In this document: positions 1-64,000 of the stretch, piece after piece | Layout: the number at the start of each line of letters is the position of its first letter | Position numbering within the stretch: position 1 is the first letter of the stretch | Source: Leucosporidium creatinivorum | Lineage: Eukaryota; Basidiomycota; Microbotryomycetes; Leucosporidiales; Leucosporidiaceae | Assembly (NCBI GenBank): GCA_001600635.1 | Contig: BCKL01000022.1 | Span: 186,001 to 250,000 of the forward strand | DNA length: 64,000 nt | Direction: 5' to 3' | Notes under the pieces: model-generated | Databases searched by the model: none | Told to the model about the DNA's origin: nothing | Seen by the model: the letters and a program-made list of their open reading frames with translations, nothing else | Translations under genes and position numbers: made by a program

Positions 1-2462
1 CTTTCCTCCGTTGGCCGAGGAGTCGCGGAAGATGGAGCCGTCTTGATCAGCGAGCGACGCCCAGAGGCAGAGGAACTTGGAGTGCATGGAGGCGGGGAGG
101 GTGACGCGGACGATGCTGTAGGCGATGCGAGGGGTATCGCAGTCGAAAACTCCCTGGGCCGATCTGATAGCCTGCGCAGGAGATGGATCAGCTCTTGAAA
201 CGACGATCGCCGAACTCGGCCGTCGAGACAGCACACTTGGTAAATGGCGTTGAGCTCTTCCACCGCGTTCAGAGCTTCTCCAGCGGTGTCCGAAGCTGCG
301 ATGATCTGAAGACGAGCCCCAGGACTAGGGACCGAGAGTTTGTCAGCATTGCTCGGCGCGAGCTATCGCCGAAAGAAGGTCGAGCTCACCGAAGACACCA
401 TCCGATAGCTACTCGCGTCAACATGAGGTCGTGGAACGCCTTTGCGTGCACATACTGATCCATCGTGATGACGATTCCGAAGCGAAGAGCGAGAACGAGC
501 CAGTCGCGGAAGATGCCAAACTCGGAGCCCTGCGAAGGTCGTGGGGAGTCAGCGAGATCGGGCGAGGTTGCATTCGAGACGTCAGCTTACAGGTCCTTGG
601 TCGATGAAGGTGACCCGAAGGGCCTTGAGGAGATCGGGCGGGTCGTCAGGCCGAGCGAAACAGAGAAGAACTGGCTTGCCGTTCTCGTCGCGGGCGTCGA
701 GCCACGATCCTTCGGGGAAGCTCTCGCGAGTCACGACCTGTCCCTTGTAGATCTCTCCTTCGGCGATGGCGGGTCGGCGCTTCGTCTTGGTCTGCTCCTC
801 GTAGAAGCGAACCATTTTGTCGTGGTAGGCTGGCGGACCGAGAACCTCGTATTCGGCGTTGCGAAGGAGGGTGGTCGTGGGATCCGCTGTTGCATAGTAG
901 GGAGTCAGCTGAGCGTGCTTTGATCAATCACAGCAGGCCGAACCTTCGAAGGCAGCCTTCCGACGCTTGGCGCGGATGTGGTGCTTAGGAAGGCGGGCTG
1001 CACGGGCGAACGAGAATTAGAAGGTTTGTCCGAGCAAGGTCGACAAGGTCTTTAATCCCTACTTCTGACCTCGCGAGCAAGTCGAGCGTCTGTTCAGCAC
1101 AGGTCGTCAGCTCGGAACTTCGGCGAAGCGCGCGGTCTGCGGAGTTGAAAAGTGCTGACATTCAGAGTCCGAAGCAAGCTCCTCTGCTGTAGAGCTCTCC
1201 ATTGACGTCGGCTTGAGGTCCACTGTGGCGCACGAAGGGTCAGCAGGTGTACTGAAGCCCGAGCGCCGAGCGCCGAGCGCCCTTCTCGGCGAGCGTAGTC
1301 AGCCAACGACGGGGACTCACAGATGCGTTGCAGCTGATGATCCGAAGAGCGAAAAATAGGTTCAAGCTTCTTCAGAGGGATCTTGAGAGGCACTGTACGT
1401 TTGACGCGCGCAGGAGATGATGCTGGAGTCGACGACGAGGAGATGGTGGGAGCGAATGAGCGAGGCAGGGCCGCTGTGATGTACAAGAGTGTGTGAGCTT
1501 GCGAACAATGTAGAACATAACTCTACTCACCTGGAGAAGGGCGACCACTGCTCCCCGCCTCCGCTGAACGAGCAAGTTGAGCGCTGGCGAAACGTCGCCG
1601 AACTAAGCGGCCCATCTGCTCTGAGGTGCTCCAATCGCACCCGCCTAGATCCTTGGCCAAGTCCTTGGCCAGGGGTTCAACCGTCTTGCCGTAATTGAGC
1701 GAGCGATCCCAGCTCGAAGAGGTGTATCTGAGGCTCTCGGAGGCCAGACGACGTTGGCAGAAGGCGACGACCTGGGGAGGTCAGCGTTAGTGAGGTTGTC
1801 TGTTGATCACCGGAGATGCTCACGCGGTTGAAGATGAGCTCGGCCGCGGCGGTGTCGTATAGTGAGCCGTAGAAGATGATGGTGTAGACGGACGACCCGC
1901 TGAAGAGCGCCGGACGGGATGAGCTCGAAGTTCGGACCGCCCCAGAGAACAACGCGCAGGGACTCACGGAGGAATCTCATCTTCTTGCAGAGACACACAC
2001 ATGCTCGACGACAAGTGCTGAGCGATTTGGGCAATCCACCAAAGGTCCTGCTCCGGCCGCGCCATCTTCACCGAGCAGCTAGGGCTGGCCGGGTCGTGTT
2101 CGTCGAGCAGAAGCGGGCGGGCGGAATCCAGGTCTTGCTGAGTCGAGGTAGCTGTTGTAGTGTGATGCCTCGCTACTGCAGAGACGACGGCGCTGGCGAG
2201 TAGGGATGATCAGCTACTGCGCGCTGAGAGGACGATTCGGCGCCGAGGATCAGGTCGGCTTACGAGATACTCTGTCGCACTTGGGACCACCCAGACTGCT
2301 CGATGGGAAACTTGGCTTCAAGCTCGTGCTCCACCAGATGTCCTAAACCACGGTGTAGGTTAGCGCAGATTTTTCACGCGACGAAAGGGGATCGCTAGAC
2401 CTACGTTTACCGCTGGCATCCCATGTCGGTGCCGCAGAGCAAGACTTGGTAGCAGCAGCCAT
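1..2462 (-). CDS. Uncharacterised many-exon protein, 3' end outside window
   Basis: I do not recognise the family. Reading begins at ATG 2462-2460 (MAAATKSCSAAPTWDAS) and passes through at least eight short introns with GTAAAC, GTAAGC or GTGAGC donors and CTGAC branch sites. Well-supported pieces in order are GHLVEHELEAKFPIEQSG, a stretch ending in KMARPEQDLWWIAQIAQ, SSVYTIIFYGSLYDTAAAEL, VVAFCQRRLASESLRYTSSS, a basic Ser/Pro-rich middle with VKRTVPLKIPLKK, then around 420-890 a folded-looking part (RPAIAEGEIYKGQVV, ENGKPVLLCFARPDD, FGIFRDWLVLALRFGIVI). The frame across about 950-1200 could not be closed with confidence. The last part has a faint BTB-like look, which is only an impression. 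The protein continues past position 1. Confidence 0.5.
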
Positions 2463-3604
2463 CTAGAAGTATATGAAGAGCCCCACGGGTTATGTGAGCT
2501 TACCTCTTACCCTCTACCTGGCGAGTCTCTCGTCAAGCGATCTCGAGCGAAAGCAACTAACCTGCCGCTGGGGCGTCGCTATGCCGTGTAGGTCTCGGTA
2601 AAGCCTCCTAGTCCGTGAGAGATCCTCGAGGGCGATCCTCCCGGCCGCAGCTTGTGGTGCCGAAGCGCACACGCGGTCTACCTGAGCTGAGGGAAGCGGC
2701 CGACTCGTTCGAGAGCGCTAAAGCGAGCGAGGTCACGCGGAAGGTGTAGATGACGGCGAGATTGAGGAAAGTAGAGACTTAGCTCCTGCTCGCACCGTCA
2801 AGAGCCGCCCTGGTGGATGGCAAAAGGAAGCCGAGAGGCGCGAAGCGAGAAGCGAGAAGCGAGGAGGAGAAGCAAGCTCCAGCAGTGATCCGCAACCTGC
2901 CTCTCTTCCTACGAGACGCCGACTCGAGCAAGTACAGATCTCTTCACCATCTCTTCGCACCATCTACGATACGTTCTTCCTTTCACGCCGCCGGCGGCAG
3001 AGTTGCACCGCAAGTAGCGTTGTCTGAAGGTCTACAGCACTTTGTTAGTGCATGGCAAGAGTACTCACTCGAGGGAGCGTAGACGTGCTCATCGCTATGG
3101 TGAGTCTCAGGCGTTGGCGATGCTCGGCGGTGCTCGGCGGCGCTCGGCCTCGCTCTTGCAGCTGTGCGCTGCTCATTTCAGAGCCGCCGGCACCTGGGGA
3201 GAGTACAATGATGTTTTCTCTCGATTCGCGGTGCTGAGCAAGAGAAGGAGCGCCGTGGGAAGGCAGACAGAACGGAAGCGAAGCTATCGCCGAGACCGCG
3301 CTCGGCGCGAGACAAAGGGCTCTTCTCACCTTTCCCTGGTCCCCTGAGGGTCATACTACAGTGGTGAGCCTCCGGAGCGGTGCAGGTCGCAATAGAGCAC
3401 GCCCCACGCAAGCGGGAGACGAGGAGCAATCCAAGGAAGGGCGAGGCCAGCGCAAAGCGTCCGTGGCGCATGTGGAGTCGCCGAGGGTGCCGGGGAGGAG
3501 TTCAGACGGCCTTTGGAGCAAAAGGAAGGTCCCAGGGGGCCCGTAGAGGTGCAGGGACCAAAATGAGCGAGTCAAATGGCAAAAAGTAGCACGACCGTGC
3601 GTGA
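2463..3604. other. Intergenic stretch, no gene seen
   Basis: About 1.1 kb between the unknown gene and the tRNA. It holds short open frames on both strands with no conserved motif and no convincing chain of splice sites. Part of it next to 2463 is probably the promoter and 5' leader of the minus-strand gene. The 3' part carries the poly(T) that ends the tRNA transcript. Confidence 0.5.
3581..3585 (-). terminator. RNA polymerase III terminator of the tRNA gene
   Basis: A run of five T on the minus strand lies about 20 nt past the 3' end of the tRNA, the usual Pol III stop signal. No other T run of this length lies between it and the tRNA. Confidence 0.6.
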
Positions 3605-3693
3605 TGGAGAGGCAGGGAATCGAACCCGGGACCTCATGCAAGCGAGTCTCGTAAAGATGCTAAGCAAGCGCTCTACCCCTGAGCTACATCCCC
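3605..3693 (-). tRNA. tRNA-Ala (AGC) with anticodon-loop intron
   Basis: The minus strand reads GGGGATGTAGCTCAGGGG at the 5' end, anticodon loop TTAGCA, a 17-nt intron after position 37, and T arm GGGTTCGATTCCC, closing with CCTCTCCA. Box A (TAGCTCAGGGG) and box B (GGTTCGATTCC) are intact. The acceptor stem gives G3:U70, the identity pair for alanyl-tRNA synthetase, which supports the alanine call with the AGC anticodon. Three stem pairs look unpaired (6:67, 28:42 and 50:64), so the gene is either somewhat relaxed or beginning to decay. Length is 72 nt without the intron. Confidence 0.85.
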
Positions 3694-4740
3694 TGTGATC
3701 GCGTTTTTTTTTGGGGTCACAAATTGGCCAATACAAAAATAATGCAAATTAGCGCGAGGCAAAGTCTAGAATTCAGACCCGCGAGGGAGGGGAGATCATC
3801 GCCGAGCAGGGGACAGCTGCGCTTCTGGTGCTCTGTACGTGTTGGTGAAGGCCCAAGGCTTCTCAGGTTACATTATTGATGTTCTTGCCTAACTGTAGGT
3901 GAGCTCCCAAGCTCCTACACGGACTGCTCTACGCGGCCTGTGGCTGAGAGAGCTGGCGCAGAACAGGTCGGAACGACGAGGCTGAGCAGACTCGGGGGCT
4001 CGAACCGGCATGTAGATAAACCTTCTCTATTTCCACTCAAGCCTTTCTGACTTGGCCTCCATCCCCGGGTACAGAGACAGTGCAGCGGCAGCTTCGTCTC
4101 GCTTTCGGCGCTGAGGTTCGACAGCAAAGCCACCTCATTGACGCTATGGTGCAGTTCTGTCGATGCGGTCACCATGCTCTTGCATTTATTCTCTCCGTCA
4201 CGTGCACCCCGGGCTGCTCGACGGTTGCTGCAAGTGGGGGCAGCTCGACACCGGCCGCTCCAAATCGACTGCCGTAGATGAGCAACGGACTCGGCGACAA
4301 GAGCGGCTGAGTGCAGCACAATGGCTCAATTGAGATCAACGGCCACATTGTCTGTTGTCCGTCCAGAACACGCCCCATACGATGCGAAGACGACGCTCGC
4401 CCGGTCAGCCCAAGGCTCGGAGTCGGCAACGGGCCGGGACGGCGACGGGCTGATGAACTCGAGCTAGCAAGGCCGGCGAGCTGGTCGAGCTCCCGGTTTC
4501 CTGTTCTACAGTACTCTGTGTATGTCTGACACCGCCTGATGCTGAGGTTCTTTAGTTCCGTGTCGCCGAAGGGACGAAGCAGCGAGGGTGAAAGCAGCGC
4601 CGAGCATCGAGATCCGCTTCGCATGCTCGAGGGCCGAAACGTCTCACGAGCATGGAGACTAGCGCAGTATCTTGTACATCATATTTGCGCCTTCAAGTCC
4701 ATCGCTCCTCAATACGAAGCTCAAATTTCCACCGAGCGCC
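3694..4740. other. Intergenic stretch, no gene seen
   Basis: About 1 kb between the tRNA and the 3' end of the minus-strand F-box gene. There is an A/T-rich patch just upstream of the tRNA (3704-3750). Several open frames of 65-150 codons exist on both strands, but none shows a domain, signal peptide or splice chain. Confidence 0.45.
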
Positions 4741-6226
4741 TTAAGCGAGCTCAAGCGACAATCCCGACAGGTCCAGCAGGTCGAGCGAGGGTCCTCGGTA
4801 CGCCTTGAACGCATCAGAAGCAAGCTCTTCCGCAGTGAGTCGGTCCCAGAGAGCGTCCTCGTCGTCGGGCACGTTGCCGCTGAGCAGAGGAGGGAGAAGC
4901 CTCCCTCGGCGCCTGATCAGCGAGGGAAGAGACATAGTCAGCAAGTCTTCGACTCAGGGGCGATCAACTCAAATACTCACTCGTGCACCGAGCGACGGTA
5001 AAGGAACGACTCCTCGCCAAGAAGGTCCCAGTTCTCAAACTTGCCGAGAAGGGCGAGACGGCGCAGTGCAGGGAAGAGTTGACTGCAGAGGATGATGAAG
5101 ATTTCCTCGCCGCATCCAGATGGAACGACTGACAACTCGAGGGTAGTGAGGCTGGCGAATGGGTGCGGCGAGGCTGGGCGAGATGAGACGGCGGCGGGGG
5201 TGTCGGAGCCTGTTCCGTCGCTAGCAACACCAAGGCGCGCAAACGAAGCCAACTCTTTCAAGCTTTGGGCGATCAAGTCTTGGAGACGGGCTTGGTATTC
5301 CTCGTCGGTGTAGTCGATGATGAGGTCGTCACTGCGCCAGACTGTCGTGTCGGGGAAGAAGTGCAGGAGGTGGAGGAGGAATTGAAGAGACGTGGCGTAG
5401 TCTTTACCATTGTTGAGGAGGGTGAGCTGCTTGAGAGTCGAGCGAAGGGGCGCAAGAGGACCGAGAAGGCGAGCGAGGAGCTCGGCGGGGGCTTCACAAT
5501 CGATGATGGAGAGGGACTGCAGGCGATCGATGAGGTCGGAGGCAACGAGGGGAAGTAGCAAATTGAGGTTCCGATCATGATCCGTAGTGGTGTGAGCCGC
5601 GCTGTAGCAGTGGTCGCAGAGCGAAGTCACGTTTCGAGCGAGACCTTCTAAGGAGAGCTGTTGGGCAATCCGTCAGCGCTTGACATGGCGCAAGAGCACC
5701 ATCAGCCCACCCTTCTCATCACGGGAAGCTCGCGCCCTCCACCATCCACGCTCGGTTTGTCCTTCCAATGCTTCATCGTCGAGACCCAAACGCCGAGCTG
5801 CTCGAGGTCGGTGAGGCGGACTTGACGGTATAGCAGAGGGTTGACGACGGAGTAGAGCAGTCGGCTCTGGAGCGCGAGTGCTGCCAGCGCGGCCTGCTCC
5901 TCGTCTTGAGCCAAGTTCTCTGCAAGAGTGCACGAGCCGTCAGCGACGCGTCTCTGCAGCCCGTTCGAGTGACGGAGCTCACCTGCAATCTAGCCGAGTA
6001 GCTCTGGAGGGAGATATTCAAGTACTGCCATCCTTTCGAAGCTGTCGGAGGTGAGAAGACGAGAGCAAGCCGAATGAAGCGGGAGGACAAGAGGCGGAGC
6101 AGGTCGAATCGCGAATCCGCTCCTTGTGCTCCTGCCTCGTCTCGCTCGCCGCTGCAGAGTCGTTCAATCAAAAGAGTCTAAGGCAAGCAGCGAGACCAGC
6201 CGCCTGCTAGTACGCCAGCTCACCAT
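4741..6226 (-). CDS. F-box/LRR-like protein
   Basis: Leucine-rich protein of the lineage-expanded F-box/LRR type, probably a substrate adaptor for an SCF ubiquitin ligase (inference from family). Exons read on the minus strand: a likely start exon that is only the ATG at 6226-6224 followed by GTGAGC, then TLLIERLCSGERDEAG..., then SRLLYSVVNPLLYRQVRL, which is the segment that normally follows the F-box in these proteins, then LSLEGLARNVTSLCDHC through SLTTLELSVVPSG, and a last exon ending LDLSGLSLELA. Introns at about 5921-5982, 5658-5710 and 4928-4980 have GCTGAC branch sites. No other in-frame ATG exists near the N terminus, which is why the ATG-only exon is preferred. The classic LPxEI F-box start is not obvious. 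Confidence 0.55.
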
Positions 6227-6699
6227 CCCTCCTACAGCTCAGCTCTCGGGTCGCGTCCCACTTCCCGCTCGCTCGCGCTCTTCTCTCTGGGTCATTGCAG
6301 CGACTTGGTAGGCGCACCAGCTGGGAGAATACCACCACAGACCTACATAACTGATCCCAGGCCCACTGCACCCCTCTACAGCGCTTCGGAACCTTCGCCG
6401 CTCGACCTGGTGCTCGCTTTGGGTCGACTGAGAAGGTAAGCTGCCTCAGCGCCGACATCACATTCAGCTACATCTAATACCCTCCATACCTCCTCTCCAC
6501 AGCTCCGCCGGCGGTCTCCTCGTTTCAGCACACGTTGCTCGGCCTCTGCTCCGTCGCTTCAACTTGCCCGAGGTGAGGTCGTCGCGTATTGTGCTGCTCA
6601 GTATCCGCGACTGACGATTGGAATCTTACAGCTCATCGATCCTTTCCCCGCTCTCATCGCCTGATCCCCTTCACACGCTCTCCCTCCTCGACCGTCGCC
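6227..6699. promoter_or_regulatory. Divergent promoter and leader between two F-box genes
   Basis: A 473-bp spacer between the minus-strand F-box start and the plus-strand F-box ATG. Plus-strand signals resembling leader introns are present (GTAAGC near 6437 and CAG near 6503; GTGAGG near 6571 and CAG near 6632), so the downstream gene probably has a spliced 5' UTR like its relatives. It does not align with the shared leader at 8179. Confidence 0.35.
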
Positions 6700-8058
6700 A
6701 TGCCCCTCCCAACCCTCCCGCCCGAGATCATCACGACCATCCTCGAGCATGCAGAGATGATCAAGGAGCGTGGCGATGATCCCCGACGGGATATCAAGAC
6801 GATGGCCACAGCGTGCCTCGTCTCCCGCACCTTCCTTCCTCCCGCTCGGCGCCTCCTCTATGCGACGATCGAGCTCAAAGTGGACTTCCTCCCTTCAGCG
6901 GCAACTGAGGAGGAGGATATCTTCTCGCGCGCGCAACACGCCGCAGATCCCGAGTCCTACAAGCCGAGCCAGGCTACCTCGGCCCTCGTCAAGGCCGCCA
7001 CCTCGCCTCACCTCTCGGCGTTGGCTCGAGCCCTCGTGGTGGAACTGAGTGGTAGCTCGGGCGACATGCTCGCCAAGGCAGTCGCCAGCATCCTCCGAGA
7101 GTGCCATGGCGTCACCCAAGTCCTCATGAGCAACCTATGACAGCTCAGGACCTCGAGAACCTCCGAGCTCCTCCACGCCTTCACGCTGCACGGGGAGCGC
7201 GTCCGTCGTTTGGAAATGGTGGAGTGCGGCTCCTTCGGACACACAATCGACGCTCCGCCTCTCTACTCGGCCTTCCAATCACTGGACGACTTATCGCTAG
7301 ATTACTGCCGCATCCTACCCGCTGAAGAGGAGCCGCTCGCCGCCGTCCTTCCTTCTCGCCTTCGCCGGTTCCATCACAAGGGTGGCATACTCGATACACC
7401 CCTTCCCGCCCTTCTTCGACACTCGTCCGACACCCTCCAGTACCTCGAACTCAATCCTCCGGCCGCTGGCGACACATACGACCTCTCTCGCTTTACGAAG
7501 CTCGAAGCTCTTCGGTATCGAGTCGCCCGCCCTTCGCTTGGGCAAGCCGACTTGCTACTCGAGATGCTGGATTCGACTCGCAGGCTAGAGGTGCTGCACA
7601 CTATCGAGCTTACGGTGCGCGCCCCCCTGGACGACAACGAAACCTCCTCGGCCCACCAGAATTGGATTACCTTTCTCAACCACCTCACCTCCGGTCGCAT
7701 CCTTCGCCGCTTTCCACCTTCAGCTACAGCACTGCACCTCGCCTGTTACGATCTCCCGCTCGGTACAATCGTGGCCTGGGTCGATGACCTCCCCCTCAAC
7801 CCCGCCCTTCGCCGACTCAGCCCTCCACGATCCTACTGGTCTCGTCGTTACGGGGCCGAAGCTCAGGTCTTCATCAAGCGCACCATTGTAAAGATACAAG
7901 GAGATGACGAGAAGGGCATGGCACCGTGGCGGGACGGCTTGGAGGAGGTTGAGGCAGCACAGGCAGCTTTACTGCAAGCAGAAGCTTCGCTTAAAGAGTG
8001 TTCGGACCTGGAGCTTGCGCTTGCACGTAGGGGCATCGAGCTGTTCCGGTCGCGGTAG
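6700..8058 (+). pseudogene. F-box/LRR protein gene with one in-frame stop
   Basis: ATG at 6700 starts MPLPTLPPEIITTILEH, the F-box N terminus shared with the genes at 8854 and 53635. The frame is open to 7137 (146 codons), meets TGA at 7138-7140, and continues in the same frame without another stop to 8058 (for example SFGHTIDAPPLYSAFQSL, LSRFTKLEALRYRV). Total length of about 450 codons is normal for the family, so the stop splits an otherwise whole reading frame. A CGA-to-TGA change would explain it. No credible intron removes the stop. It could be a young pseudogene, a strain-specific null or a sequencing error; a shorter product from a downstream start is also possible. Confidence 0.65.
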
Positions 8059-8178
8059 TCGAATGTTTGAGGTCCTGCAGCAATTTGGTTAGAAAGTTGG
8101 CTTCGGCGATGCTTTGCGAAGGGGTCCGGCGAGCGCGAGACAGCCTACTGAGAAGGGGGAGAGAGGGGAAGAAGAGCA

Positions 8179-8853
8179 TATAAAGCTCAGAGCCCACACC
8201 TGCTTCTTGTGACCAAACCGTTGAGAGGACTTGAAGCGAGCGCCCAAGTCGTCAAGTCGAGTTGGCCCGACCGACCTCGCCTCTCTTGCTCCTGCCAACT
8301 CTTGCCTCGTCTGTTCGTCTCCCCGCCTCGCCTCGCAGCTGCTACAGGAAGCTCGAAGCCAGCTCATAAGATCACTCGAAGCTTCACCACGCCAGCTCTC
8401 GCTCAACTTGACTCGCTACAGCTTCCCTTCCTCAGCTCGTCACCCGCTCGTCGCTCGCTCCTTGGAAGCTCTCCGGCGCCGCTTCGAATAGCCTAGGGTG
8501 AGCTTTGGCACTGCGAATACCGCTGCTGCCGTCGCTGACCCCTCCACTTCCCTGCAGAGATCATACGACCGCTTCGTCGCTCGAGAATATCCAAGCTCGC
8601 TGCTCGTCATCAAGGTCTGTGCGCTGCTCGGAGGGATAGCTGGTGAGTAGTAGAAGGAGAAGGGGAGAGTACGAGATCCGCTGTATGCTGACCTCAAGCC
8701 TGTCTCTCGAATGCCGTGCAGCTGCTCGCTCGGCTCTCGCTCGCTCCACCTTATCGCTCATCGCCCAAGCCCGAGTCGCTTTGACCGCCCTCACCCTCTC
8801 GGGCTCTCCCTCCCAAAAGCTACTACTGCACCACGCACCTCACTCCCACCGCC
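8179..8853 (+). promoter_or_regulatory. TATA box and two-intron, ATG-free 5' leader (copy 1)
   Basis: A TATAAAG box lies at 8179-8185. The leader that follows has two introns: 8498-8557 (GTGAGC...CTGCAG) and 8643-8721 (GTGAGT...GTGCAG), both with GCTGAC. After splicing there is no ATG from about 8200 until the F-box start at 8854; the only ATGs fall inside an intron. This marks a 5' UTR and not a coding exon. Nearly the same leader stands before the F-box gene at 53635. Confidence 0.7.
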
Positions 8854-10080
8854 ATGCCCCTCCCTGCTCTCCCCAACGAGATCCTCTCCGCCATCGCCGA
8901 GCTCGTCGAGGACCTGCCCGACCTTTGTCGCCTCTGCCTCGCCTCGCGCACCTGGTTGAGCGCAGCACAGCCATACCTCCACAAGAGTCTCTGGTATGAC
9001 TCCTGCTACCCGGAGTACAGCAAGCCAGCCCAGACCGTACTTGGTCGACCCGTCTTCGCCCACGCCGTCAGGGATCTCACCTTCCGTCTTGGAGAGGACG
9101 AGCAGACTGATCGCGCTGAGCTTGAATCTCTCTTCGAGATGTGCTCGAAGCTGGTCGAAGTCACGGTTCTCGCAGGAAGCGCACCACTCGTCGCGCTGGA
9201 ACTCCTCGACGGGGCGGCGACTCAGCAGCTTCGAGAGCTGGCGTTCTGCGACCTCCTCAAAGCGCCAGAGGAGGTCGAGGCTTTTGCTTCGTACCTTTTG
9301 AGCTGCCCCGCGCTCCGCTACCTCCACTATGAGGGCATCTGGATCGACGCGGACGCCGACGACCTTCACCTCGGCGAAGACGAGCCGGGGATCACCTTAC
9401 TCAAGGAGGCCGCTACGCGCCACCGCTTTGACATTATCCGACTCGGCCGATTCCTGAGCGCCAACGCGCTCGAGGACCTTACCCTCCCCTCCTGCAAAAC
9501 CCTTCGCCGACTCGAGCTCGAAATCTCAGACGCCCTCACCGACTCGTTCGAGCTCAATCACCTCTCCGCGCTCGACACCCTGCACCTCTACAAAAGCTAC
9601 GACGAAGACTATGACTCTGGAGAGGGCGAGGACGATGTGATCGCCTTCTTGTACGGCTGCGATGCGCCGGATTCGCTTCGTCGGCTTACAATGGATCTCG
9701 ATCCGGCTGGCACCTACGAGTCGTGGGACGAGGTGGACAGCTCTAAGTACCTCGGAAGCCTCTTCCTTCTTCAACTCGTCCCGTCCTCCGTCAAAATCCT
9801 CATGATCAAGGGTCTGATTTTCGAGACCGACGAGCTGGCGACCTTTCTCGAGTTCAGCGCCTGTCTCACCCTCAAGTACCTCAAGCTCGACCTTTACATG
9901 CGTCATCGCTCCTACATCTCGTTCAACGCTGTTGCGCGACGCAGCCACGACCTCGGGATTCGATACAGGTTCAAGCCTTACCGAGTCGCGCTGGCGGGAG
10001 ATTTCGAGCCCTCGGCGCAAGATCGAGAAGTCTGGGACGATTGGGACATGGTCGAAAGCGCTGGGCCGGATCTCACCTGA
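8854..10080 (+). CDS. F-box/LRR-like protein, 408 aa, leader-bearing copy 1
   Basis: A single-exon coding region starting MPLPALPNEILSAIAELVED, an F-box of the LPxEI type, then RLCLASRTWLSAAQPYL, followed by irregular leucine-rich segments (for example LRELAFCDLLK, LRRLELEISDA, LDTLHLYKSYD) to residue 408. The family supplies SCF ubiquitin-ligase adaptors; the target is unknown. It is the clear paralogue of the gene at 53635: N terminus, the AxRHRF segment and the ANALEDLTL segment match, but overall identity looks near one half. The start is fixed by the ATG-free leader. The C-terminal tail is acidic and Trp-rich (EVWDDWDMVES). Confidence 0.75.
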   Translation: MPLPALPNEILSAIAELVEDLPDLCRLCLASRTWLSAAQPYLHKSLWYDSCYPEYSKPAQTVLGRPVFAHAVRDLTFRLGEDEQTDRAELESLFEMCSKLVEVTVLAGSAPLVALELLDGAATQQLRELAFCDLLKAPEEVEAFASYLLSCPALRYLHYEGIWIDADADDLHLGEDEPGITLLKEAATRHRFDIIRLGRFLSANALEDLTLPSCKTLRRLELEISDALTDSFELNHLSALDTLHLYKSYDEDYDSGEGEDDVIAFLYGCDAPDSLRRLTMDLDPAGTYESWDEVDSSKYLGSLFLLQLVPSSVKILMIKGLIFETDELATFLEFSACLTLKYLKLDLYMRHRSYISFNAVARRSHDLGIRYRFKPYRVALAGDFEPSAQDREVWDDWDMVESAGPDLT

Positions 10081-10325
10081 AACGGCGGCAAGTGGGTGGA
10101 GCCGAATCAGCCAGGGTGGGAGATTGTGCGGTGAGCTCGGCGGAGCAGGGAGGAGGGCGAGCTCGAAGGTGGTGAGGGGTCATACGGGGCAAGCGCTTTG
10201 CTGCTCTGTTCGCTTGCTAAGAGAAGACGTGATTTCACGCACGGCCCGAACTGAGAGGCTGTCAGCTCTATCTCTCGCGAAGTTGGCGGAGGGAGGGATA
10301 GATGCGCGCCTTGCAAATTGCACGC

Positions 10326-13300
10326 CTACAGGTAAAACTGATCCACCGCATACTCTCCCACCTCATTATGCTTCTCCTGTGCCTTGACCCTCGCGGCCAT
10401 ACTCTGACCCAACTGCTTCGCACCTGTAGCAGCAGCAAACTCGTTCTCCTGAGCGAGCTGAGCCGTCTTGCGCGCTTCGGCCTTCATGTCCTCCTTTGCT
10501 CGGGTGTAGATGGACAGAGCGCCAAGGAGGGAGAAAAGGTCGGTGGAGAGGGCGACGTGCGAGGCGACGTGCGAGGACAGACGGCGGAGGAGCGAGTGGG
10601 AGGAGCGTTGGAGGAGGAGGGTGACGAAGTGGGCGTCAAGGATCGCTTGCACGAGGGGCACGATCTGCAAAGAGGGGCGGTCAGTTCGAGAACGAGAGAA
10701 GCGGTGAGACGAGCGACAACTCACGTCCTCCACTCGAGGCGGGGTCCTTCCCTCCTCCTTCTCCTCTCCCTCGACGAGCGCCAAGAAAGGGTTCGTCGGC
10801 AACCTCTTGGGTTTCCTGCCGCCCTCGCTCTTCCAATCCTTCCTTCCATCGTCCATCTGACCTCCTCCTCCGCCCCTCTTCGCCCACCATCCAAGCCAGT
10901 CGTCCAGGACCTTGAGAACAGGAAGCACCTCGACGGCAGTGAGCTGCGATTGAAGGGCTGTGCGGAGGGTCGAGGGAGTGGAGGGGGATTCGACGAAGGA
11001 GGTGAGGAAGTGGGAGAGTGGGGGAGCGGGTTGGGGGAGGGAGGTGGTGGACGAGGGAGTGTTGGAGGTGGCGAGAACGACGAGCTTGAGGAGCGAGACG
11101 GTCGTTGACTCGGGGATGTCGGGCATCGTCTCGAGAGCCTTCTGGATGTTGATCTGTGGGGTCGGGCGAGGCGTCAGCGCGGATCTCGAAAGCCGTCGCC
11201 AGGCGATCAAACTCACCCAATCTCCAGCCTTTGCGAGATGCCTCACGAGGCCTCCCTCGATCTGACCATCTCCGACGAGACTGCGCTCGAGGAAGTAGGA
11301 GACAATAGCGACGGGGTGCTTGCGAGTTGAGGTGGAAGGGACCGACGAGCCAGCGACGACGAGGTCGGTGGAAGAAGCGGTCGAAGGGGTGGGGAAGCAG
11401 AGGCGGAGGACGGCGGTGACGAAGGCCGAGGGGATGATGGGCTGTAAGAGGGAGGGGTGGGTCAGTGGGAACCATGCAGAAAAGGCCAAGAACTGCAAAG
11501 CTCACCTCCTGCTTCTGAATCGCATCCATGGCCTTCTCCAAGCTCTTATCCACGACAATCTGGCCCAGCTCCTCCTCCAACGCCTTCCTCGTATCATAAT
11601 ACTTGTAGCGATACATATCCGAAACGCCCTTGATCCTCTTGCCGGTGACCTCATTCCAGCTACTCCCATGAGCAGCAAGGATAGCCTCCTCGATCCTCCT
11701 CTTAGCGACCTGATACTTCTTGGTCGTCGTCCTCAACTCATCCTTCTCCTTCAGCGCAGCCACTCGACGCTCCTTCTCCTTCTCATTGGCGGCTTGCACC
11801 TTGGCCACATTATACTCATCCAACCGCTTCTTCTCGCCCGCAAGGAAGGCCGCAAACGCCTTCTCGGCGCCCTCGGTATCCTCCTTGCCCGAGCTGAGAA
11901 GGGTGGCGAGCTGGACGATAAAGCTCTCGCGAGCCTTCTCCGAGGCGTCGAGGAGGACTTCCTTGTTCTTGGAGGTGCGGGGGTGGCGGATGGGCTCGGC
12001 TTTGCGAGCGAGGTCGAGGACCGTTTCCCCGGATTCGAGCCACTGCTTCGTGAGGGCGTGCTTGCCTACTACGGCGGCGAGGACGGAAGCGGTGGGAAGG
12101 GTGGTGAGAGGGATGGCGAAGAGGGCGATGCGGCCGGCGGTGGAAGTGGAGAGAGGCGAGAGGGCGAGAGTCGCGGTACCCGAGTTGGCGGAGGCGAGGG
12201 AGAGGGAAAGGTTGGAACGGCTGGGACTGACGGCCGAGGGTACGGAGATGGTACTCGAGGAGATGACGGCGCCGAGGCGGACGTCCCATAGGAGGGCGAC
12301 GACTTGGGGAGCTGAGTCGTCCCGGGCGAGGGAGGCGGGGCGAATGGAGGAGAGGAGGAGGAAGGACGAGTGGAGCGCGAGGATTTGGGTAGAGGTAGCG
12401 GTGAGGGAGCTGGTGGAGAGGGTGAAAGTCTTGATGGGAGAGAGGGTGAGGGAGGTCTCGAGAGGAGTGGAGAAGAGGTCGGCATAGGTAGTAGTCGCGA
12501 CGGCGATGGGGTAGGTCAGGCGGAAGGAAGAGAGGATGCCGTTGGCGCCTGTGATGTGAACGAGGTCAGCGAAGCATCGAATATGAGAAAGCTGTCTGAA
12601 CGCACCGAGAGTCGAAACAAAGCCCGACTCGCTCACAACGACCTGCTCTCCTGCGACCTTGACGGTGCCGAGGCTGACCATCTTAGGTTGCGCTTCCATC
12701 TCATCTTCAATCTCGACCTCAGGATCCAACAGGACGACCTCAATCTCACTCCTGCTCTCATCCTGCTTTCCCTGCACACTATCCGCACCCTTAGCCTCAG
12801 CCTCATCAATCACCATCGCCGAAGAAGGCCTCTTGGTCTTCTTGAACTTCTTCTTGCTGATCTCGGCGAGCGAGCCAGAAGAAGCGGAAGAATCCTTGGG
12901 GATAGCGTACTTGCGCACGACGAGGACTAGGTGAGCTCCCTTGCGAGTGGGGAGGAGGGAGGTGATCGAGGAGGGGAGGAAAGAGGTGGTCGAGTGGATG
13001 GGGAAGGTGTGGAGAGTTTGGGAGATGGGAGTACCGCTTGAGGTGCCGAGAGAGGCGACGATAGAGAGGGAGTCGGAGGTCGCGAGGGCGAGGGAACCGG
13101 TCGCGGCGAGCAGGAGGAGGTGGTTGGGAAGGGTTCGGGGAGCGAGGAGGGCGGAGATGGGAGCCGATGTCTGATGTGACGAAGGTGTCAGTGAGATCTA
13201 CGACAGGCTACGACAGGCTACGAAGCTCAAACCCTCCGACTCACAGGGTAGACGATCTTGCTCGGCTCTCCCTCGGTGCTGCCATCCTTGCGCTCCTCCT

Positions 13301-13855
13301 CGGTCCATCGCCAAATCTCTCCCTTGTCCTCATCGGCCTTCACTCCGACCCAGGTGTTACGCACACCCTTTACACGAATCGAGTCGGCTGCCGAAGAAGG
13401 GATGGAGCGCGAGACGGCGGAGGTGGTAGGCTCGAAGGAAGGGCCCAAGGTGATGGACGATAGCGGGGTCTGGTCGGCGAGCTGTAGCATGGAATGGACG
13501 AGTCAGCTTCTGTTTCCCTGCATGCTGGTCTGCTACACTGCTAGCTAGCCTCCATCGCTGTTTTGCGGCGCGCTCTGCAAAAGCATCTTTCTCGTTGAGC
13601 TGCCGCCGCGTCTCTGCAGCTCGTTCTAGACCAGCTGGCAAGCTGGAGAGGTCCCAAAGCTGTATTGAAAGCTGCTAGACGGTAACTCACATCGTAGAAA
13701 GCGATGCCTGAATGAGGAGTAGCGACGCAGAGTCTGCCATCTTGTTTTGGCTGAAGAGGGTAAGAGACGGCAGAGACGGAAGGAGGAAGAGGTGCAGAAG
13801 TCGAGGAAGGTAGAGGGAATGATGCCAACAGGAATTCCTCCAGTGTTGATGCCAT
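10326..13855 (-). CDS. NOL11/Utp8-like nucleolar protein (candidate)
   Basis: ATG at 13855-13853 starts MASTLEEFLLASFPLPSS. Exons then give LADQTPLSSITLGPSFEP...GEIWRWTEEER, a beta-propeller-like region (SALLAPRTLPNHLLLLAATG, GANGILSSFRL, VVALLWDVRLGAVISS), a charged coiled segment (KRLDEYNVAKVQAANEKEK), and a helical C terminus ending HNEVGEYAVDQFYL. Introns lie near 13487-13690, 13173-13241, 12549-12605, 11444-11507, 11155-11216 and 10671-10726. The order of propeller, coiled segment and helical tail, together with length, suits Utp8/NOL11 of the small-subunit processome, but no signature motif proves it. It is divergent from the lipase gene and convergent with the F-box gene before it. The call is structural inference. 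Confidence 0.4.
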
Positions 13856-14132
13856 GGCCGGACGATTGAGAGAGAGCGAGAGGGAAGCTGAGCCGAAGCT
13901 GGCCTTCGCAGCGTCGAGGCCTCTGAGCCGATCTCGGGCGCCGAGAGCAGTGGAGGCCGTCGTCAGCTTCACGGCTTGTCTTTCTACCTCGTTCTGCTCT
14001 CATCTCAGTCACCGCTTCTTGGTCTACCACCTACTGCTCCTGCTCCCTTACATCTCACCTCCTCAACCCTCCAGCCCACTTCCGCCGCCATCGCCTACCG
14101 CCCGCCTCTCGCTCATCTCGCCAGCTCGCCCA
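13856..14132. promoter_or_regulatory. Shared promoter of nucleolar protein and lipase genes
   Basis: A 277-bp spacer between two divergent start codons. No TATA box is apparent. A pyrimidine-rich tract precedes the lipase ATG, as is common at basidiomycete starts. Confidence 0.4.
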
Positions 14133-16253
14133 ATGGCTCCTTACCCCGTCCACCTCTGCGTAGTCCTACACGGTCTATGGGGTAACCCCTCGCACATCGG
14201 CTACGTCTGCCGCTCTCTCGCAGCTAAAGCAGGAGCCGATTCGCCCAAGTCCCGTCAGCGCAGCTCGTCGCCAACGAGGATCACCCAGGATGTCACGCCT
14301 ACGCTCGTTGTATTGCCTGCCAAGCTCAACACGGATACTAGGACATATGACGGAATTGATTTGTGTGCTGAGAGGGTCGTGCAGGAGATTGATGAGGGTG
14401 AGTCCCGGCCGCTTCTCGATGGCCGAGTGAGCTCTCTAGGTCTGATGTACTGATCTCTGCTTGCTCCTACACTACAATAGAGATCCAACGCATCCAAGAT
14501 ATCGACGGAGGCGTCGTCACTCGCTTCTCGATTGTCGGGTGAGCCTCCACCTCCTTCGCCGAGCCCGACACCGAAGGCCGATGTACTAACTTGGGACCAT
14601 CACGCAGATACTCGCTTGGAGGTCTCGTCGCTCGCTACGTCCTCGGCTTGCTGGAGAGTCGTACTCCCAGCTTCTTCGCGGATGTGAGGCCCGTCAACTT
14701 CACCACTTTCGCTTCTCCCGCCATCGGCATGTGAGTTTGAGCTTTCAGCGTTTTGCAACACGCTCAGCAGATCAAGAGCTGACTTTCTCATCTCACGTGC
14801 CACACAGCCCCCGCTACGACTCGACCTGGTCCCGCATCTTCCGTTTCCTCGGCGCCCGTCTCCTCTCCCGCTCCGGCTCCCAACTCTACGAGAACGACCG
14901 CTACCTCGTCGAGTCCTCTCTCCTCGCGGGCAACAACCAAAAGCAAGACCTCGACGACAAGTGCGCTCAGACTAAGAACCTCCTCGGCAAGTTGGGAGCA
15001 AGGAAGAAGGAGAAGGCTGAGCCGTTGCTCTCGGTCATGGCCGATCCGAAGTACTCGTTCTTCAAGGCTTTGAGCGCGTTCGAGAGGGTCGAGATTTACG
15101 CCAATACGTGAGTGATGTCTCTGCAGTATGATATGGCCCTGGCTGACCTCCTTCCGTCTTGCGCAGCGTCAACGATCGAACCGTCCCCTTCCCTACGGGC
15201 GCTATCGAGGTGCACGATCCTGTGAGCACTCTCCGTCGCTTGTCTATAGATTACTCTACTCAAAGCTGACTCTTCGTACTCTTCTAGTTCGCTCTCGCTC
15301 GTGCGAAAGCTCAAAAGGTCGCCGAGGCGCGAGGCGACGACCCCGACCACCCTCTCGACATTCGTGATGGAGGCCTCGAGATGTATGTTACCTCTTCTCA
15401 TCCATATCTCTCCTTTCTCAAGCTCAATGACCTTCTTCTCCGAAACAGCATCCTCGAAGACGGCCCCGCCATCATCCGCTCCTTCACGCCCTGCACTCCA
15501 CCCACCACCGTTCCCGCCGCCTCCTCTTCCAGCACCGCCTCCAAGAAATTCCGCCGCCTCCCACGCCTTCCCCTCCTCCTCCGCCCCACAACCTACCCCT
15601 TCTCCCGCCCCGTCTCCCTCCTCATCATCGTCGCTCTCCCCGTCGCCCTCCCGCTCGCTCTCGTCTATGTCGTCGGACGCTTCATGGTCCAAAACCGAAG
15701 CTCGAGGAGGAGGATTAGAGATATGAGGACGACGATGGGAGGCGGGAGGGAGGGCATGTTGGAGAGGGTGGGGGTCAAGCTCAGGGAGGTCGCTGAGAAT
15801 GTTGGAGGAGCGGATAACCCCGAGTATGCCCTCGGACTCGACACGCCGGAAAGCAGTGATAGTGGCGCGGTCACCCCCGATACGGCGGCGGCGGCTAGGA
15901 AGGAGGACCTCGCCGAGTCGGCCCAGCTCAAGCAGCACCCGGCGTTCCAGGCGATGGCTTCTTATGGCGGTGTCAATACTCCCCCTCTTTCGAGACCTCT
16001 TATTCCTACTCCCTCCTGCGCTCCCGATGGCGATTTGTCGAAGCCCCTTCCTACCGACCCCATCCTCTCCCCTTCGCAGCTGAGGATGATTGAGAACCTC
16101 AACTCGATCCCTCAGATGCGGAAGCACTTTGTATACCTACCACAATCGAGAAACGCGCATGGGGCAATCGCCGCTCGCGATCCAGAGCGCTGGGCTCAGC
16201 ACAAGCCGGGGATGAAGGTGGTAGACAGCTGGGCCGAGCAGTTCTTGATCTGA
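14133..16253 (+). CDS. ROG1/DUF676-type serine lipase
   Basis: Putative alpha/beta-hydrolase acting on lipids. The start MAPYPVHLCVVLHGLWGNP has the family HGLWGNP motif (oxyanion region). The nucleophile elbow GYSLGGL (GxSxG) is formed across the intron 14539-14607. A likely acid residue follows in VNDRTVPFP. Exons are 14133-14398, 14481-14538, 14608-14730, 14808-15107, 15167-15221, 15288-15382 and 15449-16253; all joints keep the frame. A hydrophobic segment near 15621-15690 (SLLIIVALPVALPLALVYVV) is probably a membrane anchor, and the protein ends DSWAEQFLI. Yeast ROG1 and Lpl1 are the nearest named relatives; substrate and compartment here are unknown. Confidence 0.8.
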
Positions 16254-16617
16254 GGTTCGGCGAGGATGGTAGAGGGAGTGGAGGGCTTGCTGAGGCTGCG
16301 CTGAAGAGGGATGGTAGTTCATAGTGTATTCAGGGATGTCATGGACACACGGAGTCGAATGTCGAGCCTGCAGAGCGATTCGGCGGCGAAGGGAACCGGC
16401 TCCCGAGCGCCGAGCTTCTTAAACGCGATACGGTGGACTTACACAGCCTGCTGTGATTCTCATACATCATTCCGATACTCTGCGACCATGCTGCACTACA
16501 CCTCCATGGCTCGGCCGACATTTCACCCGCCGAGCCGGCTGGCCTTTCGCGAGCTGCACAAGTTGCGCTTGACTCTACAATTCGATGTTTCGCTCCACCA
16601 CAACTCGTTTCTTCAAA

Positions 16618-18354
16618 ATGGCGACCTCGCAGCCTACTAGTAAGTACTACCACTCTCTGCTGCTCTACGAAAGCTAACCCTGCTCTACAACAGTCACCAT
16701 ACACCCGCCGGGCTCCCCTCCTCCCCTGGCCAAGAACCGCTTCTCCAACTTGATCCCCTCGCAGCACATCGCCGTCGTCTCAGAGTACAAGTTGGAGAGT
16801 GGGGTTGTGCTACAGGATGTTTCGGTGGGGTTCAGGACCTGGGGCAAGCTGAATGAGAGGTGAGTTCGAGCTGGAAACGAGGGCGATGAGCACGCAAGGA
16901 GTAGATTGTGAGGGAGGGCGTGGGGGCTGATGGGCTGACCAGGGTGCGCTACCACAGGAAGGATAATGCGATGGTCATCTGCCATGCTCTCACCGGAAGC
17001 AGTGATGTCGAGGACTGGTGCGTTTCGTTCGGCTCGCTTCTCTCTTGCCCCACTTAAAGGCTCTACTTCAACACAGGTGGGGACCCCTCCTCGGCCCTTC
17101 GCACGCATTCGACCCTACCCGCTACTTCATCTTCTGCGCCAACGTCCTCGGCTCGCCTTATGGCACTTCGTCGCCGACGACCAGGAATCCGGATCGCGAG
17201 GATGGAGGACGGTGGGGACCAGAGTTCCCTGCTACAGTCGTGAGGGATGATGTTCGGTTTGTCTATATCTCCGCTCTGCTGTCGAGCGACCCTGAAGCTC
17301 AACCTTGCGCTCCCTCAGCCTTCACAAGCTCATCCTTGACCACCTCGGCGTCGAATCCCTCGCCGCCGTCATCGGCGGTTCCATGGGCGGCATGTCAGTC
17401 CTCGAATGGCCCTTGACCGCTCCCGAAGGCTACGTCCGCAACATCTGTCCCATCGCCACCTCTGCCCGTCACTCGGCGTGGGGAATCTCCTGGGGCGAAG
17501 CTCAACGGCAGAGCATCTACTCGGACCCAGAGTACGAGGGAGGATGGTACCCCGAGGAGGGAGACGGACCAAAGCGAGGACTGGCGGCGGCGAGGATGGC
17601 GGCGCTGTTGACTTATCGGTCCAGGGACTCCTTTGAGAGTCGGTTTGGAAGGAAGGAGGTCGAGTCGGATAGTGAGAGCGCAGGGAAGGGTGGAGCGAAG
17701 AGTAAGGGATTGGGCAGGGGGCAGATGACGGATGCGTGGGGAACGCCAAGGACGCAGGCGGAGCGCGCCGAAGCAGCGCACAACGACGGGCACCGAGCTC
17801 CCTCCGGCACTCGCTCGCCTCGCGCCACCTCACCCACCAGTACCAACTCCGCTCTCCCACTCACACCCAACGGCGACCCCCTCCCTCCTCCTTCCCCACC
17901 ACCCATCTTCTCCGCCCAATCCTACCTCCGCTACCAAGGCGACAAGTTCGTCTCGCGCTTCGACGCAAACTGCTACATCCACCTCACCCGCAAAATGGAC
18001 TCGCACGACGTCGGTCGCGGACGACCTACCGATCCTTCCCCCCTTTCCCTCATCCCCAAAGGAGCACTCGTCATCGCCATCTCGACCGACGGGCTCTTCA
18101 CCCTCACCGAGCAACGAGAGCTCGCGGCAAAGCTTACTGAAGCTGAGCTGGTCGTCATTGACAGTCCCGATGGGCACGATGGCTTTTTGCTCGAGTTTGA
18201 GCAGATCAATAACCATGTGCTGGGGTGGTTGGAGAAGAGGTTGCCCGAGATTTATGAGGGAGAGCCGTTGGTCAAGGTGCAGGAGGGAGAGGCGGGCTTC
18301 GAGTCGAAGGCGAGCCTGTTCGGCGAGGCTGAGGGGGATATCACGAGGTGGTAG
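16618..18354 (+). CDS. MET2: Homoserine O-acetyltransferase
   Basis: The enzyme transfers acetyl from acetyl-CoA to L-homoserine, the fungal route into methionine. The first exon is short (MATSQPT, donor GTAAGT at 16640). Later exons give FRTWGKLNER, NAMVICHALTGSSDVEDW, GPSHAFDPTRYFIFCANVLG, GSPYGTSSPTTRNP, then GGSMGGMSVLEWP with the nucleophile serine, STDGLFTLTEQ with the catalytic aspartate region and DSPDGHDGFLLEF with the catalytic histidine. The order and motifs match the MetX/MET2 alpha/beta-hydrolase family end to end. A low-complexity Ser/Pro/Thr-rich insert of about 95 residues (about 17640-17920) sits before the cap region. It ends EAEGDITRW. The gene is tandem with the lipase and convergent with TFIIS. 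Confidence 0.93.
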
Positions 18355-18577
18355 ATAGACATTATGAAAGGACTTTCAACAAGTAGCTGAGGTCGTCGAG
18401 GAGAGGCGAGAGGCCGACCGAAGCGTCGAGAGGAAGTGAGCGTCGGCTCCCACTGCTCTCAATGTACCGAGGTAATGGTATGTACTACTAGGTTGTTGCA
18501 CTGAGAAAGGCTTCCACGCCCGAGTACAGCAAGATATGTCGCCCGGCTCCCTCCCACCTCGCCCCGACAGCAGAACC

Positions 18578-21007
18578 TTATGAGAACTTCCACCTGCGCG
18601 ACGATGAAGCAAAGGTCAGCGGGATTCTCGGCGTGAAGAAAGCGAAGAGAGCCGCACCTGTTGTTGCCTGTGAGGGAGAATTGCGAAGGGAGGGTGGGGG
18701 CGGCAGGTCAGCGAGAGCTCATCGAGTCGTGCTATCAAGGCCGAGGTAGCTCCGACGACATTGTGCGCAGAAGAACGTCGGTGGTCAAGCTTACACTACG
18801 CGAAGGGAAGCGCAGGGTCAGCAAACGGCTTTCGGACGACGGGAATGAGATCGAAAGCTCACGTTGATGCAGCTGTGGGGCGTCGAAAGTGGTGTGGAAG
18901 AAGCGCGTTAGTGAGGCGAGGCGTGCGCGCAGGATACATGAGCAAGCGCACGTCACGAAAGTCTGCGAGCGAGCGAGGAAAGGTCAGCTCGGCGCTCATG
19001 GTCGACGAATCGGAAAGATAACTCACCGTCATCGGCTCATCAGCACTCCTCGTCTGCATCTGTACTCGACCGAAAAACACGCATCAGCTTCCACGCCTTC
19101 CTGTCTCGACCGAAGCCAAGGGTGAGGAACGCACCTGGTAGTAAATCGTCCTCCTCTCCTTGCACTTTCCGCACTGGAACGCATCCGTCTCGGCCTGCTG
19201 AGGCGCTGCTCCTTGCGCCTTGAAGAGGTTCTCCTCCACGAGCTTGCGGTTCACGGCTTGCTGCTCTTCCGAGGCCATTTCCTGTGAGCGGGTCGGCGCC
19301 GAGGTCAGTGGCTGTCGTCGGGGGAGAGGGACGGGGCGAGGAGACGGAACAGGAGGAGAAAGCGAAACTCACCGCCGGACTCATCCCATACAGCCTTACG
19401 ATCGAGATCTCCCCGCTAACGACATCTTCCCTCAAGCTGGGGTTATTGACAGCCTTCAAGTTGAGGAACAAGGACCGCATCTTCTGTCGATAGGTGTTGG
19501 TTCCTTCTGGCGGAGGATTGGTCGTGTGGACGTGCTTCTCGAGCGCGCGGGCGCGGGAGAGGATCAGGTCGGTGGCTGTTCGGAGCGAGGCTCGTCAGCA
19601 GGGGGCGCAGGAGAGAGGGGAAGAGGGAGAGAAGGAGACGAACGAGCATCCGAGTCCGAGGCCAATGCATCGTAGATCATCTCGGCGCATTTCTCCCTCG
19701 TCTTGTCTCCCGTGCAGCCCTCGCCTTGGCCGAATTGAAGTCCATCGGTCTTGTGTGTGCGAGGGGCGCCGTTGAGAGATTCACGGCGTTTGGGTGTGGG
19801 AGCGGAAGTGGAGGTGGAGGTAGAAGGAGCAGGAGCAGGAGCAGGTTTGGGGACGGAGGGCTTGGGCTTCGAGGCGGGCGCGGAGGATTTGGGGGTTTCT
19901 GTGCTGGGAGGGGAGGCGACTGCAGGGGAGGGGGAGGCGACTGCTGAGCCTTCAGAACACCGAGAAGACTGGTCAGCTTTGGACCGAGCGTGGACCAGGC
20001 CAAGAATGACTCACTGTTCTGACTCTCCTTTTTCGGCTTTGCCGCTCCCGAGCCTACATCCGTCTTCCACTTGCGCACAATCTCCTTCGCCAAATCAGCG
20101 ACCTCCTTGCTCGGGTTCTGACGCAGCTTGTTGACCGTTACTCCGATCTTGGTCTCCTGCGAGGGCGGGAGAGCGAGCAGGTCAGCTTCGGCGAAGGCTG
20201 GAGAGACCGGGGAGGGGAGCAAGCGTACGCGGATGAGGTCCTCGGTAGCAATGACATCCTTCTTGAGCTGTTGCAGGATCGAGACGAGCTCCTGCGAAGG
20301 TGGAAGGCGAGGGGGAGGGTCAGCCAATGGCTCGCGTTGGCTCGGAGCTGCTGCTCGAGGCGAAGATGGCTGCTGAACGCAGAGATGCCTTGCTAGTCAA
20401 GCTCTGGCGAAAGAACAAGACCGGCAAGGCGTGTTGAGCAGCAGCGAGGGAGGGAGCGCGGGATGAGGACCAGACGAGCAGCAGCCCTGCGCGGGGCGAC
20501 AAGCCTCCCACAGCGTCGATGCAGCAGACAAATCTCCACCTGTGCTCCCCTCTGCTCCTCCGAGCCCTGCAGCAGACCAGACTGCTTCGCTCCGTGGGCT
20601 CGACCGCCCTCTCCTGCTGCTCGGCGTCCCCTCGCGTTACTGCCTGCCAGCGAGACCTTCAAAGGCAACCACAGCGCTACAGCAGAGTAACGAGCCACGG
20701 TCGTCACCCCGCCTGAGCGTCTGCTGCCCTGCAAGCCCCGCTGACTGCTGCCTCCACCGCCTTTCACGCGACCTGCTGCCGCCTGAGCAGCTAACGAGTA
20801 CAGCAGATCTTGTAGCCTCTACGAGAGCCACCGAATCTGCTGAAGTCGCCCAGCTTGCACTCGGTGGCTCGCCAGCTGTCGAGTGCGGGTCGAGCCAAGG
20901 TCGAGCTGCGAGCTGTGTTGGCGACCTACCTCGGGCTTGTTGGCGGCGGAGGCTGCGTTGAGCTGCTTTTTGAGTCCTTGAACGAATGCGACCGGTGTAG
21001 CCGACAT
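18578..21007 (-). CDS. DST1: Transcription elongation factor TFIIS
   Basis: TFIIS rescues arrested RNA polymerase II by stimulating transcript cleavage in the nucleus. ATG 21007 gives MSATPVAFVQGLKKQLNAAS; the next exons complete the N-terminal domain (ELVSILQQLKKDVIATEDL, ETKIGVTVNKLRQNPSKEV). A Ser/Pro/Ala-rich linker follows, then the central domain (GEGCTGDKTREKCAEMIYDA, LFLNLKAVNNPSLREDVVSG) and the zinc ribbon: [26 protein letters not shown] with the catalytic RSADEP loop, [15 protein letters not shown] and stop at 18578-18580. The last part is spread over exons at 19027-19059, 18952-18962, 18863-18872, 18795 (one T), 18658-18667 and 18578-18593. The first intron (20292-20929, 638 nt) is far longer than its neighbours. 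Confidence 0.93.
18795..18795 (-). other. DST1: Single-nucleotide exon of the TFIIS gene
   Basis: The base T on the minus strand is flanked by an acceptor (CTTCGCGTAG, with GCTGAC about 20 nt upstream) and a donor (GTAAGC). Joined to the exons before (CTGCATCAAC) and after (GCAACAACAG) it gives codons for Cys-Ile-Asn-Cys-Asn-Asn-Arg-Trp, the conserved second cysteine pair of the TFIIS zinc ribbon. Skipping it shifts the frame and removes Cys-Asn-Asn-Arg-Trp. Confidence 0.7.
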
Positions 21008-21110
21008 GTTGGAGACGAGTAACGACGAGAAATGGGGAAAGCAAGGGAGGCGAACTCCCAGGCTTGGACTTAGCCCCATCTCGCTGCACAACCTTCGACT
21101 CGAGTACAGG
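21008..21110. promoter_or_regulatory. Bidirectional promoter of TFIIS and NC2-alpha
   Basis: Only 103 bp separate the start codons of two divergent genes, both acting on RNA polymerase II transcription. The spacer must hold both core promoters and both 5' UTRs. No TATA box is seen in either direction. Confidence 0.55.
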
Positions 21111-21786
21111 ATGGCAGAGCAAGGAGAGGATACTAAACCAGTCTACAAGAAGGGCAAACGCTCAAATCAAGCTCGCTTCCCCGTCGTAAGCTGCTGCTGC
21201 TCGCCGCCTCGCAGCTCTCCCCCAGCTCATCTCTCGTTCTCTCGTACAGGCTCGCATCAAGAAGCTCATCCAGGCAGATGAGGACGTAGGCAAAGTAGCA
21301 CAGGCCACCCCCGTCGTCGTCTGTAGGTCTTTCCAGCTCTCACGAGTAGCGCGTGAGGCGAGAGCTGACTGTTTGGCTCACCTCCCCGTCTCTCGCTCGG
21401 ACTACACTACACTACAGCTAAGGCCCTCGAGCTCTTCCTCAAGGCTCTCGTAGACGAATGCGTCAAGGATGCCCGCGAGCGAGGCAGCAAGAAAGTCTCG
21501 GCTTACGGTCTGTTCGTCGCTCTCCCTCCTTGCCGCTCCCCTACATCCTACTGACCTCTCTGGACGGATCAACAGCAAGCGCGTCGTCCAGAACGTCCCC
21601 ACTTTCGACTTCTGCGCCGACATTGTCGCTTCGGTCCCCGACCCCATTTCGGACGAGCAGGGCGCTGATGGCGAGCCCAAGAAGAAGAGGGTGCCGAGGA
21701 AGAAGAAGGAGGCTGCTCCTAAGGATGAAGATGAGGAGGATACGAAGCCGGGCAAGGGCTCGGACGATGATGACTACGAGGAGTAG
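21111..21786 (+). CDS. BUR6: NC2-alpha / DRAP1 histone-fold repressor
   Basis: Alpha subunit of negative cofactor 2, which binds TBP on DNA with the beta subunit (Dr1/Ncb2) and limits pre-initiation complex assembly. The start [17 protein letters not shown] leads into a CBF/NF-Y type histone fold: [80 protein letters not shown]. The donor GTTCGT at 21512 makes the YGLKRVVQ joint; the nearer GT at 21508 breaks the frame. The tail is Lys-rich, then acidic, ending DDDDYEE, as in other fungal DRAP1 proteins. Four exons. Confidence 0.9.
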
Positions 21787-22304
21787 GAGGAGGGCTGAGC
21801 AAGCGGTGTGAGGAGAGGGAGGCGCCGAGCTGCTGCTGCTTGGGAGTGAGTGGGTGATGGTTCTTTGTACATTCGTTGTTTGATGGGAATAGGTGTTCTT
21901 TCTGTGACCGACGCTGCCGAATGGCTGCGGGAGGAGGGGATGTGTCTGACTCGGTCTTCGGCGCTCACGCCCGCTCGTGGTCGGCGTCTGCTCTCGACTC
22001 GTACGCTCTGCTCCTCCCCTCCGTCATGCTGATCTCGGTCTTCCTGTGCAGTGCTCGACTGGCTTGCTCCTCACCGCGACGAGTCTCCCTCGTTCGGCGC
22101 TCAGGCGGCTCGGCGTTCGCGTCCCTCACCGCCATGTCCTCCTTGCTTCTCCTCAACGCACCGTCTTGCATATCATTGAGCTCCCTCCTCCTTTGTCCGA
22201 CTATACCTGAAACTCCCTCCTCGGATCTCCCTCCAAAGCCCAACCTCCCCCTTCTCCTTCTTCCCTTCTTCACCTCACCTCTCCTTCTCCCTCCCGCATT
22301 CGAC
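21787..22304. other. Intergenic stretch before GH16-like copy 1
   Basis: 518 bp holding the NC2-alpha 3' end and the promoter of the secreted GH16-like gene. It becomes strongly pyrimidine-rich near the downstream ATG. Nothing else is recognised. Confidence 0.5.
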
Positions 22305-23933
22305 ATGCTCCTCACCCCCACCTCGCTCACAGCGCTGTGCGCCATCTCCTCCCTCCTCCTCGCTGGCGAAGTCTCTGCTCATAGGCCTCGCCGCCACCAC
22401 AAGCACCACCAACACCACCACTCCAAGTCGGCTGTGGCCCCGAGCGCAGAGGGCCCATGCACCAAGACGTCCGCCTCCACCTCGGCCGTCGCGAGCGCTA
22501 GCTCTGCTATCGGTGCTAGTTCGACTGCTGTGCAGCAGGCTAGCCCTGTGAGCAACGTTGTCGCTTCCTCGCAGGCGGAGTCTTCGGCGACGGCGCCGAG
22601 CCAGACCACCGCTGCTGCCTCGCCGTCGCCGATCCTCAAGGTCCCCGAGGGAGCTAATGTCATCATGGTGGACTTTGGCGACTACACGGGCGGAGGAGTG
22701 TCTAGCTTCCTGGCAAAGCATGGTGAGTCTTTCTCCTCCTGCACCAAGCGCCGAGCGCCGAGCGCCGAGCTGAGCTGACCTTAGTCTCGCTTCGCTCATG
22801 GTGCAGACCTCCACATCTCCGACTACTCTGTTGCATCGGAGCCCATCCCTCACACTTTCGTCCCCGGCAACGTGGCCATCAACAACGGCAAGCTCGAGAT
22901 GACCGTCTCGGCGGCGGGGGCCAAGAGCGACGTCAAGAGTGCTGAGATTTCTACTGAGGGTAAGTTGAGCTTAGTCTATACTAGTCTGAGATGACCTGAA
23001 GAGGGCGAGAGAGTCTGGCAATGGTGGGCTGTGGCTCCGAGCTGACCCCCGTTCGCCGAGCAGTTCAGAATATGCTCTACCTCAACATGACCACGAGGGC
23101 CAAGATTGGCAAGTCCAAGGGAGTCTGCACCGGGTTCTTCACTTACTTGGTGAGCTGTTCTCCTGTTCTTCGTGTCACGTTTCTTGCTGATGAGCCATTT
23201 CGCGAGCGCAGGACGACAATCAGGAATCTGTTCGTCGCTTTGAGCCCGCCCGTCGCTCTTTTACGCTAACCTCACGGTATCATTCCTGCAGGATATCGAG
23301 TTCTTGACCTGCGAGTTTGCAGTCTCCTTGCCTTCACCTCGCTCGGACTCGGACTCGCATCTCGGCGCTCACTCGCTGACCATCGCTCACCTCTTCCTAC
23401 GCCTCCTCCATCATTGCACCTTCTCCCTTCTTGAAATCGACGATGTATGCCCTCCTCATCGCCACTAGCCTACATCACCGACCACACTAGCGCCGTTCCC
23501 GCCGGTCTCGAATTCACGAACCAAGCCCTGAAGGCCGGCGGAAAGTCTACCAACACGGCGGTGCCATACCCTTGGGACCCTACGGCTGATTTTCACGATG
23601 TGAGCCTGCCTCTCCCTCCGATGCTCTCTCGCCGAGCACTGACGCCTCCACCGAGCCCACAGTACACCCTCGAATGGTCCGTCGGTGCCACTCGCTTCTA
23701 CGTCGATGGTGTCCTGTGGAAGGAGTTGACTACCAACGTTCCTACCAAGCCTTCGTCTTTCATCTGGAACTCGTGGAGCAGCGGGTGAGCTCCCTCCCCC
23801 TTGCTTCTCCTGCCTCAGCTCGAGCTAACGGACAATACAAATCAACAGTGATGTCTTCTGGTCGGCCGGGCCCCCTACTGAGGATAACGTGCTCCAGATC
23901 GAGAGCATCCAGGGTTGGTATTACACGGCCTGA
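22305..23933 (+). CDS. Secreted GH16-like glucanase, copy 1
   Basis: Concanavalin-A-like glycoside hydrolase of family GH16 type, expected to act on beta-glucans outside the cell. MLLTPTSLTALCAISSLLLA is a signal peptide; a His-rich patch (HHKHHQHHH) and a Ser/Thr/Ala-rich linker precede the domain, which begins ANVIMVDFGDYTGGGVSSFL. Further pieces: PHTFVPGNVAINNGKLEM, MTTRAKIGKSKGVCTGFFTY, the active-site run QES-DIEFLT (E-x-D-x-E pattern), GLEFTNQALKAGGKS, YTLEWSVGATRFYVDGVLW and SAGPPTEDNVLQIESI. The two catalytic-motif halves lie on an 18-nt exon (23212-23229) and the exon ending at 23310. The intron 23311-23468 starts with GC. First of three paralogues. Confidence 0.8.
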
Positions 23934-24296
23934 GAGGCGGAGTCGAGCTCGGCGCTCGCCTCGAGGGCGAGAAACACCTTTGCTGTAGCTGGATACAGCC
24001 CGTAACCGCTCAATACGCGTGTGCTGTACATCCGAGGGCTTCTTGGAGAGGATCAGAAAGCTACTATGTAGCGTTCAAGTCAGTGAAGCAAGCTCGGCGC
24101 ACGTAACATCGGTCCCTTCGGCGCTGAGGGAGTCAGGCTGCTTTTCGGATCCTCCGCATATACTCAGTCGCACCGGAGAGGTGCTGACTCCTTGCATGCA
24201 CTCAGACGACAAACTTGACTCCTGTTCGCCTCCGCATGACTTCGGCTCGCCCCGTCGACGCCTCTTTGCTTCCTGCGCTTCACTCGTCCTGACAGC

Positions 24297-25865
24297 ATGC
24301 TCGCCTCGTCCTTGAGCGCCGCTGTGACGACCTTTCTGCTTGCGAATGGTGTACTCGGCTACATCTCTCCCTCTCGTGAGTCTCTGTACTTTCCACGAGG
24401 GGATGGTTTCGGCCGAAAGGGCGAGCCAAGGGCTGCACAGCGAGTGCTCGCCCACGCTCGTCCACAAAAGTCAGCAGCTGACGTTCAGACTACCATTTAC
24501 CCACTGAGCAGAATCTCTCTGGGTCGAGCGCACCAGCGTCGACCGCGCCGTTGCGCTTCCCTTGAGCAATCTGGCCAAAACGGCCGACAAAGTCCCCTCG
24601 GGAGCTACTAAGCTCAACATCAACTTCAAAGATTACAAGTCTGGCGACATTAACAGGTGGCTCGGCGATCGTGGTATGTCTCGTGTTCTCTCCTTCCCTT
24701 CTACATCGAGCGCCGAGCTCCAAAGGCGACGCCGGAACTGGCTCAACCTACTGTCCCGACAGGCCTCAAGATCTACTCTCAGCTGATCGGAGGCTCGCCT
24801 TTCACGCACACCTTCGTGCCCGAGAACGTCGCCATCGCGGATGGGAAGCTGCAGTTAACCGTCTCGGCGGGAGCGGTGGACGATGTCAAGTCGGCGCAGG
24901 TGGGGACTGTTGGTGAGTGGTACTTCTCCGACAGTCACGGAAGGATATACGGAGTGGGCGCTGATGTAGAGCTCCTGGATTACCCACAGACAAGAACCTG
25001 CGTTACCTCAAGATCACGACTCGCGCAAAGGCCGGCAAGAGTGAAGGTGTTTGTAGCGGTTTCTTCACCTACGAGGTTAGCTATCTTCTTAAGTACAGTA
25101 CACCTACGAATAGCTAATATCCAGCCTTTTCTCGACGCTAGAGTGATACTCAGGAAGCCGTAAGTTTTGCGCCGCAAGCTCGGCGCTGGCTGTTCTCGCG
25201 TTCCAAATCACTAGGGTACAGGACTCACCTCAACTCCCCCTCCTTAATCTATGCTTGATCCTTCATGTCTCCAGGACATCGAGATCCTCACCAGTATGTC
25301 CCCTCTCCCCCTCTCGGTGTTCCCGCTCCCTCAAGCGTCTCTCATGCTCATCTCGCTCTCTTCTCTCTTCTCTCTGCCCCAATCGCAGCCTACATCAACA
25401 AAGGCTCTGCCAACGGCGACGTTGGCGCGGGACTCCAGTTCACCAATCAGCGAACAAGCTCGACGGCCCCGGGCAGCACTTATCACGTCGCCTACCCGGG
25501 CTGGGACCCTCGTGACGACTTCCACGATGTGAGCAGAGTCGGAACTAGATTTGAATCTACCTAGGGAAGAGATACTGACGCCTCGCGACGAAAGTACACC
25601 GTCGAATGGACCGCCTCGGCGACTCGCTTCTACGTCGACGGCAAGATATGGAAGGAGATCACCCTCAACGTCCCTACGGCGCCTTCGTCCTTCATCTGGA
25701 ACAATTGGAGCTCTGGGTGAGCCATGTCCCAGCCGACCACCTGTCTTCCTTAGGGCTAGAATTGTAGCTGACCGATCCTCGGCGCTCGCGAACAGCAACG
25801 TCGGATGGACCGCGGGACCTCCTACTGAAGACAATGTGTTCGAGATTGAAAGCATCAGTGGCTAG
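24297..25865 (+). CDS. Secreted GH16-like glucanase, copy 2
   Basis: Paralogue of the gene at 22305, 363 bp downstream of it. MLASSLSAAVTTFLLANGVLG is a signal peptide on its own exon; the second exon (SLWVERTSVDRAVALPLSN) leads into ATKLNINFKDYKSGDINRW. Later exons give PFTHTFVPENVAIADGKLQ, KITTRAKAGKSEGVCSGFF, SDTQEA on an 18-nt exon (25142-25159), DIEILT, GLQFTNQRTSSTAPGS, YTVEWTASATRFYVDGKIW and TAGPPTEDNVFEIESISG at the stop. The E-x-D-x-E pattern is kept. There is no His-rich linker. Exon borders match copy 1, which shows descent by duplication of the genomic gene. Confidence 0.8.
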
Positions 25866-26517
25866 TACACGACTGCGTAGGCTCAAAGTGGGACAGGATG
25901 TTTAGCTGGACTGCAATCGTTCGACGAACTGGTCGGCGCCGAGCAAGCGGCTCATTCCCCTTTCCTGCACTTCTGGAGGCTGAAGATACGAGAGCAAGAG
26001 TCACGTACCAGCTCTAGCCGATGGAATGCCCCACATAGTCCATTATGCAGCCTTTGCCGCCAGTGGAGAGGTTGCGAAGGAGCAGTCTCGGCGAAAGGGG
26101 CAGCTCGGTTGTAGCTGAGAAAGTATACTCGCTGCATAAACATCCGAATTCATCCTGCACCCTTTCTAGTCCTGCAGCCTTCCCTTTAAACGACCTTCTA
26201 CCCTCGACCACTTCAAGGCGTGGCCAGACCGCCCTCTCCTGCTCTCCCTCACCCACTTGCTTTCCCCCCTCCTCCCCTTCGCTTAGTCCTTCGTTACCCG
26301 CTTCAAAGGCCTAAAGCAGCCTTCCTTTACTTCCGCCCTACCCCTTCTACTCTTTTAACCCGTGAGTAACACCCCAGCTTTGTCCCTTCTCATCACCCAA
26401 ACACGACTCGAAGCCATCTTTGAGCTCTTCGCTCGCTCTGAACGCGTAGGCTGACTACTGCTCTCACATTTCTCTCAACTCGACTCGTACCTCGCTACAG
26501 ATCCACCTCTTACCACC
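25866..26517. promoter_or_regulatory. Upstream region of beta-tubulin
   Basis: 652 bp between GH16-like copy 2 and the tubulin ATG. From about 26150 the plus strand is C/T-rich with few purines, typical of strong fungal promoters and leaders. A leader intron may run from GTGAGT at 26360 to CTACAG at 26500. Confidence 0.45.
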
Positions 26518-29230
<2,713 letters not shown>

Positions 29231-29512
29231 ATAGGCAAAGAGGGTTCTCAGGCAGTGAAAAAGTACAACTCTACGTCTTTCGTCATTTTCTCGTCCCCCC
29301 TTCTTTCGTCGACTTTGCTCGCTGGTCGTCTCCCTCCTCCTTCTTCACCCTTTCTCGTGGTTCTCTCTCCGGTAAACTTCCCCGTCTTCGTAATCCTACT
29401 CTTTTTCAGCTTCTCGCACTGGTCGGCGTGTGACGAGGACGGAGAGAAGCAGAGAGAGACACGAGGAAAGACAGACGAGGAGCGAGACGAGGCAGGAGAA
29501 GCGAAAGGCCGG

Positions 29513-29835
29513 TTTGAGGGGAAGAATGAGGGACGGCGGAGAGAGCTACGTTCCCGCCTTCGCCAAGGGAAAACCCATCCAGAACTTTGGTGTATCGAAG
29601 GTGAGCCATACCCCGTCGCCCCGGCCGAAGAGATGCTCACCGAGACGTTCGGCAGATCCTCAAATCGAACAACTCGGCGTTCAAGGAGGGCTCGCACATT
29701 TACGGCACCCAGGACTTCTCCGAGTACATTGTGCTCAGTGGAGATCAGTTGAAAGGGTTCACGATCCTTGAGAACAAGGAGAACCTCCCCTGGAGCGTGA
29801 GTTTGAACGACTCGTCTCTCGGCGCTCGTCGCTGA
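29513..29835 (+). pseudogene. Inverted partial copy of the NADP-dependent oxidoreductase gene
   Basis: A 323-bp stretch matching the minus-strand gene at 32329-32652 through two exon pieces (GRMRDGGESYVPAFAKGKP; LKSNNSAFKEGSHIYGTQDF), the intron between them and the first part of the next intron. The 86-nt and 141-nt exon parts differ at about 1 and 6 positions by hand count, and one base is missing in the first intron. The copied intron proves duplication at DNA level. There is no start codon, no cofactor domain and no continuation after 29835, so it is a non-coding relic. It lies opposite in orientation to its source, with GH16-like copy 3 between them. Confidence 0.85.
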
Positions 29836-30077
29836 ACTCTCTCGTCCGAACGCTCCTTTGCCCCTTCAACAGTACTATATCTCGCGAGAGCTATCGATGT
29901 AGTGCATCACAGCCCGCCCTGCACCTCAATTCCGCATCTCGCTAGCTCGACCCGATCAGCTGCCCAATCCAGCGGGCCTCGAAGGTTGGGTTCGAAGTTG
30001 CCCTTCCCCGCGCCTCTTGCTGCCTCTTTCTCTCTCCCACGTCTCTCTGCTCTTGTCAAACCCTGCGACAGACGAGC

Positions 30078-31203
30078 ATGCTGTCTCTCACTGTGCTTTC
30101 GACGCTCCTGCTCGCCTGCCGCTCGGCTGCCAGCCCCCTCGAACCAAGGGCGACTCGAATCGACCTCAATATCGACTTCTCAAAGTACAAAGTCGGCACA
30201 CCCTACGAACAGTTCCTCAGTAGCGTAGGACTCTACACGAGCAGCTACACTGTCGACTCGACACCTGTCGCCCATACCTTTACGCCGAGTAACGTCGCCA
30301 TCACCAGTCAGGGACTGAGGTGAGTTGAGTGATTCCGTGTCCACCGGATCGCCGCTGACGTGCTCTTCTGCAGGCTGAAGGTCACTGGACAGACGGGCAC
30401 GGCATCAGTGAAGTCCGCTGAGGTCGGCACCGTCGGTGAGCTTCGATCCGAGCAGCGAAAGCCCTCGCCGAGCACTGAAGCCTCTCCTCGTGCAGTCGAC
30501 AACATCCTCTACGGCAAGATCACCACTCGCGCGAAGGCTCCTAACGTTCCAGGTGTCTGCAGCGGATGGTTCTTTTACAAAGACGACTCGCAGGAGACCG
30601 ACATCGAGCTCTTTCGTCGTACTACACTACGTGAGCGGCAAGATCACCTCGACCATGCATGAGGCTCGAGGCTAACTTCCCCTCCTTCTCGCAGCGGCTA
30701 CGGCGATGCTGTCCCTCCTGGTGCCCCTCTCTCACTCCACGGACGCCGAACCTTCCCTTGACAAATCTCTTCTGCAGGCCTCGAGTTCACCAACCAGGCT
30801 CTCAAGGCGGGAGGCAAGTCGACCAACGCCGCCGTCCCATACGGATTCGATCCCACCGCCGCTTTCCATGATGTGAGGCGTCCTCTCCCATTCCCAACCC
30901 CCGCGCCGAGCAGCTGACGCCTCGTCCGATCCAATAGTACACTATCGAGTGGACTAGCCGATTCACCAAGTTCTATGTTGATGGAAAGCTCGTCAAGTAC
31001 TTCACCTCGGTGAGCGGTTTGAGCTCAGGTTCACTCGGTCGAAGCTCACCGCTCAATCGCTTCCGCAGAATGTGCCGACCGAGCCAAGCAGCTTCCTGTG
31101 GAACAGCTGGAGTTCAGGCGACCCCTACTGGTCTGCGGGACCTCCCAAGCAGGATGCCTACACCTACATCTCAAAGATCACTGGCTACTACTATGTTGTC
31201 TGA
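30078..31203 (+). CDS. Secreted GH16-like glucanase, copy 3, apparent frameshift
   Basis: Third paralogue. MLSLTVLSTLLLACRSAASP is the signal peptide; then RIDLNIDFSKYKVGTPYEQF, VAHTFTPSNVAITSQGL, KITTRAKAPNVPGVCSGWFF, DDSQETDIEL (the motif on one exon here, so two introns of copies 1 and 2 are absent), GYGDAVPPG, LEFTNQALKAGGKSTNAAVP, YTIEWTSRFTKFYVDGKL and SSFLWNSWSSGDPYWSAGPP, ending GYYYVV. Between DIEL and SSYYTT-GYGD (30601-30630) the two frames differ by one base and no GT-AG choice rescues them. One base seems lost relative to the copies, so this may be a recent null allele or a sequencing slip. Confidence 0.65.
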
Positions 31204-31571
31204 CCCGAGGAAGGACAAGCGACGAGGGAAAGAAGGAGCGGCGGAGCGCCAAGGTGGAGGGCGCCGAGGTGCCGCTGTGCATTCAAGAGCTGCTTGAATG
31301 CAGTCACAGCGGAGACGTTTAGATTATGCTGCGAGTTAGAAGCCGAGCTTTCGAGGCTAGCGAGGTGAACAAACCCTGAAACCTTCAGGGGGGGCAGCCC
31401 TCGCCGAGCAGCTGAGTCGGGCAGATGGGCGAGGTACTTCGCGAGACTCTCAGCTGAGCGTAATGAGGTGATCGACATGTATTGACTAGTTACCACGTCG
31501 TATGTACATTTTCAAGCTAAGCTGAGCCCGCTCCAGCGCTCCTCGTCTCGATGAAGCCCTTCCTGCGTACT

Positions 31572-32874
31572 CTACTCGAGCGAGATGACGACCTTGCCAA
31601 AGTTACCTCCTTCCATAAGGTCGAGGAACGCCCTTCCGTCGTCGATTCCCTTGACAATGTGCTCCTTGGGAGGGTTGATCTCGCCCGAGGCGACCTTGCG
31701 AGGGATGACATCGTAGAAATCGCCGATATCGGTCTTGAGGACGATGAAGCTGTAGGGAGGTGGGTCAGCACTAACGTATGAGACTATACTGTGCACCTCA
31801 GCTCACCCCTGCATGAGGAGCGACTTGGCGACGATCTGGAAGCTGTTCTTGATGCCGTAGGGCTTCTGAGTGTTGTAGTCGGCGATGGCTCCGCAGGCGA
31901 CGATGCGACCGAACTCGGAGATGGTGGCGAGGACGGTCTCGAGGGTCTCGCCTCCGACGTTGTCCCAGTAGGCGTTGAAGGGGTTGGCCTTGAGCACCTT
32001 CTCGGTGCTGTCCGTCTTGTAGTTGAAGGCGACCTCGACCTTGAGCTCGTCGCGGAGGTAGGCGACCTTGTCCTCGGTACCAGCACTGGCAATGACCCTG
32101 GCGCCAACCGAGTGAGCGAGAGCGATGACAAGCTGTCCAACGGCTCCCGAAGCGCCCGAGACTGCAGAGGAAGGGGGTTAGCGAACTGCTCCGTCGCCAC
32201 TTCGTAACCTGAACTCACCAAAGATGGTCTCGCCCTTTTGGAGCTTGGCAATGGCCTTGAGACCGTAGACGGCAGTCTGTCCGGGCATTCCAGCGACACC
32301 GACGTAGTACTGAGGAGGGAGCGACAGGTCAGCGACGAGCGCCGAGAGTCGAGTCGTTCGAACTCACGCTCCAGGGGAGGTTCTCCTTGTTCTCAAGGAT
32401 CCTGAATCCCTTCAACTGCTCTCCGCTGAGGACAATGTACTCGGAGAAGTCCTGGGTGCCGTAAATGTGCGAGCCCTCCTTGAACGCCGAGTTGTTCGAT
32501 TTGAGGATCTGCCGAACGTCTCGGTGAGCATCTCTTCGGCCGGGGTCGACGGGGTATGGCTCACCTTCGATACACCAAAGTTCTGGATGGGTTTTCCCTT
32601 GGCGAAGGCGGGAACGTAGCTCTCTCCGCCGTCCCTCATCCTTCCCCTCAAATAAGGATCAAGGGAAAGCACTATAGTCTTGGAGATGACAGATCCTTCG
32701 GGCAAAGATTGGTCGAGGTCAAAGTCGGCCGTCTCCTTGGTGAGGTGCTGCAGAAGAAAGGCCGGTTAGCGGTTCCCAAATGACGCAGGTGGAGCAGCTT
32801 CTGTAGCTCACCTCGCCAGGCTGAGGGAAGTCAGTGGGGGCCCTAGAGAAGATGGTGGAACTGTTGGAAACCAT
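31572..32874 (-). CDS. NADP-dependent medium-chain oxidoreductase (alkenal/prostaglandin reductase type)
   Basis: Zinc-independent medium-chain dehydrogenase/reductase expected to reduce activated double bonds with NADPH in the cytosol. ATG 32874 gives MVSNSSTIFSRAPTDFPQPG; then VISKTIVLSLDPYLRGRMRD, QNFGVSK, YGTQDFSEYIVLSGEQLKGF, YYVGVAGMPGQTAVYGLKAI, the dinucleotide-binding run VSGASGAVGQLVIALAHSVG, YWDNVGGETLETVLATISEF and GRIVACGAIADYN, typical of the CurA/YfmJ group. It ends MEGGNFGKVVISLE. Five introns with GCTGAC branch sites. Part of the gene (32329-32652) is repeated in inverted orientation at 29513-29835. Confidence 0.9.
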
Positions 32875-33342
32875 GGTGTGCTGTGCTGAGTGTCGAAGTG
32901 AAGAAACGAAGTGAAGCGTAGGAAGGAGAGAGGGAATCGCCCGAGCTTCCATCGTCATTCTTCTTGGAACCGCATGGATCTACAAATTGATTGCCTCAGC
33001 ATTAGAAGGTGTTGTAATCACCGCGCTCTTTGCTTTTCTGCAGCTTGGTGAACTCGGTCACCTCAGCAGAGCGAAGCGAGGCTCGACAGGCCCCGAGGCC
33101 GAAAAACGACGTCGACTCGCCGACAAAGCTTGCAGGGTGGCAAAGGTGGCAAAGTGGCGACCGCAAGAGGTAGCTGGGACTGCAAAGATGCTCGCTAGAC
33201 TCTGCATGGAAGCTCTGCACCTCGACTGAGCTCAGGAAACCATCGCCGAAGCGAGCTCTTCGGCGCTGAAGCTGACTGAGACTGTTTCTCCGATTCCACC
33301 TTCGAGGGCCGGGTTGTACTAACATAGGAAAGAGCCATACCT

Positions 33343-35696
33343 TCAGAAGAGCCGACCAGCAACATAGCCACCCTCACTCGTAGAGCTATCGGTACAGGGA
33401 ACCCCAGGGTCGGCGGCGAGTCCTTGACAGCTGTTGGCCGCAAGCGGGTCAGCGGTGAGGTCAAGTAGAGAGAATCAAGCCCCCGAGCAAGCTCACAGGT
33501 ATGTTGCGGTCGTGCCATTGCCGGGGACGATGTCGACGTCCTCGAGGTAGACGGTGCAGCCAGCCGAGGGCGGGCAGCGGAGGTCGGCGACGACACTGAA
33601 GATGGAGGAGGGAGGATGGTCAAGGATGGGGCCGAAGAAGGAAGGTAAGAATAGAGAGGGCTACGTCAGCCAGCGAGCTTGGAGGTCTGTCAGCATCCTT
33701 AACGCAGACTCACCTTCCTTTGGCGCCGCTGGAGGATCCCTTCACCCTTCGGAAGACAATGTCCTTGAGCGTTGACTTGCTAGGGTACGCGACGCATTCC
33801 GACACTCGACTCGTAGCAGCTCTCAACAACTGTGGAGCGAATATCAGCGTCAGCAGGAGTACTGCCGGCTCTGCTCCTCGCCGAGCTGGAGTGAAGGGGG
33901 AACCGAGACGTACAAATCGGCGTGTCAATGTCATCCACTGTGACATCCTCGAAGACAACGTTCTCGACATAGGCTGAGCCGTGAGTAGGCGACGCAGGCC
34001 AGACCTTGATGCTGTGGAGCGTGCGAAAGGTGAGCGGCAGAGTCGACCGAGCCAAGGGAAAGGCTTACCGGAGGGCGTTGTTGCCGCCGTGGAAGGTGAC
34101 GTTCTTAACGGTGACACCGGAGACGTAGTCGTGGATACCAGCGTACTGAGCAAGAGAGCCGACCGAGGTCCCCTTGTGAACGGAGAAGCATGAGCTCTCG
34201 GCGCCTGGAGACGGACGACTCCGACAGAGAGGCAGCTCACATGTGATCCGATGCAGACCGAGTTGGAGATGCCAACGTCAGTGTTGTTTCCCTTCCACGC
34301 GATGCAGTCATCACCGCCATCGAAGTAGAGGTCTGAACGAGCGCGAAGGTCAGCCAAGCGCCGAAAGCCACGCCGAGTCTGGGTCTCTTCTGGGTCACCG
34401 CAGGCCACCTGAGGCGTGAAAGCGAAAGACTCACTGTTGACCCAGATATTGGTCACATTGAGAGTGTCGAAGCCGTCCTTTGAGAGGGAAGCAATCGTCA
34501 GCCACTGCCGAGGCTGAGCTTACTCTTCGCCAGGAGACAAAAAGGCGAGACTCACGGTGTTCTTAGGCTTGATGTTGCTGTTGACCTGTAGGTGGACGAG
34601 TGAGTCTTTTGGCGAGCATCGTACTCTGAGAGGCGACCTACAGCACGAGCCGTGATGTTGAAGTTGTCGATGGTCATGTAGGTCGAGTTGGCGATGAGGT
34701 TGTTCCAGTCTGAGTCAACGAGAGTCGCGTGATGAGGTAGATAGGTATGGCACAAAGGGGAATGAGGTGTGTCGGTCAGCTTCGAAGAGAGAACGGGCGA
34801 GCCGAGCGAACTCACTCGGCGAAGCGTTGAGCTTGAGGCGGTCAACGTAGACGTGGTGGCAGTTGAGCCAGGTGCTGGAGGGTGGAGGAAGTGTGAGCGT
34901 TAAGTATTGATCCGATACGAATCATATGAGAGCAATGAGCGAGAGGCGCCTCACATCAGCATCGGTCGGCGAAGAGTACCGGGATCTAGATCGCTCGCAT
35001 TCGCGTTCTGTAAGGCAGGAAGGTCAGCAGCGTTTCGTCGATGGGTTCAAAAGCCATCACATACTTTGATCCACCAAGCTTGACCTTGTCCGTCAATCCC
35101 TCCCGTACCCGAAGGCGAGTAGACGTGAGCACGGTAGGCATCCTCGAAAATGATGCTCGTCGACTTGTTCTGGAAGGTGAAGAAAACCTGGGTCGACTCT
35201 GTGTTAAATTGTAGAGCAGGGTCAACCTCTGGGCCCACCGGCGACTAACGATGACGGTCTGTCGCTGGAGAGGATCGCCGAGAAAAGAGAATGAGTTCGA
35301 CTCACGAATGAGGTCGATGTCGTCGCTTTGGAGGAAGAGGCCGTCCCACTCGACGACGCAATGGCTGCATCCCTTCATCCGAAGCAAACCGTTGATGTGG
35401 TAGGTCATTCCCTTGCTAAAGTGAATGATACCACCGTTTCCGCACTCGGCGAAGGCCTTTTCGATGGCTGGCACGTCGTTCTGCTTGGGGTCTGCGAACG
35501 GCAAGGGTTAGAGCTGTACTTAACTCTAGCCGGAGAGCAAGAAGAGCTCACCGTTGAACGAAGGGACGATGCAGGTCTTTCGAGGAAGCCAGTCGTTGTG
35601 CCGAGGAATAAGCCCGCCGAGTTCAGCAGTTCGAGGCATAGCCTGAGCTACGCCAAGCACTGAAGCGCCTATGGAGAGAATGGAGCGAGCGAGCAT
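33343..35696 (-). CDS. Secreted GH28 polygalacturonase
   Basis: Hydrolyses alpha-1,4-galacturonan (pectin) outside the cell. MLARSILSIGASVLGVAQAM is a signal peptide. The parallel beta-helix exons include DPKQNDVPAIEKAFAECGN, GIIHFSKGMTYHINGLLRM, DWNNLIANSTYMTIDNFN and DGFDTLNVTNIWVN with the first catalytic Asp, then GGDDCIAWKGNNTD with the Asp pair, CIGSHGTSVGSL with the His, and IKVWPASPTHGSA, the substrate-binding R/K region, all in GH28 order. It ends CTDSSTSEGGYVAGRLF. About a dozen introns. Motif spacing is nearer to exo-acting fungal polygalacturonases than to rhamnogalacturonases, but the mode of attack cannot be settled here. It shares a cell-wall-degrading theme with the GH16-like genes. 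Confidence 0.88.
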
Positions 35697-36400
35697 GGCT
35701 GTAGCGATGTCAAGTCGAGTGCAGAACGAAGGAAAGAGCTGAAGGAGGTCGCCCGCTTCTTCTACTTGCTCCTCTGTTGCCCCGGCCCGCTTTTGCACTG
35801 CCAAGAGATGCGGAGACGCTACCAACGACGCTACTAGCTCGTTCAGCCGGTCTCAGCGGCGGAGGGAGAGGCTGGCGGGAGAGCGGACCGAGATGCTGGC
35901 TGAGCTGATGCATCGAAATGCAGCAGAGTGAGAGCAAAGATGCAGCAGAGCTGTAGTAGAACAGAAGAAGGAAGTAAAAGCGACGAGTGAGCGAGAGGAA
36001 GCAGAAAATCGACCGAGGGGACTGAGCTCTCTTCACCTTCAACCTCTTCTTGAAACTCCCCTACAGCTCGCTCAGCAGTCTCAGATCTTCGCGAGAAGCT
36101 CTATCAACCCATCCGACACTCCTGGATAACCGCCACTCAGCTCACTGCACCTTCGACGCCCTCGCTTTGGAAGCTTCATCTCCGGACTCGGTCCCAGCTC
36201 TGTAGGGGAGGCCAGAAGATTCCACGAAGCAGCAGCGGGAGCTACAGAGCGCTACGACCCTCTACAAAGTCCAGGCCCTCCTCTGTAGGCCTTCAACCTT
36301 CTTGGAGATCGAAGTCTCCCAAGCGGAGCTGACCTCGCACGAGCTTCTCGCAGGCATCAAGTCGACTGAGAACGTCGCAATTACGAGCAAAGTAGGCAGA
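35697..36400. promoter_or_regulatory. Divergent upstream region of polygalacturonase and small membrane protein
   Basis: 704 bp between two divergent start codons. It has many CTGYAG/CTACAG words and no clear TATA box. No further gene is seen. Confidence 0.4.
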
Positions 36401-36819
36401 ATGAGCTACAGCGAGCCTCAATACATCCGAGAAGGCCTTCCAGCAGGTGAGTCGCTGGCTTTCTGATCGCCGAACTCCGCAGCTCACCGCGCGCCTCTCC
36501 TACAGACTACCACCTTATCTCCACCAACCTCTCCATCGCCACCATCATCGTCCTCTCCACCCTCCCAACTAGCGTTCTCATCCTCTTCCTCTTCGCATGC
36601 TACAAAGAGCGCATCGGACTCGGCGTTGCTCGACCGAAGCCCAGTCCTCGAGTCTTCCACGGCGGCGCAGTGTGGCAGCAGAGAGAGCCATTTGGACGTT
36701 GGGTGAGATTATCAGAGATGGAGCCAGCTCGAGTGCGTGCAGCGGAGAGGGAGAACGAGGTGCAGAGAGCGCGACGGGAGCCGAGGCCGAGGGCGCCGAG
36801 AGTGGTCGCCGAGGCGTGA
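36401..36819 (+). CDS. Small single-pass membrane protein, 119 aa
   Basis: Two exons, 36401-36446 and 36506-36819, joined by a 59-nt GTGAGT...CTACAG intron. Product: MSYSEPQYIREGLPADYHL, then a strong membrane segment (LSIATIIVLSTLPTSVLILF and about five more residues), then CYKERIGLGVARPKPSPRVF and a basic cytosolic-type tail rich in Arg and Glu ending PRVVAEA. The short acidic N terminus before the membrane span and the positive residues after it suggest N-out/C-in topology. I do not recognise a family. Support comes from the clean splice pair, the hydrophobic run and the sensible stop; no homology could be tested. Confidence 0.5.
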
Positions 36820-37143
36820 GCAGCGAGGGTACAGACCGCGGACAGCTAGGTAGAGCCGAGATGCGTTTATTAGACGTGTAATGCTTACATCGTTTCAGAG
36901 CTCGCCGTTTTCTCGCGAGCAGTTTGTGGTCAAGAGTGTCGATTCGGCCGGGTCCTCGACTGCCCGCTGGCTCTGCTCCCATTGTCCACGCTCGGGAGCG
37001 CCCTAAAGTCGAAGCACTACTTTCTGATCGTTGCAGACGATCTCGTATACACAGCAAGCGGGTAGCTAAAGCGTAAGGCGGTCGGTCAAAGAAGCTCGGC
37101 GACGCCTTTCTCCCCTTCCCAACTCGGCCGAGGGTTGCGAGCC

Positions 37144-37715
37144 CTACTTGTTCAGCTTCTTGGCCATGGCTTCGACGCGGGCCATCTCCTCGGCGGTGGG
37201 AGGGTCGCTGATCTGCAGAACGGGAGAGATGGTCAGGCTTTCGGCGACTGGGAACGGCGACGGAATGGCGACGAACCGGCTGCGTATCGCGAGCTCCAAT
37301 TAAATCGTTAGTGCGACTCTGTTCCGAAGGATCAGCGAGGTTGAGGTTGTTGGGAGGGTTCTTGAGCCAGGCGTCGGCCATGTTCCTACAGAAAGGCGAG
37401 AGAAGGGCGGTGGGGAAGGGAGACGGCGAGAAAAGGGTCAGCGTCCGTCGCTCTTTACCTAGGAAGCAGACGCTTGCAGTCCGAGTCCTATAGTCTACTA
37501 CAGCCCCTCTCTGTAGCCCTGCAGCCTTCCCTTTGACCTTCAGAGCGGTCGCGTGACGTCGACGAACTCTCGACGCCATCTCAGCCGCCCAGAGACAGCC
37601 ACAAAACTCACTCGACGACCCTGCTGGGGGTACCAGGACGGACTGGAGTGCGCCTTCCACTGGGAGTACCAGGGCGAGATCCCTTGGGAGTAGCAGGGCG
37701 AGCGAGCGAATCCAT
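37144..37715 (-). CDS. Small unknown protein, about 93 aa
   Basis: Three exons on the minus strand. Exon 1 from ATG 37715 is Pro/Thr/Arg-rich with repeated PGTPS/RRTP motifs (KGSRPGTPSGRRTPVRPGTP). Exon 2 after a long intron gives NMADAWLKNPPNNLNLADPS. Exon 3 is ISDPPTAEEMARVEAMAKKL followed by NK and stop. The joints GA|G and phase 0 keep the frame. The Thr-Pro-rich N terminus looks like kinase target sites (inference). Family not recognised. The exon 3 region and its preceding intron were copied to 40099-40207. Confidence 0.5.
37177..37285. repeat. Direct repeat, copy A (source gene)
   Basis: 109 bp covering most of the last exon and the adjoining intron of the small unknown gene. It matches 40099-40207 in the same orientation with no gaps and four mismatches by hand count. 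Confidence 0.9.
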
Positions 37716-38323
37716 GCTGAGGGCTTGGTGGGGTTTAGAGTGTGGGGGATGGGAAGGGTCTGGAGGAGATAGTGGAGGTGAGTCGGGGCTGTAGCAATGT
37801 AGGGCAGACGGGAAACTCACTGCTTTGAGAAGGATTGTAGGTTCAACCTCGAGACGAAGTGAGTGGTAGAAAGTCAAGAGACGGATTTTGGAGCTGTGCG
37901 GGTCTTCTGACGAGGTCGAACATGTACCGAGCTTTCGAGCACGAGAACGGTCGTCGTCCGCTCCTGTTGAGTTGAGGAGATTTACGAGTACGAACGTTGC
38001 TCATCATCAATAGCCGAGGTACAGACAGCACGACCTCGGTCAAAGGAGGCGAGCTCTCGGCCCCTCTTGCCTGTCTAGAAGCCTAATGCAGAGTAGAATC
38101 GGTCAAAGCCTCGTATCGAGTTCGCTGCTGCAGCTTGCTCATCGAGAGTAGCGTCGCTCTCCCCGGTGACCCTTGCCTTGCGAGTTCGGCTCGGCGTCTC
38201 TCGAGTGGAGCATGGCGAGAGAGCACACTACTGCCGGTCAGTCTGAGAGGAGACAGAAGCAGCAAGAGAGAACTGCTGCATTCGCCTCGGCACAATTGCC
38301 CTGGATAACCAGCTCTCATTCCC

Positions 38324-39492
38324 TCAGCCGACCATACTCCGCTTCCTGCCCCTCATCCGAACCTCATCCAACCGCTTCTCAATCCTACTCCAGTCGCCCT
38401 TCTTTCCCTTCTCCTCTACGGCCTTCCGATATCCCAGCAGGACCTGCTCGAAATGCGGTACACCTTCCTCGCCCGAGGGGAGGAGCGGTACGGGGTGGGT
38501 CGAGGCGAAGGCTCGCTCGAGGACGTAGAGGTCGACGGCGCGGTCTTCGGGGAGGAAGGAGACGGAGGAGAGGCCAAAGTCGATGAGGACCTGTGTCGAG
38601 TCGATGAAGGGTCAGGCGGAGAAGGGAGTGAAATAAAAGAGCGAACGAGAGGTCAGCTTCGGTCGAACCGTCGCGGAGGGGACCATCTGACACCAGAACT
38701 CACCACTTCGAAGATGGGGTCGTTTGGTGATGCTGGTGTCGGTAGCAAGCGGACCATCATGTTACTCGTCGTCAAATCGCCGTGAACGATTTCGGCGAGG
38801 TGCATTTTGCCAATCTCGGCGCCGACAGCTTGCAGGAGTGAATCTGCGGGAGCGAGCTACATTTGAGCGAATCTTTTCAAAGCTGCACTCAAGCTCGACT
38901 GCAGCTCTGCAGCTACGAACGAGAAGGTCAAACGCACCGTGATCCACTCCCAGCCCCTTGAGCATCTCCTCGACGTCTTCAGGCTCATCCTCTTCTGCCT
39001 CTTCGTCATCAGGCAGCTCGTCCCCCTCCTGTCCGCCCCCCAGCACCTCCCTCACGCTCCACCCTTCGATCCACTCCATCCCCAGCACTCCCTGCTTCAC
39101 ATCCACACAGCGCAACCCCGGGACCTTGACGCCAGCTTTGAGGCATCGTACAAGTGCACGAGATTCTCCCGTTACGCGCTGCCGTGTTAGGAGAGCGTCA
39201 AGAGTTGCATGGCGGTAGGTCTTGGGGAAACGATGCTTGAGAAGGACTGGGAGAGCGGGCGGTGGAGAGGAAGAGGAGGAAGGGGTGCAGAGCGGTGAGG
39301 GGAAGAGTGTGGACTTGTAGACTTTCTGTAAGGTTTCTGAAGGTCAGCTAGCGTTGACAAGATGGGCGACGAGCCGAGACGAACTGCTTCGGCTCCTTGC
39401 TTGATCAGCTGCGACTTCTCGATGAGGGAGAGGATGGGAGGTAGTCGTGTAGCTTCGACCTGAGCTTTGACGTCCTTGGAGAGCGCAGGCAT
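38324..39492 (-). CDS. BUD32: EKC/KEOPS complex kinase Bud32
   Basis: Small atypical kinase/ATPase of the KEOPS complex, needed for the N6-threonylcarbamoyl-adenosine (t6A) modification of tRNA and linked to telomere maintenance. ATG 39492 starts [20 protein letters not shown] and LIKQGAEAV, the glycine-poor N-lobe start of the family. Then [45 protein letters not shown], then [20 protein letters not shown] (catalytic HGDLTTSN) and [20 protein letters not shown] (DFG loop and EDKAVDLY-like motif), ending [10 protein letters not shown], the conserved basic C-terminal tail. An acidic insert ([17 protein letters not shown]) sits in the middle. Introns at about 39343-39396 and others carry GTTCGT or GTGAGT donors. 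Confidence 0.93.
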
Positions 39493-42400
39493 TGTCGTGT
39501 GCAGAAGACGAGGTGAAGGAGGGAGGGAGAGAGCGAAGGACGCGGCTCCCGGCTTTCAGAGGGTGAGCTGACTTCCGTCTGAGGGTAGGGTAGCAGAATC
39601 GCAGATGCGCTCTGAATGGATCAGAGGGTTATTCGGAGATGGTGCTCAGCCTTTCACAGCTGTTTAATGGCTGAAGCTGTCCCTCGTTCTCTTCGCCGAA
39701 CCGCTTTCAAGGCGACCGTCTCATCAAGATCGCCTTGAGCACCCAAGCAGGGAGAGAACTACGACTATACCCCCTTGATAAGTAATGCTTCCGAGCTCAG
39801 ATTGCTCCTCTGGGAGCTGGGAGCTGTTTCCGGGTCTGGCAGCTGCTTCGCCGAACTCGTCCCGATGCATGTACAGGGTCAGAGTAGCCTCTAAGCTGCC
39901 ACTGAGTCGATACAAATGTACCTTGGAGACCCTGATTACCCGCAAGAGCTTGTGCTCGGCCACAGCGATCAGTCAAACCGAGTTCCGCGATGAACCCTGG
40001 AGCTCTCTCCCTCTACAGAGCGACGCTCTTGCTCCACTACACGATTGAGGTGTCGAACGGCGCTGCGCAGAAGACTGATCGCGCATATGAGCTTTGAAGC
40101 GGGCCATCTCCTCGGCGGTGGGAGGGTCACTGATCTGCAGAACGCGAGAGATGGTCAGGCTTTCGGCGACTGGAAACGGCGACGGAATGGCGACAAACCG
40201 GCTGCGTGGACATGTCTATACTTTTGAAAATGTCTGCGGTTTCGAAACGACTCGTCGTTGGGCGTGCCGACCTCTCTCGGAGGTGGCAGAGAACGGGTTC
40301 GGCAGTGGTGAGAATTGCTTTGGCTTCTCAGCTTGCTTGTTCTGTTGATGAGATGGCATGAAGTGATCATTATGAGTAGATGTGGCGAGGTCTAAAAGCA
40401 GATGAGGAGCCTCTCGCAAGTCACCCTTCGCCGTCGCGCGAAGCCGACGCTTCACTTGTCACTCGGTCTCCGCTCCTTCCTGCTTCCGGAGTTCGGTGAT
40501 AGCCCCAGTGCTCGTTACAGGTAGCTCATACTACTGTAGACGCTGCAACAAGGCCTCAAGCCCGACAACAGCTGGCCTACAGGCCTTCTCGCTTCGTTCG
40601 GCGCCCGCTCGACGGCCTCAAGTTCGACCAGCGGAGTTGCCCCGGACGAAAGACAGCTGGCTCCGAGCTGTGTGGGTCGGGTTGTATGTTCACCTTGGTT
40701 CTGTACGTCTCCAGTCGCCCATAAGAGCGGATCACGACCCTTCCGACTCACTGCCGAGCTCATCAACTCGCTCCCCTGTCTCCTCGCGACTTCTGTATCA
40801 CGACAGAGGGCGACCTCACTCCGTCCCTTCCACGTCCCCTCCCCCTTTACTTATACGTGAAGCGCAGCCGCGAGCAGAGTTCCCGCTAACACAAAGTTCG
40901 ACTGATCGCCCCGACTGACCAACTTCGACCGAGCTTCCAGCTGGGCCGAGGGAATGGCAGAAGGCAGCTGCTGGCGCACAGCTGCAGACGACGGGGGTTA
41001 AGGAAGGGGATCAAGGACGTTACGGCAGGCTCAAACTGACGTGCAGAGCCCAGCTGACTCGCCAAGTCGGCCGGCGCCTTGTCCCGAGGCGCTCGTTTCT
41101 TCTCGGTTGGGCGATGGTCGGCGATCTTTCCTCCTCCCATCCCCTTCGCATCTGCTCGCAGGCTGTTGCGTAGACAGAGCGATTCGGCGCTCCTGCATGC
41201 CAGGAAGAGGACGTGCACCCTTCCATGCTCCCCTCCCCGCACCGCAAGGCAGCATCAAGGAACCTGCCAACGCCGAAGCTGGGGCAACGCCCCTCGGTGA
41301 CATCTGCTGGCTGCTCCTCGATGTCCAAATGTCCGCCAGACGAGCTTGGGAAACGACGTACATTCCTGTATTGTGGTACACTAGTGAGAGACGACGTCGC
41401 GCAAGTTCTGCAGGTGCTCGGCTGGCGAGCCGAGCGAAAAAGCAAGTCGCTCGGCGCTGCACCTGGAGCTGCTTGGAAGTCGAGGTTCTCGGAACGGGAC
41501 CCGAGAGCGCCGCGCTTTGTGCAGAGTAGGTACAGGAGTTTCTATCAAGCTTCAGTAAGACGCTACAGAGCTGGAGCTGGGCCGGCAGAGGCCAGGGAAG
41601 CTTACTCGGTTCACCGTTCATCGTACGGATCAGCGAGCTCCACTGGACGGGGCGCGGCTGTACCGGTGGTTGAGAGTGTAGCGCACGTCAGCATTCGCAC
41701 AGTAGCGATCCCGGGTCGAAGCGCAGGCAGCGAGCGAGGATGGTCGTGGACTTGAGAACAGGCACCTCGGCCGAGGGGAGCTCTTGAGGTGCAGCAAGCT
41801 GCTGAGGAATAGCAGAGAGCAACAGGTGCTTTTCAGCAAAAAGGCAAGGTGGGCCTGCGAGGCTCTTCTCACCTCGACGATGGCTGAGGCGCAATGAGAG
41901 TCCGCTCTCGCTCACTCGCTGCCTCTTGAAACAGAGGAAGTGCTGGCTGCCGGAATATCTGCTCGGAGTCACGGTGTGTGAGGGCCCACGCCTTGAGCCG
42001 AAGGTGTTGCTGGTGATGTGAGGCGAAGAGACGAGGCAGAAGAAGCGAGAGAAGAAGGAGAAAAAGGAGAGAGAGGAGAGCGACCGAGCAGGAGGTTTGG
42101 TCCGAAAGCTCGGTCGAGGGAAAGGAGATGGGCCAGCTTTTTGACAAAGGTGACAAGAAGGGTAAGATGTGAAGCTGGGGTAAGCCCAGGAGGCACGTAC
42201 ACTAGCAGACAAGGTTCGAGTCGACTTCGAGTCGAGGAAGAGCAGCACCCCTTCGCTTCGCCTTCGTCCTCCTCCTACACCCCAGCTCGTCGCGCGCCTT
42301 GGAAGCGCGCCTCCTGGGCTCGGCCTCCTTCTCGACTCCTCAGCAGCTCGTCTGTACCCCTCTACAGCACGCTCCTCCTCCGCGCGCTTTCGACCTCCTC

Positions 42401-42753
42401 CCTCTCCAAAGCGACCAGCGTGCTCCTCTCTCGCCAGCTTTGCAGCGAGAGGCGGCCAAGCTTGAACCACCAGCAGATAGTAACGACCTACAGCTGTAGC
42501 CCGACAGCCTCGCTACCTCTGTCTACCTTACCCTCCACCCGCCTTAGCCGCCCAGCAAACAACACGAGCCGTTGGCCGGCCGCCAGGTGCAGTTTGGACC
42601 CTCGTAAGTCTTTCGTACGCTCGGCCGGCAGGTCGCGAATGGTAGCGCGCATGCTTACCAACAGATACCGCGCCCAACAGCCTTCCCCCCTGCCCTTCGC
42701 CGTCGTCCCGACCCGTCCGACGCCCGCCGACTTCCCAAGGCGATCCTTTGGCC
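39493..42753. other. Long intergenic region upstream of the WOPR gene
   Basis: The largest gap in the window, 3.26 kb. It contains the 109-bp repeat copy B and several long open frames in high-GC sequence. A minus-strand stretch near 41700-42160 has a hydrophobic run (LLSLLFLLLLSLLLPRLFA) and GT-AG-like signals, but no frame could be closed. From about 42240 to 42750 the plus strand is C/T-rich and has leader-intron-like signals (GTAAGT at 42605, CAACAG near 42662), so it is probably the WOPR promoter and 5' UTR. Confidence 0.45.
40099..40207. repeat. Direct repeat, copy B (orphan fragment)
   Basis: 109-bp orphan copy of 37177-37285. It keeps the CTGCAG acceptor and part of the coding exon on the minus strand, but neither a stop-containing end nor upstream exons follow, so it is a gene fragment without a gene. 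Confidence 0.9.
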
Positions 42754-45041
42754 ATGTCGGCGGATCCAGCCTTTCGAGGCTTCGTAGAGACGACGCTCGA
42801 CGCTCTCCTCATCTTTGAGGGCTGCCGACGCGGCCTCTTGCCCAAGATCACTCGCCGCCTGCAGGAGTTCGAGAAGCGAGCGCTCGTCGTTTCGGGCGCC
42901 GTGTTCGTATTCGACGAGGAGGAGACGGGCATCAAGCGCTGGACGGACGGCCTTTCCTGGAGTCCCTCTCGCACCCTCGGCAACTTCCTCGTGTATCGTG
43001 AGCTCGACAAGAAGGCGGGAGCAGCAGGCGGCGCCGACGAGCAGGAGGACGGCTTGGACGAGCTGCCCACGCCTGGCGACCCCATCGCTGGACCTTCGAG
43101 CGGCAAGATGCAGCCAGCTTCGTCGGCGAGGCGAAGAAGCTTGAGCGACACCAGCGGAGCCACCCCTCCCCTCGACCGCGCTCGCGAACGAGCCTTGGTC
43201 GGCAGCCTCACCTCGACCTACCGCTTTCGCTCCGACGGGCTCGTCAAGAAGACCATCTCCCTCGCTGGACTACACATGATCGGCTACTACCGCATCGAGG
43301 ACGTTACCTCTGGCCGCCTCCGCACCCCCTCCTCCCACGCCGAGCTCATCTCGCTGGAGATCTCCTCCGACTTCCTCTCGCCAAGCCACTTCCGCGTCCC
43401 CCCTATCGTCGAGATGGCCTCGGATGGTCACCTCACGTACAAGGGCGAGGCGGACGCACCCATGTCGCCGCTTACTCGCTCGGGATCGTCACAAGGCTTC
43501 ACCACGCCTGCCCTCGGTGGTCCCGTAAGCCAGATTTAGCTCTGAATGTGCTGCGCTCACTCGGAGCTGACCTTCCTTTACATTGACAGGTGCGATCAAG
43601 ACCGCCATCTTCGGAGTCGACTCAACTCGGACGTCCTTCTTCCCCTCGCCTGCCTCCACTCCCCATGTCATCCCGCGACGCTCCTCACTCTCCTCACCGA
43701 GGCAGCACTGCGACCTTCCGCTCTGCCAACCGCTACGACCCTTACGCCGTCGGCCGTTCATCGCCCAACCTCGGCTCGTACCAGCAAACACATAGCTACC
43801 CTTTCCCCGAAGCTCATCAGCGACCGCCGTCGCCGCGAGGCACCTTCCCCATCCTCGCTGGAGACGACATGTACCGAAGCGCAGATGGGTCAACGGGGCT
43901 GTCGCCGGCGTTGGGCATGCTCAGCTCGTCAGCACCGAGCGCCGACCAGCAGTGGGGAAGGTCGTCGGTGCCCGGTCAGCCGCCTATACCGCTTCATCGC
44001 CAGAGCAGCGACCAGACGGTGCCCTCCTTCTACCAACCTCGCCATGCCACTCCATTCACCCCTGGAGACCCCTCGATGACCTCGAACGCATCTTCAAGTA
44101 GCATCTTCGCCTACCAACCACCACCGCCGCCGTCGAGTCGACCAGGGCTTCCCCCTTCGCGAGGCTCTCAAGGCCCCGGATCCCCACCCGAGACCTACCA
44201 GAGCTACAACGCACCTCTCCCAGCCTCGCAAACCATGCCCCCGCACTCGCAAGCAGCGTCCTCCGCCCCAACGCCGGCGCCGAGCTACCGCGCGCCCTAC
44301 CCTCCTTCCTACCCGCACCAGCAGTCTCAACACTCGCATCAATCGCATCAGCAGTCTCATCCTCATCACTCGTCGCAATCTATGCACTCGTCGCATGGCC
44401 TCGCCTCGAGCACATCGTCCAATCCCGCCTACGCTTCCTATCCCAACCCTCGACCTCCGTCCGGCCACGCTGGCGACCTCTCCCCGCTGTCCTCCAACTA
44501 CGACTTCATCCCTCCTCCGCCTTCTCATTCTCAGCATTCGCACCCACCTCCTCACCCGCAAGCGATGTATTCGCATTACGCCCCTCCACCGCCTCAATCG
44601 CCTCTGCAGACCAGCTACGCCTACGCCGACCCTCGTGAAAGCTACAGCAGCGACCCTCGTCAACCGAGCGGGATGGTCATGCCTCTCGGCAGCGGCGACC
44701 TCGACGAGGAGCGTCATAGACTCGGGCTCGCCTCGGCGGGAGGATCGGGCCACTTGCAGCACCACCAGCTTGGCAGTAGCGGTGGTAGGAGTAGTGGAGG
44801 ACGCGGAGGCGGACAACAGGAGGTCTACGGAAGCTCTGGTCTGCTCAACGAGGGATCGGGACCAGGCGACGACGATCGCTTTGCGCCGAGGACTCTCAAA
44901 AGGGAGCCGGACGATACTCCTCAGTGGTGGAACTCGACCGTCCCGCCCCAGCAGCAGCCCCACCATCAACCACCTCATCACTTGCAACACCAGTCGTCGG
45001 CATGGGGAGGCGGGCAATCCGCCAAGGACGAGTACAGCTAA
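42754..45041 (+). CDS. WOPR-domain transcription factor (Gti1/Pac2/Wor1 family)
   Basis: Nuclear DNA-binding regulator; family members (Candida Wor1, Fusarium Sge1, Schizosaccharomyces Gti1 and Pac2) switch morphology, mating or virulence programmes. The first WOPR half is FRGFVETTLDALLIFEGCRR, GLLPKITRRLQEFEKRALVV, SGAVFVFDEEETGIKRWTDG, LSWSPSRTLGNFLVYREL. The second half is LVKKTISLAGLHMIGYYRIE, DVTSGRLRTPSSHAELISLE, separated by an Asp/Glu/Ser-rich linker as in the family. One intron follows GGP (GTAAGC at 43526, GACAG to 43590). The rest is a long disordered tail rich in Ser, Pro, Gln and His, ending SAKDEYS. ATG 42754 is chosen as the last start before the domain. Confidence 0.92.
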
Positions 45042-45725
45042 GGAGGAGGAGCGCGTTCTCGTTCGTTCGTAGGCAGTCTCTAGTCATCATCCTAATCCTT
45101 GGTCCTTTGCATTACTCCCGTCGACCAACCCCCGTCACCCCTCATCCTTGATGTTCAGATTCCCCTTCCCCCTCGCTTTACTGTTAGCGTGCTCTCTCTC
45201 CCCTCCACCTTTGGTACCTTTGTGATGCCGTTTCCCTCATCAATCTTGTCAATAGCAACCTCACGCATTCTCGGCTTCAATCTTGGTGTATCGAGGCTAA
45301 TGTGAGAGCGCCGAAGCGAAGCAGCTTGCCGACGGCGAGGCGAACGCCGAGTGAGGTTCTTTCGTCCACGCATCGTATAGACGACAGCTCTGAGGTGTTC
45401 ACAACTTCCTTTGCAGACGCCAGAGCCATCAAACGTCGCTCGGGAGTCATATCGGGCGTCGACAGCCGACAGCTCGGCGAAGCTGTTCGCGAAGGGCTTG
45501 GAGGCGTCAAACGAGTGAGCACCGCGCGGACGACTGAGGTGCAGCCTGGAAGTCTAATCTAGCTCACTCGGTCTCTACACCAGCCCTCCTAGCCCTCTTC
45601 CCTATCGCCATCTCGAATTTCTCGACCTCCCAGCGAACTCGCGTTTTTGAGCCAAGCTTGCTCTCTTCTCCACCACTCCCTTGTTTCTCATCTCTCGCTC
45701 ACCGCATCGAGAGCCAGAGCAGAGT
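45042..45725. other. Intergenic stretch between WOPR gene and MAK21
   Basis: 684 bp with the WOPR 3' end and the MAK21 promoter. The sequence just before the MAK21 ATG is pyrimidine-rich. No gene or repeat was recognised. Confidence 0.5.
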
Positions 45726-48700
45726 ATGGCACCCAACCCTTACGTCAAAGCCGTCACGGGGTCCAACGGCCCCAAGCCCAAGAAGGAGAAGAAACCGAAG
45801 AGCGTCCAGTTCGACGGCGCCGCTGCTTCGCCCAAGGGCAAGGAGAAGGATATTAGCCAGCAGGAGCTCCTCAAGCACGAGATTCTAGCGCTCGGAGGCG
45901 ACGAGGAGGACCTCAAGCTGTTGCGCGACGTTGAGAGCGACAGTGAAGTCGAGGGAGACGCAGAGGAGCTGCCCGAGAAGAAGGGCAAAGGATCCTCGTC
46001 CAAGGTCGACGTGAGTCTGGTAGCTCTGGGAAAGGGTTTCGTTTAGCTACAGAAAGGTGATTGTGCTTTCCGCTCCGCAGCCCGCCCTCTCCAAGGACCT
46101 TCGCTCGCTGTTCAAATCTCTCGACTTTGCGTCGGCTGGAGGAGCTGCTCTCGCCGCTTCGGACGAGGAGGATGAGGCTATCATCGAGGAGGACAGTGAT
46201 GATGATGGTGAGGACGACGATGAGGAGGATAGCGAGGAATCCGAGGAGGAAGCGCCAGCACCAGCGCCGGCGCCGGTCGTGAAGGCCGCGAAGGAGGAGA
46301 AGAAGGAGTCTAAGCACGACCGCGAGGAGCGCAGGAAGGTCGAGCGCGAGTTGGAGAAGGCTCAACTTGCCGCACAGAAGGCCGTCGTTCGCGAAGAGAA
46401 GGCCACCGTCAAGCTGCCCGTCGTCAAGAGCCCATGGGTGAGTTCTCCGAGCTCGGCGCTCGCTGTGCTGCCCAATGCTGACTCACCTTGAACACAGATC
46501 GTCGACCCTACCCCTCAGTGGTATGCAATCCCTGTTCCTGGACCTTCGAGCGCTCCCCGCCCCTCCAACGCTCTCGCCGGAACCCTCCTCGCTAAGGGAG
46601 AGACCCTCCTCGCCAAAGAGAACGCCCTCTACGCCACGTCCTTGGCTCCCGCTACCCGAGGATCCGCCGCTCCTCCCGCCAACGGTCTCTCCAAGGCCGA
46701 CCAGGTCTTCATTCAGCAGATTCTCACCTCGGGAACCTCCTCCGATAAGGTCTCTGCGCTCCTCCTCCTCGTCTCCTCCTCGCCGCTCCACACCATGTCC
46801 TACCTCGAGCAACTCGCCGCACTCGCCAAGAAAAAGAGTCGTGACGAGAGTGGACGTGCCGTTCGTGGCGTTGTTGAGTGGTGGAGGGGAGATGGAGGAG
46901 AGGGAGGAGGAGCGCCGAGTCGCAAGCTCCGAGCTTTCGCCGACCAGCCCGGTCTTGGAGCTGTCGCACAGGCATGGGAAGGACTCGAGGCGTTTGGAAA
47001 GGGCAGGGAGCAGAAGGCTGCCAACGCCGGCATGACGAGGGAGGAGATGGAGCGTGTCCTCGTCGTCTACGCCTTCGAGGACTGGCTCAAGAAGTGGTTC
47101 TTCAGCGTCTTGCAGGCTCTCGAGGTATGGATTTCACTCCGCACTTCGTCTTTGCTCCTTGCTGACCCTCCTTCGTCCACAGCAAATGTCGGTCGACCCT
47201 CTGCCTCACCCAAGGACTCTCGCCGTCGTTCATCTCTCCAACCTTCTCCGCGACAAGCCCGAACAGGAGGGCAACATCCTCCGCCTTCTCGTCAACAAGC
47301 TTGTACGTTTCATCGCGACCGATTCCCGAGTAGCGTACTGACCCCTCCTCCCCACAGGGCGACTCGAACCGCAACATCGCCTCCAAGACTTCCCACCACC
47401 TCCTCCAAATCCTCCAGTTCCACCCCGGCATGACCCCCATCATGGTCCGCGAGGTCTCCTCCCTCATTCTCCGCCCCACCGCCACTCCCGCTGCCGCTGC
47501 TTCAAGCGGAGCTCATGTTCGCTTCGGCAACAAGGAGGCGCCAAAGGACAGCAAGCCCAAGGCCAAGGACAACGGCCAGGACCACGCTCGCTACTACGGA
47601 GTCATCACCCTCAACCAGGTCATGCTCAAGAAGGAGCAGTCCGAAGTCGCAGGCAAGATGATCGAGGTCTACTTTGAGATCTTTGGAGACATCCTCGGTC
47701 GCGTTGTCGAAGATGGCGAGAAGGCTGAAGCTGAGGAGAAGGAGGGTGGTGCCGATGAGAAGAAGAAGGGCGAGAAGCGGAAGCGTGATCAGAAGGGAGG
47801 TAAGGGCAAGAAGGGCGGGAAGGACGCCGAGAAGGCCGAGGGTGAGGTCAGCGAGACCGATAGCAAGCTCGTCGCTGCTGTTCTCACTGGAGTCAACCGC
47901 GCTTTCCCTTTCGCTACCATCGAGGAGGAGGCGTAAGTCCGATCATTGCTCTCCAGACGGCTCGCTGACTCGCTACCCCAGCTCCAGTTTCAAGAAGCGC
48001 CTCGACACTCTCTTCCGCATCACCCACACTGGAACCTTCAACGTCTCTATTCAGGCGCTCATGCTCATCTACCACGTCTCTGCTGCCAAGCGCGTACGTC
48101 CTCGTCCTCACTGTTACCGCCGAGCTTTCGCTGATGTCCTTCTCGCTCTGCAGGCCGTCACCGACCGCTTCTTCCGCGCTCTCTACGCTTCGCTCTTCGA
48201 CCCTCGTCTCGCTGGATCCTCCAAGCAGGCCCTCTACCTCAACCTCGTCTTCAAGGCGATGAAGGCCGACACCGACAAGAAGCGAGTCATGGCGTGCTTG
48301 AAGCGTCTTGTGCAGGTCATGCTCGGCATGGACGTCACCTTCATCCTCGGCTCCATCTGGATTGTCGGAGAGGTGAGCTATGCTGCCTTTGAGTCCTCGC
48401 CTCGACCTTGGCTAACTTCACTCCTTCGAGCAGCTCATGGCCACCATCCCCGGCCTTCGCAACATGCTCAACGAGCCCGAGCACCTTGTCGAGAAGGCCG
48501 CTGCTGCCGCCAAGAAGGCCGCCGAGGCTGCCACCGACGGCGCCTCGTCCTCCAAGCTCGAGTCGGTCGCTTACGATGGACGGAAACGCGAGCCTCAATT
48601 CGCCAACGCGCAGAACAGTTGCCTCTGGGAGCTTGTGCGTTCCTTTTTGTGCTCCAGTGGAATATCTGCTCACCTTTTCTCGTACTACAGACCCCCCTTC

Positions 48701-49760
48701 TCCACCACTGGCACCCCTCGGTCTCTCTTCACGCTGATCAGCTCCTCAGCGGCGAGCCCATCTCGGCCTCGGCCGACCTGGAGCAGCACTCGCTCAACCA
48801 CTTCCTCGACCGCTTCGTCTACCGCGAGGCCAAGAAGAACGTCTCGACCAAGGGATCTTCGATGATGCAGTCGGGTGTCGCTGGACAGGACAGGACGGGC
48901 CGCGTTGTTATGCAGAAGGGTGGAGTCAAGGGAGACGATGTCGTCGTCAACTCGGAGAACTTCCTCAAGAAGAACGAGTGGGATGTGCCCGTCGATCAGG
49001 TGAGCTTGCTTGCCATTTCTCAGCCTCGCAAGCTCTCGTCGCTCACCTGCTCCTTTTCCGACAGCTCTTCTTCCACAAGTACTTCAAGAGCAAGACTACC
49101 CTCGGCGACGACAAGGCGAAGGCGAGCAAGAAGCGCAAGTCCCGCAACGACGACGACGAGGAAGAGTCAGGGTCCGAGGCCGAGTCGATCGACGACAACT
49201 TTGGCGAGGGCGCCGAGGACTTCGATGGCCTTGCCGAGGCGATGGCGGATGATGATGATGAGCCAGCGGAGGCTGAGGAGGAGGGTGGAGAGACCGACTC
49301 GGAGGCCGAGGAGGAGATTTGGCAGGCGATGAAGAGGTCGATGCCCAAGGCTCGGAACGACAGCGACGGCGAGGCGGCAGAGGATTCCGAGGTGGAGGAG
49401 GACGACGAGGATCTCGCTGCGTACGACTACTCGGACTCGGACGAGGAGAAGGGCGAGGAAGGAGAGGACGACGTACCGTACAAGAGTGCCTTCCCCGACG
49501 AGGACGATATCGAGGACGACGACAACGCATTCCTCGAGGACGAGGACGACCTGCTCGGCAGCGACGAGGACATGCCCATGTTCCTCGACGGTATGGACGA
49601 CGAGGAGGAGGCAGAGGAGGGCGACAGCAAGAAGGCCAAGAGCAAGGGCAAGAACGCCGACCGCAAGACCAAGAAGCGCAAGCTTAACTCGATGCCCACC
49701 TTTGCCACGGCCGAGGACTACGCTCACCTTCTGGGCGATTCGGACGAGGACGATATTTAG
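45726..49760 (+). CDS. MAK21: Ribosome biogenesis protein Mak21/Noc1
   Basis: Nucleolar factor that with Noc2 moves pre-60S particles out of the nucleolus. MAPNPYVKAVTGSNGPKPKK begins a basic/acidic N terminus with a long Asp/Glu stretch. HEAT-like repeats follow (IVDPTPQWYAIPVPGPSS, QVFIQQILTSGTSSDKVSAL, EDWLKKWFFSVLQALE, RTLAVVHLSNLLRDKPEQEG, NIASKTSHHLLQILQFHPGM). The CBF/Mak21 domain is seen in HARYYGVITLNQVMLKKEQS, KRLDTLFRITHTGTFNVSIQ, DRFFRALYASLFDPRLAGSS and KQALYLNLVFKAMKADTDKK, VTFILGSIW. The C terminus is strongly acidic with a basic patch and ends HLLGDSDEDDI. About ten exons, all in frame. Length near 1,150 residues agrees with the family. Confidence 0.94.
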
Positions 49761-50053
49761 ATGCGCTTGCTGTGGTATACCCTGTCACCCCTTTGCAAGC
49801 CGTTCCACTGGATCTTGAGCCCGTCCGAAGCCAGCGCCGAGGTGCGAGAAGTCCTTCTGCAAGGGCACTGTGCTGGCTGTTTGCGATCCGAGCGGAGACT
49901 ACAGAGACCGTAGCTTGTCTGCCGCTCTTCAGCAGCGTTCGCAGCGCGCTCTCTCTCTCGCCGTTCGCAGCTGCCGCCCTTCTTCGTATCGCAACGCATT
50001 GAATTTCGTACAAAGACACCTCGCGGCCCGTCCCCAACAGTGCGGCCAGCTTT

Positions 50054-50987
50054 TTACGTGTTCCTCAGGACTGTCAGCGAGAGAGAGGTCAGCACCAGCA
50101 CGTCGAAGGAGAGCTGGAGAAGGACGAACCCAGGACGACCGAATCTCCCCTCAAGACTGCGAAGGAGTTGGGGTCAGCAAAAGCGGCGGGAGGCGGAGAG
50201 AAGCGAGTACGACATACACATCTTGCTCACGAACCGATCCTTGTTCACCGGCTTCTTTCCCTTTCCTTTCGGCGCCTCAGTCCTGCCACAAACAAGCGAG
50301 TCAGCTCAGCGCCCTGCTCAGGTCGTGTTCCCGTCGGCGAATGCAACGCACCACATCTCCTTGACATTCTCGAGCACCTGCAGTGTTATAACATCGGTCA
50401 GCGAGCTTCCTGGCGAGCATAGAACAGCAAGCAAGGGCGCACCATGTTTGCGTGACGGTCAAACGCCTTGACGCGGCCTAGCAGCTTGCGGTTGTTCCGG
50501 AGGGCAATGAGGATCTGAGTGCTACTACGGACAGAGGTCTGGAGGACCGAGAGAGGTCTGCGAGACGGCGGGCGGCGGGGAGGGCAAGGTCAGCTTCTTG
50601 GTATTGAGAGAGCGTACTCGCCTGTAGTCGTGCACGCGCTCCACCTCCACAGATCTCCCCAAGCATCCCTGAAAGCTCCCTCCTGTACTCCACGCCCTCC
50701 TGCGACCCTTCGACCGCCGCCCATCGCCCGCCGCCTCTAAAGCCCGCTTTGCCTGCTCCCCGTCTCCCTGCAGCGACTTGCTGAACCACGAGAGGAAGGC
50801 TGAATAGAGGGATTGTGCACTGCTGTAGATGTCGGCCTCACCCTTGACTGATCTCGTGCTCTTCGAGTGCCCGGATCTGCGCCTCGTCGAGCTCGCTCTT
50901 GTTAGTGTGGGCGTGCTCTCTGTAGAGTAGTAGAGGAGTGGTCAGCAGGAGCTAGTGCTGATCTACTACAGCGTCAACTTACGCCAT
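50054..50987 (-). CDS. SMD2: Core spliceosomal protein Sm D2
   Basis: Member of the heptameric Sm ring on U1, U2, U4 and U5 snRNAs. The first coding exon is five nucleotides (ATGGC, 50983-50987), joined to [20 protein letters not shown] and HEISQG. Next comes [38 protein letters not shown] (Sm motif 1), [29 protein letters not shown], and [14 protein letters not shown] at the stop (Sm motif 2). Each joint keeps frame and matches Sm D2 of other eukaryotes through almost the whole length. The intron around 50562-50841 is about 280 nt, longer than the others. Convergent with MAK21. Confidence 0.94.
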
Positions 50988-51452
50988 TGCGAAGATGAGA
51001 TAAAGACGGGTGAGGGGGAGGAAAGTGAGAAGCGCGACGAGTCGAGTTGTTCTCCTGCCGCGAGCTCTCGTGAGGCTCGTCTAGCCTCTACATCAGATCG
51101 ACTCGCTTCTTTCTGTACTGTACCGCACAACACCTACATTCGCTGCTGCACGCTCACAGCTCATCGCCAGCTACCAAGCAACCTCGATTCGCTTCTCCCG
51201 AGCCCGCTGGACGTCGCTAGAGGTCTATCGCGTATCTGGTGAGTTGCGCGCTCGAGAGACGCTTCTGAAACTCGTCTGACACACCTTCGCTCCCTGCAGG
51301 TCCCCACCAGCCCTTAGGTTTCCGACCTGCCCTGCCAGCCCCGAGGTTCAAGGTGAGGACAGACGCTTCCTGCTGCTCGTCTGCTGGCTCGCCGGCTGAC
51401 CCTGATACTGCTACGTCCCTGTACGGACTTCCTGCAGCTCTCCACTCCCGTC
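50988..51452. promoter_or_regulatory. Divergent upstream region of SMD2 and an F-box gene
   Basis: 465 bp. On the plus strand a probable leader intron (GTGAGT at 51239 to CTGCAG at 51300) and perhaps a second (GTGAGG at 51353) precede the F-box ATG. It does not resemble the shared leader of the two other F-box genes. Confidence 0.4.
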
Positions 51453-52739
51453 ATGCACCGTCACATGCGTACTCGGCGCGCACCCTCGGCGCTCCCTCCG
51501 GCGCCTCCCCCTCCTCCTACTCCACCTCTTCGTGCAGCCTCAGCCCATCTCGACCTTGCCGTTAACTCTGGACCTACGCTCCCCATCGAGCTGGTCGCCG
51601 AGATCATCGACCAGACTCATTGGCGCAACCATTCCCTCTCGGCGTTCTGTCTCGTCGCCAAAGCGTGGCTCCCCCTCGCTCGCCTGCACCTCTACCGGAA
51701 CCTTTCTCTCACGACATGGAAAGGATCGCGTCTCGATCCCGAAAGTTAGCTCCTCTACGACACCCTCACGACCGCTCCGCACCTCGCCATCCTGGTCCGA
51801 GATCTCGATCTTGACTTGGATGTTCTTGACGAGGACGACACGCACAGGATCAGTGCCAGGCTCATCAAGGCCTGCGTTGAACTTCGCAGTCTCTACATCG
51901 CTACCAACACCTCGTCACCAGATGAGGACGACGGCCCGATAGACGAGCTGCAGCGTGCTCTGCGCAAGCGCGGTGGTCGCCTGGAGGTGTTGCGGGTCTC
52001 GGGACAGATCTGGCAGGTCGAGCCGGAGCTAGAACCGATGTTCTATAAGCTCAAGAGTCTCAAGGGGCTCTCGCTGGAGGGGACCGTCTTCCCGGAGGAC
52101 TTGGAGAGGAAGCGCCGGCGCCCCCGCGTTCGCTTCCAGCTGGAGTGGCTCGAGCTGCGCGGCGAGGGAGGCCGGACTGGTATACACCTCGACTACTTCC
52201 TCTCCCAGTCGTGTTCCACCCTCGAGCGCCTCCATCTCTCCACCTTCGACGGCTCCTACGACTTCTCTCGCGTCCCCTCCCTCCGCTCCCTCACCTTCAC
52301 CTTCGACGACCACTGGGAGCCACATGAGCTCATGGACTTCGCTACTATGATCGACAGCTGCGTTCAGCTGGAGACCCTGGAGCTCAAGACGGACGATCCG
52401 TGGGAGGTCAGCGAGATCCTGGCTCAGACTCACCTGCTCTCGCACCTTCCGCGCTCGCTCAAGACGGTTCTGATCGACTTCCTCTCCCTCGACACACCTA
52501 CCCTCCTCAACTTCTTTGCCGAACCCAAGACCCTCCCTAACCTTGAGGAGATCTGCCTGCGCCAGATCAGAGGCTACGACGACACCCCTCCAATCGGTCG
52601 AACGAGGGAGGAGCTCAAGGCGATTGAGACGGCGGCACGAGCTCAAGGGGTCAAAATCTATTGGTCGGATCGGGATGAGGATTTCATTCGGAATACGCAG
52701 AGGGGCGGGTCGTTCGACTCGACGGCCGGTTCGGAGTAG
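51453..52739 (+). pseudogene. F-box/LRR protein gene with one in-frame stop
   Basis: ATG 51453 starts a Pro/Ala-rich N terminus, then the F-box TLPIELVAEIIDQTHWRNHS and LSAFCLVAKAWLPLARLHLY. The frame meets TAG at 51747-51749 right after GSRLDPES, then continues without interruption for 330 codons: LLYDTLTTAPHLAILVRDLD, which is the segment that normally follows the F-box in this family, then leucine-rich repeats (LSLEGTVFPEDL, LERLHLSTFDGSYDFSRVPS, LETLELKTDDPWEV) and FDSTAGSE. An intron using the GTTAGC at the stop would delete that family segment, so a nonsense change is favoured. The arrangement repeats that at 6700: a stop-bearing F-box gene directly upstream of a leader-bearing one. Confidence 0.65.
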
Positions 52740-52886
52740 GAGCGCCGTGAGTTGGTCTCGCTTTATCCAGGTCGCAAGCGTCTGCTGACGTTGCCTCTCT
52801 TCTGCAATGTGCTAGACATATAATACTCAAACGCGAGAATGGACACTAGAGACGGGGTATTGGAGCTGAGCGCGGTCGAGGCAGAC

Positions 52887-53634
52887 TTCGGCGATGATTC
52901 GTGAGGGGGTTTCGGCGAACGCGAGACAGCCTACTGAGAAAGGGGAGAGAGGCGAAGAAGAGCATGTAAAGCTCAGAGCCCACACGCGTCTTCTGTGACC
53001 AAACCTTTGAGCGGACTTGAAGCGAGCGACCAAGTCGTCAAGTCGGGTTGGCCCGCTCGCCTCTCTTGCTCCTCCCAACTCTTGCCTCGTCTGTTCGTGT
53101 CCCCGCCTCGCCTCGCCGCTGCTACAGGAAGCTCAAAGCTATCTCATAAGATCACTCGAAGCTTCACCCCGCCAGCTCTCGCTCAACTCGACTCGCTACA
53201 GCTTCCCTTCCTCAGCTCGTTACCCGCTCGTCGCTCGCTGCTAGGAAGCTCTCCGGCGCCGCTTCGAATAGCTCAGGGTGAGGTATAATACCATACAACT
53301 ACCCTGCTCACATCGCTGACCTCTCTTCTCTCCCACAGAGATCATACGACCGCTTCGTCGCTCGAGAAGATCCAAGCTCAGTGCTCGTCAACAAGGTCTG
53401 TGCGCTGCTCGGAGGGCTAGCTGGTGAGTAGTAGAAGGAGAAGGGGAGAGCACGAGATGAGCTGTATGCTGACCTCAAGCCTGTCTCTCGAATGCCGTAC
53501 AGCTGCTCGCTCGGCTTTCGCCCGCTTCACCTCGTCGCTCATCCCCTACGTCCGAGTTATTTCCTCCGCCTCTTCCCTCTCTCCGACTCCAGCTTCCAAG
53601 ATCGCACTGCACCACACACCTCACTCCCACCGCC
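52887..53634 (+). promoter_or_regulatory. Two-intron, ATG-free 5' leader (copy 2)
   Basis: Counterpart of 8098-8853. Introns are 53278-53338 and 53424-53502; the second is 79 nt in both copies. After splicing no ATG occurs from about 52990 to the F-box start at 53635. The TATA position reads CATGTAAAG here in place of CATATAAAG. A 6-bp deletion near 53050 is the main indel against copy 1. Confidence 0.7.
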
Positions 53635-54879
53635 ATGCCCCTCCCTACCCTCCCCAACGAGATTCTCGCTCTGATCGCCGAGCTCGTCGAGGACATAGCC
53701 GACATCCGTCGCCTCCGCCTCGTCTCTCGCGCTTGGGCAGAGCTGGCGCATCCACAGCTCTTCCGGTACGTGCGACACGACCCCTACTACGCCCCCGGCA
53801 TGTCAACGCGCCAAGTACTCGCTCGGCCTGCATTGGGGTACGCTGTGAGGGAGCTGGCTTTCCGTCTCAGGGAGAACGACAAATCGAGCCAGCTCGAGGT
53901 GGAGCTGCTACTTGCCATGTGTCCCAACGTCATCGAGATTACAGTCCTCTATGCCAGCGCACCCCGTCCAGCCCTCGCCGTCCTCACCAAGGTGCCGACT
54001 CCGAGTCCGAGGCTCCAGTCGCTAGCCATCGCCGTCACCCTCGACACCCCAAAAGAGTTCGAGATGTTCACCTCCTACCTCATGTCATGTCCAGTGCTCC
54101 AAACCCTCCACTTTGAAGGCGCCTCGATTGAGAGCCTTGGCAACTTGGATCAGCTCGGCAACGACTCGAGCTCGCTCAGGCATGCCGCCGCACGCCATCG
54201 TTTCCAAACGCTCAGCCTCGGCAGATGGCTCCCCACGAACGCCCTTGAGGATCTCACTTTGCACTCCCCAGCGTCCCTTCGCCGCCTCGATCTCGAGATT
54301 TCTGACGCCGATAACGACCCTTTCAACCTGAGCCATCTCATCGCACTGGAGTCGCTACACCTGTTCAAGACCTTGGACGAGGAGGACGACTTCGACTTTG
54401 GAGATCCCGATGACGAGGCCACCCTCATCTTACAGCAGTCCAGATTGCCGAGCTCGCTTCGCCGACTGAGCATGGATCTCAATCCCTACGGAGAATACAG
54501 CATCGACAGGCCGGGATCCGTCTGGAAGTATGTCGGTACCGTGGGGCTTCTCCACGCTGTTCCATCTACCGTCACAACCCTCGAACTCGCCGGGGTACTC
54601 TTCGACACGGACGACGTGATCGACTTCCTCGACTCGACGGATCGTCTACCGACTCTCGACAGGCTAGAGCTTGACATCTACAAACATGAAGGCTCGACGT
54701 ACTCCCACGCCGCAGTCGCCAGAAAATGCTACTCTCACGGCGTCCATTATCGCCTTTCGCCGCTCGAGCTCGAAATCATCGGCTCCCGCCGCGAGGATCT
54801 TACTGGACCTGAACCGGTCCTCGTGTGGGTTGGAGGAGAGTGGGTGGGACGAGACCAACAGCAACAGCAACAGCGATGA
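53635..54879 (+). CDS. F-box/LRR-like protein, 414 aa, leader-bearing copy 2
   Basis: A single coding exon starting MPLPTLPNEILALIAELVED, then RRLRLVSRAWAELAHPQLFR and leucine-rich segments (LQTLHFEGASIESLG, LEDLTLHSPASLRRLDLEIS, LESLHLFKTLDEEDD, LRRLSMDLNPYGEY), ending with a Gln run (QQQQQQ). It is the paralogue of the gene at 8854, equal in length and layout, with about half the residues the same by eye. Probable SCF ubiquitin-ligase adaptor (family inference); substrate unknown. It stands directly downstream of the stop-bearing F-box gene at 51453. Confidence 0.75.
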   Translation: MPLPTLPNEILALIAELVEDIADIRRLRLVSRAWAELAHPQLFRYVRHDPYYAPGMSTRQVLARPALGYAVRELAFRLRENDKSSQLEVELLLAMCPNVIEITVLYASAPRPALAVLTKVPTPSPRLQSLAIAVTLDTPKEFEMFTSYLMSCPVLQTLHFEGASIESLGNLDQLGNDSSSLRHAAARHRFQTLSLGRWLPTNALEDLTLHSPASLRRLDLEISDADNDPFNLSHLIALESLHLFKTLDEEDDFDFGDPDDEATLILQQSRLPSSLRRLSMDLNPYGEYSIDRPGSVWKYVGTVGLLHAVPSTVTTLELAGVLFDTDDVIDFLDSTDRLPTLDRLELDIYKHEGSTYSHAAVARKCYSHGVHYRLSPLELEIIGSRREDLTGPEPVLVWVGGEWVGRDQQQQQQR

Positions 54880-55249
54880 CAACGAGGAGTCGAGCGAGGA
54901 GGAGGAGACCGAGTTGGCCGAGGGGAAGGAGGAGGAGGGATAGCGATGAGGCCGAGTGCTTGTCGTGGTGAGCTTTGATAGTCGCTTGCTTGCCTACTGT
55001 AAGGAGACACGACCTTGACCGAATCATCCCTCGATCCGAACCGAGAGTTTCGTCTCGGCTGCCTTCGCCGAGCGCTCGACCTCCTTCTCCAACATTGCCC
55101 AGGCGCCTAGATCTCTCGCTCTCTCGCGAGCCCTCCGCCACACTCGTCGATAGTATACAAAACCTGTGTGACAACCAACCACTACCACCAGCAGCGAGCC
55201 CGACTCAACGCCGACATTGATTCCCTCATTCGGCGAAAGCGAAAGCGCT
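54880..55249. other. Convergent intergenic stretch
   Basis: 370 bp between two convergent genes. An acidic Glu-rich frame runs on from the F-box 3' end but lies past its stop. No gene is seen. Confidence 0.5.
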
Positions 55250-56565
55250 TCAATCATCCTTAGCGACCACATCCTTCTTCTCAGCCTCGGCCTTAGCCTG
55301 CGCCTTTGCGCGAAGGGCGAGAGCCTTCTTCTTGGCCTGTTCGTTTTGAGCGTAGCGAGAAAGGTTAGCTCGGCCGGTTCGGCGAAGAAGGAGAGGGAGA
55401 GCGAGAAGGAGCGGGAGGAAAGTAAGCACACCTGAACGTTGATGTAGGTACCAGCAGTCGCTCCGATCGCGGCGAAAAAGACAACCCATAGTTCGGGTGC
55501 GAGGCCGCGTTGCGCGATGGCCATGGAGAGGGTCGAGACGACCCAGGTGAACTGCGAAAGGGATGGGCGGCGACGAGAGGGAGAACGGGGAGCGAGGGGT
55601 GGAGAGCGAGCGAGAGAGGGTGCAGAGTGAGAAGATGGATCGAGAGGAAGGGTGAGGGCGAGTAGGGAGTCAGCGAGAGAACCCAGAAGGAAGGGAATCG
55701 CCGAGATGGCGAGAAGGAGACAGGCTCACCCTCATCACGGGCCAGAAGCTCATCTTCCATGCCTTGTAGACAGCAGCGAACGAGTCGGCGCCGTTGATGA
55801 CAGCCATGGCGCTGACTGCGGGCGAGCGGAGGAACAAGTGAGAGAGGTCAGCTGCCGGCTCGGCGGGCGACGAATAGCGGTGGTTCCCAGGCTAAACGAG
55901 CCTGAGGGAGCAGGACGTACTGTAGACCGACTGCTGGATAGGCGAGATGAAGATGTTGGAGCAGAGGATCATGAGGATCTTGGCCCGAGCGGAGGTCTTG
56001 CCCGCGAAGACCTTCTGGAGGATGTTGAGGAGGGTGTGACCCATCGGGGCCGAGATGAAGAAGCCTAATGATGTGCACAATCATTCGAACGGTCAGCTAT
56101 AGCTCCTCTGGTCGTTTGAACCCGCCTAAACCGGCTCCGAAACGCACCATAGGCGGCGAGCTTCAACGCCTTCTGGTTCTGCTTGAGCAGGTCGATAGGG
56201 GGGATCCCAGTGCGCTGCTTGGCCGAGAGAGGAGGAGGGGGCGAGCCCGCCAAGTGCCCTGCTACAATCTCGGAGATGAACCTGCGAGGCCGGGTCAAGT
56301 GGGGTCAGCCCGCGCCGCGATAAAGCCGGTTCTGCTGGAGGGTAAAATGGAGGACGTACGAGAGGACGGCAGAGGTGGAGGACTTGGTGAGGATGGGGTT
56401 GGTGGCGAGCGAGGCCAAGTACTCTGGTACAGGAAGAGCAGCGAGCGCAGGAGAGGACGGGTCAGCGGGAGGGCGGAGTCGGCGGCAAGAGAGCAGCAAG
56501 AGAGAGAAGTGTAGCTCACTGGCGAGAAGAGGGTTGAGCTGCTTGGGTTGAACGGTGACCGACAT
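55250..56565 (-). CDS. Mpv17/PMP22 family membrane protein
   Basis: Small four-span protein of inner mitochondrial or peroxisomal membranes. ATG 56565 gives MSVTVQPKQLNPLLA; then EYLASLATNPILTKSSTSAV, the conserved N-terminal motif of the PXMP2/Mpv17 family, FISEIVAGHLAG, KALKLAAYG, FFISAPMGHTLLNILQKVFA, ILMILCSNIFISPIQQSVY, MAVINGADSFAAVYKAWKMS, FWPVMRFTWVVSTLSMAIAQ and WVVFFAAIGATAGTYINVQ (the W-P-x-x..W family end), finishing with a Lys/Ala-rich tail. About six introns. PXMP2-like peroxisomal location is more likely than mitochondrial because no targeting peptide is seen (inference). Confidence 0.8.
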
Positions 56566-56975
56566 TGTATAGTGCTACAGAAGTCGAGTGTCGAGAAGAG
56601 AAGAGCGAGAGATGAGAGATGAGAGAGAGCAAGGAACAGTCGCGTTCGGCAAGCGCCTTTGGAGGTGGATTAAGGGGGTTCAGCGATCAGAGCCAAGCCT
56701 GTAGGACAGCCGAGATCAGCTCTGCAGATCCCGGACTCAGCTCTGTAACCCTGCGACGCCCTCCTTCAGTCGCTCGCTCTGTGCTCCTCCCAAACGTCAG
56801 CGAGCAAGAGTCGCGTTCCAACCTTGCCTCTCGCTTCTTCGTCTCTACAATCGACTACAGCACAGCTCGCACCCTCCGTACAGCTACACAGCTACACAAC
56901 TACAAGCTAGAGCACAACTCGACCCTTTCTCGGCCCAGCAGCGGCTCACCTCTCACCCCACCGTAGCCGCACACG
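56566..56975. promoter_or_regulatory. Shared upstream region of Mpv17-family gene and VPS13
   Basis: 410 bp between divergent start codons. It is rich in CTACA/CTGTA words on the plus strand. No TATA box is obvious. Confidence 0.4.
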
Positions 56976-59900
56976 ATGCTCGAGTCGGTCCTCTCGGGCG
57001 TGCTCAACCGCTTCCTCTCGGCTTATGTGAGTTGTATACAGAATAAGCTATTGATTTCTTTTGGCTGACATAGCTATCAAACAGGTGGAATCGCTCGACA
57101 CCCGTCAGCTGAACGTAGGAATCTGGTCGGGCGACGTCAAGCTCCGCAACTTGAGGCTCAAGAAAGAGGCGCTCGACAAGTTTCGCTTGCCAGTCGATGT
57201 AGTAGAAGGTTACTTGGGCGACCTCACCCTCTCCATCCCCTGGTGAGCTTCAGCCCTTCTCTCCGTCACTTCTCGATCCCGCGTCTCTCGCTAAGGAGGA
57301 GGCTGGCGTCGCTGACCTACGCTCACACTCTCGCCACAGGTCCAACTTGTCGGGCAAACCCGTCCGAGTACTCGTCGAAAACGTCTATCTCCTCGCCGTC
57401 CCCACCGACTCGTCCAAGGCCACGCCCGAGGAGGATGCTGCTCGCGCTCAAGCGGCCAAACTCGAGAAGCTCGAGAACGCCGAGCTGATGACCGCGCATG
57501 GTCCTACGAGCGGCATGTCGGCCGAAGAGGAGAAGAAAAACTCGAGCTTCACCGCCTCCCTCATCAACAAGATTGTGGACAACCTCCAGCTCGAGGTGAG
57601 TTGAACGCCGGAGCGCGTGTGGGGCTGCTGCTGCTGTCGACTCTGGAGGAAGCTGACTTGGTTTATCTGTGACAGATTCGCAACATTCACATCCGCTACG
57701 AGGACAAGCTCTCAGTCCCCGGCCACCCCTTCTCGGTCGGCCTCACCCTCTCGCACTTCTCTGCCGTCTCGACTGACGCCTCGTGGAACCCCGCCTTCAT
57801 CACCAACCCCTCGACCGGCGTGCACAAGCTCGCCAAGCTCGAATCCCTCGCCGTCTACTTCGACACCGACTCGGAATCCCTCGCCGGCTACCCCATCGAC
57901 GAGGCCATCGTTAAATTCACCGAACTCATCGCCAAGAAGGGTCAGAAGTCGCCTCCAGAGCATCAGTTCGTCCTCAAGCCCGTCAGTGGAGAAGGCCGAC
58001 TCGTCCTCAATCACCACAAGGTCGACAAGGACACGCCCAAAACGGACGCCGAACTCTTCTTCCAGGAGCTCGGCTTCGTCCTCGATGCCGATCAGTACCG
58101 CGATGCCCTTAGCATGGTCGACCTCTTCCACTTCTACATCCGCCAGCGCGAGTACCGCCCCTTCCGCCCGCCGCAAAAGGAGATTGACCAGAATAAGGAG
58201 CGGGCGCTGTGGAAGTTTGCGATCAACGCCATTCGGACCGAGGTGCACGAGAAGAATAAGAAGTGGTCGTGGGCGTACTTTGAGGAGCGGCGGGATGATC
58301 GCAAGGAGTATGTCAGGGTGTTCAAGGAGAAGAGCCTCAATAAGATCACCCCCGAAGTGAGTTGCTCCCTCTTCAACTCTAGTAGAGCATCGCTGACGCT
58401 CTTTCTCTCTCCGTTCTCAACCTCCTATCATCTCTCCCTCCCTCCCCCACCTCGCGTCGTCATCCCGCCTCGCCTCGCCTCTTACTCGCCTCCCGATCTC
58501 GCAGGACGCCGCCAAGCTCACCGCCCTCGAGACCAAGCTCGGCTACAAGGACATCCGCTTCTACCGCTCGATCGCCCGCTCCGAGCTCCGCAAAGAGCGC
58601 GCCACGACGGCCGCTCTCCATCCCTCGCCAGCCAAGCCCTCAGGCGGCGGCGGCTGGGTCAGCTGGGCCACCGGCTGGGGCAAGACGACTACTCCCGACG
58701 AGCCTGCCGCGGAGGATGGGGGAGCGTTGAGCGAGGAGCAGAGGAAGGAGCTCTACCGAGCGATCGACTGGGACGAGAAGGAGGCGGTCGCTAGTCAGGT
58801 TGATCTGCCGAGGGAGGCGATGATGTTGAGGGTCAAGGCCAAGCTCGAGACGGGATCGTTCGCGCTCAAGAAGGATGGAGGAGCCGGCGTGGTGGGACAG
58901 GACCTCATCTCCCTCAACTTTGACGATTTCGCCCTCGACCTCATCCAGCGGCCGCAGGAGGCGTTCGAGGCGACGCTGGCGCTGGGAGGATTGCGCGTGT
59001 TTGATGGGACGGAGGAGAACAGCGTGCATAAGCAGATTGTGCGCGTCAAGAAGGAGAAGGTCAAGGAGCGGGCTAAGAAAATCCAGGCGCTCGTCGAGGG
59101 AGGGAAGAAGAAGCGACCGCCACCAGAGGAGCGGGAAGCGGATGAGGATGTCGGACAGTACGACGACGAGGAGTACGAGGACGACGACGAGGAGATCGGC
59201 AGCGATTCGGCGCTCGGACTCGACCCCGTCAAGACGCCCGACCCATTCTTCCTGCTCAAGTTCGAGCATAAGCCTTTGGACGAACGAGCCGACAACGCCC
59301 TCGCTGTTCGACTGCGACACATGGAGATCATCTACTCCAAGGGATACGTCGAGGCCGTCTTCCGCTTCTTCAAGCCGCCCGAGAGCCAGCTCGAGTCGGT
59401 CGGAGCCCTCATCGACGTAGCCAGCTCTACGCTCGAGGGCATTCGCAAGGAGACGAGGGCGGGACTCGAGTACGCTTTGGCCCAGCACAAGACCATCGAC
59501 ATTCACCTCGACCTCAACGCTGTACGTAGAGCTGCTGGTGCGCGCCTTCTCGGTCGTCGCTGACTTTCCTACTCAACAGCCCATCATCATCGTCCCCGAG
59601 TCCATGACGACCAAGGATTGCCAGCACATTGTTCTCGATGCAGGTCACATCTCGGTCGAGAGCAACCTCGTCGACCAGCAGGCCCTGGGCGAGGTCAAGG
59701 CGCGCGAGAATCAGGAGTACCGCGAGGAGGACTACCAGCGACTCGAGAGCCTCATGTATGACAAGTTCCACGTCAAGCTAGAGGATGCTCAGGTAAGTTG
59801 ATGGGCCGCTACCCGCTCGACAGCGTCGAAACTGACTTTGCTGCTCCCCTTCAGCTCCTCATGGGCCCGTCTCTCCAAGTCTGTCTCGACGCCCTCGAGG

Positions 59901-62900
59901 AGAACGACACGGAAGGCCATGCGCACGGTGCTGCCAACGGTCTCGGCGAGCTCCACATCCTCGAGCGCACCAGCCTCACCTTCCTCGCTCAGAACTGTAT
60001 CCTCGACCAGGCGCCGAATCTCACGAGGTTCAAGATCTCGGGTTCGCTGCCGACGCTGCAGGTCAACGTGAGCAGTCGCCTCGAGTTGCGATCGATGTGG
60101 AGGAATAGTCGCTGATCCATTCGCATCGCCTACAGCTCTCGGATCGCAAGTACAAGTCCCTCATGCGCATGATCGACGTTGCCATCCCCAAGTTCGGCGA
60201 CGACGACGACGCCTCCCCCGCTCGACCTGCCATCACTCCTGTCGTTCGACACACTTCCTTTGCTCGCTCTCGCACGGTCGACGATGATGATGAGGAGTAC
60301 AACGTTGAGCACGAGGACTCGGACGGCGAGGAGAAGGAGGGAGAGGATGACGATGGAGAGGGTACGGTCAAGGGAGATGATGACAAGGAGGAGGATAGTG
60401 GGGACAAGGACGTCTTCTTCGATACTCAGGACATCGCCGAAGGAGTGAGTTCTTGCAGCTCTCTTCGACCAAGCTTCGGCTGACCTCTTCCAACACGCTA
60501 CAGAAGCAAAACATCCACCAAAAGACCTTCGAATTCACCTTCCAGGTCGACCGCGTCCAAGCCTCCATCTTCCGCTCCAACCCCGACCCCACCAAGCCCG
60601 ACCGCCTCCTCGCCAACGCCGTGCTCGAAGGCTTCCGATTCGAGTTTGGTCTTCGCCCTTACGATATGTCGGTCGACGTCCTTCTGCGGAGCCTCTACGT
60701 CGAGGACAAGATGGTCGAGAACGACACCGAGTTCCGACACCTCGTCACTTCGGAGAAGTTTGACGGTGGGCATGAGCAGGATTTGGTCAGGATCCGCTAT
60801 CAGGGAGTGCAAAAGGCGTCGCCCGAGTTCATGACGGTGCATGAGGGTATCGACAAGGTGTGTTCTCGCGGAACCGAGCCGAGAATAGCTGAGCTGACCC
60901 CTCCCTTCCAGATGGTCGATGTCGAGATGTCGACGCTCAACGTCGTCGTTACTCGAGGCAGTATCGTACGTGATGAGTTAAGTCGCCCTCGAAGCTATCC
61001 CTGACCGTACTTGCTACAGCTCACCCTCTTCGACTGGGTCATGACCACCTTCACCGACCCCGACGAGGTTCCCCCTCCATCGCCTGACACGCCGCTCGGA
61101 GAAGAGCTACCGGTCCTCGAGAATGGCAGCGACAAGCTTCGCGTCAAGGTCAAGCTCACCAGCATCAACCTCGTCCTCAACGAGGATGGCTTCCGCCTCG
61201 CCACCCTCTCGCTCTCGGCTGCCGACGTCTCGGTCATGCTTCGCTCGCCCACCATGCGCGTCGCCGCTCGTCTCGGCAACCTCAGCTTCCAGGACGACTT
61301 CAGCGCCGACGAGCCCAAGGAGATGCTCTCGATCCAGGGCGACGAGCTGGCCGACTTCCAGTACGAGACGTTTGACCCCAGCGACAAGGCGACCTACCCT
61401 GGCCACGACACCTCGGTCTACCTTCGCAGCGGCTCCTTCAAGTTCACCTTCATCGAGGAGCCGGTCCACCGCATCCTCGTCTTCTTCTCCAAGTTCGCCA
61501 AGATGAAGGCCGTTTACGACGCAGCGACTCAGGCCGCCGCTCAACGCGCCACCGAGATGCAGACGATGATCCCGAAGATGCACTACGACATCTTGATCCA
61601 CACGCCCATCGTCGTCTTCCCTCGCGACGAGCTCAACTCGAAGGACCAGATCGCCGCCAACCTCGGCGAGATCAGCCTCGCCAACGAGTTCGAGGTCTCC
61701 GACGAGCAGGTCATCACCAAGATCAAGTTTGGCCTCCGAGAGGTCCGCCTCACTTCGACCCTCTACCACGATGGCGAGGCGCACTCGCTGCAGGTGCTGG
61801 ACGACGTGCACATCGGCGTCGACGTTACTCTCACGCAGAACGTCGATGCTTCCAAGGCCCTCAACTCGCCAGCAACGCTCGTGAGTAGCCTCCCTTTCGC
61901 TCCGCTTCACACCACTGACTTGATGTCTCGCCTCTAGATTGCCGCCAAAATGTCGGACGTCAAGATGAATCTCACACAGGCGCAGTACGGCTTCCTCATC
62001 TCCCTCTCTTCGACCATCCCTCGCGCCTTTGCCTTCTCGGACGATGAGATCGACGACGAGTCGCTGTCCATCGAGCCCACTCCCGCACCCACTCCTCCCT
62101 CGAAGGACGACAACGCACCAGCTGTCGACCTCCTCCCTGAGCTCTCAACCGTTGCCAAGAAGGCCGATGGCAGCACCGTCCCGCTCAAGCCGAGCCTCGA
62201 GCTCACCTTCGCCGTCGGAACCGTCTACCTCGAGCTCTTCACCGAGGCGGCTATCTCCCCCGACTCGCTCAAGGAGGCCAGTCTCGCCCGCTTCTCCCTC
62301 AACGAGACGAACGTCAAGTACAAGATGCTCTCGGACGGATCGATGGAGGCGGAGGTTACGATCCGCTCGTTCACCGTCCACGACACTCGGCCGGCGCGCC
62401 TCACCAAGTTCCGCGAGATCATCCCCGCCACCAAGCATGCAGGACACCAGTTCATGATCAGCTTCACTCAGTCGGGCGGCCACGACAAGAGCTCCTTCGC
62501 TAACGTCACCGTCGACACGCCCAAGGTCGTCTTCTCGCTCGACCCCGTCTTCGCTCTGCTCGACTACTTCATGAGCGCCTTCCGCAATACTCAAGGAGCT
62601 CTCGCCGCTGTCGAGGAGGAGGCGCCCGAGGCCGACGAGGACGATCCCTCGGTCGTTCAGCAGCCCGCCGGCGAGTCGACCTTCGCCTTCCGCGTCAATG
62701 TGGTCTCGCCGACCATCATCCTCCTCGACAACCCCGAGAAGTCGGACTCGGAGGCCGTCATCCTCTCCATCAGTCAGGTGCAGATGGCTCAGCAGGGCAC
62801 TCTCGCTCTCAATGTCTCCAAGATTGGGATGTTCCTCTGCAGGGTGCGTCGACCGCTGCTCATCTCGGAGACATTCCGCTGACTCTTTCGTTATCCACAG

Positions 62901-64000
62901 ATGGACAAGCCCAAAGAGACCATCCGTGTGCTCGACAACTTCGACATCACCCTCTCGCTCGACAGCCGCGCCGACGCGGGTCGCCAAGTGACCAACATCG
63001 ACCTCGGCATCCAGCCCCTCATCCTCCGCGTCTCGTTCCGTGACATCCTCCTCATCAACTCGATTCTCAACCGCGCCATCGAGCTCTCGAACCGCACTCC
63101 TCCCACACCGCCAGAGGAGCCGCCCGCTCGCCCGAGCCTCAAGGCGGGGCCATCGAGCAACCGCAAGGTCTCGCGGAGTCGACATGATCCCTCGAGAAGG
63201 TCGGTGTCGAGTCGCAGGAGACCTTCCAACGCTGGTCTCAAGGCTCAAGTCATCGTTACCAAGGAGACGGTGCGTTCTCTTGGTCAGGCGCCGAAGCAGG
63301 AGCTGATTCGACTGCTCGCTTCCAGCTTCGCGCCACCATCGATGGCTTCCAGCTCATTCTCATTGGCGACCTACACGATCTTCCCCTCATGGATGTCAAA
63401 GCCGGCAAGTTCACCGCCAAGGTCAAGGACTGGTCATCGGATGTGAGCTCGCCTCGTCTTGCAGCGCCGAGAGCTTTTCTGACCTCGCTCGATCATCCAG
63501 CTCGACGCCAGCGTAGCTATCATGCCCTTCATCAACTACTTCAACCTGCGCGTTTCGCACTGGGAACCGCTCATGGATCCCTGGGAGTTTGCCATCAACG
63601 TTGGTCGCTGCCCCGCCTTCACCGGTGAACCCGTCGCTCACTTCCTTCTTCTCGCGCAGGTCTCTCGCTCGTCCACTACGGGTCTCTTGGCCGTCATGGT
63701 CTCGTCGAAGAAGCGTCTCGAGCTCAACATCACCTCCACTTTCATCGAGCTCGCCCTCACCATGTCGGCCATCGTCGACCGAGAAGGTGACAAGGTCTTC
63801 ACCAAGGCTCGCGGCGCCAACGCTCCCTTCCTTATCAAGAATCGCACTGGATACCCTCTCTCCCTCTGGAGCGAGACCTCCCACGTCGACGGCGAGGCGC
63901 ACCGACTCGAGGATGGCGAGGACGCGCCATGGCGCTTCGATGACTGGCGGGCCATTCGCGAGGTGAGGCTGATCATTGTCGTCGCTTTCGGTGCATCGCT
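56976..64000 (+). CDS. VPS13: VPS13 bridge-type lipid transfer protein, 5' part
   Basis: Very large protein that moves phospholipids at membrane contact sites. [17 protein letters not shown] then [40 protein letters not shown] and [12 protein letters not shown] form the chorein_N domain; [20 protein letters not shown] is the next hallmark. The extended chorein region follows ([84 protein letters not shown]). Short-intron exons keep the frame to 63962, where the window cuts the gene ([11 protein letters not shown] then GTGAGG). Acidic inserts occur at about 59150 and 60270-60410. Roughly 2,000 codons are present; fungal VPS13 proteins are over 3,000. Confidence 0.95.

Follow-up and report, generated by a model that had tools for sequence, protein, structure and literature searches.

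The TFIIS gene and its last exons

The window, by which we mean the whole 64-kb stretch of DNA analyzed here, belongs to a genome of 27.7 Mb that is spread over 63 contigs. On its minus strand, from 21007 to 18578, lies a 12-exon gene for TFIIS (Table 1). The joined protein is complete at 339 aa, has WKF near its C-terminus, and combines in a single chain an N-terminal helical bundle, a central domain and a C-terminal zinc ribbon, the combination by which a TFIIS is recognized. Its Pfam domains all score above the cut-off (PF08711, 64.4 bits; PF07500, 109.7 bits; PF01096, 68.8 bits). The zinc ribbon, PF01096, is covered over 39 of 39 positions, and it aligns with yeast Dst1 without any gap. 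The joined protein includes C301, C304, C329 and C332 (C-x2-C ... C-x2-C), which we take to be the zinc ligands, and RSADEPMT, in which RSADEP presumably is the acidic hairpin. The nearest protein among the matches listed is P0001 from Leucosporidium creatinivorum, with 84% identity over 100%, which points to a Leucosporidium-like member of the Microbotryomycetes as the source of the DNA.

The last 81 coding nucleotides of this gene hold five introns, and the last six exons measure 33, 11, 10, 1, 10, and 16 nt, and the joined 3′ end would spell ...TTCGTGAC-CTGCATCAAC-T-GCAACAACAG-GTGG. An earlier note on this DNA had proposed these six terminal exons, with GT...AG at every border and introns of 67 and 127 nt on the two sides of a single T. 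All six exons are found where it placed them and with those lengths, every border is GT...AG, and the two flanking introns have the sizes given. The exact series is agreed upon by an ab initio gene model, by an exhaustive enumeration of excisions, and by the spacing in the protein family. The evidence also agrees with Microbotryomycetes, the lineage that the note named for comparison.

On the plus strand, at about 18000-18340 of the window, a convergent gene ends near the TFIIS stop codon. Its translated end, read by eye, is SPDGHDGFLLEFEQINNHVLGWLEKRLPE, and we assume that the gene resembles homoserine O-acetyltransferase.

Table 1. Features of the TFIIS gene, in positions of the window; costs and omissions are those of the ab initio model, and percentiles refer to 536 sample introns
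Feature	Position	Strand	Evidence
Exon 1, 78 nt, start codon	20930..21007	-	joined model and ab initio path; donor gtaggt
Exon 2, 63 nt	20229..20291	-	joined model and ab initio path
Exon 3, 142 nt	20015..20156	-	joined model and ab initio path
Exon 4, 306 nt	19644..19949	-	joined model and ab initio path
Exon 5, 203 nt	19373..19575	-	joined model and ab initio path
Exon 6, 147 nt, with C301 and C304 (first pair of zinc Cys)	19135..19281	-	joined model and ab initio path; PF01096
Exon 7, 33 nt, RSADEP (presumed acidic hairpin)	19027..19059	-	joined model and ab initio path
Exon 8, 11 nt, ACTTTCGTGAC	18952..18962	-	ab initio; cost if forbidden 14.2 log units
Exon 9, 10 nt, CTGCATCAAC	18863..18872	-	ab initio; cost if forbidden 9.8 log units
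Intron 9, 67 nt, gtgagctt...tcgcgtag	18796..18862	-	signal sum 64th percentile
Intron 9, branch-site-like GCTGACCC	18815..18822	-	begins 27 nt before exon base T
Exon 10 (predicted), single T, first base of Cys332 codon	18795..18795	-	sole Cys-giving solution; chosen ab initio; omission costs 11.5 log units
Intron 10, 127 nt, gtaagctt...cctcacag	18668..18794	-	signal sum 72nd percentile
Intron 10, branch-site-like GCTGACCT	18705..18712	-	begins 45 nt before exon 11
Exon 11, 10 nt, GCAACAACAG	18658..18667	-	ab initio; cost if forbidden 16.3 log units
Exon 12, 16 nt, GTGGAAGTTCTCATAA, stop codon	18578..18593	-	joined model and ab initio path

Reading frame, splice signals and chance

When exon 9 is joined directly to exon 11, the frame is one base short, and the missing codon must be a Cys. 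The pattern C-x2-C-x3-W is present in 109 of the 120 relatives listed; it is unmatched in 10, and in P0001 28 residues stand where the others have 3. Holding constant exon 8, the first bases of exon 9 and the last bases of exon 11, we enumerated single cuts of at least 20 nt with any borders, and 0 of the 22 excisions of the right length restore Cys332. Among two-intron solutions with GT/GC-AG borders and introns of at least 30 nt, exactly one gives the Cys, and it is the one that uses the T at 18795. The conserved C-x2-C-x3-W end of the zinc ribbon is restored only by the joint removal of introns 9 and 10; with no single-intron solution and one two-intron solution, the T is needed for the frame of the conserved protein.

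If the T were skipped, the product would be a 406-aa frameshifted form that lacks Cys332 and the WKF end, and whose match to the zinc ribbon breaks off at position 33 of 39. The earlier note was right that the C-terminal end and a zinc Cys are lost without the T, although the residue concerned is the fourth Cys (Cys332, the second of the second pair). That skipping is what happens here, either constitutively or as a regulated isoform, we find hardly credible. The frame does stay open into the 3′ region, and in potato invertase tests 33% of transcripts are reported to have lacked an artificial 1-nt exon (PMC4674806), but skipping as the main form would wreck a strongly conserved zinc ribbon. 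A minor T-skipping isoform is possible.

At 18795, the AG-T-GT leaves one base between two complete introns, which is the arrangement of a nuclear 1-nt exon. Donor, branch-site-like motif and acceptor are all present in each of the two introns, with an overall strength that is normal for the sample, even though the acceptor preceding the T (tcgcgtag) is weak when taken alone (17th percentile of the sample introns). Both introns 9 and 10 have a branch-site-like GCTGACC motif. The claim that a branch site precedes every border holds for these two introns (at 27 and 45 nt) but not so well for intron 8, where the branch-like motif ACTAACGC is weak, at the 8th percentile.

How easily could such a site arise by chance? 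We fixed the ends of the 195-nt stretch made of introns 9 and 10 and the T, and shuffled the inside preserving dinucleotides 20,000 times. An AG-T-GT of any strength is possible in 7.9% of the shuffles, and one as strong as the real one in 0 of 20,000. When stretches taken from a 264-kb sample of the genome were put in the same place, 1 of 5,255 equaled the strength of the site, and that one is the locus itself (0 of the 5,254 others). The next-best stretch, in L040, reaches 24.9 versus 30.9 for the TFIIS site. Over both strands of the sample, only two AG-N-GT sites satisfy the thresholds set for acceptor, branch and donor. The stronger is the T at 18795; the other coincides with the beginning of an exon predicted in L022.

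The ab initio gene model was self-trained on the same 264 kb (the window plus stretches L021-L040 of the same genome), with TFIIS masked, and using neither homology nor a minimum exon length. A first self-training without an intron penalty produced 3,988 introns and 127 1-nt exons and was discarded; the model used here has an added intron penalty, cleaner starting ORFs and strand conflicts removed. It comprises 104 genes, TFIIS among them, with 525 introns apart from those of TFIIS, and the percentiles given above refer to a set of 536 introns that includes 11 from TFIIS. The genes on which it was trained are predictions and not verified genes, with a starting coding table taken from long ORFs of the whole sample.

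Run on the TFIIS locus, this model returns the identical 12 exons, the 1-nt exon included. Forbidding the 1-nt exon costs 11.5 log units, and the best substitute is a 13-nt exon without Cys332. We could ask whether that 13-nt exon, at 18789-18777, is the one actually used instead of the T, as it is the best model path once the acceptor of the T is forbidden. But the path scores 11.5 log units lower, and it yields CINLDHRRNNRWKFS, without the fourth Cys and with a zinc-ribbon match that ends at 33 of 39, all of which makes its use exceedingly improbable.

Among its 104 genes, the model predicts no other 1-nt exon. Elsewhere in the sample it does predict four 2-nt exons with margins of 1.4-4.3, and these small margins mean that the four may be spurious. 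For comparison, the same model gives the small exons of the beta-tubulin gene in the window margins of 9.8 (7-nt exon) and 12.0 (5-nt exon), such that the 11.5 of the 1-nt exon is about the same as theirs. We consider it very probable that TFIIS has a constitutive 1-nt exon, the T at 18795, between two ordinary U2-type GT-AG introns, and from the genomic DNA we infer that it is spliced into the TFIIS mRNA.

The beta-tubulin gene itself lies on the plus strand at 26593-29230 of the window, with exons of 7, 21, 14, 19, 19, and 19 nt near its start, and with the 5-nt exon AATGG at 28666-28670, also on the plus strand. Once joined, it matches PDB beta-tubulins over residues 1-442; the ab initio model joined it to upstream exons. 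Another predicted 5-nt exon, GTCTT, is on the minus strand of L033 (1950-1946), with a margin of 13.4 log units.

Relatives and their annotated C-termini

The search for relatives listed 120 matches, of which P0001-P0040 are the nearest rows. The genera of the named rows among these 40 we take to be Microbotryomycetes (the Leucosporidium lineage itself was looked up). Using one looser pattern for all rows, a normal C-terminus is absent in 10 of the 40 nearest versus 1 of the 80 other rows listed (Fisher p = 6e-5). Restricting to rows with a named organism, it is absent in 9 of the 38 nearest (p = 1.4e-4). With a stricter pattern applied to both groups, the contrast vanishes (10/40 vs. 13/80, p = 0.33), because that pattern also rejects ordinary substitutions that are not lost ends; the looser pattern accepts 12 of the 13. 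Among the ten nearest rows with an abnormal end, P0037 may be truncated by its contig.

Some of these annotated ends are suggestive. P0012 stops after FVT, P0022 after CLK, and P0028 after NNR, and all three look as if introns had been retained at the positions of introns 8, 9, and 11, or at most one base away. The annotated P0001 protein carries 25 extra residues right after the Cys whose codon begins with the T in our locus, and reads CINC-ELPYRF...GTR-NNRWKFS. We read this as a misannotation, as if the predictor had stretched the T-bearing exon into the next intron.

P0001 is compatible either with a 1-nt exon or with an 11-nt exon ending in T, and the second possibility matters here because it has the shape that an indel at our locus would conceal. 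If exon 9 had lost a base at its end, or exon 11 one at its start, through faulty sequencing or assembly or by a real deletion in the strain, the true gene would have one 195-nt intron with an ordinary 11-nt exon on one side. The P0001 protein, which has CINC and then E-L-P-Y, is compatible with ...AACT directly before GTGAGCTT (intron 9 here starts gtgagctt), and lengths of at least 195 nt are not unusual among the sample introns (60 of 536). What an indel leaves unexplained is the genome-typical set of branch, acceptor, T, and donor inside that intron, never equaled in the 20,000 shuffles; besides, the borders are not homopolymers. We regard an indel as improbable, and a 1-nt exon as the far better account of the locus.

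We also compared the extra residues of P0001 with the two introns, against a null of 250 introns. For intron 9, the match is equaled or exceeded by 12.8% of the null introns in local and 12% in end-to-end alignment; for intron 10, by 37.2% and 8.8%, respectively. Neither intron clearly beats the null in these comparisons. A scan of viral contigs yielded no DNA of relatives.

A query with the C-terminal region for transcript fragments had 4,852 matches, and among the 120 listed we examined 8, none of which is identifiable as a Leucosporidium transcript; the rows listed in the search for relatives showed no identifiable one either. The C-terminal end of P0121 is intact. P0124 comes from a 4370-nt contig. 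Its protein continues across introns 5 and 6 of TFIIS, as if the contig were genomic DNA from a close relative, and this DNA may cover the microexon region.

Splicing of a probable one-base exon and known cases

In the sample, the median intron is 67 nt and the median internal exon 119 nt. Short introns with longer exons are the setting where intron definition is expected. Introns 9 and 10 would then each be recognized across the intron, and under intron definition no contact bridging the exon is required. With an acceptor and a donor one base apart in AG-T-GT, we infer that the two introns are removed one after the other. The suggestion of intron definition or stepwise removal in the earlier note fits these two complete short introns, whose adjoining acceptor and donor appear too close for simultaneous use.

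Removal could occur in either order. If intron 9 were to go first, the remaining donor would read AACT|gtaagc, and if intron 10 were to go first, the remaining acceptor would read gtag|TGC. The order barely shifts the model scores (donor 5.21 before and 5.39 after, acceptor unchanged), and the scores favor neither. The AG-T-GT would act like a recursive splice site with one base left behind. Ratchet points are not known to leave a base behind, and the AG|GT without an exon between that characterizes a recursive splicing site is not found at 18795, where the T intervenes.

One can imagine a broader picture, in which the TFIIS of Leucosporidiales carries a conserved AG-T-GT, every functional TFIIS mRNA has to pass through an obligatory two-step, ratchet-like splicing whose step efficiency sets how much of this RNA polymerase II elongation factor is made, and the intron-dense Microbotryomycetes harbor recurrent 1-nt exons that escape annotation. 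We offer it as a conjecture that is, as a whole, unlikely. As to where intron 9 came from, a search for copies of it in its own genome returned the locus itself as the sole match, which leaves an origin from introners (a copied-intron family) unsupported.

Single-nucleotide exons have precedents. The statement in the earlier note that 1-nt exons have been reported in plants is correct but incomplete, as a nuclear Fusarium case with RNA reads (PMC12940212) and mitochondrial cases exist. In Arabidopsis and rice, APC11 has a nuclear single-nucleotide exon (PMC4674806). Like the T of TFIIS, it sits between two spliceosomal introns, is essential for the frame and was overlooked by annotation; unlike it, it belongs to a plant and to another gene and was demonstrated with fusion constructs in protoplasts (PMC4674806), while the TFIIS exon is predicted from DNA. 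For APC11, Guo and Liu judged exon definition very unlikely and saw it as possible that intron definition and recursive splicing act together (PMC4674806). The 1-nt microexon of plant VPS55 is conserved, has a strong donor GTRAGT and is absent from reference annotations; it differs in being a plant exon with RNA-seq and RT-PCR proof, and in having transcripts with and without the microexon in some lineages (PMC8831610).

Another nuclear case is fungal. CYP621A of Fusarium has a nuclear 1-nt exon in a conserved motif, spotted by a phase mismatch, within a compound intron that is long for the genome (PMC12940212). There, a G (AG-G-GT) in an ascomycete P450 gene forms the exon, provides the middle base of a Gly codon and is supported by 18 SRA reads (PMC12940212); here, the base is a T, the first of a Cys codon, in the TFIIS of a basidiomycete and within a run of exons of 11, 10, 1, 10, and 16 nt. 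In 2026, the authors presented CYP621A as the first single-nucleotide exon for a fungal gene (PMC12940212).

Drosophila recursive splicing ratchet points share the juxtaposed acceptor and donor and the stepwise removal, but they lie in long introns (PMC8605326), whereas the TFIIS introns have 67 and 127 nt and one coding base is kept. The mitochondrial 1-nt exons of placozoan cox1 (PMC5436844) and of Ophiostoma/Ceratocystis rnl (PMC12308204) are likewise single bases between two introns, but both have organellar, non-spliceosomal introns, those of rnl being group II. An earlier survey came across annotated 1-bp exons that lacked experimental proof (PMC3064661). In basidiomycetous yeasts, cDNAs have revealed microexons down to 5 bp in Sirobasidium magnum and 6 bp in Rhodotorula minuta (PMC9142197). 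Public RNA-seq of L. creatinivorum is deposited under BioProject PRJNA761921 (PMC8905146).

An exact-word search of the open-licence literature found no 1-nt exon in a basidiomycete nuclear gene. The TFIIS exon would belong to a known, very rare kind, in a phylum and a gene that appear to be new for it. If confirmed, it would add Basidiomycota, and a housekeeping transcription factor, to the range of nuclear 1-nt exons. The locus would then be a compact natural substrate for asking how an intron-definition spliceosome deals with an acceptor and a donor separated by a single base, and which intron it removes first. The exon would also help account for the failing annotated C-termini of TFIIS around this lineage (among the matches listed, 10 of the nearest 40 vs. 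1 of the next 80). Exons of one nucleotide are easily overlooked by gene annotation.

We finally note some other small exons and zinc ribbons in the same genome. In L018 (from C16), the ab initio model lists a 12-nt exon at 1528-1539 on the minus strand, without a clear RPB9 end; by eye, this exon reads CCAACACAAGGA, and the gene that carries it we take to be RPB9-like. The run on L016-L018 missed the expected ends in L017 and L018, and recovered the end of the gene in L016 (from C28). There the zinc ribbon IRSADEPSTTFYRCCNPKCAFQWRED, which we presume to be RPC11-like, has an intron at the position matching TFIIS intron 8.
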